From Chitinophagaceae bacterium (lineage in GTDB: Bacteria > Bacteroidota > Bacteroidia > Chitinophagales > Chitinophagaceae): a stretch of 64,000 nucleotides of DNA. Of this stretch, positions 1 to 64,000 are shown one piece after another. Position 1 is the first letter of the stretch, and each line of letters starts with the position of its first letter. The DNA is taken from positions 1-64,000 of the forward strand of contig CANNJE010000004.1 of the NCBI GenBank assembly GCA_947504605.1, written 5' to 3'. The notes under the pieces are model-generated. The model was not told the origin of the DNA. It was given only the letters and a program-made list of their open reading frames with translations, and did no database searches. A program made the position numbers and the translations under genes.

Positions 1-1
1 A

Positions 2-988
2 GAAGCATCTCAATTGGAAGGAAGCAAAGCTTATGCTAAAGCTTTTATGGAGCGTAACCATATTCCAACAGCAGCTTACATGGAATTTACAGCCGAAAAT
101 TTTGACGAGGGCCTGAATTATATTCAGCAACATTCTTTGCCCATCGTTTTAAAAGCAGATGGTTTAGCTGCAGGTAAAGGTGTACTTATCTGTCAGTCAC
201 ATATTGAAGCCTCAGCGGAATTTGAATTGATGATTCACAGGAAAAAATTTGGAGATGCAGGAACCAAAGTGGTTGTAGAAGAGTTTTTGAAAGGAATTGA
301 AATGAGTGTTTTTGCTTTAACAGACGGCAAAAATTATGTGTTGCTTCCCGAAGCAAAAGATTATAAAAGAGTAGGAGAAGGTGATACGGGGTTAAATACC
401 GGGGGGATGGGAGCTGTGAGCCCGTTGCCTTTTTTTGACCAAACCCTCAGAGAAAAAATTGTTAGTAGAATTGTAGAGCCTACTGTTTTGGGGTTACAAA
501 AAGAGAATTTGGATTATAAAGGGTTTATATTTTTTGGTTTGATGATTGATAATACAGAGCCAATGGTTATTGAATATAATTGCCGTATGGGAGATCCTGA
601 AACAGAAGTTGTTGTATGCAGGCTCAAAAATGACCTTGTTGCCTTATTATTGGCTACAGCGGAGCAAAAATTAGGTGATATTGAAATACAAACTGATGAA
701 CGTTCTGTTGTTACAATGGTAGCTGTAAGTGGTGGTTATCCAGGCGATTATGAGAAAGAGATATTGATTGAAGGCCTGGGAACTCATGAAACCGATGACA
801 CTATTGTTTTTCATTCGGGAACAAAGCAAATTGGGGATAAGGTTGTAACAAATGGAGGCAGAGTATTGGCAGTTACTTCATTTGGGAAGGATATCAATGA
901 AGCGGCATTAAAATCAAAAGAATTGCTGCGCAATATTCACTTTGAAGGCATTAATTACCGCCGTGATATTGGGTATGAATTTTTTTGA
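2..988 (+). CDS. purD: phosphoribosylamine--glycine ligase (GARS), 5' end cut by window
   Basis: This enzyme joins glycine to 5-phosphoribosylamine using ATP in the second step of de novo purine synthesis, in the cytosol. The reading frame is open from base 2, so the gene starts before the window; about 328 of the roughly 425 residues usual for the family are visible. Visible parts are most of the ATP-grasp domain, with the LKADGLAAGKGV segment near the left edge, the GEGDTGLNTGGMGAVSP stretch, and the EYNCRMGDPET motif that supplies metal and ATP ligands, followed by the C-terminal domain. An internal TTG at base 14 is in frame but is not the real start. The gene stands alone; the next gene, mreB, has its own promoter. 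Confidence 0.96.
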   Translation, partial: EASQLEGSKAYAKAFMERNHIPTAAYMEFTAENFDEGLNYIQQHSLPIVLKADGLAAGKGVLICQSHIEASAEFELMIHRKKFGDAGTKVVVEEFLKGIEMSVFALTDGKNYVLLPEAKDYKRVGEGDTGLNTGGMGAVSPLPFFDQTLREKIVSRIVEPTVLGLQKENLDYKGFIFFGLMIDNTEPMVIEYNCRMGDPETEVVVCRLKNDLVALLLATAEQKLGDIEIQTDERSVVTMVAVSGGYPGDYEKEILIEGLGTHETDDTIVFHSGTKQIGDKVVTNGGRVLAVTSFGKDINEAALKSKELLRNIHFEGINYRRDIGYEFF

Positions 989-1146
989 TTTAGTGGGGAT
1001 TATAACATGGAGGAATAAACGAAAATTAAATCATTAAAGCCCCCATTTTTTGCCAAAAGCTAATTTTATTAGCAGGCAACTTCTTTCAGAGTGCTGAAAG
1101 CCTTTCTGAATAAAGGTTATTTGTTTGAGAAATATTTTATTTTGCG

Positions 1147-1177
1147 TTGTTAAATCCAATATTTTACTTCAACTTTG
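1147..1177 (+). promoter_or_regulatory. candidate promoter of the mreB operon
   Basis: A TTG at 1147-1149 is followed after 20 bases by CAACTTTG at 1170-1177. This matches the Bacteroidota pattern of TTTG or TTG around -33 and TAnnTTTG around -7, with one mismatch (CA instead of TA). It predicts a start near 1184 and a leader of about 33 bases before the mreB ATG. Seen by eye; not tested. Confidence 0.5.
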
Positions 1178-1216
1178 CTACCATTCACACTTATATAAGT
1201 TTTCACATAAAAAAAC

Positions 1217-2242
1217 ATGGGAATTTTTAATTTTTTCACACAAGAAATCGCAATTGATCTAGGAACTGCCAATACGCTTATCATACATAATGATGAGGTT
1301 GTTGTGAATGAACCTTCGATAGTTGCTCTAGATAGAAATAATCCAAAAAATTTACTGGCTGTGGGTAAAAAGGCATTGATGATGCACGAGAAGACCCACG
1401 AAAGTATTCGCACCGTCCGTCCGTTGAGGGATGGTGTAATAGCAGATTTTAATGCTGCAGAGCTTATGATCAGGGAACTGATTAAACTTGTTTATAAGAA
1501 AAAACCACTGTTTGCTCCAAGTTGGAGGATGATGATTTGTATTCCAAGCAGCATTACCGAAGTAGAAAAACGTGCTGTTAGAGATAGTGCAGAGCAGGCT
1601 GGAGCTAAAGAAGTATACTTGATTCATGAACCTATGGCAGCAGCCTTGGGTATAGGTATAGATGTGGAAGAGCCAGTAGGAAATATGATTATTGATATTG
1701 GTGGTGGTACAACAGGCATTACGGTTATTGCCCTTGCGGGTATCGTTTGCGATCAAAGTATCCGTATTGCTGGTGATGAATTTACAGCAGATATCATGGA
1801 AGCTCTTCGCCGTTATCATAGTTTGTTAATTGGAGAGCGTACAGCAGAACAAATTAAAATTCAGGTAGGTGCAGCTATGAAAGATCTGGACAATCCGCCA
1901 GATGATATTCCTGTAAATGGTCGTGATCTTGTAACAGGTATTCCAAAGCAAGTAATGGTAAGTTATCAGGAAATAGCAGAGGCTTTGGATAAAAGCATTT
2001 TTAAAATTGAAGAAGCCATCTTAAAAGCATTGGAAACAACCCCTCCAGAACTCGCAGCAGATATTTATCGCCGTGGTTTGTATATCACAGGTGGCGGCGC
2101 ATTGTTGAGGGGATTGGATAAAAGATTGGCCGCTAAAATTAAATTACCTGTTCATGTTGCAGACGATCCGCTTAAAAGCGTTGTTAGAGGAACAGGGATT
2201 GCACTTAAAAATTACGACAGGTTCCCGTTTGTAATGAGATAA
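1217..2242 (+). CDS. mreB: rod shape-determining protein MreB
   Basis: MreB is the bacterial actin homologue. It polymerises on the inner membrane and guides the elongation machinery (RodA, PBP2, MreC, MreD). The 341 residues are full length. The N-terminal phosphate-1 loop IDLGTANTLI, the VVVNEPSIVALD strand, the phosphate-2 loop DIGGGTTGITVI and the C-terminal GGGALLRGLD adenosine motif are all visible. It is the first gene of the complete mreB-mreC-mreD-PBP2-rodA elongation cluster. The 89 bases to mreC hold a strong palindrome. The ATG at 1217 opens directly into the conserved MreB N-terminus, and a promoter-like motif lies about 40 bases upstream. Confidence 0.97.
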   Translation: MGIFNFFTQEIAIDLGTANTLIIHNDEVVVNEPSIVALDRNNPKNLLAVGKKALMMHEKTHESIRTVRPLRDGVIADFNAAELMIRELIKLVYKKKPLFAPSWRMMICIPSSITEVEKRAVRDSAEQAGAKEVYLIHEPMAAALGIGIDVEEPVGNMIIDIGGGTTGITVIALAGIVCDQSIRIAGDEFTADIMEALRRYHSLLIGERTAEQIKIQVGAAMKDLDNPPDDIPVNGRDLVTGIPKQVMVSYQEIAEALDKSIFKIEEAILKALETTPPELAADIYRRGLYITGGGALLRGLDKRLAAKIKLPVHVADDPLKSVVRGTGIALKNYDRFPFVMR

Positions 2243-2262
2243 CACATTTAATAAAAAATTCT

Positions 2263-2308
2263 AAATTCTAAATCCTAAATTGGCAATTCATTTTAGGATT
2301 TAGAATTT
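2263..2308. repeat. 17-bp perfect inverted repeat between mreB and mreC
   Basis: Positions 2263-2279 and 2292-2308 are exact inverted copies of each other (17 of 17) around a 12-base spacer. A partial direct repeat of the AAATTCTA unit lies at its left. There is no T-run typical of a full terminator, though the stem is A/T rich. It may be an operon-internal hairpin that tunes expression downstream of mreB, or a small dispersed palindromic element. Confidence 0.7.
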
Positions 2309-2331
2309 TAACTTTAAATATTCTCCCCCCG

Positions 2332-3189
2332 GTGCGTAATATCTTTTTGTTCATCCGCCGTTATTTTAACTTCCTGCTGTTTCTATTACTTCAGGTACTT
2401 TCCATCTTTCTGATTGTTCAATACAGCAATTATCATCAGGCTATGTTTGGAAACAGTGCCAATCGTATTACTGGAAAGGTGAATGAGCAATACAATAAAA
2501 TTGAGTACTATTTTCAGCTAAAAAGAACCAACGACTCGCTGTTAAAAGCCAATGAGATGTTATACAATAAACTTGCTTCTAATTTTAATTTGCCCGACAG
2601 TGGCAGTAAGCAGGTAATAGATACCATCAAGATAGATTCCATTGTTCAATACAGAAAATTTAATTATCTCTCTGCAAAAGTGGTAGCCAATTCCATAACC
2701 ACCCAAAGTAATTTTGTTGTTTTACAAAGTACCAATGCTGCACAAATGAGGGTAGGGATGGGTATCGTTGATCCCAATAATTCGGTGGTAGGCGCCATTA
2801 CCGAAATTAATGGAGAGTTTGTAGTAGTAATGAGCCTGCTTCATAAAGACAGCCGCATTAGTGGAAAATTATTAAAAACCGGGGAAACGGGCACTGTGTT
2901 ATGGGATGGGAAATATCCAAATCTGGTAACACTTTCTGGTATTCCCAAAAGTACAAAAGTAGCAAAAGGTGATAGTGTAATTACAAGTGGTTTCAGTACC
3001 ATTTTCCCCAAAGGCTTATTGATAGGCAGGATTGACGAAGTTTTTCTTGAAAAATCAACCAATAATTTTAAAATCGTTGTGCGTACTGCGGCAAATTTTC
3101 ATAATCTTGAATATGCGTATGCAATTAATAATTCGCAACAGCCGGTAATAGATCAGTTAATAAAAAATGCAGAAAAAATAAGTAAGTAA
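2332..3189 (+). CDS. mreC: rod shape-determining protein MreC
   Basis: MreC is a bitopic membrane protein that links cytoplasmic MreB to the periplasmic PBP2 and activates septum-independent wall synthesis. The 285-residue protein has a short basic cytoplasmic start, one membrane segment at about residues 12-30, a helical coiled-coil stretch at about 55-90, and the two beta-barrel domains typical of MreC (about 105-265). The chosen start is a GTG at 2332, which gives the expected short basic N-terminus before the membrane helix; no ATG fits better. It lies between mreB and mreD in the usual order, and mreD begins 11 bases after its stop. Confidence 0.94.
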   Translation: MRNIFLFIRRYFNFLLFLLLQVLSIFLIVQYSNYHQAMFGNSANRITGKVNEQYNKIEYYFQLKRTNDSLLKANEMLYNKLASNFNLPDSGSKQVIDTIKIDSIVQYRKFNYLSAKVVANSITTQSNFVVLQSTNAAQMRVGMGIVDPNNSVVGAITEINGEFVVVMSLLHKDSRISGKLLKTGETGTVLWDGKYPNLVTLSGIPKSTKVAKGDSVITSGFSTIFPKGLLIGRIDEVFLEKSTNNFKIVVRTAANFHNLEYAYAINNSQQPVIDQLIKNAEKISK

Positions 3190-3199
3190 GGGAATATCC

Positions 3200-3733
3200 A
3201 TGAGTAGTTTAGTAAAAAATATAATTCGGTTTATGTTGTTTATCCTGATACAGGTATTTGTATTAGACAGGATACATTTGCATCAGATGGTTACCCCCTA
3301 TCTTTATTTTTTATTCATTCTTTGGCTGCCATTTAAGTTACAGCGTAGCTGGCTTATGATCTTTGCTTTCCTTTTAGGATTCACGCTTGATAGTTTTCGC
3401 CACCAGCCGGGTTTTCACGCTGCCGCCTGTGTTCTTATTGCTTATTTACGTCCGTTTTTAATTAATTTACTTATACCTCAGGAAGGTTTTGAAACAAATT
3501 ACGAAGAGCCATCTATTTCTAGTATGGGAGGCATTTTGCCTTATACTATTTATATTGGTGTGTTTGCATTTATGCACAATGCTTGGTTGTTCTTGTTGGA
3601 AGCCTGGCAGTTTGGCAATATCTGGTACTTTTTGGTGAAAACTGTTTTATCTACCCTAATCTCGTTATTACTTATTATTATTACAGACATGATATTTGTA
3701 CGGAAACAAAAGTTTCGGACCAATACCATTTAA
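3200..3733 (+). CDS. mreD: rod shape-determining protein MreD-like membrane protein
   Basis: MreD is a small polytopic inner-membrane protein of the elongasome. The 177 residues form about five hydrophobic segments, and the protein ends with a basic tail (VRKQKFR). MreD sequences diverge strongly, so the assignment rests on size, topology and its place directly between mreC and PBP2. The ATG lies 11 bases after the mreC stop, which suggests coupled transcription. The conserved LGFTLDSF segment at about residues 58-65 fits the family, in which an acidic residue sits inside the membrane. Confidence 0.88.
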   Translation: MSSLVKNIIRFMLFILIQVFVLDRIHLHQMVTPYLYFLFILWLPFKLQRSWLMIFAFLLGFTLDSFRHQPGFHAAACVLIAYLRPFLINLLIPQEGFETNYEEPSISSMGGILPYTIYIGVFAFMHNAWLFLLEAWQFGNIWYFLVKTVLSTLISLLLIIITDMIFVRKQKFRTNTI

Positions 3734-3804
3734 GTAGGGGGGGCTGTATATAATTGATAAGAGTTTTATAAAAAAATTATTCATTTATTTTCTCAAAATA
3801 AACA

Positions 3805-5940
3805 ATGCCAGTTTTTAATCAATCAAGAAAAAATGTTGTACAGCTAATGCTAGTTGCGATGTTTTTGATCATTATTGGCAGATTGCTCGTACTTCAGGTA
3901 TTTACTTCCAAGTATAAAATATTGGCAGATGATCAGGGTATTTTTAGAAAAGTTCTTTATCCTGAAAGAGGGATTATTATGGATCGAAATGGACTTCCCA
4001 TTTTGCAAAATACCGTTATCTACGACCTTATGGTTACACCTTCCAAAATTCGGGGAACAGATACGGCTATGTTGTGTGCCATTTTGGATATCGATACTTC
4101 CGAATTTAAAAAACGAATTGTAGCGGCTATCATAAAAAACAAAAGTTACAGAGCATCCGTTTTTGAAGCATTGCTTAGCGAGGAAAAAATGGCAAAAATT
4201 AGCGAGAATCTCTACAAGTTTTCGCCCGGTTATTATCTGCAGGAAAGGCCTGTACGTAAATATCCGTTTGAAGCTGCTGCCAATGTTTTAGGTTATCTAG
4301 CAGAAGTAGACACCAATTTTTTGCGTAAGCATTTAAATGAAGGCTATGTAGCAGGAGATTATGCCGGGATGACGGGCTTGGAAAGAAGTTATGAAAAAGT
4401 ATTGATGGGCGATCGTGGTATTGAATATTGGAAAAAGGACAACAAGAATAGGCTAACAGAAAGATGGGAAAACGGACGTTTTGATACAACTGCAACAGCA
4501 GGACATAATCTTTATACATCCCTTGATATAAAACTTCAGGAGTTTGGCGAAAAATTAATGGAAAACAAATTGGGTTCCATTGTAGCCATCGATCCCAAGA
4601 CGGGTGGTATATTGGCAATGATAAGTGCCCCAACTTATAAACCACAATTGCTTACAGGAGCTGAACGCCGAAAGAATTTTTCGCAATTATTCCGAAATCC
4701 TGCATTGCCCTTGTTAAACCGAACTGTAAGTGCTTCTTATTCGCCTGGTTCAACATTTAAAACACTGCAGGCATTGGTAGGTTTACATGAAGGGGTAATC
4801 ACTCCTGATTTTCAGGTTACTTGTTCAGGGGCATTTTATGGCTGTGGTAGCGGTAGGCCTATGCGTTGCCTTGATATTGGAACTTTTGATCTTCGTAATG
4901 CAATCAGGCTCTCCGATAACACCTATTTCGCAACTGTAATGCAACGGGTTATTAACAATCCTAAATATCCTAATGTAGATAGTAGTCTGGCAGTTTGGGA
5001 TCGTTATATGTATGCTTTTGGTTTAGGGCATCGCCTTGGTGTAGATGTTCCTTCTGAGAAAAAAGGATATATACCTACCCCTGCTTTTTATAATAAATCC
5101 TTTGGCGAAGGGCATTGGAATTATTGCAGTTTCAGATCAGTTAGTATTGGACAGGGAGAAGTGGATGTTACCCCATTACAGGTTGCCAACGAAATGGCGT
5201 TTATTGCCAATAAGGGATGGTATATTATCCCTCATGTGGTAGATAGTATAGATGGGGGTGATAAGTTTGGGGTTTTAGATAAATATAAGGAAAGGCATCG
5301 TGTCATCGACATTCCGGATTCATTGTTTGATGTGGTGCATGACGGCATGCAAGCAGTTGTTGATGGAGGTACAGGTTTGGGAGCAAGAGTAAAAGATATA
5401 CAGATTTGTGGCAAAACTGGTACAGTAGAAAATTCTATCAGAGGTGTAGCACAACCGAACCATACTTTCTTTTGTGCATTTGCCCCAAGGGATAATCCTA
5501 AAATTGCGATTATGTGTGTGATAGAAAACAGTGGCCGTTACGGAGGTACTTATCCTGCACCAATTGTAGGCTTAATGATAGAAAAATACCTGAATGATAC
5601 ACTTGCTAGTATAGCAAGAGAACAACAAGCAGAAGCTATGAGCAAACTGAACCTTATTCCATCAAGAATAAATCAGGAACTTCGTCGTCAGGACTCTCTA
5701 AGTCATTCAAAGGACTCTACATATTTATTATCTAAAGGCTATATAAAATTAATTAAGGATACTATTGGCCTTGAAGACAGCGAAGACGATGAAGACCTTC
5801 GTAGGCCAAAGATGGTGGATAATAGAAATAAAAAGGGAAAAGAAAAAGATACTCCAAAGCAAGTACAGGTGCAGCCGGCTATTTTACCCGACAAACAAAA
5901 AAACACACAACCAGATTCTTCGAAAAATAAAAATCGCTAA
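3805..5940 (+). CDS. mrdA: penicillin-binding protein 2, peptidoglycan transpeptidase
   Basis: This class B PBP cross-links peptidoglycan during elongation, with RodA as its glycosyltransferase partner. The 711 residues hold one N-terminal membrane segment (about 12-32), the PBP dimerisation domain, and a transpeptidase domain with all three active-site motifs: S316-T-F-K, S370-D-N and K537-T-G. The last 80 or so residues (about 630-711) are rich in Lys, Asp, Gln and Ser and look disordered. This tail lies beyond the catalytic domain and is probably lineage specific. The stop is followed by rodA after 11 bases, so the two are surely co-transcribed. Beta-lactams of the mecillinam type target this family. 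Confidence 0.95.
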   Translation: MPVFNQSRKNVVQLMLVAMFLIIIGRLLVLQVFTSKYKILADDQGIFRKVLYPERGIIMDRNGLPILQNTVIYDLMVTPSKIRGTDTAMLCAILDIDTSEFKKRIVAAIIKNKSYRASVFEALLSEEKMAKISENLYKFSPGYYLQERPVRKYPFEAAANVLGYLAEVDTNFLRKHLNEGYVAGDYAGMTGLERSYEKVLMGDRGIEYWKKDNKNRLTERWENGRFDTTATAGHNLYTSLDIKLQEFGEKLMENKLGSIVAIDPKTGGILAMISAPTYKPQLLTGAERRKNFSQLFRNPALPLLNRTVSASYSPGSTFKTLQALVGLHEGVITPDFQVTCSGAFYGCGSGRPMRCLDIGTFDLRNAIRLSDNTYFATVMQRVINNPKYPNVDSSLAVWDRYMYAFGLGHRLGVDVPSEKKGYIPTPAFYNKSFGEGHWNYCSFRSVSIGQGEVDVTPLQVANEMAFIANKGWYIIPHVVDSIDGGDKFGVLDKYKERHRVIDIPDSLFDVVHDGMQAVVDGGTGLGARVKDIQICGKTGTVENSIRGVAQPNHTFFCAFAPRDNPKIAIMCVIENSGRYGGTYPAPIVGLMIEKYLNDTLASIAREQQAEAMSKLNLIPSRINQELRRQDSLSHSKDSTYLLSKGYIKLIKDTIGLEDSEDDEDLRRPKMVDNRNKKGKEKDTPKQVQVQPAILPDKQKNTQPDSSKNKNR

Positions 5941-5951
5941 CCATTTTAAAA

Positions 5952-7319
5952 ATGTATCAGAAAAACCCTTCTATAACTAAAGGCATCGACTGGTTGATGG
6001 TATGGCTTTATATATCACTGATATTATTTGGGCTGGTTTGTATTTTTACTGTTGAGTATAATACAAATGATGACGTGCTTCAAACATTGCTTGGGTTTAA
6101 AAAAGAATATAGCAAACAATTTTATTTTTTTATTATCAGCTTGGTTGTTGCCATTTTTGTATTGCTTACCGATAGTAAGTTTTTTACAGCCACGGCCAAC
6201 CTTGGCTATGCATTTGGAATACTTTTAATTCTTGCAACATTTGTAGTGGGGAAAGAAGTAGGAGGTTCTAAAAGTTGGATACCACTGGGATTTATGAATT
6301 TGCAACCAGTTGAATTATGTAAAATATTTACTTCACTTGCTCTAGCTAAGTTCCTTTCATTACCTGAAACAAATTTTACTAAAACAAAGTCGCAACTAAT
6401 AGCAGCAGCCATTGCTTTTGCTCCGGCAATTCTTTCTGTATTGCAAAGCGAACCAGGAGCAGCAATTGTATACTTCTCTTTTATTATAGCATTTTACAGA
6501 GAAGGTCTTCCAGCTATTTACATCACTTTGATGTTTTCGCTCACTGTTCTAATAATAGCAAGTATAGTAATGCCTCCCAATACTTTACTGATTGTAATAA
6601 CTACAATTGGAGCCATTTTTATTTGGATATTAAAACGAAAAATAAAAAGAGATAAATCTATATTGTTGATAATTGTTGCAGCATGGACCTTAAGTGTTGG
6701 GGTACAAAAATTTATTGTTCCTGCACTTTTTCAGTCGGTTTTAAAACCACACCAAGTAGTAAGAATCCTGACAACTTTTGGTATGGATGATTATCAATTT
6801 AAAGATTCTGTAAGAAATGTGGCTATCCAAAATGAATATCGTAAACTAGGAACCAAAAAGAAAGGTAAAGACGAAAAAGTAGAAAGTTATAATGTTAAAC
6901 AATCCAAAATTGCCATTGGCAGCGGAGGGTTTACAGGAAAAGGTTTCTTAAAAGGAACACAAACCCGTGGCGATTTTGTACCTGCGCAAAACACTGATTT
7001 TATATTTTCATCAGTAGGAGAAAGTTTTGGATTTATTGGTTGCACGCTGTTGATGTTATTGTATTTTGGAATGATGCTTCGTATGGTTTTTATTGCAGAA
7101 CGACAGCGAAGTACTTTTTCAAGGGTGTATGCTTATTGTGTAACAGGTATTATGTTTTTTCACGTAGCATTAAATATTTGTATGACCCTTGGTATAGCAC
7201 CATCACCTGGTATTACACTGCCATTGTTAAGTTATGGAGGATCTTCCCTACTCACTTTTACCATCCTTATATTTATATTGATAAAGCTAGATGCTGACAG
7301 GCAAATGGTTTTACGTTAA
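5952..7319 (+). CDS. rodA: rod shape-determining protein RodA, SEDS glycosyltransferase
   Basis: RodA polymerises lipid II into glycan strands and works with PBP2 in the elongasome. The 455 residues form about ten membrane helices with the SEDS family features: the LQPVELCKI segment early, the GFTGKGFLKGTQTRGDFVPAQNTDFIFSS region late (split here by position: Gly/Lys-rich loop near residues 318-345), and the closing SPGITLPLLSYGGSSLL motif. The protein is longer than the E. coli version (about 370) because of an extended loop rich in Lys and charged residues at about residues 285-320. It ends the elongation operon; about 85 bases separate it from the next gene. Confidence 0.94.
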   Translation: MYQKNPSITKGIDWLMVWLYISLILFGLVCIFTVEYNTNDDVLQTLLGFKKEYSKQFYFFIISLVVAIFVLLTDSKFFTATANLGYAFGILLILATFVVGKEVGGSKSWIPLGFMNLQPVELCKIFTSLALAKFLSLPETNFTKTKSQLIAAAIAFAPAILSVLQSEPGAAIVYFSFIIAFYREGLPAIYITLMFSLTVLIIASIVMPPNTLLIVITTIGAIFIWILKRKIKRDKSILLIIVAAWTLSVGVQKFIVPALFQSVLKPHQVVRILTTFGMDDYQFKDSVRNVAIQNEYRKLGTKKKGKDEKVESYNVKQSKIAIGSGGFTGKGFLKGTQTRGDFVPAQNTDFIFSSVGESFGFIGCTLLMLLYFGMMLRMVFIAERQRSTFSRVYAYCVTGIMFFHVALNICMTLGIAPSPGITLPLLSYGGSSLLTFTILIFILIKLDADRQMVLR

Positions 7320-7405
7320 TAAGATACATGTAAGAGAATGTGTAAAAAATATTAAATAATCAACTCTGGGGATATAAATTAGCCCTATAAACGGGGGAAC
7401 GTGAT

Positions 7406-8149
7406 ATGAAAATAATTCCATTAAGTGAGGGAGCTTTTAGTATTGACAAATCAAAGGTCTTTGTACCATTTGATAAAGAGAAAGATAATTTGCAGGAGCG
7501 TGCAATTGGCAGCTTGTTGGTAGAGATACAGCCTTTTGTAGTGTTAACGAAAAGAGATATTATTCTACTAGATACCGGTCTCGGTTTTTCAAATCCGGAT
7601 GGTATTTTACAGATTCACCAAAACCTGATTGATAATGGCATTAACCCTATGGACGTTAGCAAAGTTTGGTTAAGCCATTTGCATAAAGACCATGTAGGAG
7701 GAGCAGCCAAAGAGGATAAAATATTAGGGAAGCAGTTCCTGAGTTTTCCGCAGGCTACATATTATGTAAATGCACAGGAATTGGATTTTGCACTTGAAAA
7801 AGGATCACCTTCTTATACTCCCGAAGAATTCTTAATATTAAAGAATGCAGAAAATGTTGTTTTTGTAGAAGGGGATGGACTCATAGATGATTATATACGG
7901 TATGAAACTACTGGGGCGCATTGTCCCTACCACATGGCTTTGTGGATTGAAGAAGACGATAAAATTATTTTTTTTGGTGCAGATGTGGCACCGCAATTAC
8001 AACAAATGAAAAGTAGGTTTGTGGCAAAGTATGATTACAACGGAAGAAAATGTATGGAACTTAGAACGCATTGGTGGAAACAAGCGCATGATGAACATTG
8101 GACCATGTTGTTTTATCATGATATAAAAACACCCTGGATAGCATTATAA
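7406..8149 (+). CDS. MBL-fold metallo-hydrolase
   Basis: A 247-residue metallo-beta-lactamase-fold protein of unknown substrate. The metal-binding motif H91-L-H93-K-D95-H96 is intact, H172 lies in a GAHCPYH context, and an Asp near residue 193 (FFGADVAP) can bridge the two metals. The LDTGLG stretch near residue 55 is the usual family strand. There is no signal peptide, so a cytosolic enzyme is likely. Families with this layout include lactonases, glyoxalase-II-like enzymes and others, and sequence reading alone cannot choose among them. It follows rodA in the same direction and is closed by a strong hairpin. Confidence 0.88.
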   Translation: MKIIPLSEGAFSIDKSKVFVPFDKEKDNLQERAIGSLLVEIQPFVVLTKRDIILLDTGLGFSNPDGILQIHQNLIDNGINPMDVSKVWLSHLHKDHVGGAAKEDKILGKQFLSFPQATYYVNAQELDFALEKGSPSYTPEEFLILKNAENVVFVEGDGLIDDYIRYETTGAHCPYHMALWIEEDDKIIFFGADVAPQLQQMKSRFVAKYDYNGRKCMELRTHWWKQAHDEHWTMLFYHDIKTPWIAL

Positions 8150-8150
8150 A

Positions 8151-8187
8151 AAACGAGGCCCGCCCTGAAAGAGCGGGCCGTTGTTAA
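8151..8187. terminator. bidirectional terminator between the MBL hydrolase and the Spy-like gene
   Basis: A GC-rich stem (8157-8163 with 8173-8179, 7 of 7 pairs) lies between convergent genes. On the minus strand it is followed by a run of Ts (8154-8148 region); the plus-strand T-run is weaker. It probably serves both the hydrolase and the sigma-factor operon that ends at 8284. Confidence 0.75.
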
Positions 8188-8283
8188 CCTATGAAAAACA
8201 CCTTATACAAAATTAGAATAAAATAATTCCGAAGCAAGATTTCTAAAGCATTTTTATACAAATCTTTAATAACAAATTTCAAA

Positions 8284-8709
8284 TTATTGCAAACCGTTTC
8301 TTCTCATTTGTGGGCGTGGTTTCATATTGTTTTGATTCTGTTGCCTCATGTTTTTTAAACGCTCCACTAGTTTTTTTCTGAACTCACCATCTTTTACGAA
8401 GAAATCATTGGTACGGTTTGCCCCCAGTATTTTAATAAAACGGTCCTGGTATTTCTTTTTGATATTCAACACTGCCTGCTGTCTTTCAATTTCATCTGCT
8501 TCATTTCTTACGCCTCTTATTTCATTGTCATATTGCTTATGAACAGGCCAGAATTTCTGTGCATCATCTTCAGTGAGGTTTAATTCACGAGTCATATAAG
8601 CTACATATAATGCTTCTATTTTTTGTTCCTTATTACCGCCGCCTGATCCAGGCTGTGCCTGAACAGAAAAGCCGCACAGGAGAAAAATGTATAATATAAA
8701 ATGTTTCAT
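8284..8709 (-). CDS. small exported Spy/CpxP-like protein
   Basis: A 141-residue exported protein with a clear signal peptide (about residues 1-18, ending in SVQA). The mature part is helical and highly charged. An ELNLTEDDAQKFWPVHKQY segment resembles the LTxxQ-type helices of periplasmic Spy/CpxP proteins, and the tail is rich in Gln, Asn and Arg. It is the last gene of a three-gene minus-strand operon after an ECF sigma factor and its probable anti-sigma factor, so it may be a sensor, co-regulator or target of that system. The family link is by general resemblance only and no function is proven. Confidence 0.75.
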   Translation of the reverse strand: MKHFILYIFLLCGFSVQAQPGSGGGNKEQKIEALYVAYMTRELNLTEDDAQKFWPVHKQYDNEIRGVRNEADEIERQQAVLNIKKKYQDRFIKILGANRTNDFFVKDGEFRKKLVERLKNMRQQNQNNMKPRPQMRRNGLQ

Positions 8710-8755
8710 GTTTTGTTATTTAGTGTAATCCATTCGCAGTAATTCAGGGGATTAT

Positions 8756-9619
8756 TTAATTATTAAGATCAATTGTTTTTAGAACATCATTCAAGGTGTT
8801 TTCATTAATGAGATAATCGGTAGCATCAGGCAGATTTTTATCATCAGTAAGCGAAGCTACTAATGCAGCCTCAACATTCTGACCCTTGCTTTCAAGAAAT
8901 GCTACAATTGCATCATCCGAAATGTTGGCTAATTCTTGATCAAAAGAATTTGTTTTAATAATCTCATTGGCTTCTATCATCACAGCGGCTGTTTCTGCAG
9001 ATGGTTTTACAGGACCATTATTAAGAACAAAAAATACACTTAATCCAATAACACCACTAACCACAGCTGCAGCTGCATATTTAAAAGTAGCAAAGCGGCT
9101 CTTTATAGATACCACTTTTGCAGGTTTCGTATTATTTAGTGCTACTTTAAGGGTTTCAAAATAATCCTGTGGAACAGTATAAATATTCCTGTTTCCAATA
9201 CCTGCAACCAGTTCAGAGATATGATGGGTTTCAGAGTAAGTGTTTGCTGATTGATTTAAAATCTTTGCATTAATATTATCTGAAAGATGGTCAAAATATC
9301 CCTGTGGAATGCTGTAAATATTATTGTTGCCGATGGCAGCTAAAATTGAAGTAAGGTTATCCTGTTCAGACTCATTCTCTACCTCAGCTTCTCTTTTTAT
9401 GCGTCCAATGATTGTATCAGCAAGATTGTTAAAATAACCTTCAGGAACAGCAGTTGTTACTGCGGTGTCATTATCAGCAGCATTTTTAAGCAGCAAAACC
9501 CGCTGACTCAAGTTGTTAAAATAGCCATCCGGCACATTGAAAACGTTTACCCTTTGTATATTGGCAACAGTTGTGCTTAAGGCTTTTAATTCATTTAATA
9601 TGTTATCTGGCTTCAACAT
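8756..9619 (-). CDS. membrane protein with four P-x-[GD]-Y-F repeats, probable anti-sigma factor
   Basis: A 287-residue protein encoded 33 bases after an ECF sigma factor. Its N-terminal half holds four copies of a short motif of the form [VI]-P-x-[GD]-Y-F-x-x-L, with prolines at residues 30, 59, 105 and 150. A single membrane segment follows at about 181-200, and then a C-terminal part of about 87 residues that would lie in the periplasm. Position and topology fit an anti-sigma factor with a cytosolic N-terminus that binds the sigma factor, but no zinc-binding anti-sigma motif is visible. I do not recognise a named family, so the role is an inference from context. Confidence 0.7.
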   Translation of the reverse strand: MLKPDNILNELKALSTTVANIQRVNVFNVPDGYFNNLSQRVLLLKNAADNDTAVTTAVPEGYFNNLADTIIGRIKREAEVENESEQDNLTSILAAIGNNNIYSIPQGYFDHLSDNINAKILNQSANTYSETHHISELVAGIGNRNIYTVPQDYFETLKVALNNTKPAKVVSIKSRFATFKYAAAAVVSGVIGLSVFFVLNNGPVKPSAETAAVMIEANEIIKTNSFDQELANISDDAIVAFLESKGQNVEAALVASLTDDKNLPDATDYLINENTLNDVLKTIDLNN

Positions 9620-9652
9620 CCGGTTTTATAGACGCTTTTTGGGTTCAATGGT

Positions 9653-10204
9653 TTAACGGTTCAGTATATAATCTTCAATCTTTTTCACTGCATGATGATA
9701 GCTTGCCTTTAAGGCTCCTTCACTGGTTTCCAATACCCGGCTCATTTCTTCGTAGGGCATTTCTTCAAAATACCGCAGGTTAAATACAGCTTTTTGTTTT
9801 TCGGGCAATTGCTGTATGGCCAGTTGGAGTTTCCACTCGAGTTTATTACTGTCAAAATCTTTATCAGCCACTAGTTTATTACTCATATACTCCTCATTGC
9901 CACTTAGGGAGGTAGCGGTTCTTTTCTTTTGTTGTTCCAGAAAAGTAAGGCTTTCGTTGGTGGCTATACGATAAAGCCAGGTGTATAATTGGCTGTCTTC
10001 TCTGAAATTGTCCAAGTTTTTCCAAACTTTAATGAACATATTTTGCAGCACATCATTGGCATCTTCATGTTCTACTACCATCCTTCGGATATGCCAATAG
10101 AGTTTTTCCTGGTATTTTTTTATAATACGGGTATATGCAGCTTCTTTGCTGGCTTCGTTTTTAAACTGAAACAACAGTTCTTTATCATCCAAGTGTTCGG
10201 CCAT
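9653..10204 (-). CDS. ECF-type RNA polymerase sigma factor
   Basis: A 183-residue sigma-70 family factor of the extracytoplasmic-function class, with only regions 2 and 4. Region 2 is visible at about residues 25-90 (ANDVLQNMFIKVWKNLDNF and the TWLYRIATNESLTFL stretch). Region 4 is at about 125-180 (LPEKQKAVFNLRYFEEMPY, then the helix-turn-helix LETSEGALKASYHHAVKKI). It is the first gene of a minus-strand operon with a probable anti-sigma factor and a small exported protein, so it probably responds to an envelope signal. Its target promoters are not identifiable here. Confidence 0.93.
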   Translation of the reverse strand: MAEHLDDKELLFQFKNEASKEAAYTRIIKKYQEKLYWHIRRMVVEHEDANDVLQNMFIKVWKNLDNFREDSQLYTWLYRIATNESLTFLEQQKKRTATSLSGNEEYMSNKLVADKDFDSNKLEWKLQLAIQQLPEKQKAVFNLRYFEEMPYEEMSRVLETSEGALKASYHHAVKKIEDYILNR

Positions 10205-10352
10205 AATCTATTTGAAGTACAACAAAAGTAAAAAAACCAATTCATAGACGGGTTTTTATTCATGGGGTTTAACGGGAGAATTAAAATATTATTACAAAAA
10301 AAGACAACCTGAATACCTCTGTTTATAATAACCCTATAATAGGATATGAAAT

Positions 10353-10389
10353 AAAAAAACTGCATCATTTTGTATGATGCAGTTTTTTT
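10353..10389 (-). terminator. strong terminator after the transketolase gene
   Basis: A 16-bp perfect stem (10353-10368 with 10374-10389) with a 5-base loop, A-rich on one side and T-rich on the other. It lies just downstream of the minus-strand transketolase stop at 10408 and separates that gene from the sigma-factor operon. Confidence 0.9.
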
Positions 10390-10407
10390 ATATAAAGGTT
10401 GAAAATA

Positions 10408-11364
10408 TTATTTTTTTCTTGCTATTGCTTTTTCGGCTGCTGCAACTATATGATCGGCGTCCAAACCGTATTTCACCAAAAGTTCTGTAGGGGTTCCGCT
10501 TTCGCCGAAAGTATCGTTGGTTCCGATGTATTCAATAGGAATAGGCAGATTTTTTGCTGCCACCTGTGCAATACTGTCTCCCAATCCGCCAATGACATTG
10601 TGTTCTTCGGCAGTAACAGCGCAACCTGTTTTTTTAATAGAAGCCATTACAGCTTCTTCATCCAGTGGTTTGATGGTATGTATATTTATAAGATCAACAG
10701 TTATTCCTTTTGCTTCCAAAATACGTGCTGCTTCTACTGCTATCCAAACTAAATGGCCACATGCAAAAATACTCACATCTTTACCTTCGTTAAGTATTTG
10801 GGCTTTGCCAATTACAAAGTCTTCTTCCTTTGTAAAAATAGGCCAAACTGGGCGACCAAAACGTAGATAAACCGGGCCTTCGTAATTAGCAATTGCTTTG
10901 GTGGCTGCTTTTGTTTGGTTATAGTCTGCAGGAACAATTACAGTCATACCAGGCAGCATTTTCATTAACCCAATATCTTCCAATATCTGGTGAGTAGCAC
11001 CATCTTCACCCAGGGTAAGCCCGGCATGAGAAGCACATATTTTTACATTTTTATTGCTATATGCAACACTCTGCCTTATTTGATCGTAAACTCGGCCTGT
11101 GCTGAAATTGGCAAAAGTAGTTGTGTACGGAATTTTTCCTCCAATGGTAAGGCCAGCAGCTATACCAATCATATTGGCTTCCGCAATACCACATTGAATA
11201 AATCTATCGGGAAATTCTTTTATAAAACCACCTAATTTTAAAGAACCTGCAAGATCTGCAGTAAGGGCTACAATGTTTTCATTGTTGCGTGCGGCTTCCA
11301 AGATGCCATCTCCAAAACCACTGCGGGTATCTTTTTTCCCGGTTACTTCTATTTTATTGAGCAT
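10408..11364 (-). CDS. transketolase, C-terminal subunit
   Basis: This is the C-terminal half (pyrimidine-binding plus C-terminal domains) of a split transketolase of the non-oxidative pentose phosphate pathway, 318 residues, the usual size for the split form. Visible features are TRSGFGDGILEAARNNENI at the start, the LTADLAGS and CGIAEANMIGIAAGLTIGG segments that contact thiamine diphosphate across the dimer, and the C-terminal VTAEEHNVIGGLGDS. I chose the ATG at 11364; an upstream in-frame extension to 11511 is not family-like. The partner N-terminal half is not adjacent: the next gene upstream is galE. Related enzymes such as DXP synthase or E1-beta subunits are less likely on length and sequence. 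Confidence 0.9.
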   Translation of the reverse strand: MLNKIEVTGKKDTRSGFGDGILEAARNNENIVALTADLAGSLKLGGFIKEFPDRFIQCGIAEANMIGIAAGLTIGGKIPYTTTFANFSTGRVYDQIRQSVAYSNKNVKICASHAGLTLGEDGATHQILEDIGLMKMLPGMTVIVPADYNQTKAATKAIANYEGPVYLRFGRPVWPIFTKEEDFVIGKAQILNEGKDVSIFACGHLVWIAVEAARILEAKGITVDLINIHTIKPLDEEAVMASIKKTGCAVTAEEHNVIGGLGDSIAQVAAKNLPIPIEYIGTNDTFGESGTPTELLVKYGLDADHIVAAAEKAIARKK

Positions 11365-11528
11365 AGTTATTGTTGATTGGGGCGCAAGATATGAAATAAG
11401 GGTAAAAGGGCAATTCAGGATTTCGGTTGTAGGATGAATAATTTCGAATTTTTTAGGTTCAGAATTTGTAATAGTTTTTTGAAAAGTTAGATATCTAATA
11501 TCATCAACCAAACATCACACAGGATAAA

Positions 11529-12551
11529 TCAAATATTCTTCAATTTTTTTTCCCATTCCCACGCTGTTCTCATCATATCTTCCAGTCCAAATTCAAGTTT
11601 CCAGTTAAGTAATTTTACTGCTTTATCATTATTGGCGTAGATGGCTATTACGTCTCCTGCTCTGCGTGGGCCAATTGCATAATTTAATTTTTGCCCACTC
11701 ACTTTTTCAAAAGTATTAATTACCTCCAGAACTGTAAAACCATTTCCACTACCCAGATTAAAAACGTCACAATTGCTTTCATTTTTTTCTTCAAGGAGAA
11801 AATTAAGTGCTAACGTATGAGCATGTGCAATATCGCTCACATGGATATAATCCCTTACGCAGCTTCCATCACGGGTGTCGTAATCATTTCCCCATACCTG
11901 CATTTGCGGTAACTTGCCAATAGCAGTTTGTGTAATGGCAGGGATGAGGTTTGCAGGACGTCCAATGGGTATTTCACCAATTAAACCTGATGGGTGTGCA
12001 CCAACTGGGTTAAAATATCTCAATAAAATACTTTGCTGATTTTTTAAACTATTCATGGTTTGCCTTACAATATCTTCTCCCATTTGTTTGGTACTTCCAT
12101 AAGGACTTTCTGCAGGTTTTTGGGGAGTATGTTCAGTAACAGGAATTTTATCGGGATTGCCATACACAGTGCAGGATGAAGAAAATACAAAATGAGGAAC
12201 CTTAAACTCGGCTACACATTTTAAAATATTTACTAGAGAGGTAAGGTTATTTTCGAAATATAATAAAGGGTTTTCTACCGATTCTCCTACAGCTTTGTAA
12301 GCAGCAAAATGTATAATCCCTTCAATATCGTTGTTTTCCTGAAAAATGGCATGTGTATCATCAAAGATGCAAAGGTCTACATTGTAATTTTTAATACGGG
12401 TGCCTGTAATTTGTTCTACAGCTTTTAATACATCAGGACTACTGCGGCTATTATTGTCTACAGAAATCACATCAAATCCATTTTTTACTAAATCAACAAT
12501 GGTATGTGATCCGATATAACCACTACCGCCAGTTACCAATATTTTTTTCAT
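11529..12551 (-). CDS. galE: UDP-glucose 4-epimerase
   Basis: GalE interconverts UDP-glucose and UDP-galactose with bound NAD, feeding galactose use and surface polysaccharide synthesis. The 340 residues are full length and form an extended short-chain dehydrogenase. They start with the GGSGYIGSH nucleotide-binding loop, carry SSSCTVYG and the catalytic Y-G-S-T-K (YxxxK), and end with the LNWKLEFGLEDMMRTAWEWEK region typical of GalE. I chose the ATG at 12551 because MKKILVTGG is the conserved start; a longer frame to 12575 adds eight unrelated residues. It lies between the transketolase half and the phosphate transporter with no obvious metabolic link. Confidence 0.95.
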   Translation of the reverse strand: MKKILVTGGSGYIGSHTIVDLVKNGFDVISVDNNSRSSPDVLKAVEQITGTRIKNYNVDLCIFDDTHAIFQENNDIEGIIHFAAYKAVGESVENPLLYFENNLTSLVNILKCVAEFKVPHFVFSSSCTVYGNPDKIPVTEHTPQKPAESPYGSTKQMGEDIVRQTMNSLKNQQSILLRYFNPVGAHPSGLIGEIPIGRPANLIPAITQTAIGKLPQMQVWGNDYDTRDGSCVRDYIHVSDIAHAHTLALNFLLEEKNESNCDVFNLGSGNGFTVLEVINTFEKVSGQKLNYAIGPRRAGDVIAIYANNDKAVKLLNWKLEFGLEDMMRTAWEWEKKLKNI

Positions 12552-12567
12552 AATACAAAGAAAACAA

Positions 12568-12595
12568 AAAATCACTCATGTAAGTGAGTGATTTT
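12568..12595 (-). terminator. terminator after the PiT phosphate transporter
   Basis: The stem ATCACTCA (12571-12578) pairs with TGAGTGAT (12585-12592), extended by A/T pairs, with a 6-base loop. On the minus strand it is followed by a T-run. It lies between the transporter stop at 12620 and the galE start at 12551. Confidence 0.8.
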
Positions 12596-12619
12596 ATTAA
12601 ATATTTTATGGTAATGGTA

Positions 12620-13822
12620 CTAAAAAAGTTTGATCAGGTAGTAAACCCCTGCAGCAAGGATGGCACTCACAGGAATGGTTAAAATCCATGCCCAGATAAG
12701 ATTAATAGTTACACCCCATCTTACAGCACTCAACCTTTTGGTTGCACCCACACCAATGATGGCACCGGTAATCGTATGAGTAGTACTTACCGGTATTTTT
12801 AGCATTTCTGTAATGAATAAAGTAAGCGCACCAGCCGACTCTGCAGCCACACCTTCAAACGGCGTAACTTTTGTAATTCTTGTGCCCATGGTTTTAATGA
12901 TCTTCCATCCACCACTCATCGTTCCCAGGGCTATTGCGGTATAACATGCAAGCGGAACCCAGTTTGGCATTTGTTTGAAACTGGTATATTGTCCTGCACT
13001 AATTAATGCTACCATTATAATTCCCATCACTTTTTGAGCATCATTACCACCATGACCAATACTGAATGCAGCAGATGAGACCAACTGCATTTTTTTAAAC
13101 CATTTTTCTGATTGAGAGTAATTAAGACTGCTGAGAAATAAAGAAAAAATACTCAGTGAAATAATTATAAAACCTATTAATACCCATTTGAAATTATGAG
13201 AATGAAACAGCACTCTTAAAAAAAAAGTTTCATAATGAGTTTTTAATTTTCCAGGATCTGTTTCTATCATATTATATAGCAGCAACAAAGTTGATAATAT
13301 AATAACGAGAGCAACAATTTTTGGTATGATTCCTTTTCGGAATGAATTTAAAAACCATACAGAAATAATGAATGCCATAAACATACCCAGGATTGGGGCA
13401 ATTACAATAAATCCTACTATTTTAAGGATAATAGGGGTGTTGATAACAGCAAAACTGCCAGCGGATGCAACAGCAGCACCAGTAAATCCACCAATTAAAG
13501 TGTGAGAAGAGCTGGAAGGAATACCATACCACCAAGTAATAAGGTTCCAGATAATGGCTGCAATAAGTCCTGCTAAAATAACTTCGAGTCCAATAGAGCC
13601 AATAACGGTTTTGGCAATTGTTTCGCCTACACCATGATCTTTAAATATAAAATAAGCAACAAAATTAAAGATGGCGGCCCAAATAACTGCTTGAAAGGGC
13701 GTTAGTACTTTAGTGGAAACGATCGTAGCAATTGCATTAGCTGCATCATGAAACCCATTGATGTAATCAAAAAGAAGTGCTAATACAATAATGGCTATAA
13801 GCAGTAAAGGAAAATCTGGCAT
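12620..13822 (-). CDS. pit: inorganic phosphate transporter, PiT family
   Basis: A low-affinity phosphate (or metal-phosphate) transporter of the inner membrane, 400 residues with about ten membrane segments. Both halves of the internal family duplication are visible: FHDAANAIATIVST near the N-terminus and IGHGGNDAQKVMGII in the second half, each a form of the GxNDxxN signature. PSSSSHTLIGG and PVSTTHTITGAIIGVG are the paired serine/threonine motifs. It is encoded 46 bases after a DUF47 protein, the usual partner of PiT transporters, and sits at one edge of a probable phosphate-acquisition island. Confidence 0.94.
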   Translation of the reverse strand: MPDFPLLLIAIIVLALLFDYINGFHDAANAIATIVSTKVLTPFQAVIWAAIFNFVAYFIFKDHGVGETIAKTVIGSIGLEVILAGLIAAIIWNLITWWYGIPSSSSHTLIGGFTGAAVASAGSFAVINTPIILKIVGFIVIAPILGMFMAFIISVWFLNSFRKGIIPKIVALVIILSTLLLLYNMIETDPGKLKTHYETFFLRVLFHSHNFKWVLIGFIIISLSIFSLFLSSLNYSQSEKWFKKMQLVSSAAFSIGHGGNDAQKVMGIIMVALISAGQYTSFKQMPNWVPLACYTAIALGTMSGGWKIIKTMGTRITKVTPFEGVAAESAGALTLFITEMLKIPVSTTHTITGAIIGVGATKRLSAVRWGVTINLIWAWILTIPVSAILAAGVYYLIKLF

Positions 13823-13868
13823 TGAATTTCTTTTTATTTTAAAAATCTACAATTGAAATACAACGGGA

Positions 13869-14519
13869 TTAAGAATACTTTACTATAATAGATTCTATCA
13901 CATTTGCGGCGTCTTCGCACTTATCTGTAACAATTTCCATTACCTGATAAATTTCTCTTTTCTTAATCACTTCTTTGGCATCAGGTTCTGTAGCAAATAA
14001 ACGCTCAATGCTCATATCAAAAATATCATCTCCTTGATTTTCTATACTATTAATTGCTACCAATGCATCCGTTATTTGACGCATATTTTTCATATTGCGC
14101 AATTCGGTAACCGCTTTGTGTATGTGAATACAACCCAAAGGAATAAGGTCAGCAAATTTTTTGATGCCAATATCATCAGGATTAACGCGGTAAAAATTGA
14201 TCTTTTTTGCAGATGCATAAATATAATCTGCAATATCATCAAGCGCACTTGCCAGATAGTGAATATCTTCACGATCAAACGGTGTAATAAAGTTTTTACC
14301 CAATTCAGTAAATATGCGATGAGTATATTCATCATTCACATGTTCCATATCTTCCAGTTCGGTAATGAGTTTTCCTCTTTTATCAAAATCAGGCTCGTTT
14401 ACAACTTCTTTAAGCTTATCACCCATTTTTACAAGCTCTTCAGCCACGCTTTCAAATAACTGATAGAAGACCCTGTCTTTAGGTAAAAAGATTTTTAGTA
14501 TTGAATTGATTCCTGCCAT
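13869..14519 (-). CDS. DUF47 family PhoU-like protein, PiT partner
   Basis: A 216-residue all-helical protein of the DUF47 family, distantly related to PhoU. Proteins of this family are usually encoded next to PiT transporters and are thought to modulate them. The sequence is soluble, with paired acidic motifs such as ELEDMEHVNDEYTHRI and the ALDDIADYIYASAKKI region that resemble the metal-binding E/D-x-x-x-D motifs of PhoU. It is transcribed first, ahead of the transporter, and diverges from a phosphate-type porin across a 125-bp region that holds TTAACA-like repeats. Confidence 0.92.
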   Translation of the reverse strand: MAGINSILKIFLPKDRVFYQLFESVAEELVKMGDKLKEVVNEPDFDKRGKLITELEDMEHVNDEYTHRIFTELGKNFITPFDREDIHYLASALDDIADYIYASAKKINFYRVNPDDIGIKKFADLIPLGCIHIHKAVTELRNMKNMRQITDALVAINSIENQGDDIFDMSIERLFATEPDAKEVIKKREIYQVMEIVTDKCEDAANVIESIIVKYS

Positions 14520-14579
14520 GTTAATAAATTTTGCGCAAAATTAAAATGTTAGCTTCCTTATCTTGCATAAATATAAATG

Positions 14580-14607
14580 GTAATAATTTAGTAACATAGA
14601 GTTAATG
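14580..14607 (+). promoter_or_regulatory. candidate Pho box: three TTAACA-like hexamers, 11-bp period
   Basis: GTAATA at 14580-14585, GTAACA at 14591-14596 and TTAATG at 14602-14607 start exactly 11 bases apart. They lie 38-65 bases before the porin ATG, in the divergent region shared with the DUF47-pit operon. A poor -7-like element (CAAATTTG) follows at about 14625-14632. The same arrangement occurs upstream of the TonB receptor and the PhoB-like regulator, which is the main support. The hexamers are weak on their own. Confidence 0.5.
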
Positions 14608-14644
14608 TATAAATATTATTGAATACAAATTTGAAACTGGGGTA

Positions 14645-15943
14645 ATGAAAAAAATTACATTTATAATACTATTTCATCTCCTTATATCAGTATCCAATGC
14701 ACAGTTTTTAATGGATATGGTGGATACCACAACCGAAACAGGTAAAGGAATCCTTAGTGTATACAAAAAATACGATCATCTTAGGTTTAGTGGTTATATA
14801 CAACCACAGTTTCAGATTGCTTCAGCAAAAGGTGTTAAGTCATTTGAGGGCGGGGATTTTGCTCCCAGAGTAAGCAATCGTTTTATGTTGCGAAGGAGCC
14901 GGATTCGGATCGACTTTGTTCACTTTGATAAGGAAAATGCTGCAGGCGTTCAGTTTGTATTTCAGTTTGATGCCAATGAACGAAATTTTACAGTAAGGGA
15001 TGTTTGGGGCAGGATATTTGAAAACAAGTACAAATTATTTTCATTTACTACCGGTATGTTTGCTCGCCCCTTTGGATATGAAGTGAATTACAGCAGCAGC
15101 GATCGTGAAAGCCCCGAAAGAGGACGTATGACACAGTTACTGATGAAAAGCGAAAGAGATCTGGGCGCTATGATTAGTTTTGATGTGAGAAAGGAAAAGC
15201 ATCCGCTTAAATATTTAAAAGTAGATGCGGGTTTTTTTAATGGCCAGGGGATTAATGCAGCTGGTGATTTTGACAATACGAAAGATTTTATAGGAAGGGT
15301 TGCACTGAAACCTATTACGATAAATAAAAATATTTTCCTTTCAGCCGGCACATCTTTACTATATGGTGGGGTAGAGAACAATACAAAATATCATTATAGC
15401 ACCTCCCGCATTTCAGGAATTAAAATGCAGGTAGTAGATTCTTCGGTGAATAATATAGGAAAAGTATCTCCCCGGAGGTATTATGGAGCAGATATACAGC
15501 TTAAGTTTAAAAACAAAATTGGTTTTACAGAGTTAAGGGGAGAGTTTGTTTCAGGCCTGCAAACAGGTACTGCAAATAGTACAGAAACTCCCACCGCATT
15601 ATTAACAGGCGCAGATGGGTTTCATACCCGCCGTTTTAATGGGGCTTATATTTATTTGCTGCAAAATATTTTTTCTCTGAAGCATCAGTTATTAGTTAAG
15701 TATGATTGGTATGACCCTAATACAAAAGTAAAAGGCAATGAAATTGGTGTCGCCAGTTCTAACCTGACTGCTGCTAATATAAAATATAGCACTTTGGGAT
15801 TAGGTTATCTATATTATATAACATCAAATGTAAAATGGGTATTATATTTTACCATGCCCAAAAATGAGAAAACACTACTGCCGGGATTGGATGCAGATAT
15901 AAAGGATGATGTTCTTACCTGCCGGCTACAATTCAGGTTTTAA
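14645..15943 (+). CDS. phosphate-selective porin (OprP/OprO-type), outer membrane
   Basis: A 432-residue outer-membrane beta-barrel with a signal peptide (residues 1-19, ending SVSNA). The N-terminal YDHLRFSGYIQPQFQ strand and the FMLRRSRIRIDF segment are typical of the porin O and P family, whose Pseudomonas members are anion or phosphate channels. The end, LTCRLQFRF, is a barrel-type terminal strand with a final Phe. It diverges from the DUF47-pit operon and is followed by the TonB receptor operon. Substrate selectivity cannot be read from the sequence; phosphate is inferred from the family and the surrounding genes. Confidence 0.87.
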   Translation: MKKITFIILFHLLISVSNAQFLMDMVDTTTETGKGILSVYKKYDHLRFSGYIQPQFQIASAKGVKSFEGGDFAPRVSNRFMLRRSRIRIDFVHFDKENAAGVQFVFQFDANERNFTVRDVWGRIFENKYKLFSFTTGMFARPFGYEVNYSSSDRESPERGRMTQLLMKSERDLGAMISFDVRKEKHPLKYLKVDAGFFNGQGINAAGDFDNTKDFIGRVALKPITINKNIFLSAGTSLLYGGVENNTKYHYSTSRISGIKMQVVDSSVNNIGKVSPRRYYGADIQLKFKNKIGFTELRGEFVSGLQTGTANSTETPTALLTGADGFHTRRFNGAYIYLLQNIFSLKHQLLVKYDWYDPNTKVKGNEIGVASSNLTAANIKYSTLGLGYLYYITSNVKWVLYFTMPKNEKTLLPGLDADIKDDVLTCRLQFRF

Positions 15944-15950
15944 GGGGTTG

Positions 15951-16011
15951 TTAACATTGGCTTAATATAGGCGTAACAATCGCTTAACATTATGTTCACT
16001 TTCGCATAACA
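15951..16011 (+). promoter_or_regulatory. six-copy Pho-box-like array upstream of the TonB receptor
   Basis: Six hexamers begin exactly 11 bases apart: TTAACA at 15951, TTAATA at 15962, GTAACA at 15973, TTAACA at 15984, TTCACT at 15995 (degenerate) and ATAACA at 16006. A -7-like TCTATTTG follows at 16021-16028. Direct TTAACA repeats spaced by 5 bases are the known binding pattern of PhoP in Bacillus subtilis. A PhoB/PhoP-family regulator is encoded 6 kb away and has the same pattern in front of its own gene. Confidence 0.72.
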
Positions 16012-16046
16012 TGAAGTTTGTCTATTTGCACTCAAATAAACAGCAC

Positions 16047-18833
16047 ATGCGGATCGCAATTTTAATAATAAGTTTTCTCTCCATTTCAATACTATCATTT
16101 TCTCAAAAAGGAAAAATTGAAGGTAAGGTTACAGATGCGAAATCTGGCCTACCGCTTACAGGCGTTTCTGTAATGATTAAAGGTTCTACAAAGGGTACTT
16201 CAACAGATATAGCTGGAAGATATAATTTAAACATTGATCAAAACGGTAAAATTACTTTGATCTTTAGTTATAATGGAGTTACTCAGGAAGTAAGTGACAT
16301 CGAATTAAAAGTTGGAAAAATTACTGAACAAAATCTATCGCTTACACAAAGAGAAAAAACAGAAGAAGCCGTAGTAGTGAGGGCTTCAAGTACTGCGAGA
16401 AAAGAAACTGCCGCATCAATGATCACTTTTCAAAAGAATACCAATACGGTTGCATCCGTTATTTCTGCTGAAGCTATTCGCAGATCACCAGATAGAAATA
16501 CAGGCGAAATTTTGAAGCGTACTCCTGGTACTAGTATTCAGGATGGTAAATTTCTGGTAGTTAGAGGTTTGGCCGACAGGTACAATCAGGCAACGCTGAA
16601 TGGTATTTTATTAACGAGTACAGAACCAGACAGAAAAACATTTTCTTTTGATTTGATTCCTTCTCAGATGATTGATAATATCATTATCAACAAAGCATTT
16701 GTTCCTGAATATCCGGGAGAGTGGGCCGGTGGTTTGATTCAAGTAAATACAAAAGATATTCCTTCCAAAAGCTTTTTTACGGTACAGTTGGGAACAGGTT
16801 ACAATACACAAACTACCGGTAAAACATTTTACAAAGAATCGCAGGGTGGTAAATTAGACTGGCTTGGTATAGATGATGGTACAAGGGCCTTGCCTGCAGG
16901 TTATACAACGAAGTCAAATTTTGACACCATGTCTAGGGCTCAAAAAACCGCCATTGGTAAATCGATGCGTAATTCATGGACTCCAGAACAAATGACAGCT
17001 CCGTTTAATAGTTCATTTGCAGTGAATGGTGGTTTTGTTGGAAAATTATTTGGCAAAAAAGTGGGCGGTTCTCTTGGAATAAATTATAATAAAAATAATA
17101 GGCATCTAGATTTGTTAAACAGAAAAAATGTTGCAACCGGAACATTATTTAGCAAAGAAAATAGCTACGATGATACCAAGTATTTACAGGAAACTACAGT
17201 AGGAGGTTTGGCAAGTTTTGCCATTCAGTTCAACTCCTTAAATAAAGTGTCTGTAAAAACAATCATCAATGTTAATGGTGCTAATTCTGTAACAATCAGA
17301 GATGGATATGACAGTAGCAGGCCAAGACCTTTGCAACATGGCAATGAATTTACTTTTAAACAAAATACTTTTTTTACCACACAACTTAATGGAGAGCACG
17401 GGCTTTCTAAAAAGCTAAAATTAAAATGGTATGGTGCTTTTAATATACTGGATGGATATATACCTGACCAGCGAAGATTGAGTTATGAAAGAGCTACTAC
17501 CGCAGACGCTTACGAAGCTACTATTGCCAACTCATTGTCTCAGCAAAGTGGAAGCCGTATTTATCAAAGCTTGAGTGATTATATCTATACAGCAGGCGGA
17601 GATCTTAGCTATACATTTGATGCATTTTCTTTTAAGCAAACCATGAAGGGTGGCTATATGCTGCAAATCAAAGACAGGTTGTATGATGCTCAATTATTTG
17701 CCAATTACCTCCCTACGGATAATCCTACTTTAAGATTATTAAATTCTGATCATATTTTTTCTCCTGAAAATTTTGGAACAGGCTACGACAACAAATTTGC
17801 CTTTGATGCGATTAAAAATAAAAACTTCCGTTATATGGCCAACACCATTTTAAACGCAGGTTTTATACAATTTGACAATCAATTCAGCAATGCATTAAGA
17901 GTAGTTTGGGGTTTAAGGGTAGAAGATTATGATCAGTTAATTGGTAGTGTTAAAAAATGGGATAGCCGTCACACTTATACAAGGGTAACGGACTTTTTAC
18001 CGGGCATTAACGTAACCTATAAAGTAAATAGCAAAACAAATCTTCGTTTGTCAGGTTCTCAAACTGTTATCAGGCCAGAGTTGCGTGAATTGTCTGCACT
18101 AAACCTTTATGACTTTGAGTTAAATGCGTCAGTGCAGGGAAAACCTGATTTAAAGAGAACTAAAATTATCAATGGAGATCTTCGTTATGAACTATATCCA
18201 AGAGCAGGAGAAGTTATTACAGCGGGAGTATTTTATAAGTACTTTAAAAATCCTATAGAGCAATTGTACAATGAAGGAGCAGGAGGAGCAAGTACTTTTA
18301 CTTATCAAAATCCGAACAGTGCCTATTCTTACGGAGCTGAAATAGAAATGCGAAAAAAACTGGATGCAATAGATGGCTTAAAAAACTTTACTGTACAAAC
18401 CAACGTTTCCATTATTAAGAGTAATGTTAAAGATGAACTCCTAAAAGTGAACAGAGCGTTACAGGGACAAAGTGATTACCTCGTAAATGCAGGGTTGTTG
18501 TATGATCTGGAAAAAATAGGATTAAATGTAACAACGTTGTTTAATATAATTGGTAAAAGAATTTACCTAGTAGGCGATGCTTCTGCGGCTGCCGGTACAC
18601 CTGATGTATATGAAGCCCCGAGGCCACTGCTTGATTTTCAAATTGCCAAAAAACTTCTGAAAACAAAAGCTGAAATCAAATTGAACATATCGGACATCCT
18701 TAACAATAAACAAATTTTTTACCAGAATAATACTATTGGTAATCATTACGGACTTGATAAGAGTACGGATGCTTACAGGTTTACAAGACTGAACGGTACT
18801 ACTTTTAGTCTTTCATTTAATTACACACTATAA
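16047..18833 (+). CDS. TonB-dependent outer-membrane receptor
   Basis: A 928-residue TonB-dependent transporter that imports a ligand across the outer membrane with energy from TonB-ExbBD. Features in order: signal peptide (MRIAILIISFLSISILSFSQ), a carboxypeptidase-regulatory-like beta-sandwich domain (about residues 22-105), the plug domain (about 130-245, with GEILKRTPGTSIQDGKFLVVRG), then the barrel, ending in SLSFNYTL. I chose the ATG at 16047 because the frame's earlier ATG at 16011 lies inside the hexamer array and upstream of the likely transcript start. The next gene, a surface lipoprotein, starts 19 bases after the stop. There is no SusD-type partner. A phosphate or organophosphate ligand is an inference from the Pho-like operator and neighbours. 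Confidence 0.92.
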   Translation: MRIAILIISFLSISILSFSQKGKIEGKVTDAKSGLPLTGVSVMIKGSTKGTSTDIAGRYNLNIDQNGKITLIFSYNGVTQEVSDIELKVGKITEQNLSLTQREKTEEAVVVRASSTARKETAASMITFQKNTNTVASVISAEAIRRSPDRNTGEILKRTPGTSIQDGKFLVVRGLADRYNQATLNGILLTSTEPDRKTFSFDLIPSQMIDNIIINKAFVPEYPGEWAGGLIQVNTKDIPSKSFFTVQLGTGYNTQTTGKTFYKESQGGKLDWLGIDDGTRALPAGYTTKSNFDTMSRAQKTAIGKSMRNSWTPEQMTAPFNSSFAVNGGFVGKLFGKKVGGSLGINYNKNNRHLDLLNRKNVATGTLFSKENSYDDTKYLQETTVGGLASFAIQFNSLNKVSVKTIINVNGANSVTIRDGYDSSRPRPLQHGNEFTFKQNTFFTTQLNGEHGLSKKLKLKWYGAFNILDGYIPDQRRLSYERATTADAYEATIANSLSQQSGSRIYQSLSDYIYTAGGDLSYTFDAFSFKQTMKGGYMLQIKDRLYDAQLFANYLPTDNPTLRLLNSDHIFSPENFGTGYDNKFAFDAIKNKNFRYMANTILNAGFIQFDNQFSNALRVVWGLRVEDYDQLIGSVKKWDSRHTYTRVTDFLPGINVTYKVNSKTNLRLSGSQTVIRPELRELSALNLYDFELNASVQGKPDLKRTKIINGDLRYELYPRAGEVITAGVFYKYFKNPIEQLYNEGAGGASTFTYQNPNSAYSYGAEIEMRKKLDAIDGLKNFTVQTNVSIIKSNVKDELLKVNRALQGQSDYLVNAGLLYDLEKIGLNVTTLFNIIGKRIYLVGDASAAAGTPDVYEAPRPLLDFQIAKKLLKTKAEIKLNISDILNNKQIFYQNNTIGNHYGLDKSTDAYRFTRLNGTTFSLSFNYTL

Positions 18834-18852
18834 ATTTAAAATAAACAACAAA

Positions 18853-20307
18853 ATGAAAAAGTATATTTTATTACTATCTGCCGTAGCAGCACTTGGTATT
18901 ACAAGTTGCAGAAAAATTGAGACGGATGGTGAAAAAGAAATTATTATTGTTAATGGCGGTGGTAGCACAACTACTGGTCAAACCATTACATTAACCGGCC
19001 GTATTAATGCTGATACTACTCTAAGAAGTGCCAACACTTATATCCTAAAAGGACTGGTATATATAGTAGGTAATCATACCCTGAATATTGAAGCAGGTAC
19101 TGTTATCAAAGGTTCATTTAGTGGAAGTGATGTAGCAGCTTTGATTATTACTCGTGGTTCTAAAATTAATGCAGTTGGTTCTGCAACAGCGCCGATTGTA
19201 TTTACATCTGCATCTCCAAATCCACAAAGTGGAGATTGGGGAGGAATTATCATCTGTGGTAAAGCTGGTATCAATGCTGCATTTAATGGCACTGCTGGTT
19301 TATACCAGGTAGAGGGTGGTGTAGATAATGCACAAGGTGATGGATTGGCTGGTAGCGGTGATGCTTTAGTGCCAACTCCAATTAATGCAGATAATTCAGG
19401 TACTTTAAGTTATATACGAATTGAATATGCTGGTTATGCATTTCAACCAGATAAAGAAATTAATAGTCTTACAATGGCTTGTGTTGGAAGCGGCACAACC
19501 ATCGATCATATACAAACAACTTATGCAAAAGATGATGCTTACGAATGGTTTGGTGGTTCTGTAAACTGTAAATACCTGATTGCTTTAAAAACTCAGGATG
19601 ATGATTTTGATACTGACAATGGCTACAGTGGTAAAGTTCAGTTTGGTTTGGTGATTAGAGATTCTGTTATTGCTGACATTTCAACTTCTGAAGCTTTTGA
19701 AAGTGATAATAATGCAAGTGGTACTACAGCTACACCAAAAACTTCTGCTGTTTTCTGTAATATAACTGCTATTGGTCCAAGAGCAACTACTACAAATATT
19801 GGTAGTACGCTTTTCCGTGCAGGTGCACAAATACGCAGAAATTCTTCTATCTCTATTTACAATTCAATTATTATGGGATGGCCTACAGGTATTTTGATTG
19901 ATGCAAGTACTGGCTCACCTACAGATAAAAATATTGATGATAGTAGTTTAAGAATTCGTTATACTACTTTGTCTGGTAACGGTGTAAATCTTAAGTATTC
20001 AGCTAGCAGTACAGCTCCAACAGGTGCTAGTGATGCAAGTATGCTTGCATGGTTCACCAATCCATATTTTGGCAATACTGTTTTAACCAATAACAGCGAA
20101 GCAAAATTAATTCAGCCATATAATTATTCAGCCGTAGATCCTACACCTTTTGCAGGTTCTAATGGTTATGCTCCAATTGTATCGGGTGCTAACTTTACCG
20201 ATCCTAAATTGGCAGGCACTTTCTTTACAACAGTAACTTTCCGTGGAGCAATTGCTCCTGCAGGTATCGAAAGCAGCTGGTGGAAAGGATGGACAAAATT
20301 TAATTAA
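18853..20307 (+). CDS. lipoprotein with beta-helix-like repeats, partner of the TonB receptor
   Basis: A 484-residue lipoprotein with a type II signal peptide: the lipobox ends at C19 (ITSC). After a short charged and Gly-rich linker the sequence runs as Gly, Asn and Thr-rich strands such as LNIEAGTVIKGSF, ALIITRGSKINAVGS and SGDWGGIIICGKAGI. These look like a right-handed parallel beta-helix. An acidic cluster DDDFDTDNGYSG near residue 253 could bind metal. The gene follows the TonB receptor after 19 bases, so the two probably form an outer-membrane uptake pair in which this protein takes the SusD place. Its ligand is unknown. A strong terminator follows. Confidence 0.85.
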   Translation: MKKYILLLSAVAALGITSCRKIETDGEKEIIIVNGGGSTTTGQTITLTGRINADTTLRSANTYILKGLVYIVGNHTLNIEAGTVIKGSFSGSDVAALIITRGSKINAVGSATAPIVFTSASPNPQSGDWGGIIICGKAGINAAFNGTAGLYQVEGGVDNAQGDGLAGSGDALVPTPINADNSGTLSYIRIEYAGYAFQPDKEINSLTMACVGSGTTIDHIQTTYAKDDAYEWFGGSVNCKYLIALKTQDDDFDTDNGYSGKVQFGLVIRDSVIADISTSEAFESDNNASGTTATPKTSAVFCNITAIGPRATTTNIGSTLFRAGAQIRRNSSISIYNSIIMGWPTGILIDASTGSPTDKNIDDSSLRIRYTTLSGNGVNLKYSASSTAPTGASDASMLAWFTNPYFGNTVLTNNSEAKLIQPYNYSAVDPTPFAGSNGYAPIVSGANFTDPKLAGTFFTTVTFRGAIAPAGIESSWWKGWTKFN

Positions 20308-20326
20308 TAAAAAGATTTACCCTTTG

Positions 20327-20360
20327 AAAAAAGCAACTCTTATTCAGAGTTGCTTTTTTA
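20327..20360 (+). terminator. terminator of the TonB receptor operon
   Basis: AGCAACTCT (20332-20340) pairs perfectly with AGAGTTGCT (20346-20354) around a 5-base loop, flanked by an A-run and followed by a run of Ts. It lies 20 bases after the lipoprotein stop. Confidence 0.92.
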
Positions 20361-20506
20361 TTTAACTCAATCGGCTTTGTTTTTTATTAATAATTTCATA
20401 ATGCTATAGATGTCCATTGTCTAGAATAAATACTTCATCTTGTAGTTCTAAACAAAAAGACTAATTACCTTTTTCCTTAAGCAAATAGCAAGTTTTAATC
20501 ATGCTT

Positions 20507-20540
20507 GAACCAGCTTTATTCTTATCGCTGGTCTTTTTTT
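20507..20540 (+). terminator. orphan terminator-like hairpin
   Basis: ACCAGC (20509-20514) pairs with GCTGGT (20527-20532), followed by C and seven Ts. No coding sequence lies directly upstream on the plus strand, since the operon terminator comes 150 bases before it. It may end a small RNA or act as a second terminator. Confidence 0.5.
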
Positions 20541-20689
20541 GCCCATTATATAATGATAAAGCCAAAATGGTGGGCTCAACAAATAAAATATAGGGAAGAG
20601 GTCCTTTGTTTTTCTCAAGTAGGTCTCACTATAGTGTTAGAGTACCAAATAGCAGTAGCTAATATTAAAAATAATTAATAGAGAAATAA

Positions 20690-21757
20690 TTAATCTTCTT
20701 TCATTGGAAGGGTAAATCCAATAGTAGTTCCAACATCAATTTTGCTTCTTACATGTATGGTTTGTCTATGTGCTTCAATAATATGTTTGCAAATAGAAAG
20801 GCCAAGCCCGCTGCCACCTTCTTTTCTGCTTCTTGCAAGGTCGGTGCGGTAAAATCTTTCAAATATCCGGGGTAGATGTTCGTCGGGTATACCCACTCCT
20901 TCATCACTTATTTCAATCAATACATTTTTGCCATCTACATTGTAAACGCTTGCTTCTATAACATCGTTCTGATTACTGTATTTAATAGCATTGTCTACAA
21001 GATTTATCAATACCTGTTTAATTTTTTCCTTATCGGCATAAACCGTTAAAGGGAATTCGCAACCCTTTTTTATAATACAGCGTATATTTTTTTCTTTGGC
21101 TTTTAGAAAAAGACTGTCGTATACATCTTTTAGCTGCTCCTGAATGATGAAGTTCTTTTTATTAAGTTTAAGCTGGCCGCTCTCAAGTCTCGATATTTCG
21201 TCAAGGTCGTCTATGAGGTTCACCAGCCTGTCAACATTGCGTGAAGCACTTTGAAGGAATTTTGTATTAACTGTTTCATTGTGAAGCGCACCTCCTAATA
21301 AAGTGTCAACATACCCCTGTATGGCAAAGATGGGTGTCTTTAATTCGTGACTTAGGTTTTGTAAAAACTCTTTTCTAAAAGCCTCGTTTTGAATAAGTAC
21401 GTCTATCTCTGCTTTGCGTTGCATTGCCCAGGTTTCTACATCCTCTCTTACTTCATCAATACTTTTTTGAGGTAAGATATTTTTATAATAAAACTCTTCT
21501 CTTTTAGTGGCTTTTGTTTGGTATATAAGTTTGTATATGAGTTTTATTTTTCTATAAATAAAATTCTGTAATGTATAGAGTATGAGAGCATAAGAACCAA
21601 GAAAGATCACTGTAAAGGCAAACAATGCAATCCACCATAGTGGTTTAAATATGAAAAAGCCCAGAGAAATTGGTACAGACAATGCCAATGCTGTGAGGGC
21701 GGCTAAATGTTGCGGAGAAAAATTTTTTCTAGAAAGCATTTCAAGATGGTGGGCCAT
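20690..21757 (-). CDS. phoR: sensor histidine kinase, PhoR-like
   Basis: A 355-residue membrane histidine kinase. Two membrane segments lie near the N-terminus with almost no loop between them, so there is no large periplasmic sensor, as in PhoR of E. coli. A helical linker of about 60 residues follows, then the HisKA domain with the phosphoacceptor in FLQNLSHELKTP (His about residue 137) and a HATPase domain with the N-box (LINLVDNAIKYSN), G1 (ISDEGVGIP), F-box (FERFYR) and G2 (GGSGLGLSI). No PAS domain is apparent. The frame could also start at 21739. It lies 109 bases after the PhoB-like regulator, within genes for phosphate uptake, which is why I favour PhoR. The signal is inferred. Confidence 0.85.
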   Translation of the reverse strand: MAHHLEMLSRKNFSPQHLAALTALALSVPISLGFFIFKPLWWIALFAFTVIFLGSYALILYTLQNFIYRKIKLIYKLIYQTKATKREEFYYKNILPQKSIDEVREDVETWAMQRKAEIDVLIQNEAFRKEFLQNLSHELKTPIFAIQGYVDTLLGGALHNETVNTKFLQSASRNVDRLVNLIDDLDEISRLESGQLKLNKKNFIIQEQLKDVYDSLFLKAKEKNIRCIIKKGCEFPLTVYADKEKIKQVLINLVDNAIKYSNQNDVIEASVYNVDGKNVLIEISDEGVGIPDEHLPRIFERFYRTDLARSRKEGGSGLGLSICKHIIEAHRQTIHVRSKIDVGTTIGFTLPMKED

Positions 21758-21866
21758 TGGTCTAAGCCGCAAGCCTATCCGTTTAAATTGTTATTGTAAT
21801 TATTTAACTCCCTAAATCGGCAGAAGTTTTTTATCCATTTGTTATTACCTATTGGATTACTCGAAG

Positions 21867-22541
21867 TTACAATTCAAATTTGTATCCCACACCTTTTACT
21901 GTGGTTATACAGTCGAGGTCAAGTTTTTGGCGAATTTTGCGGATATGAACATCAATAGTACGGTCCCCTACGATCACTTCCGTGCCCCAGATTTGGTTTA
22001 GTATCTCATTGCGTAAAAACACCTTGCCTGGTTTGGAAGCTAGTAAAGACAGGAGTTCAAATTCTTTACGGGCAAGTACAATATCATTGCCCATGTGGGT
22101 TACCATATATTTTTCACGGTCTATAGATATATCACCTACGGTAATAATTCCTGTATCCTCTTTTTGTAACCTACGAAATAAAGAGGAAATTTTACTTATA
22201 AGCACTTTAGGACTAATGGGTTTTGTAAGATAATCATCTGCGCCAGTTTCTAGTCCTTTTATTTCTGTTCCTTCATCACTCATAGCAGTAAGAAATACGA
22301 TGAGTGTTTTTTTGAAAGCAGGTATCAAACGAAGATGATTACATACTTCGATGCCATTTTTGCCAGGCATCATGATATCCAGAATAATGAGATCGGGATT
22401 GGTTTGTTTCGCTTTTTCAATGGCATCGTCGCCGCTTTTGGCAGTTACAACATCATAACCCTCCTGTTGCAGGTTAAACTGAATGATTTCAAGAATATCC
22501 GGCTCATCGTCCGCAATCAGTATTTTCTTTGTAGAACTCAT
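21867..22541 (-). CDS. phoB: response regulator, OmpR/PhoB family
   Basis: A 224-residue response regulator. The receiver domain shows the acidic pair ADDEPD, the phosphorylated Asp in the LIILDIMMPG strand (about residue 54) and the conserved Lys in LTKPISP. The C-terminal half is a winged-helix DNA-binding domain of the OmpR/PhoB type (EFELLSLLASKPGKVFLR through TVKGVGYKFEL). I chose the ATG at 22541, just before the conserved KKILIADDEP; the longer frame begins with TTG. It is transcribed ahead of the kinase. Three TTAACA-like hexamers and a perfect -7 box lie directly upstream, so it probably controls its own transcription. Confidence 0.9.
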   Translation of the reverse strand: MSSTKKILIADDEPDILEIIQFNLQQEGYDVVTAKSGDDAIEKAKQTNPDLIILDIMMPGKNGIEVCNHLRLIPAFKKTLIVFLTAMSDEGTEIKGLETGADDYLTKPISPKVLISKISSLFRRLQKEDTGIITVGDISIDREKYMVTHMGNDIVLARKEFELLSLLASKPGKVFLRNEILNQIWGTEVIVGDRTIDVHIRKIRQKLDLDCITTVKGVGYKFEL

Positions 22542-22556
22542 AAGAATGAAGTTGCG

Positions 22557-22616
22557 CAAAAGTACTTTAACATATTGATGCAATCATGCGTTAAATGAAC
22601 GTTATAATATTATTAA
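22557..22616 (-). promoter_or_regulatory. phoB promoter with three TTAACA-like hexamers
   Basis: Read on the minus strand: TTAATA (22616-22611), ATAACG (22605-22600) and TTAACG (22594-22589), starting exactly 11 bases apart. They are followed after 24 bases by TACTTTTG (22564-22557), a perfect TAnnTTTG box. The predicted transcript starts about ten bases before the ATG at 22541. The repeats cover the region where a -33 element would lie, as expected for activation by the regulator. The divergent gene at 22714 shares this region. Confidence 0.65.
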
Positions 22617-22713
22617 ATTGTTAAGCGCAAATGCAACGATTAACTATTATTGTAATGGGGTTTTGCAGGTATAAGATAAATTTGCATAATCTTTGTAACA
22701 AGATAAGGACTTT

Positions 22714-24945
22714 ATGAAGAATATATTTTTACTCTTTTGTTTTATAATAAACGTTTCAGTTGTTTTTGCTACCCAGGCAGATACGGTTCGGATTCCATTA
22801 TTCAGACAAGGTTTTCACGATAAGATTGATAAAGAACAATTATTGATAGATAAAACCGACAACAAGCAGGATTTATATTTACACATCAGTAAAAATGAGG
22901 AAATTAATCTGCAGGTTTCGGATGTTTTTTTTAGAAAAATTGACGAATTGCAGATTTGGGTAGAAACCAATGAAAATATTGCTACCAATAATGATAAGAT
23001 CCGATATTTGCGCCTTATAGAAAATATCATCCAAAACTTTAGAATCGATTGGCGAAACAGGAATATTAAACCAATTGATTTCCCATCGGTATACAATACT
23101 TTCGAAACTATTTTAAAGGGAATGCCGACCAACGGCACAATGTTACCTGCTATTGAAGCTTCCTCTTATGAAGTAGCCAAATTAAATGCTTCGGTATTTT
23201 TTGAGAGCAAGGAATACCTAGAAGCGCAGAAGATTGTGTATCTAAAATATTGCAGCCTCCACCCCGATAATATTTTAAAAACCATACGGCCTTTTGTTAA
23301 TGAGATTTTTGCCGACAGTCTTGTATTGGTAGCCTGCAAAAACAATCCTGTTCAGTTATATTCTTATGCACAGTCTATAACCAGTCCAGAGGGAAAATTG
23401 ATCCACAGGAACAATAATGCCATGGTAAAGGTCGTAGCACAATTAAGCCAAACTCCCAACGCACTTTTGTATTTTCCTTTTTTGGATGATCTGTTAAGTG
23501 GAAAAAATACAGTGGAAAATATTAAACAATATGTAGGAGACGGTGAAATTAGTTACGACAGTATTGGATATTTTAAATTATTGGTAAAAACTGAAATAGA
23601 TTATTATAAAAGAATGGCACCCCCATTGAGGGATACGCCCATTGCAGTGTTTGGTGCCAATGGATTAAGAGAGGTTTTAAAAGGCAAAGCATGGCAACAT
23701 TTTATTAAGCCCATCAACGAATTGCATGATGCTACTAATCTTGCAGTGCGAATGAAAGCCATTCAGCCGCTCGGTGTTCAGGAATTATATTTTATGATCA
23801 TTATGGGGGAGAGTGATATATACACTTCCAGCTATAAACATAGTTATAACCGCCTGATGCAATTGATGGGTACCAAGCCCAGAGGCGATTCTCTTTTACA
23901 GAGTGTGCATTTTGATTTCTTTAAAAAGTTTATAAAAATGGCTGCCAATTTTAACAGGCTCGACAGTTTTTTAAAGACAATGCCGGTTGCCAATTCAGAA
24001 ATATTAATGAAGGCATTTGTAGCCAACCTTGATAAAACGGGTAACCTAGAAGATGCGGTAGATGTGGCAGATTCGTATAGTAGTATCAATGATGAAAATC
24101 TGCAGAATACGATTCTTACTTATGTAAAACAAAATGAGCAGAAATGCATTGATGAAAATAATAACAGAGGAAAAATTATTTATGGATTACTTAAAACTAT
24201 TTTTCTTTCTGCCGATACCAGCAATAAAATTGATCTGACGGCTACTATTGGCATCCCTTCTATTTACGAGATTTCTAATAAAGAACTTCAGGATGAAAAA
24301 GGCAGGATTGTGCAGCAAGTGTTTTTTTATGGAGATGAAGATGGTAAAACATTTTTTCCTCCATTCTTAAATTCATTTCCCGCCAAAGACTGGAGTATTG
24401 TTCATAAAAAAGAGTGGGTAGAGATAAAATCTATTAAAGGAAATGTATGGGTATTTGCCAACAAACCCCTGGATTATGATCAAAATTTAGATGACTCTGC
24501 ACAGGTACATCTTGCTAAATACCTGGATGAAAATGAAATGTATCCTTCAGTAGTTGTGCATAGAGGGCATAGCTACTGGTTGCCTGGTACAATAAAAAGA
24601 ATGCCGGCCAATGCAAAAGTAGTGGTGTTAGGCTCCTGCGGCGGTTATCAGAACTTAAACCAGATTTTGGATATTAGTCCGGATGCCCATATTATTTCAA
24701 CCAAAGAAATTGGTAAAGGCGATATTAATAAACCTATTCTTAATTACCTGAACCAATCTATCTTATCAGGGAAAACACTTTCCTGGAGAGATATGTGGAA
24801 ATCACTTGGCAGCTTTTTTGGAAAAGATCCCAGCTATGATGTGAGGGAAAGTTGGGAAGATTATATCCCACCATACAAAAATTTGGGAGCAATCTTTATC
24901 AAGGCATATCACAAACAAACAGAAACGGCCGAAGAAGGTATCTGA
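22714..24945 (+). CDS. exported protein of unknown function with clan-CD peptidase-like C-terminal motif
   Basis: A 743-residue protein with a signal peptide (residues 1-19). I do not recognise the family. The first 500 residues are mostly helical with no named motif. The C-terminal part alternates strands and helices and holds VVVHRGHSYW (H616 and H619) followed about 25 residues later by VVVLGSCGGY (C642). A hydrophobic strand before a His-Gly region and another before a Cys is the layout of clan-CD cysteine peptidases (caspase, gingipain, clostripain and CHAT folds). This could therefore be a secreted peptidase or an inactive relative; the His-Cys spacing is short for the clan. It diverges from phoB across a 172-bp region with a TAAATTTG box at 22677-22684. 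Confidence 0.75.
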   Translation: MKNIFLLFCFIINVSVVFATQADTVRIPLFRQGFHDKIDKEQLLIDKTDNKQDLYLHISKNEEINLQVSDVFFRKIDELQIWVETNENIATNNDKIRYLRLIENIIQNFRIDWRNRNIKPIDFPSVYNTFETILKGMPTNGTMLPAIEASSYEVAKLNASVFFESKEYLEAQKIVYLKYCSLHPDNILKTIRPFVNEIFADSLVLVACKNNPVQLYSYAQSITSPEGKLIHRNNNAMVKVVAQLSQTPNALLYFPFLDDLLSGKNTVENIKQYVGDGEISYDSIGYFKLLVKTEIDYYKRMAPPLRDTPIAVFGANGLREVLKGKAWQHFIKPINELHDATNLAVRMKAIQPLGVQELYFMIIMGESDIYTSSYKHSYNRLMQLMGTKPRGDSLLQSVHFDFFKKFIKMAANFNRLDSFLKTMPVANSEILMKAFVANLDKTGNLEDAVDVADSYSSINDENLQNTILTYVKQNEQKCIDENNNRGKIIYGLLKTIFLSADTSNKIDLTATIGIPSIYEISNKELQDEKGRIVQQVFFYGDEDGKTFFPPFLNSFPAKDWSIVHKKEWVEIKSIKGNVWVFANKPLDYDQNLDDSAQVHLAKYLDENEMYPSVVVHRGHSYWLPGTIKRMPANAKVVVLGSCGGYQNLNQILDISPDAHIISTKEIGKGDINKPILNYLNQSILSGKTLSWRDMWKSLGSFFGKDPSYDVRESWEDYIPPYKNLGAIFIKAYHKQTETAEEGI

Positions 24946-24988
24946 GGTTATTATCTTAAAGTCAGCTTATTTCTGCTATCAACTTAAT

Positions 24989-24996
24989 TAACTTTG
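24989..24996 (+). promoter_or_regulatory. -7 box of the ABC exporter, almost touching the start codon
   Basis: TAACTTTG at 24989-24996 is a perfect TAnnTTTG box that ends only five bases before the ATG at 25002. If it is used, the transcript would start at or within a base or two of the ATG, giving a leaderless message. No clear -33 element is visible. Confidence 0.5.
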
Positions 24997-25001
24997 CAGC
25001 T

Positions 25002-26837
25002 ATGAGTATTGCAACTGCGGAGAAAAAAAATATTCGATTATCCTTACTGAAAAGGGTTTTTAAATTTGCATCACCTTACCAGAAAAAATTTTACTTCTCT
25101 TTATTTTTGGCAGTATTCCTTGCAGCCCTTGCTCCGGTTCGGCCATTGCTTATTCAGCTTACACTTAATAATGGCTTAAATGGAAATGCGGCAGCTCAAT
25201 TTATTGATGGTCCTGGTGGATTTATTATAGAGATCACTATTTTCCAACTTGCTTTATTGCTCATAGAAACGGCCTGCCGATTTTTATTTACGTTTACCAC
25301 AGCATCGTTGGGGCAAAGTGTCGTAAAAGATCTAAGGGTGAGTACCTATGATAAGATCCTGCATTTAAATTTATCACAGTTTGATAAAACGCCCATTGGC
25401 ACCCTTACTACAAGAACCATCAATGATATAGAATCTGTAAATGATATTTTTAGTGATGGCCTGATTCCAATTATTGCAGATCTGTTATCCATAGCATCAG
25501 TACTTACCTATATGTTTTTGGTTGACTGGAAGCTTACACTGGTTTGCCTTGCACCCTTTCCATTTATGATTATTGCTACTTATTTCTTTAAAGAAAGTGT
25601 GAATAAATCTTTTATTAAGGTTCGGAATGCAGTAGCAGCACTGAATGCATTTGTGCAGGAACATATTACCGGTATGGCGTTGGTGCAGGCTTTTGCTGCA
25701 GAAAAAAGAGAGCAAAAACATTTTGAAGAAATCAACCAACAACACCGCAATGCCAATATAAAAGCCATTTTTGCCTACTCTGTTTTTTTTCCAGTTGTAG
25801 AGTTAGTTTCCGCATTATCGGTAGGATTGCTGGTTTGGTGGGCGGCAAGAAGCTCCATGATGTTGCCCGAGGCCGAAGCACAAAAGATAGGAGGTATCAT
25901 CACTTCTTTTATTTTATGTCTCAATTTATTGTTTAGGCCTTTGAGGGTAATTGCCGATAAGTTTAACGTATTGCAAATGGGAATGATTGCAAGCGAACGG
26001 GTTTTTAAGGTTTTAGATAATGAAGACAGCACATCGCCCATACCGGAAGCTGCGAAAAAAACCAATTATACAAAATCTTTGATAAGCACAGGGAATATTG
26101 AGTTTAAAAATTTATGGTTCGCTTATATTGATGAACAGTATGTTTTAAAAAATGTTTCTTTTAGCATTGAATCAGGTAAAACACTGGCAATTGTAGGACA
26201 CACAGGCAGTGGAAAAACGTCCATTATCAGTCTTATCAACCGGTTGTATCATGTAAACAAAGGTTCCATTTTAATAGACGGGCTTGATATTGAAGCGTAT
26301 GAACTAGGATATTTAAGAAGCAGAATAGGAGTAGTGCTGCAGGATGTTTTTCTTTTTGGAGGTTCAGTATTGGATAATGTTACCCTTAGAAATCCAGAGA
26401 TAAACAGAGAACAGGTTATTGAGGCTGCTAAGCTGATAGGAATGCATGATTTTATTATGCAATTACCTGGAGGGTACGATTATAATGTGATGGAAAGAGG
26501 CGCCACTTTGTCAATGGGGCAACGACAGTTGTTATCATTTATCAGGGCACTTTTATATGATCCTGCTATTTTGATACTGGATGAAGCTACTTCATCAATC
26601 GATACTGAAAGTGAAGCATTGATTCAACATGCCATTGATAAATTAATCGCAGGCCGAACATCTATTGTAATTGCACACCGGCTTAGCACCATTCGCAAAG
26701 CAGATAAAATACTGGTGCTGGATAAAGGTGAAGTAAAAGAAATCGGTTCTCATGAAGAGCTGATGCAGCGTCAGGGATTTTACTACCAGCTGCATAAAAT
26801 GCAGTTTTCTAATGAAGCACAAGGCTTATCTATTTAA
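25002..26837 (+). CDS. ABC exporter, membrane and ATPase domains fused (MsbA-like)
   Basis: A 611-residue half-transporter of the type I exporter class, which works as a homodimer in the inner membrane. The six-helix membrane domain occupies about residues 20-330, and the nucleotide-binding domain follows from about 365. The ATPase motifs are intact: Walker A GHTGSGKTS, the Q-loop in VVLQDVFLF, the signature LSMGQRQLL, Walker B ILILDEATSSID and the switch His in IVIAHRLST. Lipid A flippases and multidrug exporters share this layout, so the substrate is not known. It is a single gene behind a promoter-like box, and the region after its stop contains an A/T-rich inverted repeat (26858-26867 with 26887-26896). 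Confidence 0.93.
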   Translation: MSIATAEKKNIRLSLLKRVFKFASPYQKKFYFSLFLAVFLAALAPVRPLLIQLTLNNGLNGNAAAQFIDGPGGFIIEITIFQLALLLIETACRFLFTFTTASLGQSVVKDLRVSTYDKILHLNLSQFDKTPIGTLTTRTINDIESVNDIFSDGLIPIIADLLSIASVLTYMFLVDWKLTLVCLAPFPFMIIATYFFKESVNKSFIKVRNAVAALNAFVQEHITGMALVQAFAAEKREQKHFEEINQQHRNANIKAIFAYSVFFPVVELVSALSVGLLVWWAARSSMMLPEAEAQKIGGIITSFILCLNLLFRPLRVIADKFNVLQMGMIASERVFKVLDNEDSTSPIPEAAKKTNYTKSLISTGNIEFKNLWFAYIDEQYVLKNVSFSIESGKTLAIVGHTGSGKTSIISLINRLYHVNKGSILIDGLDIEAYELGYLRSRIGVVLQDVFLFGGSVLDNVTLRNPEINREQVIEAAKLIGMHDFIMQLPGGYDYNVMERGATLSMGQRQLLSFIRALLYDPAILILDEATSSIDTESEALIQHAIDKLIAGRTSIVIAHRLSTIRKADKILVLDKGEVKEIGSHEELMQRQGFYYQLHKMQFSNEAQGLSI

Positions 26838-27046
26838 AAACACGTTTTAATAAATATAATATTATTGATATAAATTATTCGACAGACAATAATATTTTAT
26901 AAAGCAATGACATAATTACTGAATAAAAAACAGTTCCAAAGATGCTAAAAAGGTTATATGCCTAAGAGCTGTCCTTTGGCGTTGACAAATGAATTGGAAT
27001 GGATGGCTCCATTCGTCAAACTTGTTGTAAATTATCTCTCTTCTAA

Positions 27047-27078
27047 TTTTTAAATTCAGCCCTCTGACCTTATCTTTG
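27047..27078 (+). promoter_or_regulatory. candidate promoter of the atpB operon
   Basis: TTTT at 27047-27050 (one mismatch to TTTG) is followed after 20 bases by a perfect TATCTTTG at 27071-27078. The predicted start is near 27085, giving a short leader before the atpB ATG at 27099. Confidence 0.55.
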
Positions 27079-27098
27079 CGCCAAATTTCAGGATAGAT

Positions 27099-28202
27099 AT
27101 GGCAGCACAGCGCATCAAATCATTACTGGTAGCGGTTTTTAGCTTAGGTATAATTCTTTTTTCAAATACGATTTTTGCCCAGGAACATGGGGTAGAACAG
27201 GCTGGTGGACATGAGCCAAAAGAAGAAAAATTGGATCCTGCGAAAATTATCATGAATCATATCAAGGATGCTCATGAATTTCACTTCTTTAGTGTGGGCG
27301 ATTTTCATGCAACTATTCCATTGCCTGTTATTTTGTATTCCCCAACCAAAGGGTTTTCAATGTTTTCATCGGCTAAATTCGAGCATGGACATACCATCTA
27401 CAATGGTTATTCGAGCAACGAAGGTGTTATCTCAGCTGCTGACGGAACCGTAGTGTATGATTTTTCTATTACTAAAAACGTTGTGCAAATGATTCTTGCT
27501 CTTCTGGTTTTGGTTTTACTAATGACAGGAATTGCAAAAAAATATAAAAATGGTTATGGAGTTACAACAGCACCCAAAGGCTGGCAGAATGCCATTGAAC
27601 CAGTTATCACTTTTGTAAGAGATGAAGTGGCCAAACCCAATCTTGGGCACAAAGCCAATAAGTATTTGCCTTACTTGCTAACTGTTTTCTTTTTTATTCT
27701 AATCAATAACCTGTTTGGTTTAATCCCGGGTGCAGCCAATGTTACTGGTAATACAGCATTTACAATGGTATTGGGTATTATTTCACTCATTGTTATCCTG
27801 TTTAGTACTAACACTCATTTTTGGGGGCATATTTTCTGGCCTCCCGGAGTGCCTATTTTTGTAAAAATTATTTTAATTCCTATAGAATTGTTGGGTGTGT
27901 TGGTTATCAAACCTGCGGCATTAATTATTCGTCTTTTTGCCAATATGGTGGCAGGGCATATTATCATTTTAAGTTTCATTTCTCTGATATTTATATTTGG
28001 TGCTATGAGTAAAGTAGCTGGATTTGGATTTTCTCCCATCTCTATTTTATTTACAGTGTTCATTTATTTCATAGAGTTACTGGTAGCATTTATACAGGCA
28101 TTTATTTTTACCAATTTAACTGCAGTGTTTATCGGTCAGTCGTTTGAGGGAGAGCATCATCATGAAGAAGATGCAGCTCATCATGAAACCGCAACAGCGT
28201 AA
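27099..28202 (+). CDS. atpB: ATP synthase F0 subunit a
   Basis: Subunit a forms the proton half-channels of F0 and faces the c-ring. The 367 residues are longer than the E. coli protein because of an N-terminal signal-like segment (ending IFAQ) and an extracytoplasmic region of about 110 residues before the first channel helix, a form known in Bacteroidota. The essential Arg lies in LIIRLFANMVAGH (R278). The C-terminus is His- and Glu-rich (GEHHHEEDAAHHE), possibly metal binding. It is the first gene of atpB-E-F-H and is followed by atpE after 29 bases. The usual atpI before it is not seen. Confidence 0.95.
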   Translation: MAAQRIKSLLVAVFSLGIILFSNTIFAQEHGVEQAGGHEPKEEKLDPAKIIMNHIKDAHEFHFFSVGDFHATIPLPVILYSPTKGFSMFSSAKFEHGHTIYNGYSSNEGVISAADGTVVYDFSITKNVVQMILALLVLVLLMTGIAKKYKNGYGVTTAPKGWQNAIEPVITFVRDEVAKPNLGHKANKYLPYLLTVFFFILINNLFGLIPGAANVTGNTAFTMVLGIISLIVILFSTNTHFWGHIFWPPGVPIFVKIILIPIELLGVLVIKPAALIIRLFANMVAGHIIILSFISLIFIFGAMSKVAGFGFSPISILFTVFIYFIELLVAFIQAFIFTNLTAVFIGQSFEGEHHHEEDAAHHETATA

Positions 28203-28219
28203 TTATTTTTTCATTATAA

Positions 28220-28486
<267 letters not shown>

Positions 28487-28499
28487 TTGCATTAATTTT

Positions 28500-28545
28500 T
28501 TACTGCATCCGAAGCATAGGGCGGGGGATGCAGTAATATTTTTTC
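28500..28545 (+). terminator. intra-operon hairpin between atpE and atpF
   Basis: An 11-bp perfect stem (28500-28510 with 28526-28536) with a 15-base loop is followed by TATTTTTT. It looks like an intrinsic terminator yet lies inside the operon, between the subunit c and b genes. Partial termination or protection of the 3' end could explain higher expression of the multicopy c subunit. Confidence 0.75.
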
Positions 28546-28589
28546 AGGATTGAATTATTTGAATTTTAATATTAAATATTTATAATAAA

Positions 28590-29084
28590 ATGGAGCTTTT
28601 ATTACCACATTTAGGTTTAATCATCTGGACATTACTAGCATTTATCATCGTATTTTTTATCCTTAAAAAATACGCTTGGAAACCTATTCTTACAGGTTTA
28701 AATCAAAGAGAAGCTAATATCGCAGCGTCTATTGCTACTGCCGAAAAAGTGAAACTGGAAATGGCTCAATTAAAAAATGAGAACGAAGCTTTGCTGGCAA
28801 GCGCCCGTGAAGAAAGAGCGCTTATGCTTAAGGAAGCCAAAGAGATCAAAGATAAAATGATCAATACTGCAAAAGATGAAGCTAAGATTCAGGCTTCTAA
28901 AATCATTGCAGATGCACATGCTTCTATCGAAAATCAGAAGATGGCTGCTATTATCGATTTGAAAAATCAATTGGGTAATATGGTTGTTGAAGTGAGCGAA
29001 AAAATATTGAGAAGGGAACTTTCCAATAAAGCAGAGCAGGAGAATTATATAAAACAACTAACCAACGACGTTAAATTAAATTAA
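28590..29084 (+). CDS. atpF: ATP synthase F0 subunit b
   Basis: Subunit b forms the peripheral stalk that holds F1 against rotation. The 164 residues show one N-terminal membrane helix (about 5-25) followed by a long charged helix with many Glu, Lys and Ala, ending near the delta-binding region. The WKPILTGLNQREANI segment just after the membrane helix is typical. It lies 103 bases after atpE, separated by a hairpin, and 89 bases before atpH. Confidence 0.94.
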   Translation: MELLLPHLGLIIWTLLAFIIVFFILKKYAWKPILTGLNQREANIAASIATAEKVKLEMAQLKNENEALLASAREERALMLKEAKEIKDKMINTAKDEAKIQASKIIADAHASIENQKMAAIIDLKNQLGNMVVEVSEKILRRELSNKAEQENYIKQLTNDVKLN

Positions 29085-29173
29085 GCGTTAGCAATTGGTG
29101 ATCGGCTTTTGAAAACAATATTTTTTTAAAGGTTGCTTCAATATTTCTAACAACTTAAATTAAAAATTATATC

Positions 29174-29737
29174 ATGAACAATCCACGTTTAGCAGGCAGG
29201 TACGCCAAAAGTTTACTGGATCTTGCCATTGAGCAAGACAGTCTTGAAGCTATATTTGCTGATATAAAATTATTACAGTCTATTACCAAAACTAATCCTG
29301 ATTTTGTGTCTTTGTTGAAAAGCCCTGTAATTGGATCAGATAAAAAAGAAAAGATTATTAGTGCGGTGCTTACCGGTAAAGTAAGTGCGCTTACCTCTTC
29401 TTTTTTGCAACTGCTTACCCGCAAAACAAGGGAAAGTAATCTAGTGGAAATTGTAAAAGCATTTCTTGAACAATACAATGAATTGAAACAAATACATCAC
29501 GTTAAATTCACAACTGCCGCTCCTATCAGTGATGAACTGAAAGAGGCCATCGTGAAAAAAGTGAAATCTGATACCGGTGTTGAAAATATTGAGTTAGAAA
29601 CTCTGGTAATGGAAGAATTGATTGGTGGATTTAAGATTGAAATGCGTGGAAACCTTGTAGATACTAGTATTTTAAGGGATCTAAGAGATGTGAAAAAACA
29701 ATTTGCAGAGAATATTTACGTACATAAACTTAGGTAA
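29174..29737 (+). CDS. atpH: ATP synthase F1 subunit delta
   Basis: Subunit delta joins the peripheral stalk to the top of F1. The 187 residues match the family length; the N-terminal helical domain begins NPRLAGRYAKSLLDLA and the C-terminal domain carries ELETLVMEELIGGFKIEMRGNLVDTSILRDL, the conserved closing motif. In most bacteria atpA follows directly, but here a terminator comes next and atpA is about 11 kb away. Confidence 0.95.
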   Translation: MNNPRLAGRYAKSLLDLAIEQDSLEAIFADIKLLQSITKTNPDFVSLLKSPVIGSDKKEKIISAVLTGKVSALTSSFLQLLTRKTRESNLVEIVKAFLEQYNELKQIHHVKFTTAAPISDELKEAIVKKVKSDTGVENIELETLVMEELIGGFKIEMRGNLVDTSILRDLRDVKKQFAENIYVHKLR

Positions 29738-29760
29738 TATTTTGGCACCATATTTTTTAA

Positions 29761-29786
29761 AAGCTGCAGTGATGCAGCTTTTTTTA
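29761..29786 (+). terminator. terminator after atpH
   Basis: AGCTGCA (29762-29768) pairs with TGCAGCT (29773-29779) around a 4-base loop, followed by seven or more Ts. It closes the atpB-E-F-H operon 25 bases after the atpH stop, so atpA cannot depend on this transcript. Confidence 0.88.
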
Positions 29787-29954
29787 TGTGTAGCACAGAA
29801 GAAAAGCCAATGGCCATAGCTATATTTTATACAAAGAATAGTTGTGTGATGAAAGCAGGCTTGCTAGCAGCATATTTTCGATATACAAATCCAGTATGTA
29901 GAGAGTATCGAGGGAGTTATAATAATCTAAACTAGTTTCCAACTATAAATTATT

Positions 29955-29988
29955 TAAAAAGCCGGTTTCAACTGAAACCGGCTTTTTA
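29955..29988 (-). terminator. terminator after the first M36 peptidase gene
   Basis: A 9-bp GC-rich stem (29961-29969 with 29974-29982) with flanking A and T runs on both sides. It lies just downstream of the minus-strand stop at 30004 and can act in both directions. Confidence 0.9.
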
Positions 29989-30003
29989 AAATGGGAAGAA
30001 ATA

Positions 30004-33000
30004 TTATTGAATAATTACAGAACCTGTAGCAATTCTATTTCCTTTATTGTCTCTCAAATCAACCGTGTAAATACCCGATTGCATATTGATAAGATTTACA
30101 TCCATCCTGTCGTAAGTTCGGCTGATGCTATATTGCTTAGAATAAACTTTAGCACCTTTACCATCATACACAGATAGTGTTCTTTCAAGCAGGGTATTGT
30201 TTGAACTATAATACCTAACCTGGAATTGTCCAGCACTAGGATTAGGATAAACAAATAACTGGTTGCTTACTGAATCGTTTATTGAAACTGTATTTGACTG
30301 AACACTGCAACCATTTACATCTGTTGCAATAACGATGTATTGACCAAATCCATCTATATCAATAGGTAATTTGTCTGATAAAACGCCTGTAAGCTGGAAT
30401 GCATTTTTAAACCACTTATACGTGTAATTGCCTACTGGGCTAATGGTTGTGTAAAGTGTAGTTGGTAATGATGGCAGAATTCTATTGTATTCTGAAGCTG
30501 CTAACACAAGACCCGGCAGTTCATTTACCCTTAAGGTTACAGGAGATGAAATTACCGCACCACATGGTATTCCTGAAACTATTACTCTGTAAACATAACC
30601 ATTCATTGCCATGTTCGCATTGCTAATAGAGAGCGTTGCAGTAGTAACTCCCGCATAAGGAGCCGCATCAACAAGGTTTGCAAATACACTTCCGTTTATA
30701 CTTACCTGCCATTGGTAGGTAATCGTAGATCCTGTAGCAGTTACACTTATCGTTGTATTTGAACCACGACAAACAGCAGTATTTACAGGCTGTGTAAGAA
30801 TGTTAGCAGAAGTATTTACTGTTAATGTAGCAGCTGTTGAATTCAAGTTTGTGGTGCATGTTCCATTGTAAACTACTCGATATTTATTATTATTCATGCT
30901 AGTTGTTACTGCATTTAGCGTCAGTGTAGCAGAAGTTGCTCCTGCAATATTGGTCCATGTTGTACCCCCATCAGTACTTACCTGCCATTGCTGTGTAAGT
31001 CCAGTGCCGCTTGCTGTAGCAGTAAAGCTTGCATTGGCTCCAGCACAAAGGGCTGTATTTGCCGGCTGGCTAGCAATTGTTACCACAGAATTAATACTCA
31101 GGGTAGCAACAGTGGAATTAATACCTGCAGGCGTACATGTACCAGTAACGGCAACTCTATATTGATAGTTATTCATTCCAGCAGTAAGGCCTGTTAATGT
31201 TAATGTTGCAGTTGTAACAGCCGGACTAACATTATTCCATGTGGCACCGGCATCGGTACTTACCTGCCAGTTATAGCTAAGGCCCGTACCGGTTGAGGTT
31301 GTGCTGAATGTTGCAGAGCCAGCAGTACATCCGGTAGTATTCACTGGTTGAGCAGTGATAGTTGCTGCAGTATTCACCGTTAAAGTAACACAAGCACTTG
31401 TTACAGCTGGCGTACATGTGCCTGAAACTACACAACGATAATTGTTATTGTTCATTGAAGCAGTAACGGCTGTAAGACTCAGGCAGGATGCAGTTGCACC
31501 TGTTACATTAGTCCATGTACCAGTACAGCCTGTTGTGCTTACCTGCCATTGGTAGGTGGGGTTAAATCCTGTTGCAGTTACACAGAAACTTGCATTGGCT
31601 CCTGCACAAACTGCAGTATTGGCTGGTTGCGAAGTAATAGCAGGAGCAGCATTTACAGTAAGTGTTGCAGGGTTAGAATTAACGCCAACCGGATTACAAA
31701 CGATACTTACCACACAACGGTATTGATTGTTATTCATGCCTGTGGTTACAGCTGTTAGCGTTAGCGTTGCAGTAGTAACTGCAGGGGCAGTGTTGTTCCA
31801 TGTAGTACCTCCATCGGTGCTTACCTGCCAGTTGTAAGAAAGTCCTGAACCACTTGCAGTAACACTGAAACTTGCATTGCTACCAATACATGTTGCTGTA
31901 TTTGCAGGCTGTGAAGTAACTGATGCGGGAGTGTTAATGGTAAGCGTTGCGGTATTGCTATTGAAGCCAACAGCGGTACAAGTACCAGCCACTACACAAC
32001 GGTATTGATAGTTATTCATACCGGCAGTTACAGATGTTTGCGTCAGCGTTGCAGTAGTAACTGCAGGACTAGTATTGTTCCATGTAGATCCTCCATCGGT
32101 ACTTACTTGCCAGTTATATGTTGGGTTAGTACCGGTTACGGTTACACTAAATGTTGCATTATTGCCAGTACAAACAGAGGCGTTTACCGGTTGTGCTGAA
32201 ATTGCAATGGCACTGTTGACTGTTAATGTTGCAGATCCAGAAGTTAAGCCTGCAGGCGTACATGCCCCAGGTCCGTTAACTACACAACGGTATTGATTGT
32301 TATTCATACCTGTAGTTACTGCAGAAAGTGTAAGGGTTGCTGTTGTTGCTGCCGGACTTGTTGTACTCCAGGTAACGCCTCCATCAGTACTTACCTGCCA
32401 GTTGTAGGTAAGACTTGTTCCTGTTGCTGTTACTGCAAAGGCAGCATTGTTGCCAGCACAAGCTGAAGTATTAGCCGGTTGGCCTGTTACACTTATTCCT
32501 CCAGTTGTTATTGTTAAAGTAGCAGGCGAAGAGTTGAAATTAGCAGAAGGACATCCACCGGTAACCACACAACGATATTGATTGTTGTTCATTCCTGATG
32601 TTACGGCTGTTAGCGTAAGTGTTGTTGTTGTTACAACAGGACTTACATTATTCCATATTGTTCCACCATCAGTACTTACCTGCCAGTTATATGTGTTTGT
32701 TCCGGTAGCAGTGATATTAAATGTTGCATTTGTACCCACACAGGCTGAAGTATTGGCCGGCTGAGACGATATAACAGGTGCCGATGTATTTACAGTAAGT
32801 AGAACTGCATTTGAATTGACACTTGAATTAGGGCATCCACCAGTAATTACACAACGGTATAAGTTATTGTTCATAGCACCAGTAACTGCTGTAAGTGTTA
32901 GTGTAGCAGTTGTTACTGTCGGGCTAACATTACTCCAGCTAGTTCCACCGTTAGTACTCACTTGCCAGTTGTAAGTAAGGTTGTAAGCCGAGGCTGTAGC

Positions 33001-35472
33001 TGTAAACGTAGCGTTGGTTCCTGCACAAACAGCCGTATTTGTTGGCTGGGTTGAAAACGCCGGAGCTGGAGGAAGGTCAAAAGCGGGGGTTTGGTCAACG
33101 GCACTGAAAGAAGAACCCTGAAGTGCACTGTATCCCATTCCTCTTTTAGCAAAGGCTGCCCAAATAGTACAAATATGAGCTCCTCCATATAAATTCTGAT
33201 CTGCGGTTAATATCGCATTTCTTGCATCAATAAACCCTGGGCTACAAGGCTGAGTTCTCATACCTTCTACCACTAATTTTAATGCAATGCTGTTTCCACC
33301 TACACCTGTGGCATTAAACAAATTGTTATTGATACCATTTTGCTGAATAAGCCCCCATGTCATTTCCCATAAAGCAGCACACCATACTTCACCTGTATTG
33401 TGAACTTCTGTTCCGATAGGTGCAACGCCCATATTGGCGTAAGTAAGTGGGTTTACTGCAAGATTGGTAGAATATGGATAGTTACGTATTCCAGCACCGG
33501 TAGCAGTCTCGCCCCATGCATATGTACCTACAGCGCGGGCTAAAGCTCCGTCGGCTGCAGTAGCGGTACCCCAATTGGTAGTCATCATTAAAGCCATATA
33601 GTCACTCCATCCTTCGCCACCCTGTTCTGCATTTTGAAGACAGGTCGTAACAGAAGGACCGCCCGTTAAGCGGTTTGAAATACCATGGCCATATTCATGT
33701 GCAACGATACCATTATCTATATCACCATCTAATTTAACACCACCATTTAATGTAGCATTTACACCAGTAGCCAATTGAGCTGCTATCAATGCACCTGTTA
33801 CGTCAGTTACCATAACAGCGGGAATGGTAATGGTATTGTCTGGTCCGCCACCCATAATAATTGGAGCGCCGGCTACATTGTTTACCATAATTATACCCAC
33901 GGCTCCAGCAGCCTGTGCTGCTAATGCCTTCACCGTAAAATTACAGGCACCTCTGTTTATTAAAGCTATTTTACCAGTTACACTGTTGGTTGATGCACCA
34001 GTACATGCTTCATGTGTTCCTCCTGCTGCATCATTGTAGTAAACTACCTGTGCGGTTACTGGGCCAATAACAGAAAGTTGATTTGCTGTGCTAAAATTAC
34101 TTTCAACAGCAGTATAAGTACCGGCAATTGTGCCAGGTGCATTTACTACAACATTGGTTGAAGTTGGTGCCGCATCCCAAAGAAACATTTGCATTCTTGG
34201 TCTAGAACCATCTGTAGGGGTAGAAAAATTGGCATTATTGGTACTTAAGCCGTCCTGAGCTTCTGCCTGAACGTAATCATTTCCATTTCCACCTCTTCCT
34301 ATATTATCTGTTTGAAAATTTCCTGATACTTCATTAAAGCCATACTGGTAAAATACATCATGCATTAAATTGTTCCAGTAAAAGAGGTTGGTTACTGCAA
34401 ATTTTTTGTTTACAACAGCTGATGGCTGTTGAGTAAATATGGGAGTTTGTGTAAAACTTAAACCAGGAATGGCAGACGTAGAAGTATCAGGCCAGTTGTT
34501 GGTTGAATTGGGTGTATTTAGATTTGATACATCGAGGTATGCAAAAACGTTGTTTCCTCTTGTAATATTATAATTGTTTGTACCATCAAAATGCCAGCCA
34601 TTGGAGGTAGCATTGTTTCCCGCACCAGATAATAGCCATGGGTTATTTACTACTGCAACAGCGCCAAAATTAGGGCTTTCTATAGGATAAGGAACTACCC
34701 TGTAATCACCTGTGGTTACTGTTGGGGGAGGTGGATTAAAGAAAAATTTATTATTTAATTTTACTTCTTTTGTACCGCTATTTTCTTTACTGCCAAATAA
34801 AGCAAGAAAGTCATCGTTGTGATTGTTTTTGCCTTCATAAACGGTCAGGTTTACCTTACCAATGATGGCGCCGTTTGAAGCATCAACCTGCATATTCCAC
34901 CAGTCTGATTTTCCTTTTGGGACTACCTGTATCTGCCAGGCCAGTTTTATCCATTTTTCATGTCCATTTTCTACTGGTACCCAAATTAGTTCAGCTGTAA
35001 TATTTTCAGTTACAGCATTGGTCTTACCAAAATCGAGTTTGTTACCATTTTCTGAGGAAGTAGGATTAGATAAAGATCCTGGTACAGAAATTTTTGCTTC
35101 AACAAATGCAGCTCTTATTGCGGACATCGCATTTAGCGATGGCAGGGCAGATCTTTGTTGTGTCATTGAATCCATTGCGGGTAAAAAAGCGCCAGTATTG
35201 GAAACGACCTTTTCGTTTTTAAAAGCAAGCACTAGCATTTGGTTATACACGGGCAGGCCTTTATAGGTTTGCAAAAGATAAACCATTTGCGTACCAGCCA
35301 TTTCGTTGTAATAAGTGCTGCTGAGTTTAAAGTTATTTAACTGGTCCTGCGACAAGCCAATAGCAGCACTGTTTTTACTTACAAGTTGAAAAGCCAGACT
35401 GTTTTTGTCATTTTGTGCATTTGAAAATGCTACACAGCATAACAAAGTAATGAAGAGAAGAATTTTTTTCAT
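30004..35472 (-). CDS. giant secreted M36 (fungalysin-type) metallopeptidase with Ig-like repeats and T9SS sorting domain
   Basis: A 1822-residue secreted zinc peptidase. Order of parts: signal peptide (1-19), an N-terminal propeptide-like region (about 20-210), the M36 catalytic domain with H592-E-Y-G-H and the third ligand in GEGWSDY (near 620), a protease-associated (PA) domain inserted before the active site (about 455-585), nine tandem Ig-like repeats of about 88 residues (about 800-1600), and a T9SS type A sorting domain that begins NQLFVYPNPSAGQF. Each repeat has a Cys near its start and one in its YRCVV strand, which would form the Ig disulfide. It should be exported by Sec, then crossed over the outer membrane by T9SS and released or anchored. 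It is a paralogue of the next gene and lies inside the split atp cluster. Confidence 0.92.
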   Translation of the reverse strand: MKKILLFITLLCCVAFSNAQNDKNSLAFQLVSKNSAAIGLSQDQLNNFKLSSTYYNEMAGTQMVYLLQTYKGLPVYNQMLVLAFKNEKVVSNTGAFLPAMDSMTQQRSALPSLNAMSAIRAAFVEAKISVPGSLSNPTSSENGNKLDFGKTNAVTENITAELIWVPVENGHEKWIKLAWQIQVVPKGKSDWWNMQVDASNGAIIGKVNLTVYEGKNNHNDDFLALFGSKENSGTKEVKLNNKFFFNPPPPTVTTGDYRVVPYPIESPNFGAVAVVNNPWLLSGAGNNATSNGWHFDGTNNYNITRGNNVFAYLDVSNLNTPNSTNNWPDTSTSAIPGLSFTQTPIFTQQPSAVVNKKFAVTNLFYWNNLMHDVFYQYGFNEVSGNFQTDNIGRGGNGNDYVQAEAQDGLSTNNANFSTPTDGSRPRMQMFLWDAAPTSTNVVVNAPGTIAGTYTAVESNFSTANQLSVIGPVTAQVVYYNDAAGGTHEACTGASTNSVTGKIALINRGACNFTVKALAAQAAGAVGIIMVNNVAGAPIIMGGGPDNTITIPAVMVTDVTGALIAAQLATGVNATLNGGVKLDGDIDNGIVAHEYGHGISNRLTGGPSVTTCLQNAEQGGEGWSDYMALMMTTNWGTATAADGALARAVGTYAWGETATGAGIRNYPYSTNLAVNPLTYANMGVAPIGTEVHNTGEVWCAALWEMTWGLIQQNGINNNLFNATGVGGNSIALKLVVEGMRTQPCSPGFIDARNAILTADQNLYGGAHICTIWAAFAKRGMGYSALQGSSFSAVDQTPAFDLPPAPAFSTQPTNTAVCAGTNATFTATASAYNLTYNWQVSTNGGTSWSNVSPTVTTATLTLTAVTGAMNNNLYRCVITGGCPNSSVNSNAVLLTVNTSAPVISSQPANTSACVGTNATFNITATGTNTYNWQVSTDGGTIWNNVSPVVTTTTLTLTAVTSGMNNNQYRCVVTGGCPSANFNSSPATLTITTGGISVTGQPANTSACAGNNAAFAVTATGTSLTYNWQVSTDGGVTWSTTSPAATTATLTLSAVTTGMNNNQYRCVVNGPGACTPAGLTSGSATLTVNSAIAISAQPVNASVCTGNNATFSVTVTGTNPTYNWQVSTDGGSTWNNTSPAVTTATLTQTSVTAGMNNYQYRCVVAGTCTAVGFNSNTATLTINTPASVTSQPANTATCIGSNASFSVTASGSGLSYNWQVSTDGGTTWNNTAPAVTTATLTLTAVTTGMNNNQYRCVVSIVCNPVGVNSNPATLTVNAAPAITSQPANTAVCAGANASFCVTATGFNPTYQWQVSTTGCTGTWTNVTGATASCLSLTAVTASMNNNNYRCVVSGTCTPAVTSACVTLTVNTAATITAQPVNTTGCTAGSATFSTTSTGTGLSYNWQVSTDAGATWNNVSPAVTTATLTLTGLTAGMNNYQYRVAVTGTCTPAGINSTVATLSINSVVTIASQPANTALCAGANASFTATASGTGLTQQWQVSTDGGTTWTNIAGATSATLTLNAVTTSMNNNKYRVVYNGTCTTNLNSTAATLTVNTSANILTQPVNTAVCRGSNTTISVTATGSTITYQWQVSINGSVFANLVDAAPYAGVTTATLSISNANMAMNGYVYRVIVSGIPCGAVISSPVTLRVNELPGLVLAASEYNRILPSLPTTLYTTISPVGNYTYKWFKNAFQLTGVLSDKLPIDIDGFGQYIVIATDVNGCSVQSNTVSINDSVSNQLFVYPNPSAGQFQVRYYSSNNTLLERTLSVYDGKGAKVYSKQYSISRTYDRMDVNLINMQSGIYTVDLRDNKGNRIATGSVIIQ
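30520..33060 (-). repeat. tandem Ig-like coding repeats (nine units of about 265 bp)
   Basis: Nine consecutive units within the larger M36 gene share both protein motifs (QPxNT, a Cys, WQVSTDGG, TLTLTAVT, MNNNQYRC) and long near-identical stretches of DNA, such as the segments coding for the TWQVS and MNNNQYR parts. The high DNA identity suggests recent duplication or gene conversion and makes copy-number change likely. Exact boundaries were set by eye from the recurring motifs. Confidence 0.8.
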
Positions 35473-35671
35473 AAAATCCTGGTTAATGATTTAGAATAAT
35501 TAAATAAATAATTGATTTTTGATAGAGTCGTCTTGCAGTTTTTTTTCGTTTCAACATTATGAAAGCGGTAAGAAACTTTTATAAAACTTATTATGGGCAA
35601 AAAGTACATCTTTTTTTTTATTGAATTGCAAATTTTGAAAGAATAAGAAATAAAATAAGCTTAAACCCCTA

Positions 35672-35700
35672 CAAAAAAGCCGGCTCCATGGAGCCGGCTT
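35672..35700 (-). terminator. terminator after the second M36 peptidase gene
   Basis: A 24-bp perfect palindrome at 35677-35700, with a GC-rich core, is followed on the minus strand by a T-run. It lies 22 bases downstream of the stop at 35722 and separates the two peptidase genes into independent units. Confidence 0.9.
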
Positions 35701-35721
35701 AGAACAAATATTATTTTTTTA

Positions 35722-38700
35722 TTATTGAATTATAACAGAACCTGAAGCAATTCGTTTTCCTTTGCTATCTCTGAGGTCAACAGTATAAATACCAGATTGT
35801 GCATTTGTTAATGTAACATCCATCCTGTCATAAGTGCGGCTAATAGTATATTTTTTGGCATATATTTTTGCACCCTTTGCATCATAAACCGTTAATGTCC
35901 TTTCTTCGGTACTATTGTTTGGGCTAAAATACCTAACCTGGAACTGTCCGTTATTCGGATTAGAATATATAAATAACTGGTTACTTGCAGAATCACTAAC
36001 CGCTACCAGGTTTGAACTTACCCTACAGCCATTAGCATCGGTAACAGTTACAGAATAATTACCCAGTTTGTCTACATCAACTGGATAGCTGCTGCCAGCG
36101 ACACCATTAACCAGAAAATTGTTTTTAAACCACTGGTAGGTATAATTTCCTACCGGACTTACAGTTGTATAAAGAGTAGTAGGTACAGCAGGTGTAATTC
36201 TGTTATACTCTGCGGCAGCCAAAACCACTGCAGGTAAAAGATTGGCAATCAAAGATGCCGTATTGGAAACCACTGTTCCGCATGGTGGCCCTGAAACCAA
36301 TACTCGGTATGCGTAGCCATTCATTACAGCTATTATACCTGTAACGGTAAGCGAAGAAGAAGTAACGCCTGAATAAATACTGCTGTTGCTAAGGTTTATA
36401 AATGCTCCACCATTTACACTTAACTGCCATTGATACGTAAGCGCAGTTCCTGTGGCGGCTACACTGAAACTTGTTGAAGTTCCTACACAAGCGGTAACAC
36501 TGGCAGGGTGTGAGCTGATGGTGACAGGGGTATTTACATTAAGCACAGCTGCAGGTGATGCAAGATCTACTGTGCAGGTGCCATTAATTACTACCCGGTA
36601 TTGAAAACCATTGGCAGAAAGACTTACTCCGCTAAGGTTTAATGTAGCATTAATTGCACCAGGGATATTGCTAAAACTAACACCTGCATTGTTGCTAAGT
36701 TGCCATTGGTAACTTAGGTTGCTGCCGTTAACTACTACACTAAATGAGGCATTGTTGCCAGGACAAATGGTTACAGAAGCGGGCGCTGTAGTAAAGCTGG
36801 CAGGGTTTGTTATACTAAGGGTTGCAGCATTCGAGTTGGTGCCGATAGGCCCACAACTAAAAACAACAGCACGGTATTGGTTGTTATTCATACCAGCTGT
36901 AACACCAGTAATATTTAATGTTGATCCGGTAGCAGCTGCTATATTAGTGAAACTTGTACCAGCATTTGTGCTTACCTGCCATTGATAAGTGAGGGAGGTT
37001 CCTGAAGCAGTTACGCTAAAGGAAGTATTGCCATTTAAACATACACTTGTATTTACCGGCTGTGCAGTAACAGTTGCAGCATCTGATACTGTAAGAATAG
37101 CGCCGGTTGATGTTACAGAAGATGGGCATGCATTGCTCACTACTACTCTGTAACGATTGTTATTCATACCAATAGTAACAGCTGTGAGGTTTAGGGTTGA
37201 ACTGGTTGCTCCTGAAATATTGCTATAAGTTAAACCACCATCAGTACTTACTTGCCATTGGTAGGCGACAGTAGTGCCAGTTGCTGTTACACTGAACGAA
37301 GTATTTGAAGCAGCGCATACATTTGTATTGGCAGGCTGTGTTGTTATAGTAGCTTGTGTGCATCCTGCATTTTGAATAATGGTTGTTACTGTATCTTTTA
37401 TATTAACCCTTACGCCTGAAGCGTTAAATAAATTTGAACGCATATTTACCACAGCTTTTGACAGTAAGAGGATATCATCTATATACCATCCTGTAACCGC
37501 AGTATTATCATCCGACCCCATTCTGAAACGAAACAATGCATTTTGATTGGCATATGGCAAAAGCGAAATAGTTGTTTTAATAAAACCATTGCTATTACCA
37601 GTAAAAGCAGATCTTCCTCCTAATGGATTATTGCTTCCGGTACCCATACTTCCATTGTATCCGTTTTGGGTCATATTTGCCCCAAGATCAGACCATGTAG
37701 CGCCACCATTTGGACTTATTTCAACAAGGCCACCATCCCATCCATCTTCCGTATTATAGTTGTGCCAGAAGGTAAGTGTAGGAGGCGCAGCTCCCAATGC
37801 TATTGAGGTATTGGTTGCAATTGAGAAATCAGATATGCCTGTAGAATTTACTCCAAAAAATGCATTGGGAGCACTTTGGCTTTGTGCAGATGATACTGTA
37901 AAATTGGTTGTATTAACAGAAGCTGTTGTCCATATAGAAGGAATACTTGTAGTTAATACTTTTTCGTCAATCAGGTTAGTTGGAGGATACCAGCTGCCAT
38001 TGTTTACCTGAACTGTGAAAGTATAATTTTGTGTTTGTCCCGCAGCAAGGTTTACCGGAAAGCTTACTACCCTTGTTGCAGCATTATAGGTACCGCCTGA
38101 AACATAGGTAACATTCGATGGTAAAGTATCGGTAAGCAAGTAGTTGCTAAGCCCATTACAAGTACCTGCAGATACACTATTGTTGTAAGTAATATTAAGC
38201 CCTTCCAATTGCTGAGTAACATTTTGGGTAAGGGTTAAAATACTTTCTACAGTTGAAAATCCAGGAATCTGATCTGTAGTGCTGTTCGCTGATCCCTGAA
38301 CTGCATCAAAGCCCATTCCTCTTCTAGCAAATGCCTGCATAATTGCACATCTGTAAGTGCCTCCATAAAGGATTTGATCTGCCTGAAGAATACCATTTCT
38401 GCCATCGATAAAACCTGAATTACATACTTGTAATTTTAAACCTTCAGTTACTAGTTTTAGGGCAATACTATTACCTCCAGAGCTGGCTCCGTTAAAAATA
38501 TTGGGGTTAATGCTGCCCACCTGATTAATAATATTCCAGGTCATATCCCAAAGTGCTGCACACCATAATTCACCTCTTGAGTGTTGTGCACCTGCGCCCG
38601 GGATGGTTGTTGCATATACCTTGTTGTTTACTACAAAATTGGTACAATATCGCTGGCTGCGTATACCCAAACCTGAAGGGGCTTGACCTATAGCATATGT

Positions 38701-40218
38701 ACCTATTCCTCTCGGTTTATTAAAACCATCAGTAAGTAATGAATTTGCCCAATCCTGTGTGGCCATTAATGCATAATAATCACTCCATCCTTCACCCATC
38801 TGTTCTGCATTAGACACACAACCTGCCTGTGCAGGGCCTCCCGCTAAGCGGTTACTGATACCATGTGCGAACTCATGTACAATAACCCCATTATCAACAT
38901 CACCATCTTTTTGAGGAGAACCATTCCATAGGTACATTTGCATTACACCGCTTCCGCCATCTGCAGGGGTTGAAAAATTAGCATTATTTGTACCGCTGCC
39001 ATCCTGTGCCTCTGCTTTTACATGGTCATTTCCTGCCCCACCACGGCCCTGATTATTAGCCTGAAAGTTGCCGGACACTTCATCAAAACCATACTGGTAA
39101 ACCAGATCGTGAATGATGTTGTTCCAGTAAAAAAGATTGGTAATATTAAATTGCTGGTTTTGAACTGGAGTTGTTTGAGTTGGAGCTACCGTAAAATCGG
39201 GTACAAAGTCAAAAGTAAGCGGATCGGGGGTTGTAGTACTTTGTGCTGATCTTGTTGGATCTCCTGCATTAGCATTAGTTCTGTCATGGTATGCCCACAC
39301 ATTATTACCACGAGTATAAGTCCAGTCTGTGGTACCATTGCTATGCCATTTTAGAGAAGTCGCATTTCCAGGAGCAAGTGTCCATGGATTGGTAACAAGA
39401 TTAGGAGTTCCACCTGTATGCAAAGGTGCTTCTGCCGGAAACGGTACAACTCTATACGATGCACCATTTACAATACTTGGGCTGAAGTTGGCCGATTTGT
39501 CGAAATTGACATTGTAAAAACCAGTTAATTTGTCCAAATTATTGGCGCATTCTGTTTGATGCAGATGGTTTTTAGCACCATCAAAATTACAGTACACGGT
39601 AAGGTTTATTTCATTGATAATTTCATTGCTGTTGGCATCTATACTGATAAGCCAATAATCTGAAGTTGCAGCAGGAACAAGGTATACCTGCCATGCTAGC
39701 TTTATTGATCTTCCATCATTGATTGGCACCCATAGAAGTTCTGCAGTAATATTTTCTTTGCAGATTTCCCCTTTGCCAAAGTCTAATTTCCAGTTACTAT
39801 TAGCAGCTTTATTAACAAGAGGCTGATTGCTTATGATTTTTTTATCAGCCATGGCTGTGCGTACAGCTATTTCAGCAGATATGGCGGGGTTGATACCAGC
39901 CATTTTACTTAATTTTTCAATGCCTTTAATTCTTTGGCCTGCAGCAGATACCAATGTGCCGTTTTTGAAGGCAAGTGATTGTATCAGATTTAATACAGGG
40001 AGGCCCTTGTAGCTTTGCTGTAAATATATCATCTGCGTACCCGCGGTAGCATTGAAGTAGGCATTGGAAACAATAGAATTGTCAAGATCTTCATTGGTTA
40101 ACCCGATGGCGTTTTTATTGCCGGAAACCAATTTTAGGGCTGCGGATTTATCAATGTCCTGAGAATTTGCTGCCAGAACTGCAGAAAAGAACATTAAAGA
40201 AAGTAAAATTTTCTTCAT
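35722..40218 (-). CDS. secreted M36 metallopeptidase with Ig-like repeats and T9SS sorting domain
   Basis: A 1498-residue paralogue of the neighbouring peptidase. Order of parts: signal peptide (1-19), propeptide-like region, M36 catalytic domain with H448-E-F-A-H and GEGWSDY shortly after, a conserved-repeat-like segment (about 650-740), a carbohydrate-binding-like or MAM-like beta-sandwich (about 760-930) with WHNYNTEDGWDGGLVEIS, four Ig-like repeats, and a T9SS type A sorting domain. The inserted PA domain of the neighbour is absent. I chose the ATG at 40218 because MKKILLSLMFFSAV is a proper signal peptide; the frame runs ten residues further upstream. It is transcribed away from atpA and ends in its own terminator. 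Confidence 0.92.
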   Translation of the reverse strand: MKKILLSLMFFSAVLAANSQDIDKSAALKLVSGNKNAIGLTNEDLDNSIVSNAYFNATAGTQMIYLQQSYKGLPVLNLIQSLAFKNGTLVSAAGQRIKGIEKLSKMAGINPAISAEIAVRTAMADKKIISNQPLVNKAANSNWKLDFGKGEICKENITAELLWVPINDGRSIKLAWQVYLVPAATSDYWLISIDANSNEIINEINLTVYCNFDGAKNHLHQTECANNLDKLTGFYNVNFDKSANFSPSIVNGASYRVVPFPAEAPLHTGGTPNLVTNPWTLAPGNATSLKWHSNGTTDWTYTRGNNVWAYHDRTNANAGDPTRSAQSTTTPDPLTFDFVPDFTVAPTQTTPVQNQQFNITNLFYWNNIIHDLVYQYGFDEVSGNFQANNQGRGGAGNDHVKAEAQDGSGTNNANFSTPADGGSGVMQMYLWNGSPQKDGDVDNGVIVHEFAHGISNRLAGGPAQAGCVSNAEQMGEGWSDYYALMATQDWANSLLTDGFNKPRGIGTYAIGQAPSGLGIRSQRYCTNFVVNNKVYATTIPGAGAQHSRGELWCAALWDMTWNIINQVGSINPNIFNGASSGGNSIALKLVTEGLKLQVCNSGFIDGRNGILQADQILYGGTYRCAIMQAFARRGMGFDAVQGSANSTTDQIPGFSTVESILTLTQNVTQQLEGLNITYNNSVSAGTCNGLSNYLLTDTLPSNVTYVSGGTYNAATRVVSFPVNLAAGQTQNYTFTVQVNNGSWYPPTNLIDEKVLTTSIPSIWTTASVNTTNFTVSSAQSQSAPNAFFGVNSTGISDFSIATNTSIALGAAPPTLTFWHNYNTEDGWDGGLVEISPNGGATWSDLGANMTQNGYNGSMGTGSNNPLGGRSAFTGNSNGFIKTTISLLPYANQNALFRFRMGSDDNTAVTGWYIDDILLLSKAVVNMRSNLFNASGVRVNIKDTVTTIIQNAGCTQATITTQPANTNVCAASNTSFSVTATGTTVAYQWQVSTDGGLTYSNISGATSSTLNLTAVTIGMNNNRYRVVVSNACPSSVTSTGAILTVSDAATVTAQPVNTSVCLNGNTSFSVTASGTSLTYQWQVSTNAGTSFTNIAAATGSTLNITGVTAGMNNNQYRAVVFSCGPIGTNSNAATLSITNPASFTTAPASVTICPGNNASFSVVVNGSNLSYQWQLSNNAGVSFSNIPGAINATLNLSGVSLSANGFQYRVVINGTCTVDLASPAAVLNVNTPVTISSHPASVTACVGTSTSFSVAATGTALTYQWQLSVNGGAFINLSNSSIYSGVTSSSLTVTGIIAVMNGYAYRVLVSGPPCGTVVSNTASLIANLLPAVVLAAAEYNRITPAVPTTLYTTVSPVGNYTYQWFKNNFLVNGVAGSSYPVDVDKLGNYSVTVTDANGCRVSSNLVAVSDSASNQLFIYSNPNNGQFQVRYFSPNNSTEERTLTVYDAKGAKIYAKKYTISRTYDRMDVTLTNAQSGIYTVDLRDSKGKRIASGSVIIQ

Positions 40219-40688
40219 CTTTTTTTGATTGAGTTTTACTCGGGGCATCAGATTACTATTGCGTATATTCTGTTTGACTCCTGAGAATGGAAAATGTTGT
40301 TTATTGATTTTGTAATACTAATAAAAAGTAGGTATTTGAATTTTGTAAAAATAATATTGATTGTTCATTTGTTTTACAAAGTGGAAAATTACAACATCTG
40401 TGTTTAATGTGTACATTTTATACAAGTTGCTTCTTATTTTTTTTAAATTTCACCGAAAAGAGCCTTATTTTATTAGCAAATTTAAATAGGAGTGAAAAAG
40501 TTTGAAAAAAATCCAATTTAGCGCCCTATATGCCCTGTTTTTTTTGCCATTCCAGTTATCATCTCTTACCTTTGCAGCCTTAAAAATAGATGCCCAAAGC
40601 TGAAAATGTATAAAAGCAACCCCAAAATTTTTTGGAATGCTTGTAAACAAAGGTTTTCAGCCGGCCTAATCAATAAATACAATTTTTT
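40219..40688. other. divergent promoter region between the M36 peptidase and atpA
   Basis: A 470-base region with no supported gene. The right part holds a clear promoter for atpA. I see no good TAnnTTTG box on the minus strand for the peptidase. The sequence is A/T rich with homopolymer runs and has no convincing hairpin or insertion-sequence end. Confidence 0.6.
40543..40574 (+). promoter_or_regulatory. promoter of atpA
   Basis: TTTG at 40543-40546 and TACCTTTG at 40567-40574 are separated by 20 bases, a perfect match to the Bacteroidota promoter pattern. The predicted transcript starts near 40581, giving a leader of about 108 bases before the atpA ATG. This shows how atpA can be expressed without the rest of the cluster. 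Confidence 0.75.
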
Positions 40689-42266
40689 ATGGTAGAAATT
40701 AAACCAGATGAAATTTCGGCGATCCTTCGCCAGCAGCTAAGCAACTTTAATGCTTCTGCCGATTTGGAAGAAGTAGGTACTGTATTGCAGGTGGGTGATG
40801 GTATTGCCCGTGTTTATGGTTTAAATAATGTACGTTCCGGAGAACTGGTTGAGTTTGATAATGGGGTAAAAGCCATTGCATTGAACCTAGAGGAAGACAA
40901 TGTGGGTGTAGTATTGATGGGCGACAGTAGCGAAATTAAAGAAGGTGCCAAAGTAAAACGCACCAACCAGATTGCTTCTATTAAAGTAGGAGAAGGTATG
41001 TGCGGAAGGGTTATTAATACTCTGGGCGAACCAATAGATGGAAAAGGACCGTTGCAAGGTGAGTTATATGAAATGCCTCTAGAGCGTAAAGCACCGGGTG
41101 TTATTTTTCGTGAGCCAGTAAAAGAGCCGCTTCAAACAGGTATCAAAGCAATTGATGCGATGATTCCTATTGGTCGTGGACAACGTGAGTTGATTATTGG
41201 TGATCGCCAGACGGGTAAAACTGCTATTGCTGTTGATACCATCATCAATCAAAAAGAATTTTACGAAGCAGGAAAACCTGTTTATTGTATATATGTTGCA
41301 ATTGGTCAGAAAGCTTCTACTATTGCAGGCATCATGAAAACATTGGAAGAGCACGGCGCTATGGTTTATACTACCATTGTTGCAGCTTCTGCATCAGAAC
41401 CTGCTCCATTACAATTTTACGCACCATTTGCGGGAGCTGCGATTGGAGAATTCTTTAGAGATACCGGTAGGCCTGCTTTGATCATTTATGATGATCTTTC
41501 AAAACAAGCGGTAGCTTATCGTGAGGTTTCATTGTTGCTTCGTCGTCCGCCAGGCCGTGAAGCATATCCTGGTGATGTATTCTATTTGCACAGTCGTTTA
41601 CTGGAAAGAGCTGCAAAAGTGGTTTCTAAAGATGAAATCGCCAGACAAATGAATGATCTCCCTGAATCTATTAAACATTTGGTAAAAGGTGGTGGATCTT
41701 TAACTGCATTGCCTATTATTGAAACACAGGCAGGTGACGTATCTGCTTATATTCCAACCAACGTAATTTCTATCACTGATGGACAGATCTTTTTGGAGGG
41801 TAACTTGTTTAACGCAGGTATCCGTCCAGCGATCAACGTAGGTATTTCGGTAAGCCGTGTGGGTGGTAATGCACAGATCAAATCCATGAAAAAAGTAGCA
41901 GGTACTTTAAAATTAGATCAGGCACTTTACCGGGAGTTGGAAGCCTTCTCTAAATTTGGTGGTGATCTGGATGCTGCTACTAAAAACGTTATTGACAAAG
42001 GCGCCCGTAACGTGGAAATCTTGAAGCAATTACAATACTCTCCAATGTCTGTAGAAAAGCAGGTAGCTATTATTTATTTAGGTACACAAGGATTGTTAAA
42101 AGATGTTGCAGTAAAAAATGTAAAAGCATTTGAAGAACATTTCTTATTGGAGATGGACAACAAATATCCTGAGGTATTGGCTGAATTTAAAAAAGGAAAT
42201 TTATCCGATGAAGGAATAAAGAAAATGGTTGAAATGGCCAATGGTTTGATTCCTCAATACAAATAA
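40689..42266 (+). CDS. atpA: ATP synthase F1 subunit alpha
   Basis: Subunit alpha forms the F1 hexamer with beta and carries the non-catalytic nucleotide sites. The 525 residues are full length, with the Walker [10 protein letters not shown], the [34 protein letters not shown] region (Walker B and the segment after it) and the C-terminal helical domain. The ATG at 40689 gives the expected [15 protein letters not shown] start. It has its own promoter and ends in a strong terminator, so it is a single-gene unit. atpG, normally the next gene, is not present. Confidence 0.97.
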
Positions 42267-42291
42267 ATTACCTTTTATATAATACATTATT

Positions 42292-42321
42292 AAGAAGAGC
42301 GAGTGATCGCTCTTCTTTTTT
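42292..42321 (+). terminator. terminator after atpA
   Basis: An 11-bp perfect stem (42292-42302 with 42307-42317) with a GTGA loop, followed by a T-run. It lies 26 bases after the atpA stop and shows that no atpG is co-transcribed. Confidence 0.93.
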
Positions 42322-42421
42322 ATTTGCCTTACCTATCCTTTATTTTACTAAAATTGCTATTTTGGCAGAAATCATAAAAGGAATGCTTTTTGCAATTTCA
42401 CACTAAAAATTATTAATTATT

Positions 42422-43117
42422 ATGACAATTGAAATTATTGTTATTTCAGTCATCTTTATGGTACTTGGTATGATAGTGCAGGCGAGACTGAAAAGTAAAT
42501 TTAAAGAATACAGTGAAGTTCCCACCAGCAGCGGTATGAGTGGTAAAGAAATTGCCGAAAAAATGCTTAGAGATAATGGAATTTATGACGTACAAGTTAC
42601 TTCGGTAGAAGGACAACTTACAGATCATTATAATCCAATGAATAAAACTGTAAACCTTAGTACAGATGTGTATCATGGAAGGAGTGTTTCGGCAGCAGCC
42701 GTTTCGGCACATGAATGCGGACATGCAGTTCAGCATGCTACCGCTTATTCAATGCTGATGCTGAGAAGCAAATTGGTTCCTGCAGTTCAAATAAGCAGTA
42801 CTTTATCCCAATGGGTTATTATTGCCGGACTTGGATTTATGGGGTTTGGTGGAGGTAATCCTACGATTTTGCTTGCAGGTATTATATTATTTGCAGTAAC
42901 AACTTTATTCTCGATAATTACATTACCAGTTGAGTTTGATGCATCTGCCAGGGCAGTTAGCTGGTTGGAAACTGCCAATATTACCACAGTAAACGAAAAG
43001 GCAAAAGCAAAGGATGCGTTAAAATGGGCAGCCCTTACTTATGTAGTTGCGGCCCTTGCTTCCATAGCAATGCTGGTTCAATATATTTTAATTTATCAGG
43101 GCAGAAGCAGAGACTAA
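42422..43117 (+). CDS. membrane-bound neutral zinc metallopeptidase
   Basis: A 231-residue membrane protein of the YugP-like zinc peptidase family. The zinc motif H97-E-C-G-H is intact, and an Asp or Glu ligand probably lies in the PVEFDASARA segment (about residues 170-179). Four or so hydrophobic segments are visible: one at the N-terminus, two after the active site and one at the end. The family is widespread in bacteria and poorly characterised. It stands between atpA and the clp genes, with no evident operon partner. Confidence 0.88.
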   Translation: MTIEIIVISVIFMVLGMIVQARLKSKFKEYSEVPTSSGMSGKEIAEKMLRDNGIYDVQVTSVEGQLTDHYNPMNKTVNLSTDVYHGRSVSAAAVSAHECGHAVQHATAYSMLMLRSKLVPAVQISSTLSQWVIIAGLGFMGFGGGNPTILLAGIILFAVTTLFSIITLPVEFDASARAVSWLETANITTVNEKAKAKDALKWAALTYVVAALASIAMLVQYILIYQGRSRD

Positions 43118-43258
43118 AATAGTCTGAAGTAAGGGGGAGTTATTTAAGAGGGGATGATAATTGAATATTTAATGTTCAATATTGAATGAGGAAACCGACT
43201 AACTTTACGGTTACAAAAAGACACAAATAATACATCACAAATCATATAAATCAGAAAA

Positions 43259-44002
43259 ATGAATTTTGGAAAAGAGTTTGAGAAATATGCTGTAAAGCAC
43301 AAAGGTATCAGTAGTAACACATTGGATGGATATATGAAACACAGTGTTCCCAATGCTATTGCCAATATCCCCTCTTTAAGTACGAATGTGGGAGATGTTA
43401 CCAATCTTACACCCAATATTATTGAGGAGCGTCCTATGAATGTAGCTGTAATGGATGTGTATAGTCGTTTGATGATGGACAGAATTATATTTTTAGGTTA
43501 TCCAATCAGCGATGAAGTAGCTAATATTGTTACAGCACAGTTGCTATTTTTGGAAAGTACAGATCGTACTAAAGATATCCAGATGTACATCAACAGCCCA
43601 GGCGGAAGTGTATATGCCGGTTTGGGTATGTATGACACCATGCAATTTATAACACCAGATATTGCAACCATTTGTACCGGTATTGCGGCCAGTATGGCGC
43701 AAGTATTGATGTGTGCAGGAACGCAGGGTAAAAGAACAGCCTTAAAACACAGCCGTATTATGATGCACCAGCCAAGTGCGGGTGCAATGGGACAGGCAAG
43801 TGATATTGAAATTACTGTAAATGAAATACGCAAACTTAAAAGAGAATTATATGATATCATTGCTCATCATACTGGCCAGCCAATAGAAAAAATTGAGCAG
43901 GATTGTGATAGAGATAAATGGATGACTGCACCTGAAGCCAAAGAATATGGACTGGTTGATGAAGTATTGCTGATGAATCCAAAAAAAGCTAAGAAAGACT
44001 AA
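43259..44002 (+). CDS. clpP: ATP-dependent Clp protease proteolytic subunit, first copy
   Basis: ClpP forms a barrel of two heptameric rings that degrades proteins fed by ClpX or ClpA. The 247 residues include an N-terminal extension of about 55 residues compared with E. coli ClpP. The catalytic triad is intact: S145 in the GIAASMAQ segment, H170 in MMHQPS and D215 in EQDCDRDKW. A second, shorter clpP follows after 48 bases and clpX after that. The sequence differs clearly from the second copy (for example AQVLMCAG against GSILLSGG), so they are old paralogues that could form mixed rings. Confidence 0.94.
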   Translation: MNFGKEFEKYAVKHKGISSNTLDGYMKHSVPNAIANIPSLSTNVGDVTNLTPNIIEERPMNVAVMDVYSRLMMDRIIFLGYPISDEVANIVTAQLLFLESTDRTKDIQMYINSPGGSVYAGLGMYDTMQFITPDIATICTGIAASMAQVLMCAGTQGKRTALKHSRIMMHQPSAGAMGQASDIEITVNEIRKLKRELYDIIAHHTGQPIEKIEQDCDRDKWMTAPEAKEYGLVDEVLLMNPKKAKKD

Positions 44003-44050
44003 TCTTTTAAGGCTGTTTTACTAATGATCAAAAACTAATTTTCAAAGAAT

Positions 44051-44671
44051 ATGAATACATATAATAAAAACATAAGACTGGAAGACGAGGAAGAAACCCC
44101 GGAAATGCCGGAAAATCCAATGGAGAAGATGATGAGTGGCTGGAGGTTTGATAAAAAATTTATCGAGCAACGCAAAATATTTTTATGGGGTGTTGTGGAT
44201 GATAAATCTGCCAAAGATATTACCGATAGGTTGATGTATCTGGAAGCGCTAGATCCGGGAAAAGAAATTACTTTTTATATCAACAGCCCGGGTGGTGTGG
44301 TTACCAGCGGTATGGTTATTTACGACACCATGCAAATGATCTCATCGCCGGTAAGTACCGTTTGTATGGGAATGGCAGCAAGTATGGGTAGTATTCTGCT
44401 GAGTGGTGGAACTAAAGGGCGCAGGTTTATTTACAAACATGGTGAAGTAATGATCCATCAACCTAGCGGCGGTGGCCGTGGTACCAGTGCTGATCTTGAG
44501 ATTATGGCAGTGCAAATATTAAAGACAAAGGAAATGGGAGCGAAAATACTGGCTGAAAATTGTGGCCAGACTTACGAAAAAGTGATGAAGGATTTTGACA
44601 GGGATTACTGGATGGATGCACAGGAATCAATTGCCTATGGTATTGTGGATGGGGTGATGGAAAAGATTTAG
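44051..44671 (+). CDS. clpP: ATP-dependent Clp protease proteolytic subunit, second copy
   Basis: A 206-residue ClpP with the triad S111 (GMAASMGS), H136 ([10 protein letters not shown]) and D181 (MKDFDRDYW). Its length is closer to the standard ClpP. It lies 48 bases after the first copy on the same strand, so the two are probably co-transcribed, and a terminator follows at 44699. Two ClpP subunits in tandem can assemble into mixed rings in other bacteria; whether these do cannot be read here. Confidence 0.94.
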
Positions 44672-44698
44672 ATCAGGTTTACTTGGAATATACTATTT

Positions 44699-44735
44699 AG
44701 CTGCATTACCCGTTAAAGGGGTGCAGCTTTTTTAT
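44699..44735 (+). terminator. terminator after the clpP pair
   Basis: AGCTGCA (44699-44705) pairs with TGCAGCT (44722-44728), with an inner CCC/GGG pairing, and a T-run follows. It separates the clpP pair from clpX. Confidence 0.85.
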
Positions 44736-44801
44736 ATACCCACTTAATGCATCTTTTTGCAAATGCAGCTTGTCTTAATAATACATTCCTGAAAAAGCAT
44801 G

Positions 44802-44809
44802 TACCTTTG
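44802..44809 (+). promoter_or_regulatory. -7 box of clpX
   Basis: TACCTTTG at 44802-44809 is a perfect TAnnTTTG match, 51 bases before the clpX ATG and after the clpP terminator. No convincing -33 element is seen. Confidence 0.5.
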
Positions 44810-44860
44810 CAGGCGTTTGCAGCATGGGTTTAATGCGCTGGAAACCTTTAAAACAAATCA

Positions 44861-46102
44861 ATGGCGAAACAACAAATATTACATTGCTCTTTTTGCGGCC
44901 GTAGCAGGGATGAAGTAAAGATTCTTATTGCAGGGCAGGACGGTCATATATGCGAAAACTGCGTAGAGCATGCGCAGGAGATTATTTCTCAGGAACTTAC
45001 CAGCAATACCGAATCCAAACATCCTGCATCTACAGGAAATAAACTTACCGTTCGTAAACCGATAGAAATTAAAAAATTCCTGGATGAATATGTAATAGGG
45101 CAGGATGATGCTAAAAAGATATTAGCAGTTGCAGTTTACAATCATTACAAAAGACTTAATCATAAATCGGATAATGACGTAGAAATAGAAAAAAGTAATA
45201 TTGTAATGGTGGGCGAAACAGGAACAGGTAAAACCTTGCTGGCCAAATCTATTGCACGTATGCTGAATGTACCATTTGCAATTGTAGATGCCACTGTATT
45301 TACCGAGGCTGGCTATGTGGGTGAAGATGTGGAAAGTATGCTAACACGCCTTTTGCAGGCTTGTAATTATGACGTGCAGGCAGCTGAAAAAGGAATTGTG
45401 TATATAGACGAAATAGATAAGATTGCACGTAAGAGCGATAATCCTTCCATCACCCGTGATGTAAGTGGCGAAGGTGTGCAACAGGGATTGCTTAAATTAC
45501 TGGAAGGAAGTGAAGTGCTGGTTCCTCCTCAGGGCGGACGCAAACATCCCGAACAAAAGCTTGTAAAAGTAAATACACAAAATATTCTCTTCATATGTGG
45601 CGGTGCTTTTGATGGGATAGACCGTATTATAGCCCGCAGAGTAAATACCAATGCTATTGGATTTAATGTAAACAAGGAATTGCAGGATTATCAACATAAT
45701 AATTTGTTGCAATTTATTAATGCAGTAGATCTAAAACATTTTGGTTTAATCCCGGAATTGCTGGGTCGTCTGCCAGTAGTTACTTACCTCAATCCATTGG
45801 ATGCAGAAACATTGAGGAGCATTTTAACTGAGCCAAAGAACTCTTTAATCAAACAATTTGCAAAACTGTTTGAAATTGAGGGTATTGTACTAAGTTTTGA
45901 GCCAGCAGTGTATGATTTTATGGTTGAAAAAGCATTAGAATATAAATTAGGTGCACGTGGCCTTCGCAGCATTTGCGAGAGCATTCTTACCGATGCCATG
46001 TTTGATCTACCAAGCCAAAAAGTAAAATCATTTGAAGTAACATTAGAATATGCACAACGTAAGTTTAGTATGAGTAAACTGAGTTTGCTTAAAGTTGCTT
46101 AA
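44861..46102 (+). CDS. clpX: ATP-dependent unfoldase ClpX
   Basis: ClpX unfolds substrates and threads them into ClpP. The 413 residues hold the N-terminal zinc-binding domain (C-x-x-C in CSFCG, and C-x-x-C in ICENC), the AAA+ core with Walker A GETGTGKT and Walker [10 protein letters not shown], the pore loop GYVGEDV, and the IGF-loop region near AIGFNVNKE by position. It is the third clp gene here but has its own promoter-like box and follows a terminator, so it is probably separately transcribed. Confidence 0.96.
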
Positions 46103-46116
46103 GCTACAAATAATTT

Positions 46117-46150
46117 TAAAAATGCTCCGAATCTTTCCGGGGCATTTTTT
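46117..46150 (+). terminator. terminator after clpX
   Basis: AAAATGCTCCG (46119-46129) pairs with CGGGGCATTTT (46138-46148, one G-T wobble), followed by Ts. It lies 16 bases after the clpX stop. Confidence 0.85.
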
Positions 46151-46242
46151 ATTTCAATTAAACCTTATCATTTTAGGTGGTTGTAATATTTCAGTTTATT
46201 TTCGCCATTCGTTTTTAAATATACATCCTAAATAAAATAAAA

Positions 46243-47505
46243 ATGGTTGACGTAATTCTTGGATTGCAATGGGGAGATGAAGGGAAAGGGAAGATTGTAG
46301 ATTTTTTTGCAAAAAACTATGATGTGATTGCCCGTTTTCAAGGTGGTCCGAATGCAGGACATACTTTGTATGTAGGGGATAAAAAAATTGTATTGCACCA
46401 GATACCTAGTGGTATTTTTCACGAGGATAAAACCAACCTTATAGGAAGCGGTGTTGTACTAGATGCAATAACATTAAAAAAAGAATGTGATGCAGTAGCT
46501 TCCTTTGGAGTAGACTATAAAAAGAATTTATTTATCAGCGAAAGAACACACTTGATATTACCAACTCACCGTGCTTTAGATAAAGCAAGTGAACTTTCTA
46601 AAGGCGATGGTAAAATTGGCAGTACATTAAAGGGGATTGGACCTGCCTATATGGATAAAACAGGGCGCAATGGCCTTCGGGTAGGCGATTTGCTGGATAA
46701 AAATTTCACAACACAATATATCAAGCTTCGCATGAAACATCAGCGCTTGCTCGATAATTTTAATTTCCAGGAAGATATTACCAGCTGGGAAGAAGAATTT
46801 TTTGAGGCACTTGATTTTTTACGTGACCTTAAAATTGTGAATGGGGAATATTTTATAAATGAAAAAATTGCAGCCGGAAACAGGGTGCTGGCAGAAGGTG
46901 CACAGGGAAGCATGTTGGATGTAGATTTTGGAACATTCCCATATGTTACAAGCAGCAGCACCATTACAGCAGGTGTTTGTTCGGGTCTTGGAATTGCTCC
47001 ACAGAAAATTAAGGAAGTTATAGGTATTACCAAAGCATATTGTACAAGAGTGGGCAGTGGTCCTTTTCCCACCGAACTGATGGACGAAACGGGTGACTTT
47101 TTAAGAAATGCGGGTAATGAATTTGGCAGCACTACAGGCCGACCACGCCGCTGTGGCTGGATTGATCTGATAGCACTACAGTTTGCTTGTATGATAAACG
47201 GTGTTACACAGATAGTGATGACAAAGGCTGATATTCTTGACGGTCTGGACGAATTGAAAGTTTGTAACAGTTATCTTATTAATGGTGAAGAAAAAAATTA
47301 TATACCTTTCCAAATGAATCGTGTAAAGATTGATCCACAGTTCAAATCGTTTGAAGGTTGGAAAACAGATATTTCTGCAATCAATAATTATGACACGATG
47401 CCGGCAGAAATGAAAACTTATATTGATTACCTGAACAATTTTATTAAAGTTCCTGTAAAGTATATCAGCAATGGTCCGGGAAGGGAGCAAATTGTGTCGG
47501 TGTAA
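46243..47505 (+). CDS. purA: adenylosuccinate synthase
   Basis: PurA joins aspartate to IMP with GTP, the first step from IMP to AMP. The 420 residues are full length. The GTP-binding GLQWGDEGKGKIVD at the start, QGGPNAGHTL, the active-site His region VLHQIPSG, and the GSTTGRPRRCGWID region that contacts the substrate are all visible. It is 140 bases after clpX, behind a terminator, and 79 bases before the acidic protein. Confidence 0.97.
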   Translation: MVDVILGLQWGDEGKGKIVDFFAKNYDVIARFQGGPNAGHTLYVGDKKIVLHQIPSGIFHEDKTNLIGSGVVLDAITLKKECDAVASFGVDYKKNLFISERTHLILPTHRALDKASELSKGDGKIGSTLKGIGPAYMDKTGRNGLRVGDLLDKNFTTQYIKLRMKHQRLLDNFNFQEDITSWEEEFFEALDFLRDLKIVNGEYFINEKIAAGNRVLAEGAQGSMLDVDFGTFPYVTSSSTITAGVCSGLGIAPQKIKEVIGITKAYCTRVGSGPFPTELMDETGDFLRNAGNEFGSTTGRPRRCGWIDLIALQFACMINGVTQIVMTKADILDGLDELKVCNSYLINGEEKNYIPFQMNRVKIDPQFKSFEGWKTDISAINNYDTMPAEMKTYIDYLNNFIKVPVKYISNGPGREQIVSV

Positions 47506-47584
47506 AAAAATAATTTAAAAAAGTGCCTAAATATTTGGCTATTTAAAAAACTCGTGGAAAATTTACATCATTAATTCTATCAGC

Positions 47585-48028
47585 ATGGCTACGAAAAATA
47601 ATAACGAAAAAAAGACAGTTACAAAAAAGACTGCAACACCTAAAGCTACAGAATCTAAAAAAGCTTCTCCAAAATCTAAGATTGATGAGGACGAGGATGA
47701 TTTGGATGATATTGATGATGAGGAGACTGCCCCAAAGTCTGCAGCAAAATCTAAGGGCGCTTCTAAAAAGAAGAAGTCCGAAGATGACGATGATGATGAT
47801 GCAGGTGATGATGTTGATGTAGAAGATGATTGGGAAAAAACTGAAGACGAAGATAGCTGGGATCCGGATTTCGAAGAATTTGACCTCCCTAAATCAAAAG
47901 TAAAAAAATCAACAACAAAAAAATCTACTGAAGAAGATGATCTTAAAATCGATGATGATTTTAAAGAATTCGGATTGTTTGACGATGCTGATGGCGGCGG
48001 TGATTTTGATGATGACGATGATTTTTAA
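47585..48028 (+). CDS. acidic, Lys/Asp-rich low-complexity protein
   Basis: A 147-residue protein of unknown function with almost no sequence complexity. The first 40 residues are Lys/Thr rich, and the rest alternates blocks of Asp/Glu with blocks of Lys (for example SKKKKSEDDDDDDAGDD). Only a short segment, DDWEKTEDEDSWDPDFEEF, has aromatic residues. It ends DFDDDDDF, which is acidic with a terminal Phe. It is probably disordered and could bind nucleic acids or partner proteins. It starts 79 bases after purA and ends 14 bases before pabB; no family is recognised. Confidence 0.7.
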   Translation: MATKNNNEKKTVTKKTATPKATESKKASPKSKIDEDEDDLDDIDDEETAPKSAAKSKGASKKKKSEDDDDDDAGDDVDVEDDWEKTEDEDSWDPDFEEFDLPKSKVKKSTTKKSTEEDDLKIDDDFKEFGLFDDADGGGDFDDDDDF

Positions 48029-48042
48029 TTGATAAAGTAACA

Positions 48043-49329
48043 TTGAGTACCACTTCATTTACTATTACTGATTACAATATTTTTAAAAACAAAATGTTGA
48101 ACTGGGCTAAACAGTTCAACATTTTTTGTTTTTTGGATAATAACAGCTATTGTCATGATGCACCAGCATTTGAATGTATACTGGCTGCAGGATGTAAACG
48201 TTCTCTTTTATTTGAATCTGGTAAAACATTTGCTTCATTAAAAGAATTTTATGAAACCAGCCCCGGCTGGCTATTTGGCCACCTTGGCTATGGGTTAAAA
48301 AATGAAATAGAAAAATTATCTTCCCGTCATACCGATTTTATTGATTTTGGGACTGGTTTCTTTTTTGAGCCTGAAATTGTAGTTGAGTTAAAAAATAATC
48401 AGTTGTTTATTAGCAGTGAATATGAAACTGCTGCTAAAATCTTCGAGGCAATTAGCCTGGAATCAGCAGAAATAATGTGTCAGGATATTGCTGTTCCCAA
48501 TATTCAGTCTTCGGTAAGTAAGGAAGATTATATCCATGCAATTAATCAGCTTCAGCAACATATCCGGCGGGGCGATTGTTACGAAATTAATTTTTGTCAG
48601 CAATTTTTTTCAAATGATGTGGAGCTAGATCCGTTGTATACTTATAGCCAACTTGTGACTTTTTCTCCCAATCCTTTTGCTGCATTGTATAAGTTGAATG
48701 GCAAATATTGTATCTGTGCAAGTCCTGAACGGTACCTCAAAAAAACCGGACAAACCATTCTTTCGCAACCCATCAAAGGAACGAGTAAAAGAAATTTAGA
48801 GGATAGTAAAGAGGATGAAGCCAATAAAAATTACCTGCGCAGCAATAACAAGGAGCGAAGTGAAAATGTAATGGTGGTGGATTTGGTGCGAAACGACTTG
48901 AGTAGGATATGTAAAGAAGGTTCTGTTTATGTTGAAGAACTTTTTGGATTGTATAGTTTTCCTCAGGTACACCAAATGATTAGCAGTATCAAAGGAGAAT
49001 TATCGGATAACCTGCACTGGACAGATGCTATTAAGGCAACTTTTCCGATGGGCTCTATGACCGGGGCTCCCAAAAAAAGAGTCATGGAATTGATTGATGA
49101 ATATGAAAATACTGCAAGAGGTCTATTCTCAGGTTCTATTGGTTATATAAATCCAGCAGGCGATTTTGATTTTAATGTGGTAATTAGAAGTATTTTTTAT
49201 GATGCTCAAAAAAGAAATTTGTCTTTTTCTGCCGGTGGCGGAATTACTTTTAATAGTATCGCAGAGGATGAATACAAAGAAAGTTTGTTAAAAGCAGCAG
49301 CTATTTTAAAAGTTTTGGGAACTGCTTAA
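48043..49329 (+). CDS. pabB: aminodeoxychorismate synthase component I
   Basis: PabB aminates chorismate to 4-amino-4-deoxychorismate, a step towards folate. The 428 residues form a chorismate-binding enzyme of the TrpE/PabB family. The PIKGT motif (K245) marks it as PabB, because TrpE has Ala at this position. Other conserved parts are NPSPF-like SPNPFAALY, RSENVMVVDLVRNDLSRIC, FPMGSMTGAPKKRVMELI and the closing GGGITFNS. The start is a TTG at 48043, 14 bases after the preceding stop, and no ATG fits better; the first residues are uncertain. It converges on the transglycosylase gene with only 12 bases between stops. Confidence 0.9.
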   Translation: MSTTSFTITDYNIFKNKMLNWAKQFNIFCFLDNNSYCHDAPAFECILAAGCKRSLLFESGKTFASLKEFYETSPGWLFGHLGYGLKNEIEKLSSRHTDFIDFGTGFFFEPEIVVELKNNQLFISSEYETAAKIFEAISLESAEIMCQDIAVPNIQSSVSKEDYIHAINQLQQHIRRGDCYEINFCQQFFSNDVELDPLYTYSQLVTFSPNPFAALYKLNGKYCICASPERYLKKTGQTILSQPIKGTSKRNLEDSKEDEANKNYLRSNNKERSENVMVVDLVRNDLSRICKEGSVYVEELFGLYSFPQVHQMISSIKGELSDNLHWTDAIKATFPMGSMTGAPKKRVMELIDEYENTARGLFSGSIGYINPAGDFDFNVVIRSIFYDAQKRNLSFSAGGGITFNSIAEDEYKESLLKAAAILKVLGTA

Positions 49330-49341
49330 CTTTTTACCTGA

Positions 49342-50532
49342 TCAGGAATTTTTCTTTTTTCTTTTGTTGTACTTGGCTGGGTAAACTGTTTTGTTGTTTG
49401 GTATATCATTGTCTCCTAAAAGCAACTGCACACATTCATTTAAAATTTGGTATTTATTGGCCATGAAAAGTTGCATTTTATCAGCGGGTAAAATGAGTTC
49501 AAACTGCCCATTGGTATTTAACAGGGCGTCAAACTGTGGGTTGTAACGATTAAACTGTGCAATATCCATTGCCAGATTTTTCGCAATTACTACAGAATTA
49601 TATTTGCCAGAAATATTTTGAGTTGCTGCCTGTTCCATTTCTTCTACAGATAATGTTGGCTTTTTGTTATAAGGATTACTTATTCCAGCATTTCCACCAT
49701 TGTAAGTGGTCATACCTGCATTAAAAGCTGCACTGCTTCCATTGCTTCCGGCCCCTTCCATAATGTAATGGGTGGCGATGAATTTTTTTACATGATTGCG
49801 GCTTTCTTCGGGTAGGTAATATTGCAGGTTCCAGAAATTCCTGCTTCCACTTTTTTTAATGGCACTGTACACACGGCCTGGTCCGCCATTGTATGCTGCA
49901 ATTACGAGTAACCAGTCGTGCATATCCTTATAAAGGGTAAGCAGGTATCTTGCTGCTGCATGCGTGCTTTTATAATAATCTCTGCGTTCATCAAAGTTGG
50001 CGTTTACAACAAGGCCATACTCTCTTGCTGTGTAAGGCATAAACTGCCAGGGGCCACCTGCGCCCACCCAACTGGTAGCACTAGTACTAAGATTGCTTTC
50101 TATTACTGCCAGGTATTTTAATTCTTTGGGCAAGCCATATTGACTAAAAATATTATCAATCAGATTAAAATAGGGTATTCCCCAGTCTTTCATACCTGTA
50201 AGGCTTTTGGTATGATTTCTAAGATAATCCTGCATATAGCTTTCTGCATAAGGATTTACCTGGCTGCTGTATGGAAGTGTCGGGTTGTAAGAATATTTTG
50301 AGAAAAGATTTTTAAAGCCATACCTCGTAAGCTGGCTAAAATATTCCACCTTGTCTTTTTGAAGAATTTTTTTAGTGCTTACAATTTCATTTATGATTTC
50401 GTCTTCCTTAACGGAGTCTTCAATAACACTGTCTGCTGCTATTTTGATTGCAGAAGCCGGTACCTGTTGTGCATTTACCGGAAAGTAAAACATCAACAGT
50501 AAAAGTGTTAATATGGAAACAGTTAATTTCAT
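49342..50532 (-). CDS. membrane or periplasmic lytic transglycosylase (SLT domain, MltD-like)
   Basis: A 396-residue peptidoglycan lytic transglycosylase that cleaves glycan strands to leave 1,6-anhydro ends. A signal peptide (residues 1-21, ending VNA) is followed by a linker and an SLT domain (about 115-285) with the catalytic Glu in YLAVIESNLSTSA, the GGPWQFMPYTAREYGL motif and the AYNGGPGRV stretch. The C-terminal region (about 300-380) resembles a degenerate LysM-type region. The start overlaps the gatA stop by four bases (ATGA), so the two genes are translationally coupled. Confidence 0.9.
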   Translation of the reverse strand: MKLTVSILTLLLLMFYFPVNAQQVPASAIKIAADSVIEDSVKEDEIINEIVSTKKILQKDKVEYFSQLTRYGFKNLFSKYSYNPTLPYSSQVNPYAESYMQDYLRNHTKSLTGMKDWGIPYFNLIDNIFSQYGLPKELKYLAVIESNLSTSATSWVGAGGPWQFMPYTAREYGLVVNANFDERRDYYKSTHAAARYLLTLYKDMHDWLLVIAAYNGGPGRVYSAIKKSGSRNFWNLQYYLPEESRNHVKKFIATHYIMEGAGSNGSSAAFNAGMTTYNGGNAGISNPYNKKPTLSVEEMEQAATQNISGKYNSVVIAKNLAMDIAQFNRYNPQFDALLNTNGQFELILPADKMQLFMANKYQILNECVQLLLGDNDIPNNKTVYPAKYNKRKKKNS

Positions 50533-51986
50533 GAAAGAAAAGGTACATCAGCTGATTTATGCTTCAGCAATAGTTGTTGAGAAATTTGCAACAAAGTTAG
50601 CTCTTCCGATTTATTAGTCATTACCTGCAAGCCGAAAGGCATGTTATTGCTATGTGAAAATAAGGGCAAAGATATTGCCGCCACTCCTGCAAGATTAGCT
50701 AGCACTGTATAAATATCAGCGAGATACATGGCAATAGGGTCTTTATCGTTTTGCCCAATATTAAAGGCAGTTTCGGGGCTGGTGGGCATCAATATAGCAT
50801 CATATTCAGCAAAGATGGCTTTCATCTTATTTACCAAAAGTGTTCTTATTTTTTGCGCTTTGCTATAGTAGGCATCATAATAGCCGGTACTTAAAACAAA
50901 GGTGCCCAGCATAATTCTTCGTTTAACTTCCAGACCAAATCCCTCTGTTCTGTTATTGAAATAAAATGCTGACAGGTCCTTTGGCTCAATGCTGCTTTGG
51001 TGACCAAAACGAATACCATCGTATCTCGATAAATTACTGCTTGCTTCAGCTGTTGTTAAAACATAGTATGCAGGAACAATATAATCCAGCAGGTCAAAAT
51101 CAATTTCGTTTACCGTATGTCCTTCTGCCCTGAGTTGTTCAATCAGACCTGTTATTTTTTGTTGTATTTCCTTATCAAGCGAAGGATGATTTAGCGCCTG
51201 CGAAAAATAGCAATATTTAAATTTCCTATCGGCTTCTTTTATTGGAAAAAGGTTGGATGATGGGGATGCTTCCATGGTACTATCCATCGGATCATTTTTG
51301 CTTATAAGGGAAAGTACCAATGCCACATCATCCAGAGCTTTGCCAAACAAGCCAATCTGATCAAAAGACGATGCATAAGCTAGCAGTCCATACCTTGAAA
51401 TTTGTCCGTAGGAAGGCTTAATACCAATAAGCCCACAGAAGTCAGCCGGTTGTCTTACAGATCCGCCTGTGTCGCTTCCAAGACTTACCATACACATATT
51501 GGCCTGCACAGCTACAGCGCTTCCCCCCGAAGATCCACCCGGCACTTTTTGCTCATCCATTGCATTCAGTACTTTTCCGTAAACCGAATTTTCGTTGGTA
51601 CTGCCCATAGCAAATTCATCGCAATTACAGTTGCCGATAATAATAGCATCTTCATCCAATAAAAATTGTAAAGCAGTTGCAGTATAAAGGGAAGTAAAAT
51701 CTTTTAAAATGGCAGATGATGCAGAAACCTTGTGGCCTTCATAACAGATTACATCTTTGATGGCGATCACAACTCCATGTAGTTTTTTTAAAGGTGCCCC
51801 GCTATTTCTGTTTGCATCCAGCTCTGCAGCTTTTTGCAATGCCTCGTTTGTATACACTTCTACAAAGGCATTCAGGTGTTTGTTTTTTTCTATCTGGGTA
51901 AGGTATTCTTGTACCATATCTGTACATGTTACCTTTCCTTCTTTTAGCTGCCTGTGGTATTGTTCTATATTGTTGAAAACGTACAT
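50529..51986 (-). CDS. gatA: glutamyl-tRNA(Gln) amidotransferase subunit A
   Basis: GatA releases ammonia from glutamine and passes it to GatB to convert Glu-tRNA(Gln) to Gln-tRNA(Gln). The 485 residues are full length. The amidase catalytic triad is present: Lys in VVIAIKDVI, and Ser in the GGSSGGSA and GSDTGGSVRQPA segments. GatB and GatC are not adjacent. Its stop overlaps the transglycosylase start, and a nested hairpin lies upstream, between it and tatA. Confidence 0.95.
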   Translation of the reverse strand: MYVFNNIEQYHRQLKEGKVTCTDMVQEYLTQIEKNKHLNAFVEVYTNEALQKAAELDANRNSGAPLKKLHGVVIAIKDVICYEGHKVSASSAILKDFTSLYTATALQFLLDEDAIIIGNCNCDEFAMGSTNENSVYGKVLNAMDEQKVPGGSSGGSAVAVQANMCMVSLGSDTGGSVRQPADFCGLIGIKPSYGQISRYGLLAYASSFDQIGLFGKALDDVALVLSLISKNDPMDSTMEASPSSNLFPIKEADRKFKYCYFSQALNHPSLDKEIQQKITGLIEQLRAEGHTVNEIDFDLLDYIVPAYYVLTTAEASSNLSRYDGIRFGHQSSIEPKDLSAFYFNNRTEGFGLEVKRRIMLGTFVLSTGYYDAYYSKAQKIRTLLVNKMKAIFAEYDAILMPTSPETAFNIGQNDKDPIAMYLADIYTVLANLAGVAAISLPLFSHSNNMPFGLQVMTNKSEELTLLQISQQLLLKHKSADVPFLS

Positions 51987-52027
51987 AAATTTAATAGACC
52001 TGAATGATGGGGTATTTAAATAATAAA

Positions 52028-52090
52028 CAAGCCGAAGAACGTTACCTGGCCCTGTTTAAAAAACAGTATGAATGTAACACACTTCGGCTT
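52028..52090 (-). promoter_or_regulatory. nested hairpin between tatA and gatA
   Basis: Outer arms (52028-52037 and 52082-52090) enclose two further stems, GTTAC with GTAAC and CTGTTT with AAACAG, forming a structure of about 60 bases. On the minus strand it comes 27 bases after the tatA stop and 42 bases before the gatA start, with a T-rich stretch after it. It may terminate tatA transcription or act as a structured gatA leader. Seen by eye; not folded. Confidence 0.55.
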
Positions 52091-52116
52091 TAAGATTTTT
52101 TATGAAACTGATACTG

Positions 52117-52347
52117 CTATTCAGATACTTCCTGTTTGGTAACAGTTTTTTCTTTCATGCCTTCTTCTATTTCACTTTTCACAGTAGATTTTGCATCATT
52201 AAACTCACGGATACCTCTACCGATACCTTTCATCAGTTCGGGGATTTTTTTACCTCCGAATAATAATAAAACGACCAAAACTATTAATATCCATTCGCTA
52301 CCGCCTGGCAACGCAAACAAAAGAATCGAGATAGTATTTACTAACAT
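52117..52347 (-). CDS. tatA: twin-arginine translocase subunit TatA/TatE
   Basis: This small protein forms the pore of the Tat export system for folded proteins. The 76 residues start with a short periplasmic end and one membrane helix (about 12-30, [15 protein letters not shown]), followed by the hinge and amphipathic helix [18 protein letters not shown], then a charged tail. The family usually has 60-100 residues. TatC is not in the window. The gene stands alone ahead of the nested hairpin. Confidence 0.93.
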
Positions 52348-52666
52348 AGCTTGAATTTTATGAGGTAAAGGTAAATCATTTTATCGTCTAAATCACTTGG
52401 ATAAAATTTGTATTGTTGTGCAATAGTTAAAAACAGCAGGAATTTACTTAAGTATTTGGCCACCCCTTGCTTTACCATTTGCTGATTCATAGAGAGTAAT
52501 ACTTCATGCGCAGGCACTCATAAATAACTGAAGTGCCAGTAGCTATAAAATAATATACTTTCTATATAAGAATAGGCAATAAAACTTAAAGAAGACTAAT
52601 TGGGTACGAAAAAAGCATAAAAAAAGCGGAAAAGTTAATTTTCCGCTGATATTCAAATAGTTAGTA
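52348..52666. other. intergenic region between tatA and rplS
   Basis: A 319-base stretch without a supported gene. On the right it holds the rplS terminator (52612-52647). On the left a TACCTTTA-type -7 element (one mismatch) for tatA lies on the minus strand about 15-25 bases before its ATG. A weak inverted repeat (52513-52518 with 52532-52537) lies in between. I see no tRNA-like or open reading frame of interest. Confidence 0.55.
52612..52647 (-). terminator. terminator after rplS
   Basis: A 9-bp stem (52625-52633 with 52639-52647) with a 5-base loop is followed on the minus strand by a T-run. It lies just after the rplS stop at 52667. Confidence 0.9.
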
Positions 52667-53032
52667 TTAAGCTTTTTTAGCCACTGCTTGTCTTTTTTCC
52701 TTGATACGAGCGCTCTTACCGCTTCTTTCACGTTGGAAATAAAGTTTTGCACGACGTACACGACCTACTTTGTGTACAATGATACTTTCAATGTTTGGAG
52801 AGTAAGTAGGAAACAAACGTTCTACGCCAATACCATCACTGATCTTACGAACAGTAAATGAAGCGGTAGCACCGGTTCCCTGACGTTTGATTACGTCGCC
52901 TTTAAAACTCTGGATACGCTCTTTGGTACCCTCTACAATTTTATAGTTAACAGTTATGTTATCTCCTGCTTTGAATGTCGGAAGCGTTGGTATGGTGGTC
53001 AACTGCTCATGAACAAAATCTATTGCGTTCAT
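52667..53032 (-). CDS. rplS: 50S ribosomal protein L19
   Basis: L19 lies at the interface of the large and small subunits. The 121 residues match the family, with the [23 protein letters not shown] start, the [28 protein letters not shown] core and the [23 protein letters not shown]-terminus. A TACCTTCG -7-like box on the minus strand (53062-53055) gives it a likely promoter. In many bacteria it follows trmD and rimM, which are not here. Confidence 0.96.
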
Positions 53033-53149
53033 ATTAAATTTATTTTTCGGAGGGCGAAGGTAAGGAAAAGTTCCAAGTTTAAAGTTCTGAGTTCAAAGTT
53101 TTTTCAAAAAAACAGCTAAAATCTTTTTTAATTGCCTGTTTTATATATA

Positions 53150-53181
53150 AAAATACGGGATACAGTTGCCCGTATCCCGTA
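53150..53181 (-). terminator. terminator after rny
   Basis: A 10-bp perfect stem (53154-53163 with 53172-53181) with an 8-base loop is followed on the minus strand by a T-run. It separates rny from rplS. Confidence 0.9.
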
Positions 53182-53201
53182 AACTATATTTTTTGGAGGG
53201 A

Positions 53202-54761
53202 TTAACGTGCTATGTTAATCGCCCTTTTTTCCCTGATTACTGTTACTTTGATCTGGCCTGGGAAGGTCATTTCGGTCTGAATTTTTTGAGCAATTTCAAA
53301 ACTTAGCTTATCGCTGTCGGCATCACTTACTTTATCAGCTTCTACAATAACCCTTAACTCACGGCCAGCTTGAATAGCATATGCTTTTTCAACACCATTG
53401 TAAGCAAGTGCCATATTTTCAAGGTCTTTGATTCGTTGGATATACTGCTGCATGATCTCTCTTCTAGCTCCAGGTCTTGCGCCGCTGATAGCATCGCAGG
53501 CCTGAATAATAGGAGAGATTACATATTGCATCTCCATTTCGTCGTGGTGAGCACCAATGGCATTCACTACTGCAGGATTTTCGCCATATTTCTCGGCTAA
53601 TTTAGCACCTAGCAAAGCATGGCTCAATTCTGTTTCTTCATCGGGTACTTTTCCGATATCATGCAATAATCCTGCTCTTTTCGCCAGTTTTGGGTTCATT
53701 CCCAGTTCTGCAGCCATAATGCCGCAAAGATTGGCAGTTTCCCTACTATGCATCAAAAGATTCTGACCGTAAGATGAACGGAAACGCATACGCCCCACCA
53801 TTCTTACGAGTTCTTTGTGTAGGCCATGAACACCTAATTCGATTACAGTTCTTTCGCCAATTTCCATTACCTGATCGTCTAACTGACGTTTGGTTTTTTC
53901 TACTACTTCCTCAATGCGTGCAGGGTGAATACGCCCATCTGCTACAAGACGCTGTAAAGAAAGACGGGCTACTTCTCGGCGCAAAGGATCAAAAGAAGAA
54001 AGTACGATAGCTTCCGGGGTATCATCAACAATAAGATCCACGCCTGTAGCCGCTTCAATGGCACGTATGTTACGGCCTTCACGGCCAATGATAGAACCTT
54101 TTATTTCGTCGCTTTCAAGGTTGAAAACAGTAATGGAGTTCTCAATCGCAGTTTCTGCAGCAGTACGCTGAATGGTTTGAATAACAATTTTACGGGCTTC
54201 TTTATTGGCCTTTAATTTAGCATCTTCAATAATTTCCTGTTGTATAGTAAGCGCCTTGCTGTGTGCTTCCTGTTTCAGACTTTCTATCAGTTGTGCTTTG
54301 GCATCTTCTGCAGAAAGGCCGGCTACTTTTTCCAAACGACGAATATGTTCCTCCTGGTGTTTTTCCAGTTCGGTTCGTTTAATGTTCACTACTTCAATCT
54401 GGCGGTTGAGGGCTTCTTTGATCGTTTCATTTTCCTTCAGTTGCTTTTCAATGTTGCCTTCTTTTGCATTTAAACCCTGTTCTTTTTGTTTAATGCGGTT
54501 TTCGCCTTCATTAATTTTTTGGGTTCTTTGCAAAACGTCCCTTTCATGATCGGCTCGCATTTGAACAAATTTTTCTTTGGCCTCCAGTTCTTTCTCTTTC
54601 TTAAAGGTTTCAGCCTTTAACTGGCCTTCTGAAATAATTTTATGTGCCTGAATTTCAGCTTCCTGTACTTTTTGGGAAGAGTTTTTAGCAAAAATGACTT
54701 TACCAAGGATGAGACCGATTATTAATGCGGCCGCCCCTATGATGATTGGAATTATATCCAT
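53202..54761 (-). CDS. rny: ribonuclease Y
   Basis: RNase Y is a membrane-anchored endonuclease that starts decay of many mRNAs. The 519 residues have an N-terminal membrane helix (about 3-20), a long coiled coil (about 25-200), a KH RNA-binding domain (about 210-275, with [21 protein letters not shown]), and an HD domain (about 335-430) with the metal-binding HD pair in LLHDIGK and the second His in GAHHDE. It is the last gene of the pheT-(coiled coil)-zapA-rny run, 152 bases after zapA, with a -7-like TATCTTCG on the minus strand at 54850-54843, so it may also be transcribed on its own. Confidence 0.95.
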
Positions 54762-54913
54762 TAGATAATAATGTTTTAAGCTGATTCACAATATTGTATG
54801 TCCTATCAATACCCATATGGCCTGAGCAATTAGGTTAATACGCGAAGATAAGATTTTTGTGTATAGAATTAATGGAAGCGGGTATTTAGGCAGATTCTAT
54901 TATAAAAAGAAGA

Positions 54914-55198
54914 CTAAAGTACTTTGTTTAGTTGTTCTTCCAGTTTTTTAAGGCCTTCTGCAATTTGACTTTCTGCAAGGCTATTGTTGTTTTCTGACAC
55001 CGCTTGGGTAGCATACCAAATAATCACCATGGCTATATAGTCCTGCATGTCTTTACCTGAAAATTGGGTCTTAAACTCAATGATTTTGTCATTGATGAGT
55101 TTAACGGTTTTGCGGATCACTTCCTCATCTTCCGGCTGGGTTTTGATGCGGTATGTACGATCGGCAATAACAATATTTACAGGTATCAGTTCGGGCAT
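54914..55198 (-). CDS. zapA: cell division protein ZapA
   Basis: ZapA cross-links FtsZ filaments in the division ring. The 94 residues match the family, with the N-terminal VNIVIADRTYRIKTQPEDEE globular part and the C-terminal helical stretch. The coiled-coil gene before it ends four bases away from its start, so the two are tightly coupled. ZapA and the neighbouring coiled coil probably act together at the division site. Confidence 0.9.
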   Translation of the reverse strand: MPELIPVNIVIADRTYRIKTQPEDEEVIRKTVKLINDKIIEFKTQFSGKDMQDYIAMVIIWYATQAVSENNNSLAESQIAEGLKKLEEQLNKVL

Positions 55199-55202
55199 GA
55201 GC

Positions 55203-55490
55203 TTATTTACTGAGTAAAGAAATGCATTTATCTATATTCTTGATATACTGTTGAATTTTTTGTTCCAGCTCTTTTTTGTCTGTTGCATCCATATCAGTAA
55301 CAGAAGCTTTGAGGATAAGGTTCTGTTGCTGCATTTCGTTCATTTTGTCTTTATGTTTTTCCAAATCCTCTTGTAAGGTATTTATCAAATCCTGCTGTTT
55401 GTCGTTTTCCTTTTGCAAATGTTCATATTGCTTCAGCAATTGCTGAAGCTTATTTTGGATAATGCTGATATGGTCTATGAGTGCTGACAA
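55203..55490 (-). CDS. small coiled-coil protein, possible ZapB-like partner
   Basis: A 95-residue protein that is almost all coiled coil, with heptad-like Leu and Ile positions and long runs of Gln, Lys and Glu. It is encoded directly before zapA (four bases apart) and after pheT. ZapB of E. coli is a short coiled coil that binds ZapA, so a similar role is plausible. The sequence is too simple to assign by homology, so this is an inference from context. Confidence 0.7.
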   Translation of the reverse strand: MSALIDHISIIQNKLQQLLKQYEHLQKENDKQQDLINTLQEDLEKHKDKMNEMQQQNLILKASVTDMDATDKKELEQKIQQYIKNIDKCISLLSK

Positions 55491-55532
55491 GTATCGAAGT
55501 GCTGTTATTTATTATTTAAAACAGTGTTAAAT

Positions 55533-57956
55533 CTATTTTCGGATTTCTGCGTTTTGTTGTTTTTCAAAAGCAGCAATCAGTTTATTCATCATTTCATCAA
55601 TCTCAGTATCCGTGAGTGTTTTATTACTATCGGAAAATGAAAAATTAACGGCCATCGATTTTTTGCCTGCGCCTAATTTATCGCTTTCAAAAATATCAAA
55701 TAATTTCGAAGATTGAAGCTGTGATAAATTTAGAGATGCTGCTGTTTGCTGAATCTGGGCATAGGTTACATTTTTATTTACAACCAATGCAAGATCACGC
55801 TGAACAGATGGAAATTTACTAATTTCGGAATAGGTAAATCCTTTTGTATTTATACTGTCTACCATTTCATCCCAAAAAATATCGGCTACCCAAACAGGTT
55901 GTTTTATAGCAAACTGTTTGTTCTTTTTTTCTGAAATTAGTCCGAGGGTACCAATAACTCTTTTCTTTATTTTTATCTGTGCAGCAGTTTCAAAATCATC
56001 ATTGCTGGTTTGCTCGAAAGTAATATTAGAGATGCCGGCAGCAGCAAAGATCTTTTCGCAGGTTGCTTTTATAAAGTAATAATCAGCTTTTTCTGCCTTA
56101 TGATTCCAAGATGTTTCTTTTACGTCTCCACTTACATAAAGGGCTATATGTTTCCCTTCTGTATATTGCCCATCCTGTTCTTTGCGATAGGTTTTTCCGA
56201 ATTCAAATAAACTAAGATTGGCATTTTTTCTGTTGATGTTGTGGGCAATCACTTCCAAACCTGTTGGTAATAAAGAGGGCCGTAAAATATCCAGTTCTGC
56301 ACTCAGGTTATTGATCATTTTAACCCCATGCTTCAATGTTTCTTCATCAAAATAGGCGCTATTGGTTATGCTGTTAGTGAATATCTCATAAAAGCCATTA
56401 CCGGTAAGCATATTGGCTACTTTTTCTCTGAGCACATTGCTGTGAGAAGTAGTATCGTTTGAGGGTGAAATACTGATGGTTGCCGGTATTTCGATATTGT
56501 CCAGGCCATCAATACGCATTATCTCTTCAACAAGATCGGCAGGAATGGTAATATCCGGTTTGCTGTAAGGAACATTCACCCACATTTCGTCAATTCCTTC
56601 TTTTACCAGTTCAAATCCGAGTGCTGTTAAAATATTTTTTATGGTATCTCCATGGTAATTTTTACCACTTAGTTTTTTCAGGTAATGGTATTTTAATCCA
56701 ATAGATGTTTGTGCAATTGGATTTGGAAAAATATCAATGATATCACTAGATATTTCTCCGCCGCAAATTTCTTTGATGAGTTCTGCAGCCCTTTTTAAAA
56801 CATTAACGGTATTACTGATATCAATCCCTTTTTCAAAACGAGTTGCAGCATCGGTTCTTAAACCATGAAATACAGAAGTTTTTCTAATGGTAATAGGGTC
56901 AAACCAGGCACTTTCTATAAAGATATCTTTTGTGTTACTGCTTACGCCACTTTCCAGTCCACCATAAACACCAGCAATACACATTGGTTTTTCTGCATTA
57001 CAGATCATCAGATCGGCTGCTGATAATTTTCTTTCCTTTTCATCAAGGGTGGTAAAAACAGTGTTGGCATCCAGTTTTTTTACAATAATCTTGTTTCCTG
57101 TAATTTTTGCAACATCAAAAGCATGAAGGGGTTGACCGGTTTCGTGCAATATAAAATTGGTGATATCTACAATGTTATTGATAGGGTTCAGGCCAATGCT
57201 CGATAATTTTTGCTGCAGCCATTTAGGACTTTCTGCCACTGTAATATTACTGATGCTGATACCCGTATAACGCCTGCAGGCTTCTGTATCTTCAATGCTC
57301 ACTTCAATAGGATTACCCCCCGAATCTGGTTTAAAGCCGTTTTTGTAGGGCAGTTTTGCCACCGTTCCGTTTTTATCATGATGACTCAGATAAGCACAAA
57401 CATCTTTGGCAACACCAAGATGGCTCATGGCATCCATACGGTTTGGAGTAAGGCCTATTTCAAATATAAAATCATCGTATGTTTCAAATATGGAGGCTGC
57501 AGGTTGACCTACAGGAGTCTTTTCCGGTAAAACCAAAATACCCTCATGGCTTTGGCCTAATCCAATTTCATCTTCGGCACATATCATTCCATTGCTTTCT
57601 ATTCCTCTTATTTTTGCTTTTTTTAATGTGATGGGATCGCCTGTGGAAGGGTAAATAGTAGACCCAACCGTTGCCAGTATTACTTTTTGGCCAATGGCAG
57701 CATTAGGTGCGCCGCAAACGACCTGTAATATTTCGGTTCCGGTATTTACTTTAGTAATGTTAAGTTTGTCAGCATCGGGGTGTTTTTCGCACTCAACAAT
57801 CTCGGCTGTAATTAAACCCTGTAAACCACCTTTTACGGTTTCATATTTATGCAGGCTTTCTACCTCAAGCCCTATGGCTGTTAATATTTTACTCAGTCTT
57901 TCCGGGTCTATCTTGTTTGGCAGGTATTCGCTCAGCCAGTTATACGAAATAATCAT
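55533..57956 (-). CDS. pheT: phenylalanyl-tRNA synthetase beta subunit
   Basis: PheT is the beta chain of the alpha2-beta2 enzyme that charges tRNA-Phe. The 807 residues match the family. The N-terminal tRNA-binding (EMAP-like) domain, the B3/B4 editing domain (VEVSIED to IDITNFILHETGQPLHAFD), the B5 domain, the synthetase-like fold, and the C-terminal ferredoxin-fold anticodon-binding domain (SKFPSVQRDLALVV onwards) are all visible. The alpha subunit gene pheS is not adjacent. It is the first gene of a minus-strand run with zapA and rny, behind a TATCTTTG box. Confidence 0.95.
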   Translation of the reverse strand: MIISYNWLSEYLPNKIDPERLSKILTAIGLEVESLHKYETVKGGLQGLITAEIVECEKHPDADKLNITKVNTGTEILQVVCGAPNAAIGQKVILATVGSTIYPSTGDPITLKKAKIRGIESNGMICAEDEIGLGQSHEGILVLPEKTPVGQPAASIFETYDDFIFEIGLTPNRMDAMSHLGVAKDVCAYLSHHDKNGTVAKLPYKNGFKPDSGGNPIEVSIEDTEACRRYTGISISNITVAESPKWLQQKLSSIGLNPINNIVDITNFILHETGQPLHAFDVAKITGNKIIVKKLDANTVFTTLDEKERKLSAADLMICNAEKPMCIAGVYGGLESGVSSNTKDIFIESAWFDPITIRKTSVFHGLRTDAATRFEKGIDISNTVNVLKRAAELIKEICGGEISSDIIDIFPNPIAQTSIGLKYHYLKKLSGKNYHGDTIKNILTALGFELVKEGIDEMWVNVPYSKPDITIPADLVEEIMRIDGLDNIEIPATISISPSNDTTSHSNVLREKVANMLTGNGFYEIFTNSITNSAYFDEETLKHGVKMINNLSAELDILRPSLLPTGLEVIAHNINRKNANLSLFEFGKTYRKEQDGQYTEGKHIALYVSGDVKETSWNHKAEKADYYFIKATCEKIFAAAGISNITFEQTSNDDFETAAQIKIKKRVIGTLGLISEKKNKQFAIKQPVWVADIFWDEMVDSINTKGFTYSEISKFPSVQRDLALVVNKNVTYAQIQQTAASLNLSQLQSSKLFDIFESDKLGAGKKSMAVNFSFSDSNKTLTDTEIDEMMNKLIAAFEKQQNAEIRK

Positions 57957-58421
57957 CTGTCTATTTATTTGGGCTGCAAAGATAGTTTTTTCGAGCCGAT
58001 CTGCTATAGTTAAACCTTGTGTTTTGCAAAGTTTAGAAAACTAGGTATTTAGCACCAATATAGCAACTGTAATAAAAATATCAGTGGTGCAAAAAAAGAA
58101 AATATCTACTCTTTTTTTGTTAATAAGTAAGCCAAAATTTAAAAGCAGGCTGAATTTTGTATGTGCATATTACTGTTAATAAGGAGGGGATAAGTTACAT
58201 TTGCAGGTGGATAACTGGTGAGCAAACAGTATAATAAAGTTGATAACGACCATTTATTAATAAATCATTAACGATTTGCAATTATCTTAGCCGCCCCGCA
58301 CAACTTAAACTAGTAAATAAAGCCACCTAGGAACCTGTTTTGATGATTCCTTTTTTAGAATCGTTTACCAGTTGCAGTTAGCGAACACACCATATTGTAA
58401 AAAAATAAAGGAACTCAGGAG
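57957..58421. other. divergent region between pheT and dnaB
   Basis: A 465-base region with no supported gene. It holds the pheT -7 box on the minus strand (57984-57977), a TACATTTG box on the plus strand (58196-58203) for dnaB, and four partial DnaA-box-like 9-mers (58118-58126, 58174-58182, 58206-58214, 58238-58246). Downstream, the leader of dnaB has a hairpin-like segment near 58335-58370. Confidence 0.6.
57977..57984 (-). promoter_or_regulatory. -7 box of the pheT run
   Basis: Minus-strand TATCTTTG at 57984-57977 is a perfect TAnnTTTG match, 20 bases before the pheT ATG at 57956. No good -33 element is visible. Confidence 0.55.
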
Positions 58422-59987
58422 ATGGAATTTACCAATCTAAATAAAGACAGAAAAGCAAGAAGAAAAAACCCAATAGATATGGGCAGTATGGTGTTTGGTA
58501 AAGTACCGCCACAGGCCAAAGATTTGGAGGAAGCCATTTTAGGTGCTATCATGCTGGAAAAAAGTGCATTTGATACGGTGGTAGAAATATTAAAACCGGA
58601 ATGTTTTTATGTGGATGCGCACCAGAAAATTTTCAAGGCCATGCAAGGGCTGGCAATAAAAAGTTTACCGATAGATATGCTGACGGTGGTGGAAGAATTA
58701 AAACTTCGGGAAGAACTGGAAATAATTGGCGGTCCGTATTATGTGACCAAATTGACCAATTCTGTTGTATCCTCAGCCAATATAGATGCTCACTCAAGAA
58801 TAGTTTTACAAAAATTTATTCAACGGGAACTGATACGCATTAGTGGAGAGATCATCGGAGATGCTTATGAGGACAGTACGGATGTTTTTGATTTATTGGA
58901 TAATGCAGAAGGAAAATTATTTGAGATTACCAATAATCACCTTCGAAAAAACTTTGATGATATTGATTCCGTATTGGTTAAAACCTTTAACCGTATTGAA
59001 GATATGCGTAATCGTAAGGATGAGATAACCGGTGTCCCAACAGGGTTTCCTACACTTGATAAAATTACTTACGGGTGGCAACCAACGGATCTGATTATTT
59101 TGGCGGCAAGACCTTCGGTAGGTAAAACAGCCTTTGCATTAAACCTTGCACGCACTGCTGCTATTCGCCCAAAAGGTGATGACAGGCCACCCACAGCTGT
59201 TGCCTTTTTTAGTCTGGAGATGAGTAGTAGCCAGTTGGTGCAACGTATTCTAAGCGCAGAAAGTGAGATATGGCTGGAGAAGATAGCAAGAGGTAAATTG
59301 GAAGAACATGAAATGAAACAATTGTATAAAAATGGTTTTGACAGGTTGAGTAAAGCCCCCATTTTTATTGATGATTCTGCAGCTTTAAATATTTTTGAAC
59401 TGCGTGCAAAATGCCGCAGATTAAAAAACAAGCACAACGTAGGACTTATCATTATAGATTACCTGCAGTTGATGAGTGGAAGTGCAGACAGGAACAGTAA
59501 CAGGGAACAGGAGATCAGTAAAATATCTCGTGATCTTAAAAGTCTTGCGAAAGAATTGCAGGTTCCCATCATAGCATTGAGCCAGTTGAGTCGTGAGGTA
59601 GAGAAAAGGAAAGAAGGAAATAAAATGCCGCAGTTGAGTGATTTAAGAGAATCGGGTGCTATTGAGCAGGATGCCGATCTTGTAATGTTCCTTTATAGGC
59701 CTGAATATTATGAAGTAACTACTGATGAATTTGGCGAAAGTAATAAAGGTGAAACGCATGTAAAAATTGCAAAACATAGAAATGGTAGTTTGGAAACTAT
59801 TAAACTTAAAGCATTATTGCATATTCAAAAGTTTGTAGAAGAAGAGGGTGGTGATTTTAGTAGCGGGGCACCTGGCGGCGGAAACTGGAAGCCAATTGCA
59901 GGAGGAGGTGATGATGGCGCAAGAATGTATATACAAAAAGGAAGTAAAATGAATGATGGCAATTTTGATGATGATGCGCCGTTTTAA
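58422..59987 (+). CDS. dnaB: replicative DNA helicase DnaB
   Basis: DnaB is the hexameric helicase that unwinds DNA at the replication fork. The 521 residues hold the N-terminal primase-interaction domain (about 30-140) and the RecA-like C-terminal domain with Walker A SVGKTA (K235), VAFFSLEMSSSQLVQRI, Walker B LIIIDYLQLM and the arginine finger region. No intein is present. After the conserved end, the protein carries a Gly-rich tail ending NFDDDAPF. This resembles the acidic, Pro-Phe-ended tip of single-stranded-DNA-binding protein. The ATG at 58422 is used; a later in-frame Met would also fit the domain. Confidence 0.96.
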   Translation: MEFTNLNKDRKARRKNPIDMGSMVFGKVPPQAKDLEEAILGAIMLEKSAFDTVVEILKPECFYVDAHQKIFKAMQGLAIKSLPIDMLTVVEELKLREELEIIGGPYYVTKLTNSVVSSANIDAHSRIVLQKFIQRELIRISGEIIGDAYEDSTDVFDLLDNAEGKLFEITNNHLRKNFDDIDSVLVKTFNRIEDMRNRKDEITGVPTGFPTLDKITYGWQPTDLIILAARPSVGKTAFALNLARTAAIRPKGDDRPPTAVAFFSLEMSSSQLVQRILSAESEIWLEKIARGKLEEHEMKQLYKNGFDRLSKAPIFIDDSAALNIFELRAKCRRLKNKHNVGLIIIDYLQLMSGSADRNSNREQEISKISRDLKSLAKELQVPIIALSQLSREVEKRKEGNKMPQLSDLRESGAIEQDADLVMFLYRPEYYEVTTDEFGESNKGETHVKIAKHRNGSLETIKLKALLHIQKFVEEEGGDFSSGAPGGGNWKPIAGGGDDGARMYIQKGSKMNDGNFDDDAPF

Positions 59988-60005
59988 TCGATAATTATTT
60001 AATTG

Positions 60006-60050
60006 AAAATGGAGAATGATTGTATCAATTTTATTCTCCATTTTTATTTT
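60006..60050 (+). terminator. terminator after dnaB
   Basis: A 12-bp stem (60006-60017 with 60033-60044) with an inner ATTG/CAAT pairing is followed by a T-run. It overlaps an upstream in-frame Met of the rsmE frame, which shows that this Met is not the rsmE start. Confidence 0.88.
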
Positions 60051-60069
60051 GCTTAAGTTTGAAATAAGA

Positions 60070-60774
60070 ATGAAACTACCTTTATTTTATAAGCCTGATA
60101 TAAATTCAAATGAGAAGGATGTATTGTTGGATGAACCTACCAGCAAACATATTGTACAGGTACTGCGTATGTTGGCCGGAGAACAATTACAGTTAACAGA
60201 TGGCAAGGGAAATTTATTTACTACCGAAATTATTGATGACAATCGGAAAAAGTGTCGTGTAAGTATTTTGCAGCAATTGGAAATACCGCAGCCGCAATCT
60301 AAAATTACCATTGCAATTTCTCCTGTAAAAAATAACACCCGCTTTGAATGGTTTTTAGAAAAAGCTACAGAGATCGGAGTTGCTGAAATTGTTCCGGTTA
60401 TTTGTGAGCGTACCGAGAAGCAGCATTTTAAATGGGAACGAATGAACAGTATTTTGGTTAGTGCTATGCTACAATCCCAGCAATGCTGGTTACCCAAATT
60501 ATCTCAACCAGTTTTATTTAAAGACCTCTTAAAACAAAGCGTAAGTAGTCAGAAATTTATAGCACATTGCGAAGAATCGAATGAAAAAGTAGCACTCACG
60601 TCTATGCATCCATTCAATGAATCTATCATTATTATTGGTCCTGAAGGAGATTTCTCTAAAGCAGAAATAACATCAGCGCTTACCTGTAACTTTATTCCTG
60701 TAACTCTTGGTGACACAAGGTTAAGGACAGAAACTGCCGGTATTGTTGCAGCTACACAATTGTGCATTCATTAA
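60070..60774 (+). CDS. rsmE: 16S rRNA (uracil-1498-N3)-methyltransferase RsmE
   Basis: RsmE methylates U1498 of 16S rRNA with S-adenosylmethionine. The 234 residues are full length, with the N-terminal PUA-like fold (LDEPTSKHIVQVLRMLAGEQLQLTDGKG) and the C-terminal SPOUT knot domain, which shows KATEIGVAEIVPVICERTE, IIGPEGDFS and LRTETAGI. I chose the ATG at 60070 because an earlier in-frame Met lies within the dnaB terminator. Its stop overlaps the terC stop: the shared TTAA at 60771-60774 gives one stop codon to each strand. Confidence 0.93.
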   Translation: MKLPLFYKPDINSNEKDVLLDEPTSKHIVQVLRMLAGEQLQLTDGKGNLFTTEIIDDNRKKCRVSILQQLEIPQPQSKITIAISPVKNNTRFEWFLEKATEIGVAEIVPVICERTEKQHFKWERMNSILVSAMLQSQQCWLPKLSQPVLFKDLLKQSVSSQKFIAHCEESNEKVALTSMHPFNESIIIIGPEGDFSKAEITSALTCNFIPVTLGDTRLRTETAGIVAATQLCIH

Positions 60775-61577
60775 TGAGCGGTATCATCAATACCTATTTT
60801 TTCTTCATTTAGTACGGGCTCATTTAAAACTACCACCCTGCGTTTTTTCTGTCTGTTCATCATTGTCATGTTTAGTAGCTCAACCAAAAATGAAAATGCC
60901 ATACCGAAGTAAATATAATTTTTCATTTTTAATTCATGTGCAGCTTCCGAATTCCATCCTTCCATTACAAGGCTTAATCCTATCATTACAAGAAATGATA
61001 AAGCCAGCATTTTAAGGGTAGGGTGTTTATGAATAAATCCTGCAATTTTAGGGCTGAATAAAAACATAATTACCATCGCAATCACAACAGCTGCAATCAT
61101 AATTTCAACATGCTTGGCGGTACCACCTGCTGTAATAATACTGTCAAACGAAAAGACCGCATCTATAATCATAATTTGTGCAATAGCCTGACTGAGAGAA
61201 AGGCCTGGTTTATTTTGAGTAGACTGGTTCATGTCTTCGCCTTCTAGTTTTCCGTGTATTTCTTTTACAGATTTATAAATAAGGAACAGTCCTCCTAATA
61301 ACATTACAATACTTGCGAGATCAAAACCTTTACCAAATAATGTAAAAACAGATTTGCCTTTTTGAGAGAGTAACCAACTTAATCCCATCAGCATTAAACA
61401 GCGTGAAATGATACCTGTAATCATCCAGATGGACCGTGCTTTTTTGTGGTCAGTTACCAACTTTAACCGGTTCATGATAATGCTTACAAAGATTACATTA
61501 TCTATACCCAGTACGACTTCCAGTACTACTAATATTAAAAAACTAATAAGACTTTCTGATGTAAATAAATATTCCAT
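60771..61577 (-). CDS. TerC family membrane protein
   Basis: A 268-residue integral membrane protein of the TerC family, with seven or more hydrophobic segments and the LGIDNVIFVSIIM motif that holds conserved acidic and Asn residues. A second motif, IDAVFSFDSIITAGG, lies in the middle. Members are linked to metal ion export, tellurite resistance or metal supply to secreted proteins, and the substrate here is not known. A TATTTTTG -7 box ends four bases before the ATG, suggesting a leaderless transcript. Confidence 0.92.
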   Translation of the reverse strand: MEYLFTSESLISFLILVVLEVVLGIDNVIFVSIIMNRLKLVTDHKKARSIWMITGIISRCLMLMGLSWLLSQKGKSVFTLFGKGFDLASIVMLLGGLFLIYKSVKEIHGKLEGEDMNQSTQNKPGLSLSQAIAQIMIIDAVFSFDSIITAGGTAKHVEIMIAAVVIAMVIMFLFSPKIAGFIHKHPTLKMLALSFLVMIGLSLVMEGWNSEAAHELKMKNYIYFGMAFSFLVELLNMTMMNRQKKRRVVVLNEPVLNEEKIGIDDTAH

Positions 61578-61581
61578 GTTG

Positions 61582-61589
61582 CAAAAATA
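61582..61589 (-). promoter_or_regulatory. -7 box of the terC-family gene, next to its start codon
   Basis: Minus-strand TATTTTTG at 61589-61582 ends four bases before the ATG at 61577. If it is used, the transcript would be leaderless. Confidence 0.5.
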
Positions 61590-61630
61590 ATGGTTTAAAG
61601 AGTTTTAAAAATTTAAGGAGTTCAAAAGTG

Positions 61631-62698
61631 TTAACCGTTCAAACCTATACAAATATTTTTTACAATAGCAGGGCCCTCATAAATAAAACCAGTCCAAACC
61701 TGAACCAAACTTGCACCAGCCTCTAATTTTTCTTTTGCATCCATTGCAGTAAATATACCTCCGCTGGCAATGATAGGAATTTGTCCATTTGTTTTTTGAT
61801 GTATGTATTGTACAATTTCGGTGCTTCTTTTTTGTACCGGCAAACCACTTAAACCGCCAGCGCCAATTCTTACACTTTTAATTTTTGAACTTTCATTTAA
61901 TAAGTCTCTGCTGATAGTAGTATTCGTTGCCACCAGCCCATCTAATTTAATTTCTAGTGCAAGATCTATTACATCGTCTATTTGTGATTGTGTTAGATCG
62001 GGAGCAATTTTTAACAGAATTGGTTTAGGTATTTCGATTTGTGAATTGCGGTTTTGTAAAACACTGAAAATTTTACGAAGTGATTCTTTTTCCTGAAGTT
62101 CACGCAGGCCAGGTGTATTGGGGCTGCTTACATTTACCACAAAATAATCTACATAAGGATGAAGAACATTAAAACAGATTTCATAATCTTTCCATGCATT
62201 TTCGTTGGGTGTTATTTTGTTTTTACCAATATTGCCACCTATGATCAGTCTAGGTCTCGCAGGTTTATGACCCTGAACTTCTAAGTCAGCACTTTTTTTC
62301 CATTTTTTTAATCTTTCAGCAATAGTTTTCGCTCCATCATTATTAAAACCCATGCGGTTTATTAACGCTTTATCTGCAGGTAGGCGAAACAATCTTGGTT
62401 TTTCATTGCCGTTCTGAGCAATTGGTGTAACGGTCCCAATTTCCACAAATCCAAAACCCAGTGCCTGTAGCTCTCGAAGATTTGTTGCATTTTTATCAAA
62501 GCCCGCACCAAGTCCTACTCTGTTAGGAAAGTTAATATCAAAAACCCTAAAGGTTAAATCCCCTTTTGGTTGAAATAATCTTTCCAGAATTTTTTTCGTA
62601 AATCCAATACTGCATAGTGCTTTCAGCATATTCATGGAGAAGTAGTGCACTTTTTCGGGGTCGAAAAAAAAGAGGAAGGAGCGTAGAAGATTGTACAT
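61631..62698 (-). CDS. pyrD: dihydroorotate dehydrogenase (quinone), class 2
   Basis: PyrD oxidises dihydroorotate to orotate in pyrimidine synthesis, passing electrons to quinone at the inner membrane. The 355 residues are full length for class 2, with the N-terminal membrane-associated helix (LRSFLFFFDPEKVHYFSM), the FMN barrel, and the catalytic Ser in VVNVSSPNTPGLRELQ; class 1 enzymes have Cys there. I chose the ATG at 62698; the longer frame begins with a GTG three codons earlier. A perfect -7 box lies 8 bases upstream. Confidence 0.95.
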   Translation of the reverse strand: MYNLLRSFLFFFDPEKVHYFSMNMLKALCSIGFTKKILERLFQPKGDLTFRVFDINFPNRVGLGAGFDKNATNLRELQALGFGFVEIGTVTPIAQNGNEKPRLFRLPADKALINRMGFNNDGAKTIAERLKKWKKSADLEVQGHKPARPRLIIGGNIGKNKITPNENAWKDYEICFNVLHPYVDYFVVNVSSPNTPGLRELQEKESLRKIFSVLQNRNSQIEIPKPILLKIAPDLTQSQIDDVIDLALEIKLDGLVATNTTISRDLLNESSKIKSVRIGAGGLSGLPVQKRSTEIVQYIHQKTNGQIPIIASGGIFTAMDAKEKLEAGASLVQVWTGFIYEGPAIVKNICIGLNG

Positions 62699-62706
62699 AA
62701 TGCCCA

Positions 62707-62714
62707 CAAAAGTA
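62707..62714 (-). promoter_or_regulatory. -7 box of pyrD
   Basis: Minus-strand TACTTTTG at 62714-62707 is a perfect TAnnTTTG match with eight bases between it and the pyrD ATG, so the leader would be only a few bases long. Confidence 0.55.
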
Positions 62715-62732
62715 ACACAGCTATTTTAGTTT

Positions 62733-62761
62733 TTTGCTTTCAGTTGTAAATTATAACTTTG
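62733..62761 (+). promoter_or_regulatory. candidate promoter of the thiolase gene
   Basis: TTTG at 62733-62736 and TAACTTTG at 62754-62761 are separated by 17 bases. This gives a leader of about 150 bases before the thiolase ATG at 62918. A small hairpin (TTGGTT with AACCAA near 62858-62872) lies in the leader. Confidence 0.5.
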
Positions 62762-62917
62762 GACTATAAAGTTGCATAAACAACTAATTTGCCATAGCCG
62801 ACATTTTAGTGTTAGGATTTGATAAGCAAAAGGTCAATAAATTAATTCAAATCGAAATTGGTTCAAAAACCAAAACCTTTAGTTTCAAAATAGTAATTTA
62901 ATTTAAAAAAATTTACC

Positions 62918-64000
62918 ATGCAGGAAGCATATATCGTAGCAGGTTACAGAACTGCGATTGGAAAAAGTAAAAGAGGAGGATTCAGATTTACAAGACCTGA
63001 TGAATTGGCCATAGATGTAATCAAAGCTTTATTGGCAACTGTGCCTCAACTTGACCCTAAGAGGGTGGATGATGTAATTGTAGGCAATGCTGTCCCAGAG
63101 GCAGAACAGGGGCTTCAGGTTGGCAGAATGATCTCGGCTAAGGCGGTGGGTATTCATGCACCAGGAATCACTATCAACCGTTATTGTGCCAGTGGCTTAG
63201 AGAGTATAGCCATGGCTACTGCAAAAATCCGCTCAGGTATGGCAGAGTGTATCATTGCGGGAGGAACAGAAAGTATGAGCTTAGTGCCAACTGCAGGTTG
63301 GAAAACAGTACCTTCTTATGCAATTGCCAAAGAAGAGCCTGACTTTTATTTGAGCATGGGACTTACGGCAGAAGCAGTAGCAAAAGAGTATAATGTGAGC
63401 CGTGAAGACCAAGATTTGTTTAGTTATAACAGCCATATGAAGGCGGCCAACGCTATCAAAGAGGGTTATTTTAAAAGTGGGATTCTTCCAATCACAGTAG
63501 AACAGGTTTATGTGGATGAAAAAGGCAAACGCAAAACAAAAACATATGTGGTAGATACCGACGAAGGCGTAAGAACAGATACCACACCTGAAGGGCTTGC
63601 CAAATTAAAACCAGCCTTTGCCATTGGTGGATCTGTAACCGCAGGGAATTCTTCGCAAACCAGTGATGGAGCAGCATTTGTGATTGTGATGAGTGAAAGA
63701 ATGATCAATGAACTGGGTTTAAAACCTATTGCCAGACTAGTAAACGCAGCGAGTGCGGGAGTAGATCCACGTTTAATGGGTATTGGTCCGGTTGAAGCGG
63801 TGCCAAAAGTATTGAGACAGGCTGGAATGACGCTTTCCGATATCGATCTTTTTGAATTAAATGAGGCATTTGCTTCGCAGTCATTGGCAGTTATCCGAGA
63901 ACTGGGATTAGATCCATCGATTGTAAATATTAATGGGGGAGCCATTGCATTAGGTCATCCACTTGGATGCACGGGTTGTAAACTCACGATTCAAATTGTA
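62918..64000 (+). CDS. thiolase (acetyl-CoA acyltransferase), 3' end cut by window
   Basis: A thiolase of about 390 residues, of which 361 are visible; the frame is open to the right edge. It cleaves 3-ketoacyl-CoA or joins two acetyl-CoA units. The acylated Cys lies in NRYCASGLESI, ELNEAFASQSLAV is the conserved active-site loop, and GGAIALGHPLGCTG carries the His and the second Cys motif. The long form of the loop near residues 180-225 fits degradative (FadA-type) thiolases better than the biosynthetic ones, but both share the motifs. The next gene, outside the window, would show whether it belongs to a fatty-acid operon. The start ATG gives the conserved EAYIVAGYRTAIGK. Confidence 0.93.
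   Translation, partial: MQEAYIVAGYRTAIGKSKRGGFRFTRPDELAIDVIKALLATVPQLDPKRVDDVIVGNAVPEAEQGLQVGRMISAKAVGIHAPGITINRYCASGLESIAMATAKIRSGMAECIIAGGTESMSLVPTAGWKTVPSYAIAKEEPDFYLSMGLTAEAVAKEYNVSREDQDLFSYNSHMKAANAIKEGYFKSGILPITVEQVYVDEKGKRKTKTYVVDTDEGVRTDTTPEGLAKLKPAFAIGGSVTAGNSSQTSDGAAFVIVMSERMINELGLKPIARLVNAASAGVDPRLMGIGPVEAVPKVLRQAGMTLSDIDLFELNEAFASQSLAVIRELGLDPSIVNINGGAIALGHPLGCTGCKLTIQIV

Follow-up and report, generated by a model that had tools for sequence, protein, structure and literature searches.

A probable six-unit PHO box in register with the -7 element of a TonB receptor promoter in the Chitinophagaceae

An array of six direct repeats with an exact 11-bp period lies directly upstream of the gene for a TonB-dependent receptor in the 64,000-nucleotide stretch of DNA analysed here (hereafter the window), which is part of contig C4 of a 3.2-Mb Chitinophagaceae genome. 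The array stands in a fixed register to the -7 element of the receptor promoter, is conserved with that register in related species and is also present at phosphate genes of those relatives. With a probability of about 0.88 it is a PHO box, and the receptor-lipoprotein operon would be activated from it by a PhoB-type regulator, most likely that encoded at 21867-22541.

Results

The array in the window

The array, the promoter element behind it and the two genes that follow are located as below.

15940-15950, plus strand: possible seventh, weak array unit, TTAAGGGGTTG, overlapping the stop codon of the OprP-like gene
15951-16016, plus strand: putative PHO-box array of six 11-bp units, TTAACATTGGC TTAATATAGGC GTAACAATCGC TTAACATTATG TTCACTTTCGC ATAACATGAAG
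16021-16028, plus strand: -7 element TCTATTTG, TAnnTTTG-like
16047-18833, plus strand: TonB-dependent receptor (CarbopepD_reg_2, Plug and beta-barrel domains; start re-assigned)
18853-20307, plus strand: operon lipoprotein (strand-rich, beta-helix-like model, mean pLDDT 85)

An earlier note on this DNA had reported six TTAACA-like hexamers with an exact 11-bp period, and its coordinates agree with ours. Read directly, the hexamers are TTAACA (15951), TTAATA (15962), GTAACA (15973), TTAACA (15984), TTCACT (15995) and ATAACA (16006). Five of the six are TTAACA or one base removed from it, and the unit at 15995 carries two changes. The hexamer of the possible seventh unit, TTAAGG at 15940, agrees at 4/6 positions.

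Scored against TTAACA at 11-bp spacing, the six units reach 31/36, compared with maxima of 22-26 in 100 dinucleotide-preserving shuffles of the window (both strands), and the best four units reach 22/24 against shuffle maxima of 16-20. At periods of 9, 10, 12 and 13 the best six-unit scores in the window are 22-24. Tandem Repeats Finder independently reported a period of 11 at 15951-15991, and the array is the sole exact match in the 3.2-Mb genome to KTAAYA repeated four times at 11 bp.

The receptor promoter and operon

The -7 element has its TTTG at 16025; the last unit starts 19 nt before it, and the register to the array is exactly that of the receptor promoters in relatives. Relative to this TTTG the units start at -74 and -63 (distal) and at -52, -41, -30 and -19 (core). 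Among the promoters of relatives read alongside that of the window, L012, L018 and L025 are incomplete or mis-sliced. With the -7 box at positions -12 to -5 (PMC9723704), transcription of the operon is predicted to begin at about 16033. The listed open reading frame of the receptor starts at 16011, inside the array; the in-frame ATG at 16047 opens a signal-peptide-like sequence and is the likelier start.

A homologue of the lipoprotein lies beside the receptor in 79/80 related loci (the best 80 of 349). A fold search with the lipoprotein model gave generic matches only, many of them to beta-helix enzymes, and none with E at or below 0.001.

Conservation of the array in related receptor promoters

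Related receptor loci were taken as the best 80 of 349 from a search of genome contigs; they are 58-72% identical and belong largely to Chitinophagaceae such as Ferruginibacter. Six with less than 300 nt upstream were left out and 74 were tested, of which 70 have TTTGC within 110 nt. Removal of the four without it, and of seven more that were at least 80% identical, left 63 non-redundant promoters for alignment and for the matrix. The alignment was anchored on TTTGC, the conservation of which is there by construction. It has strong units at -52, -41, -30 and -19 and weaker ones at -63 and -74, with the unit consensus (C/G)KTAAYATTNN, and the periodicity of its information content peaks at 11 (6.2, versus 2.4 at 10 and 2.9 at 12).

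When the array was sought first, all 74 upstream regions were found to contain a four-unit array scoring at least 20/24 at period 11. At each of the periods 8, 9, 10, 12, 13 and 14 no more than 2/74 did so, and the same score was reached by 6/370 mononucleotide shuffles and by 4/74 opposite strands. Downstream of the array, with all 74 regions used, TTTG falls into a single one of the 11 registers (8 modulo 11) in 74/90 cases. It is clear that the array has what is looked for in a PHO box, namely 11-nt direct repeats in the same orientation, at least two in number, close upstream of the core promoter and at a fixed distance from it.

With a 62-column matrix derived from the other species, the window site scores 40.8 bits and the next independent site in the 64 kb 0.3 bits; a shifted reading of the receptor array scores 8.3 bits, and the highest score among 40 Markov resamples of the window is 11.6. 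In a phylum-wide sample, 82/198 genomes match the receptor; the 27 loci newly fetched from it, those that matched best, are for the most part 31-41% identical. In 20/27 of these loci the array-only part of the matrix finds an upstream array scoring 15 bits or more, the figure outside the family being 16/23. The remaining 7/27 have no clear array upstream, which counts against the PHO-box reading.

Arrays before other genes in relatives

Two units plus TTTGC, searched as an exact pattern in 60 family genomes, gave 42 matches, against 9 for a reversed-pattern control; the window's own genome gave none. Ten of the 42 precede the same receptor family. Other targets are the lipoprotein that accompanies the receptor, porin-like ORFs with a PstS-like gene behind them (G030, G040, G045), a Metallophos gene, an Exo_endo_phos gene, a weakly phytase-like protein, OMP_b-brl_4 and other TonB-type receptors and a DedA-like gene, and several matches precede TPR, Ig-like, unknown or no ORFs (part of the downstream ORFs was scanned). 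One such site, L077 (G006:C2:74392-74425, minus strand), has a DedA/VTT-domain gene behind it, which parallels dedA, a gel-shift target of Riemerella anatipestifer PhoP (PMC9603813).

The exact four-unit pattern without TTTGC gave 14 raw matches in 144 family genomes, corresponding to 12 distinct arrays, against 2 in the control. Five of the arrays precede the receptor family (those of the window and of G085 included), four a porin-like ORF, and one each a Metallophos gene, an OMP_b-brl_4 receptor and an unknown gene; TTTG is in register behind 10/12, a result that, like the count in which the array was sought first, does not depend on the TTTGC anchor. Behind the porin-like ORF, G030, G069 and G112 have a PstS-like match; in G124 the contig ends. 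The label porin-like has a thin basis: the six ORFs compared are homologous to one another, BLAST found no homology between them and the OprP-like protein of the window, and a Porin_O_P match appeared only in G045, weakly (E 0.003). A stretch of six consecutive strict units, read as three overlapping four-unit matches (L294-L296; G136:C4:1669447-1669507, minus strand), has no TTTG within 120 nt behind it and precedes a gene for a 242-residue protein that matches nothing in Pfam or NCBIfam.

The matrix was then applied to 30 PstS-like loci outside its training set, of which 8 scored above 20 bits; the PstS matches are mostly under the family cut-off (6/144 genomes lie above it), and some of these 30 loci need not be Pst components. 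All eight arrays stand before the frame of 406-453 codons that comes ahead of PstS, at 1.28-1.44 kb upstream of the match itself. In 30 SusC loci used as a control (181 kb) the full matrix reached a maximum of 1.0 bit, with 0/30 above 10; on the array-only score one SusC locus reaches 14.9 bits, and this weighs against the PHO-box reading.

Around the best 80 of 349 receptor loci, an array-only score of at least 15 bits was found before OprP in 13/18 cases; the full matrix found 0/18 there, again a point against the PHO-box reading. At the same array-only threshold the counts were 0/79 before the lipoprotein, 0/6 before PhoR, 0/25 before transketolase and 0/15 before the sigma factor. Since no array of this strength precedes the lipoprotein gene, its expression probably depends on the array-bearing promoter of the receptor. 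Autoregulation of the regulator gene through an array is unsupported (array-only score -0.3 in the window, 0/5 PhoB genes in relatives), as is array control of PiT and PhoU_div (0/32 and 1/32 in relatives), and both results speak against the PHO-box reading.

Apart from the receptor promoter, 29 sites in 1.0 Mb score 15 bits or more with the full matrix, and the DNA behind 26 of them was inspected. The genes found there include members of the Metallophos (L123 and L178 scanned; L148, L150 and L193 look alike, unscanned), Phosphodiest/Metalloenzyme (L138, L167), PAP2 (L129), Porin_O_P (L130), OMP_b-brl_4 (L132) and Glyco_trans_1_3 (L122) families. About a dozen of the sites belong to the terminator-ended element described below; a few have another or an unknown ORF behind them, or none. 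Where the label PlcP-like is used, it follows Flavobacterium johnsoniae PlcP (pf12850); the NCBIfam match, under its cut-off, is to UDP-2,3-diacylglucosamine diphosphatase.

In relatives, therefore, the array precedes phosphate-starvation genes beyond the receptor by which it was defined. An enrichment of the 11-bp repeat upstream of Pho genes, on which the earlier note had made its reading depend, is present at PstS-like operons and at phosphoesterase, PAP2 and OprP-like genes.

Further sites in the window's own genome

Beyond the receptor array, this genome offers only weak sites. Two loose forms of the pattern gave 41 and 8 matches against 52 and 6 in the reversed control, no clear excess, and this counts against the PHO-box reading; a third gave 12 against 4, with 4/12 inside the receptor array, and again no clear excess. 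The strict four-unit form alone singles out the receptor array. Three arrays had been claimed for the window, and here we differ: two were found, the second being the weaker one below, and neither the promoter matrix nor its array-only part found a third in the 64 kb.

14579-14619, plus strand: weaker array GTAATA GTAACA TTAATG ATATTA before the OprP-like gene, with TTTG 2 nt out of register

This array scores 17.1 bits array-only, a value that is roughly equalled in 2/40 resamples of the window. On another contig, a PAP2 gene is preceded by a four-unit array with two mismatches (L112; C18:19825-19863, minus strand), for which the array-only score is 21.6 bits and TTTG is one base off register. 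Together with the array before the PAP2 gene of L129, this points to a branch of the regulon concerned with lipids or phosphatases. A second receptor (L114, L115; C91:7072-9870, minus strand) is 36% identical to that of the window and is followed by a 559-residue frame that reads like the operon lipoprotein; its array is weak (1.6-2.7 bits array-only), with TTTG apparently in register.

Neighbouring genes and the PhoB-like regulator

The receptor operon is flanked by the following genes.

12620-13822, minus strand: PiT phosphate transporter (PHO4)
13869-14519, minus strand: PhoU_div (DUF47) protein, adjoining the PiT gene
14645-15943, plus strand: OprP-like porin (Porin_O_P just at gathering score)
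20690-21772, minus strand: PhoR/PnpS-like histidine kinase (HisKA, HATPase_c; under equivalog cut-offs)
21867-22541, minus strand: OmpR-family response regulator (best NCBIfam match PhoB, 230 bits, cut-off 296.2)

The regulator scores 229.7-230 bits against the PhoB equivalog TIGR02154, where the cut-off of 296.2 is not reached, and 208.5-208.8 bits against the Bacteroides-type PhoB NF053854, where that of 270 bits is not reached. It is called PhoB-like only because it falls below these equivalog cut-offs. The genome encodes five OmpR-type regulators, four besides that of the window, which is the best match to PhoB of the four that were scored. The scores under the cut-offs and the presence of the other OmpR-type regulators both count against the PHO-box reading. 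Divergent from its gene lies a frame for a 743-residue protein without a Pfam or NCBIfam family (22714-24945, plus strand), a homologue of which occurs in 4/80 related loci (the best 80 of 349).

The PstS model TIGR02136 has no match in the window's own genome, unlike 138/144 family genomes, where there is at least a weak match; this counts against the PHO-box reading. PiT with the adjoining PhoU_div may be the main phosphate transporter of this genome.

A terminator-ended element behind the operon

In several relatives an extra array lies about 105-150 nt behind the lipoprotein stop codon and is followed by a TTTCTCATGC-like stretch and a terminator, with no convincing ORF close by. A corresponding element is found in the window.

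20473-20542, plus strand: candidate small RNA, the 3' part of a conserved element that ends in a terminator (78.2 bits, E 2.1e-14)

The model used (R1) was built on 12 sequences, of which the window element with its 78.2 bits is itself one. It has 18 matches with E below 0.001, in 17/80 loci (the best 80 of 349) and the window, and all 18 lie on the operon strand, downstream of the receptor-lipoprotein operon. A model of a second form (R2, six sequences) recovers its own members plus others and overlaps some of the R1 matches. Examples in relatives are L149:10464-10529, L152:11810-11877, L121:10383-10513 and L098:1530-1659.

Just upstream of the 31 elements listed, an array of at least 10 bits is present in 22 and one of at least 15 bits in 17, against 15/1781 random windows of the same loci at 10 bits or more, a count that is biased as many R2 seeds were found through arrays. 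Of the elements found by the models that were neither seeds nor found through arrays (L140, L138, L118, L117, L135, L132, L144, L127), 5/8 have an array. At L088, where an array match has no ORF nearby, a marginal element match lies directly behind the array (22.8 bits, E 0.045); in the other 92 loci of that set the models match only L098, an R2 seed, and weakly L102. The window element has no recognisable array upstream (-10.1 bits), and a decayed array at this position gains no support from the matrix. In some genomes, that of the window included, the element persists without an array of its own. The isolate Ferruginibacter sp. HRS2-29 (L131) is one of these, and the named genomes found to combine element and array are metagenome assemblies.

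Rfam gave no match to the element at gathering score (six sources); at E up to 1 there were three sub-threshold matches at 20300-20413, none of them over the element. Consensus folding of the alignment gave four invariant pairs and no covariation, folding z-scores were modest (-1.4 to -3.8 for six sequences), and the terminator stems, judged singly, differ between species.

We put at even odds the candidate reading that the phosphate regulator of these Bacteroidota drives, in addition to protein genes, a family of non-coding RNAs of about 100-130 nt. Such a phosphate-starvation small RNA of Chitinophagaceae would have its own Pho array, a TTTG or CTTG -7 element in register, the TTTCTCATGC stretch and a strong terminator, mostly just behind the operon. 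Perhaps, and this is a guess, it pairs through its CUCAU stretch with the start regions of envelope mRNAs. Alternatively, what is conserved could be a terminator or an element of the 3' end; in L137 and L140 the distance from the lipoprotein gene is only 41-72 nt. No description of this candidate was found in the literature searched, and it is the newest part of these findings.

Discussion

The features described above can be joined in one scheme, in which we infer the identity of the binding protein, activation over repression, and the kind of substrate. On phosphate limitation an OmpR-family regulator, most likely that encoded at 21867-22541, would be phosphorylated and would bind head-to-tail on the 11-bp direct repeats, along one face of the helix. 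The four promoter-proximal units would form the core, occupied by two dimers, and the two distal units would probably aid loading, six units taking up three dimers. Since the last unit, 19 nt before TTTG, occupies the position of the -33 element, the regulator most likely replaces the -33 contact; it would recruit the housekeeping RNA polymerase to a start at about 16033 and so turn on the receptor-lipoprotein operon, with uptake of phosphorus compounds as the outcome.

OmpR-family proteins in general recognise direct repeats of about 10-11 bp, and the array could instead be the operator of another member of the family with another signal, for example an ArcA-like redox signal, phosphate not being the main cue. 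Four other OmpR-type regulators are encoded in this genome, and the motif of R. anatipestifer PhoP is highly similar to that of E. coli ArcA (PMC9603813). We consider this alternative unlikely, because clear phosphate genes are among the array targets in relatives and the F. johnsoniae counterparts of the operon are induced by phosphate depletion (PMC8115612). Furthermore, the window regulator is closest to PhoB of the four scored, with 230 bits against 199 for the one on contig C50, and lies in a phoBR-type cluster like that of F. johnsoniae.

PhoB/PhoP proteins can also repress, and the array might be a repressor or reserve site of a PhoB-type regulator that does not activate the operon. Both activation and repression are described for these proteins (PMC4415409), and in R. 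anatipestifer 583 DAP-seq peaks stand beside only 50 bound candidate genes with differential expression in the mutant (PMC9603813). The fixed register, with the last unit 19 nt before TTTG, nevertheless fits an activator that replaces the -33 contact, and the F. johnsoniae counterparts go up, not down, on phosphate depletion (PMC8115612); a silent or repressing role is very improbable. Chance repetition in AT-rich DNA, to which the 37.5% GC of the window and the control-level frequency of loose pattern versions genome-wide would lend themselves, is hardly credible when shuffles never match the array score and 74/74 related promoters (from the best 80 of 349 loci) conserve the array.

The preferred reading remains that of a PHO box activating the operon. 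The B. subtilis PhoP box consists of TTAACA repeats; the word TTAACA was not met in that role among the papers listed in the literature search. As an operator kind the PHO box is already known, and the four-plus-two-unit architecture of Bacteroidota in the -7 register is a variant of it. No description of this architecture was found in the literature searched, outside which most subscription journals lay, nor was a cross-genus definition of a Bacteroidota PHO-box promoter found there. In the plant microbiome, organic phosphorus has major scavengers in the Bacteroidota (PMC8115612), a phylum in which several outer-membrane systems are phosphate-responsive. With the 62-column matrix and its fixed -7 register, the Pho regulon could be predicted directly from genomes of the group and substrate-orphan TonB receptors could be linked to phosphorus; the analysis of arrays also exposes a candidate phosphate-responsive small RNA.

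Comparison with known systems

A close counterpart of the locus is the phoBR operon/PUSIV cluster of F. johnsoniae (Fjoh_0541-0549), in which, as in the window, OprP, PhoR, PhoB, a TonB receptor and a lipoprotein stand together (PMC8115612); gene order, domains and description, rather than sequence, were used to pair its genes with those in the window. On phosphate depletion the transcript FC there was 8.02 for the receptor Fjoh_0545, 9.91 for the lipoprotein FII (Fjoh_0546), 8.59 for PlcP, 5.42 for the glycosyl transferase Fjoh_0541 and 3.06 for PhoB, with 0.76 for PhoR and -1.3 for OprP, the latter two not significant (PMC8115612). The FC column is evidently log2, since the table holds negative values and the text speaks of log2FC. 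By analogy, the window operon is most likely induced by phosphate limitation, and the proposal of the earlier note that receptor and lipoprotein are phosphate-starvation genes is supported by these counterparts together with the arrays at Pho genes of relatives. Two of the values run against the PHO-box reading: phoB is induced in F. johnsoniae though no array precedes the regulator gene of the window, and OprP is not induced. In the main text of that paper no regulatory site is given, and the words 'promoter', 'motif' and 'pho box' are absent (PMC8115612).

For the operator itself a close parallel is R. anatipestifer PhoP, with which the window array shares the phylum, the hexamer core, a regulator of a PhoPR system and a TonB-receptor promoter as target (PMC9603813). 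This regulator, which gene order and description, rather than sequence, pair with that of the window, has a DAP-seq motif in which TTTAACA is most conserved and bound a TonB-receptor promoter and dedA in gel shifts (PMC9603813). By analogy, a phosphorylated PhoB/PhoP-type regulator would bind the window array. The published motif is a single conserved one, likened to that of E. coli ArcA; an 11-bp array, a -7 register or a cross-genus comparison was not met in the part of the account available (PMC9603813).

A phosphate-starvation lipoprotein beside a TonB-dependent receptor is also described in Caulobacter crescentus (ElpS / CC0171; PMC2996285). The pair resembles the window operon in this adjacency, a likeness drawn without sequence comparison; it belongs to another phylum, and its receptor is reported as constitutive. 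Lipoproteins of F. johnsoniae are 31-36% identical to a low-phosphate-inducible lipoprotein of C. crescentus (PMC8115612).

Classical PHO boxes are paired 11-nt direct repeats, seven conserved positions followed by four less conserved ones, on which PhoB is bound head-to-tail at phosphate-starvation genes; the units are CTGTCAT in E. coli and GTTCACC in S. coelicolor (PMC4415409). The window array shares the 11-nt direct repeats and the association with phosphate-starvation genes, and the idea that this operator type is common to distant phyla, put forward in the earlier note, agrees with the review as regards the 11-nt direct-repeat design (PMC4415409). It differs from the classical box in its unit, (C/G)KTAAYATTNN, in having four core and two weaker distal units, and in a register that is fixed to the TTTG of the Bacteroidota -7 element.
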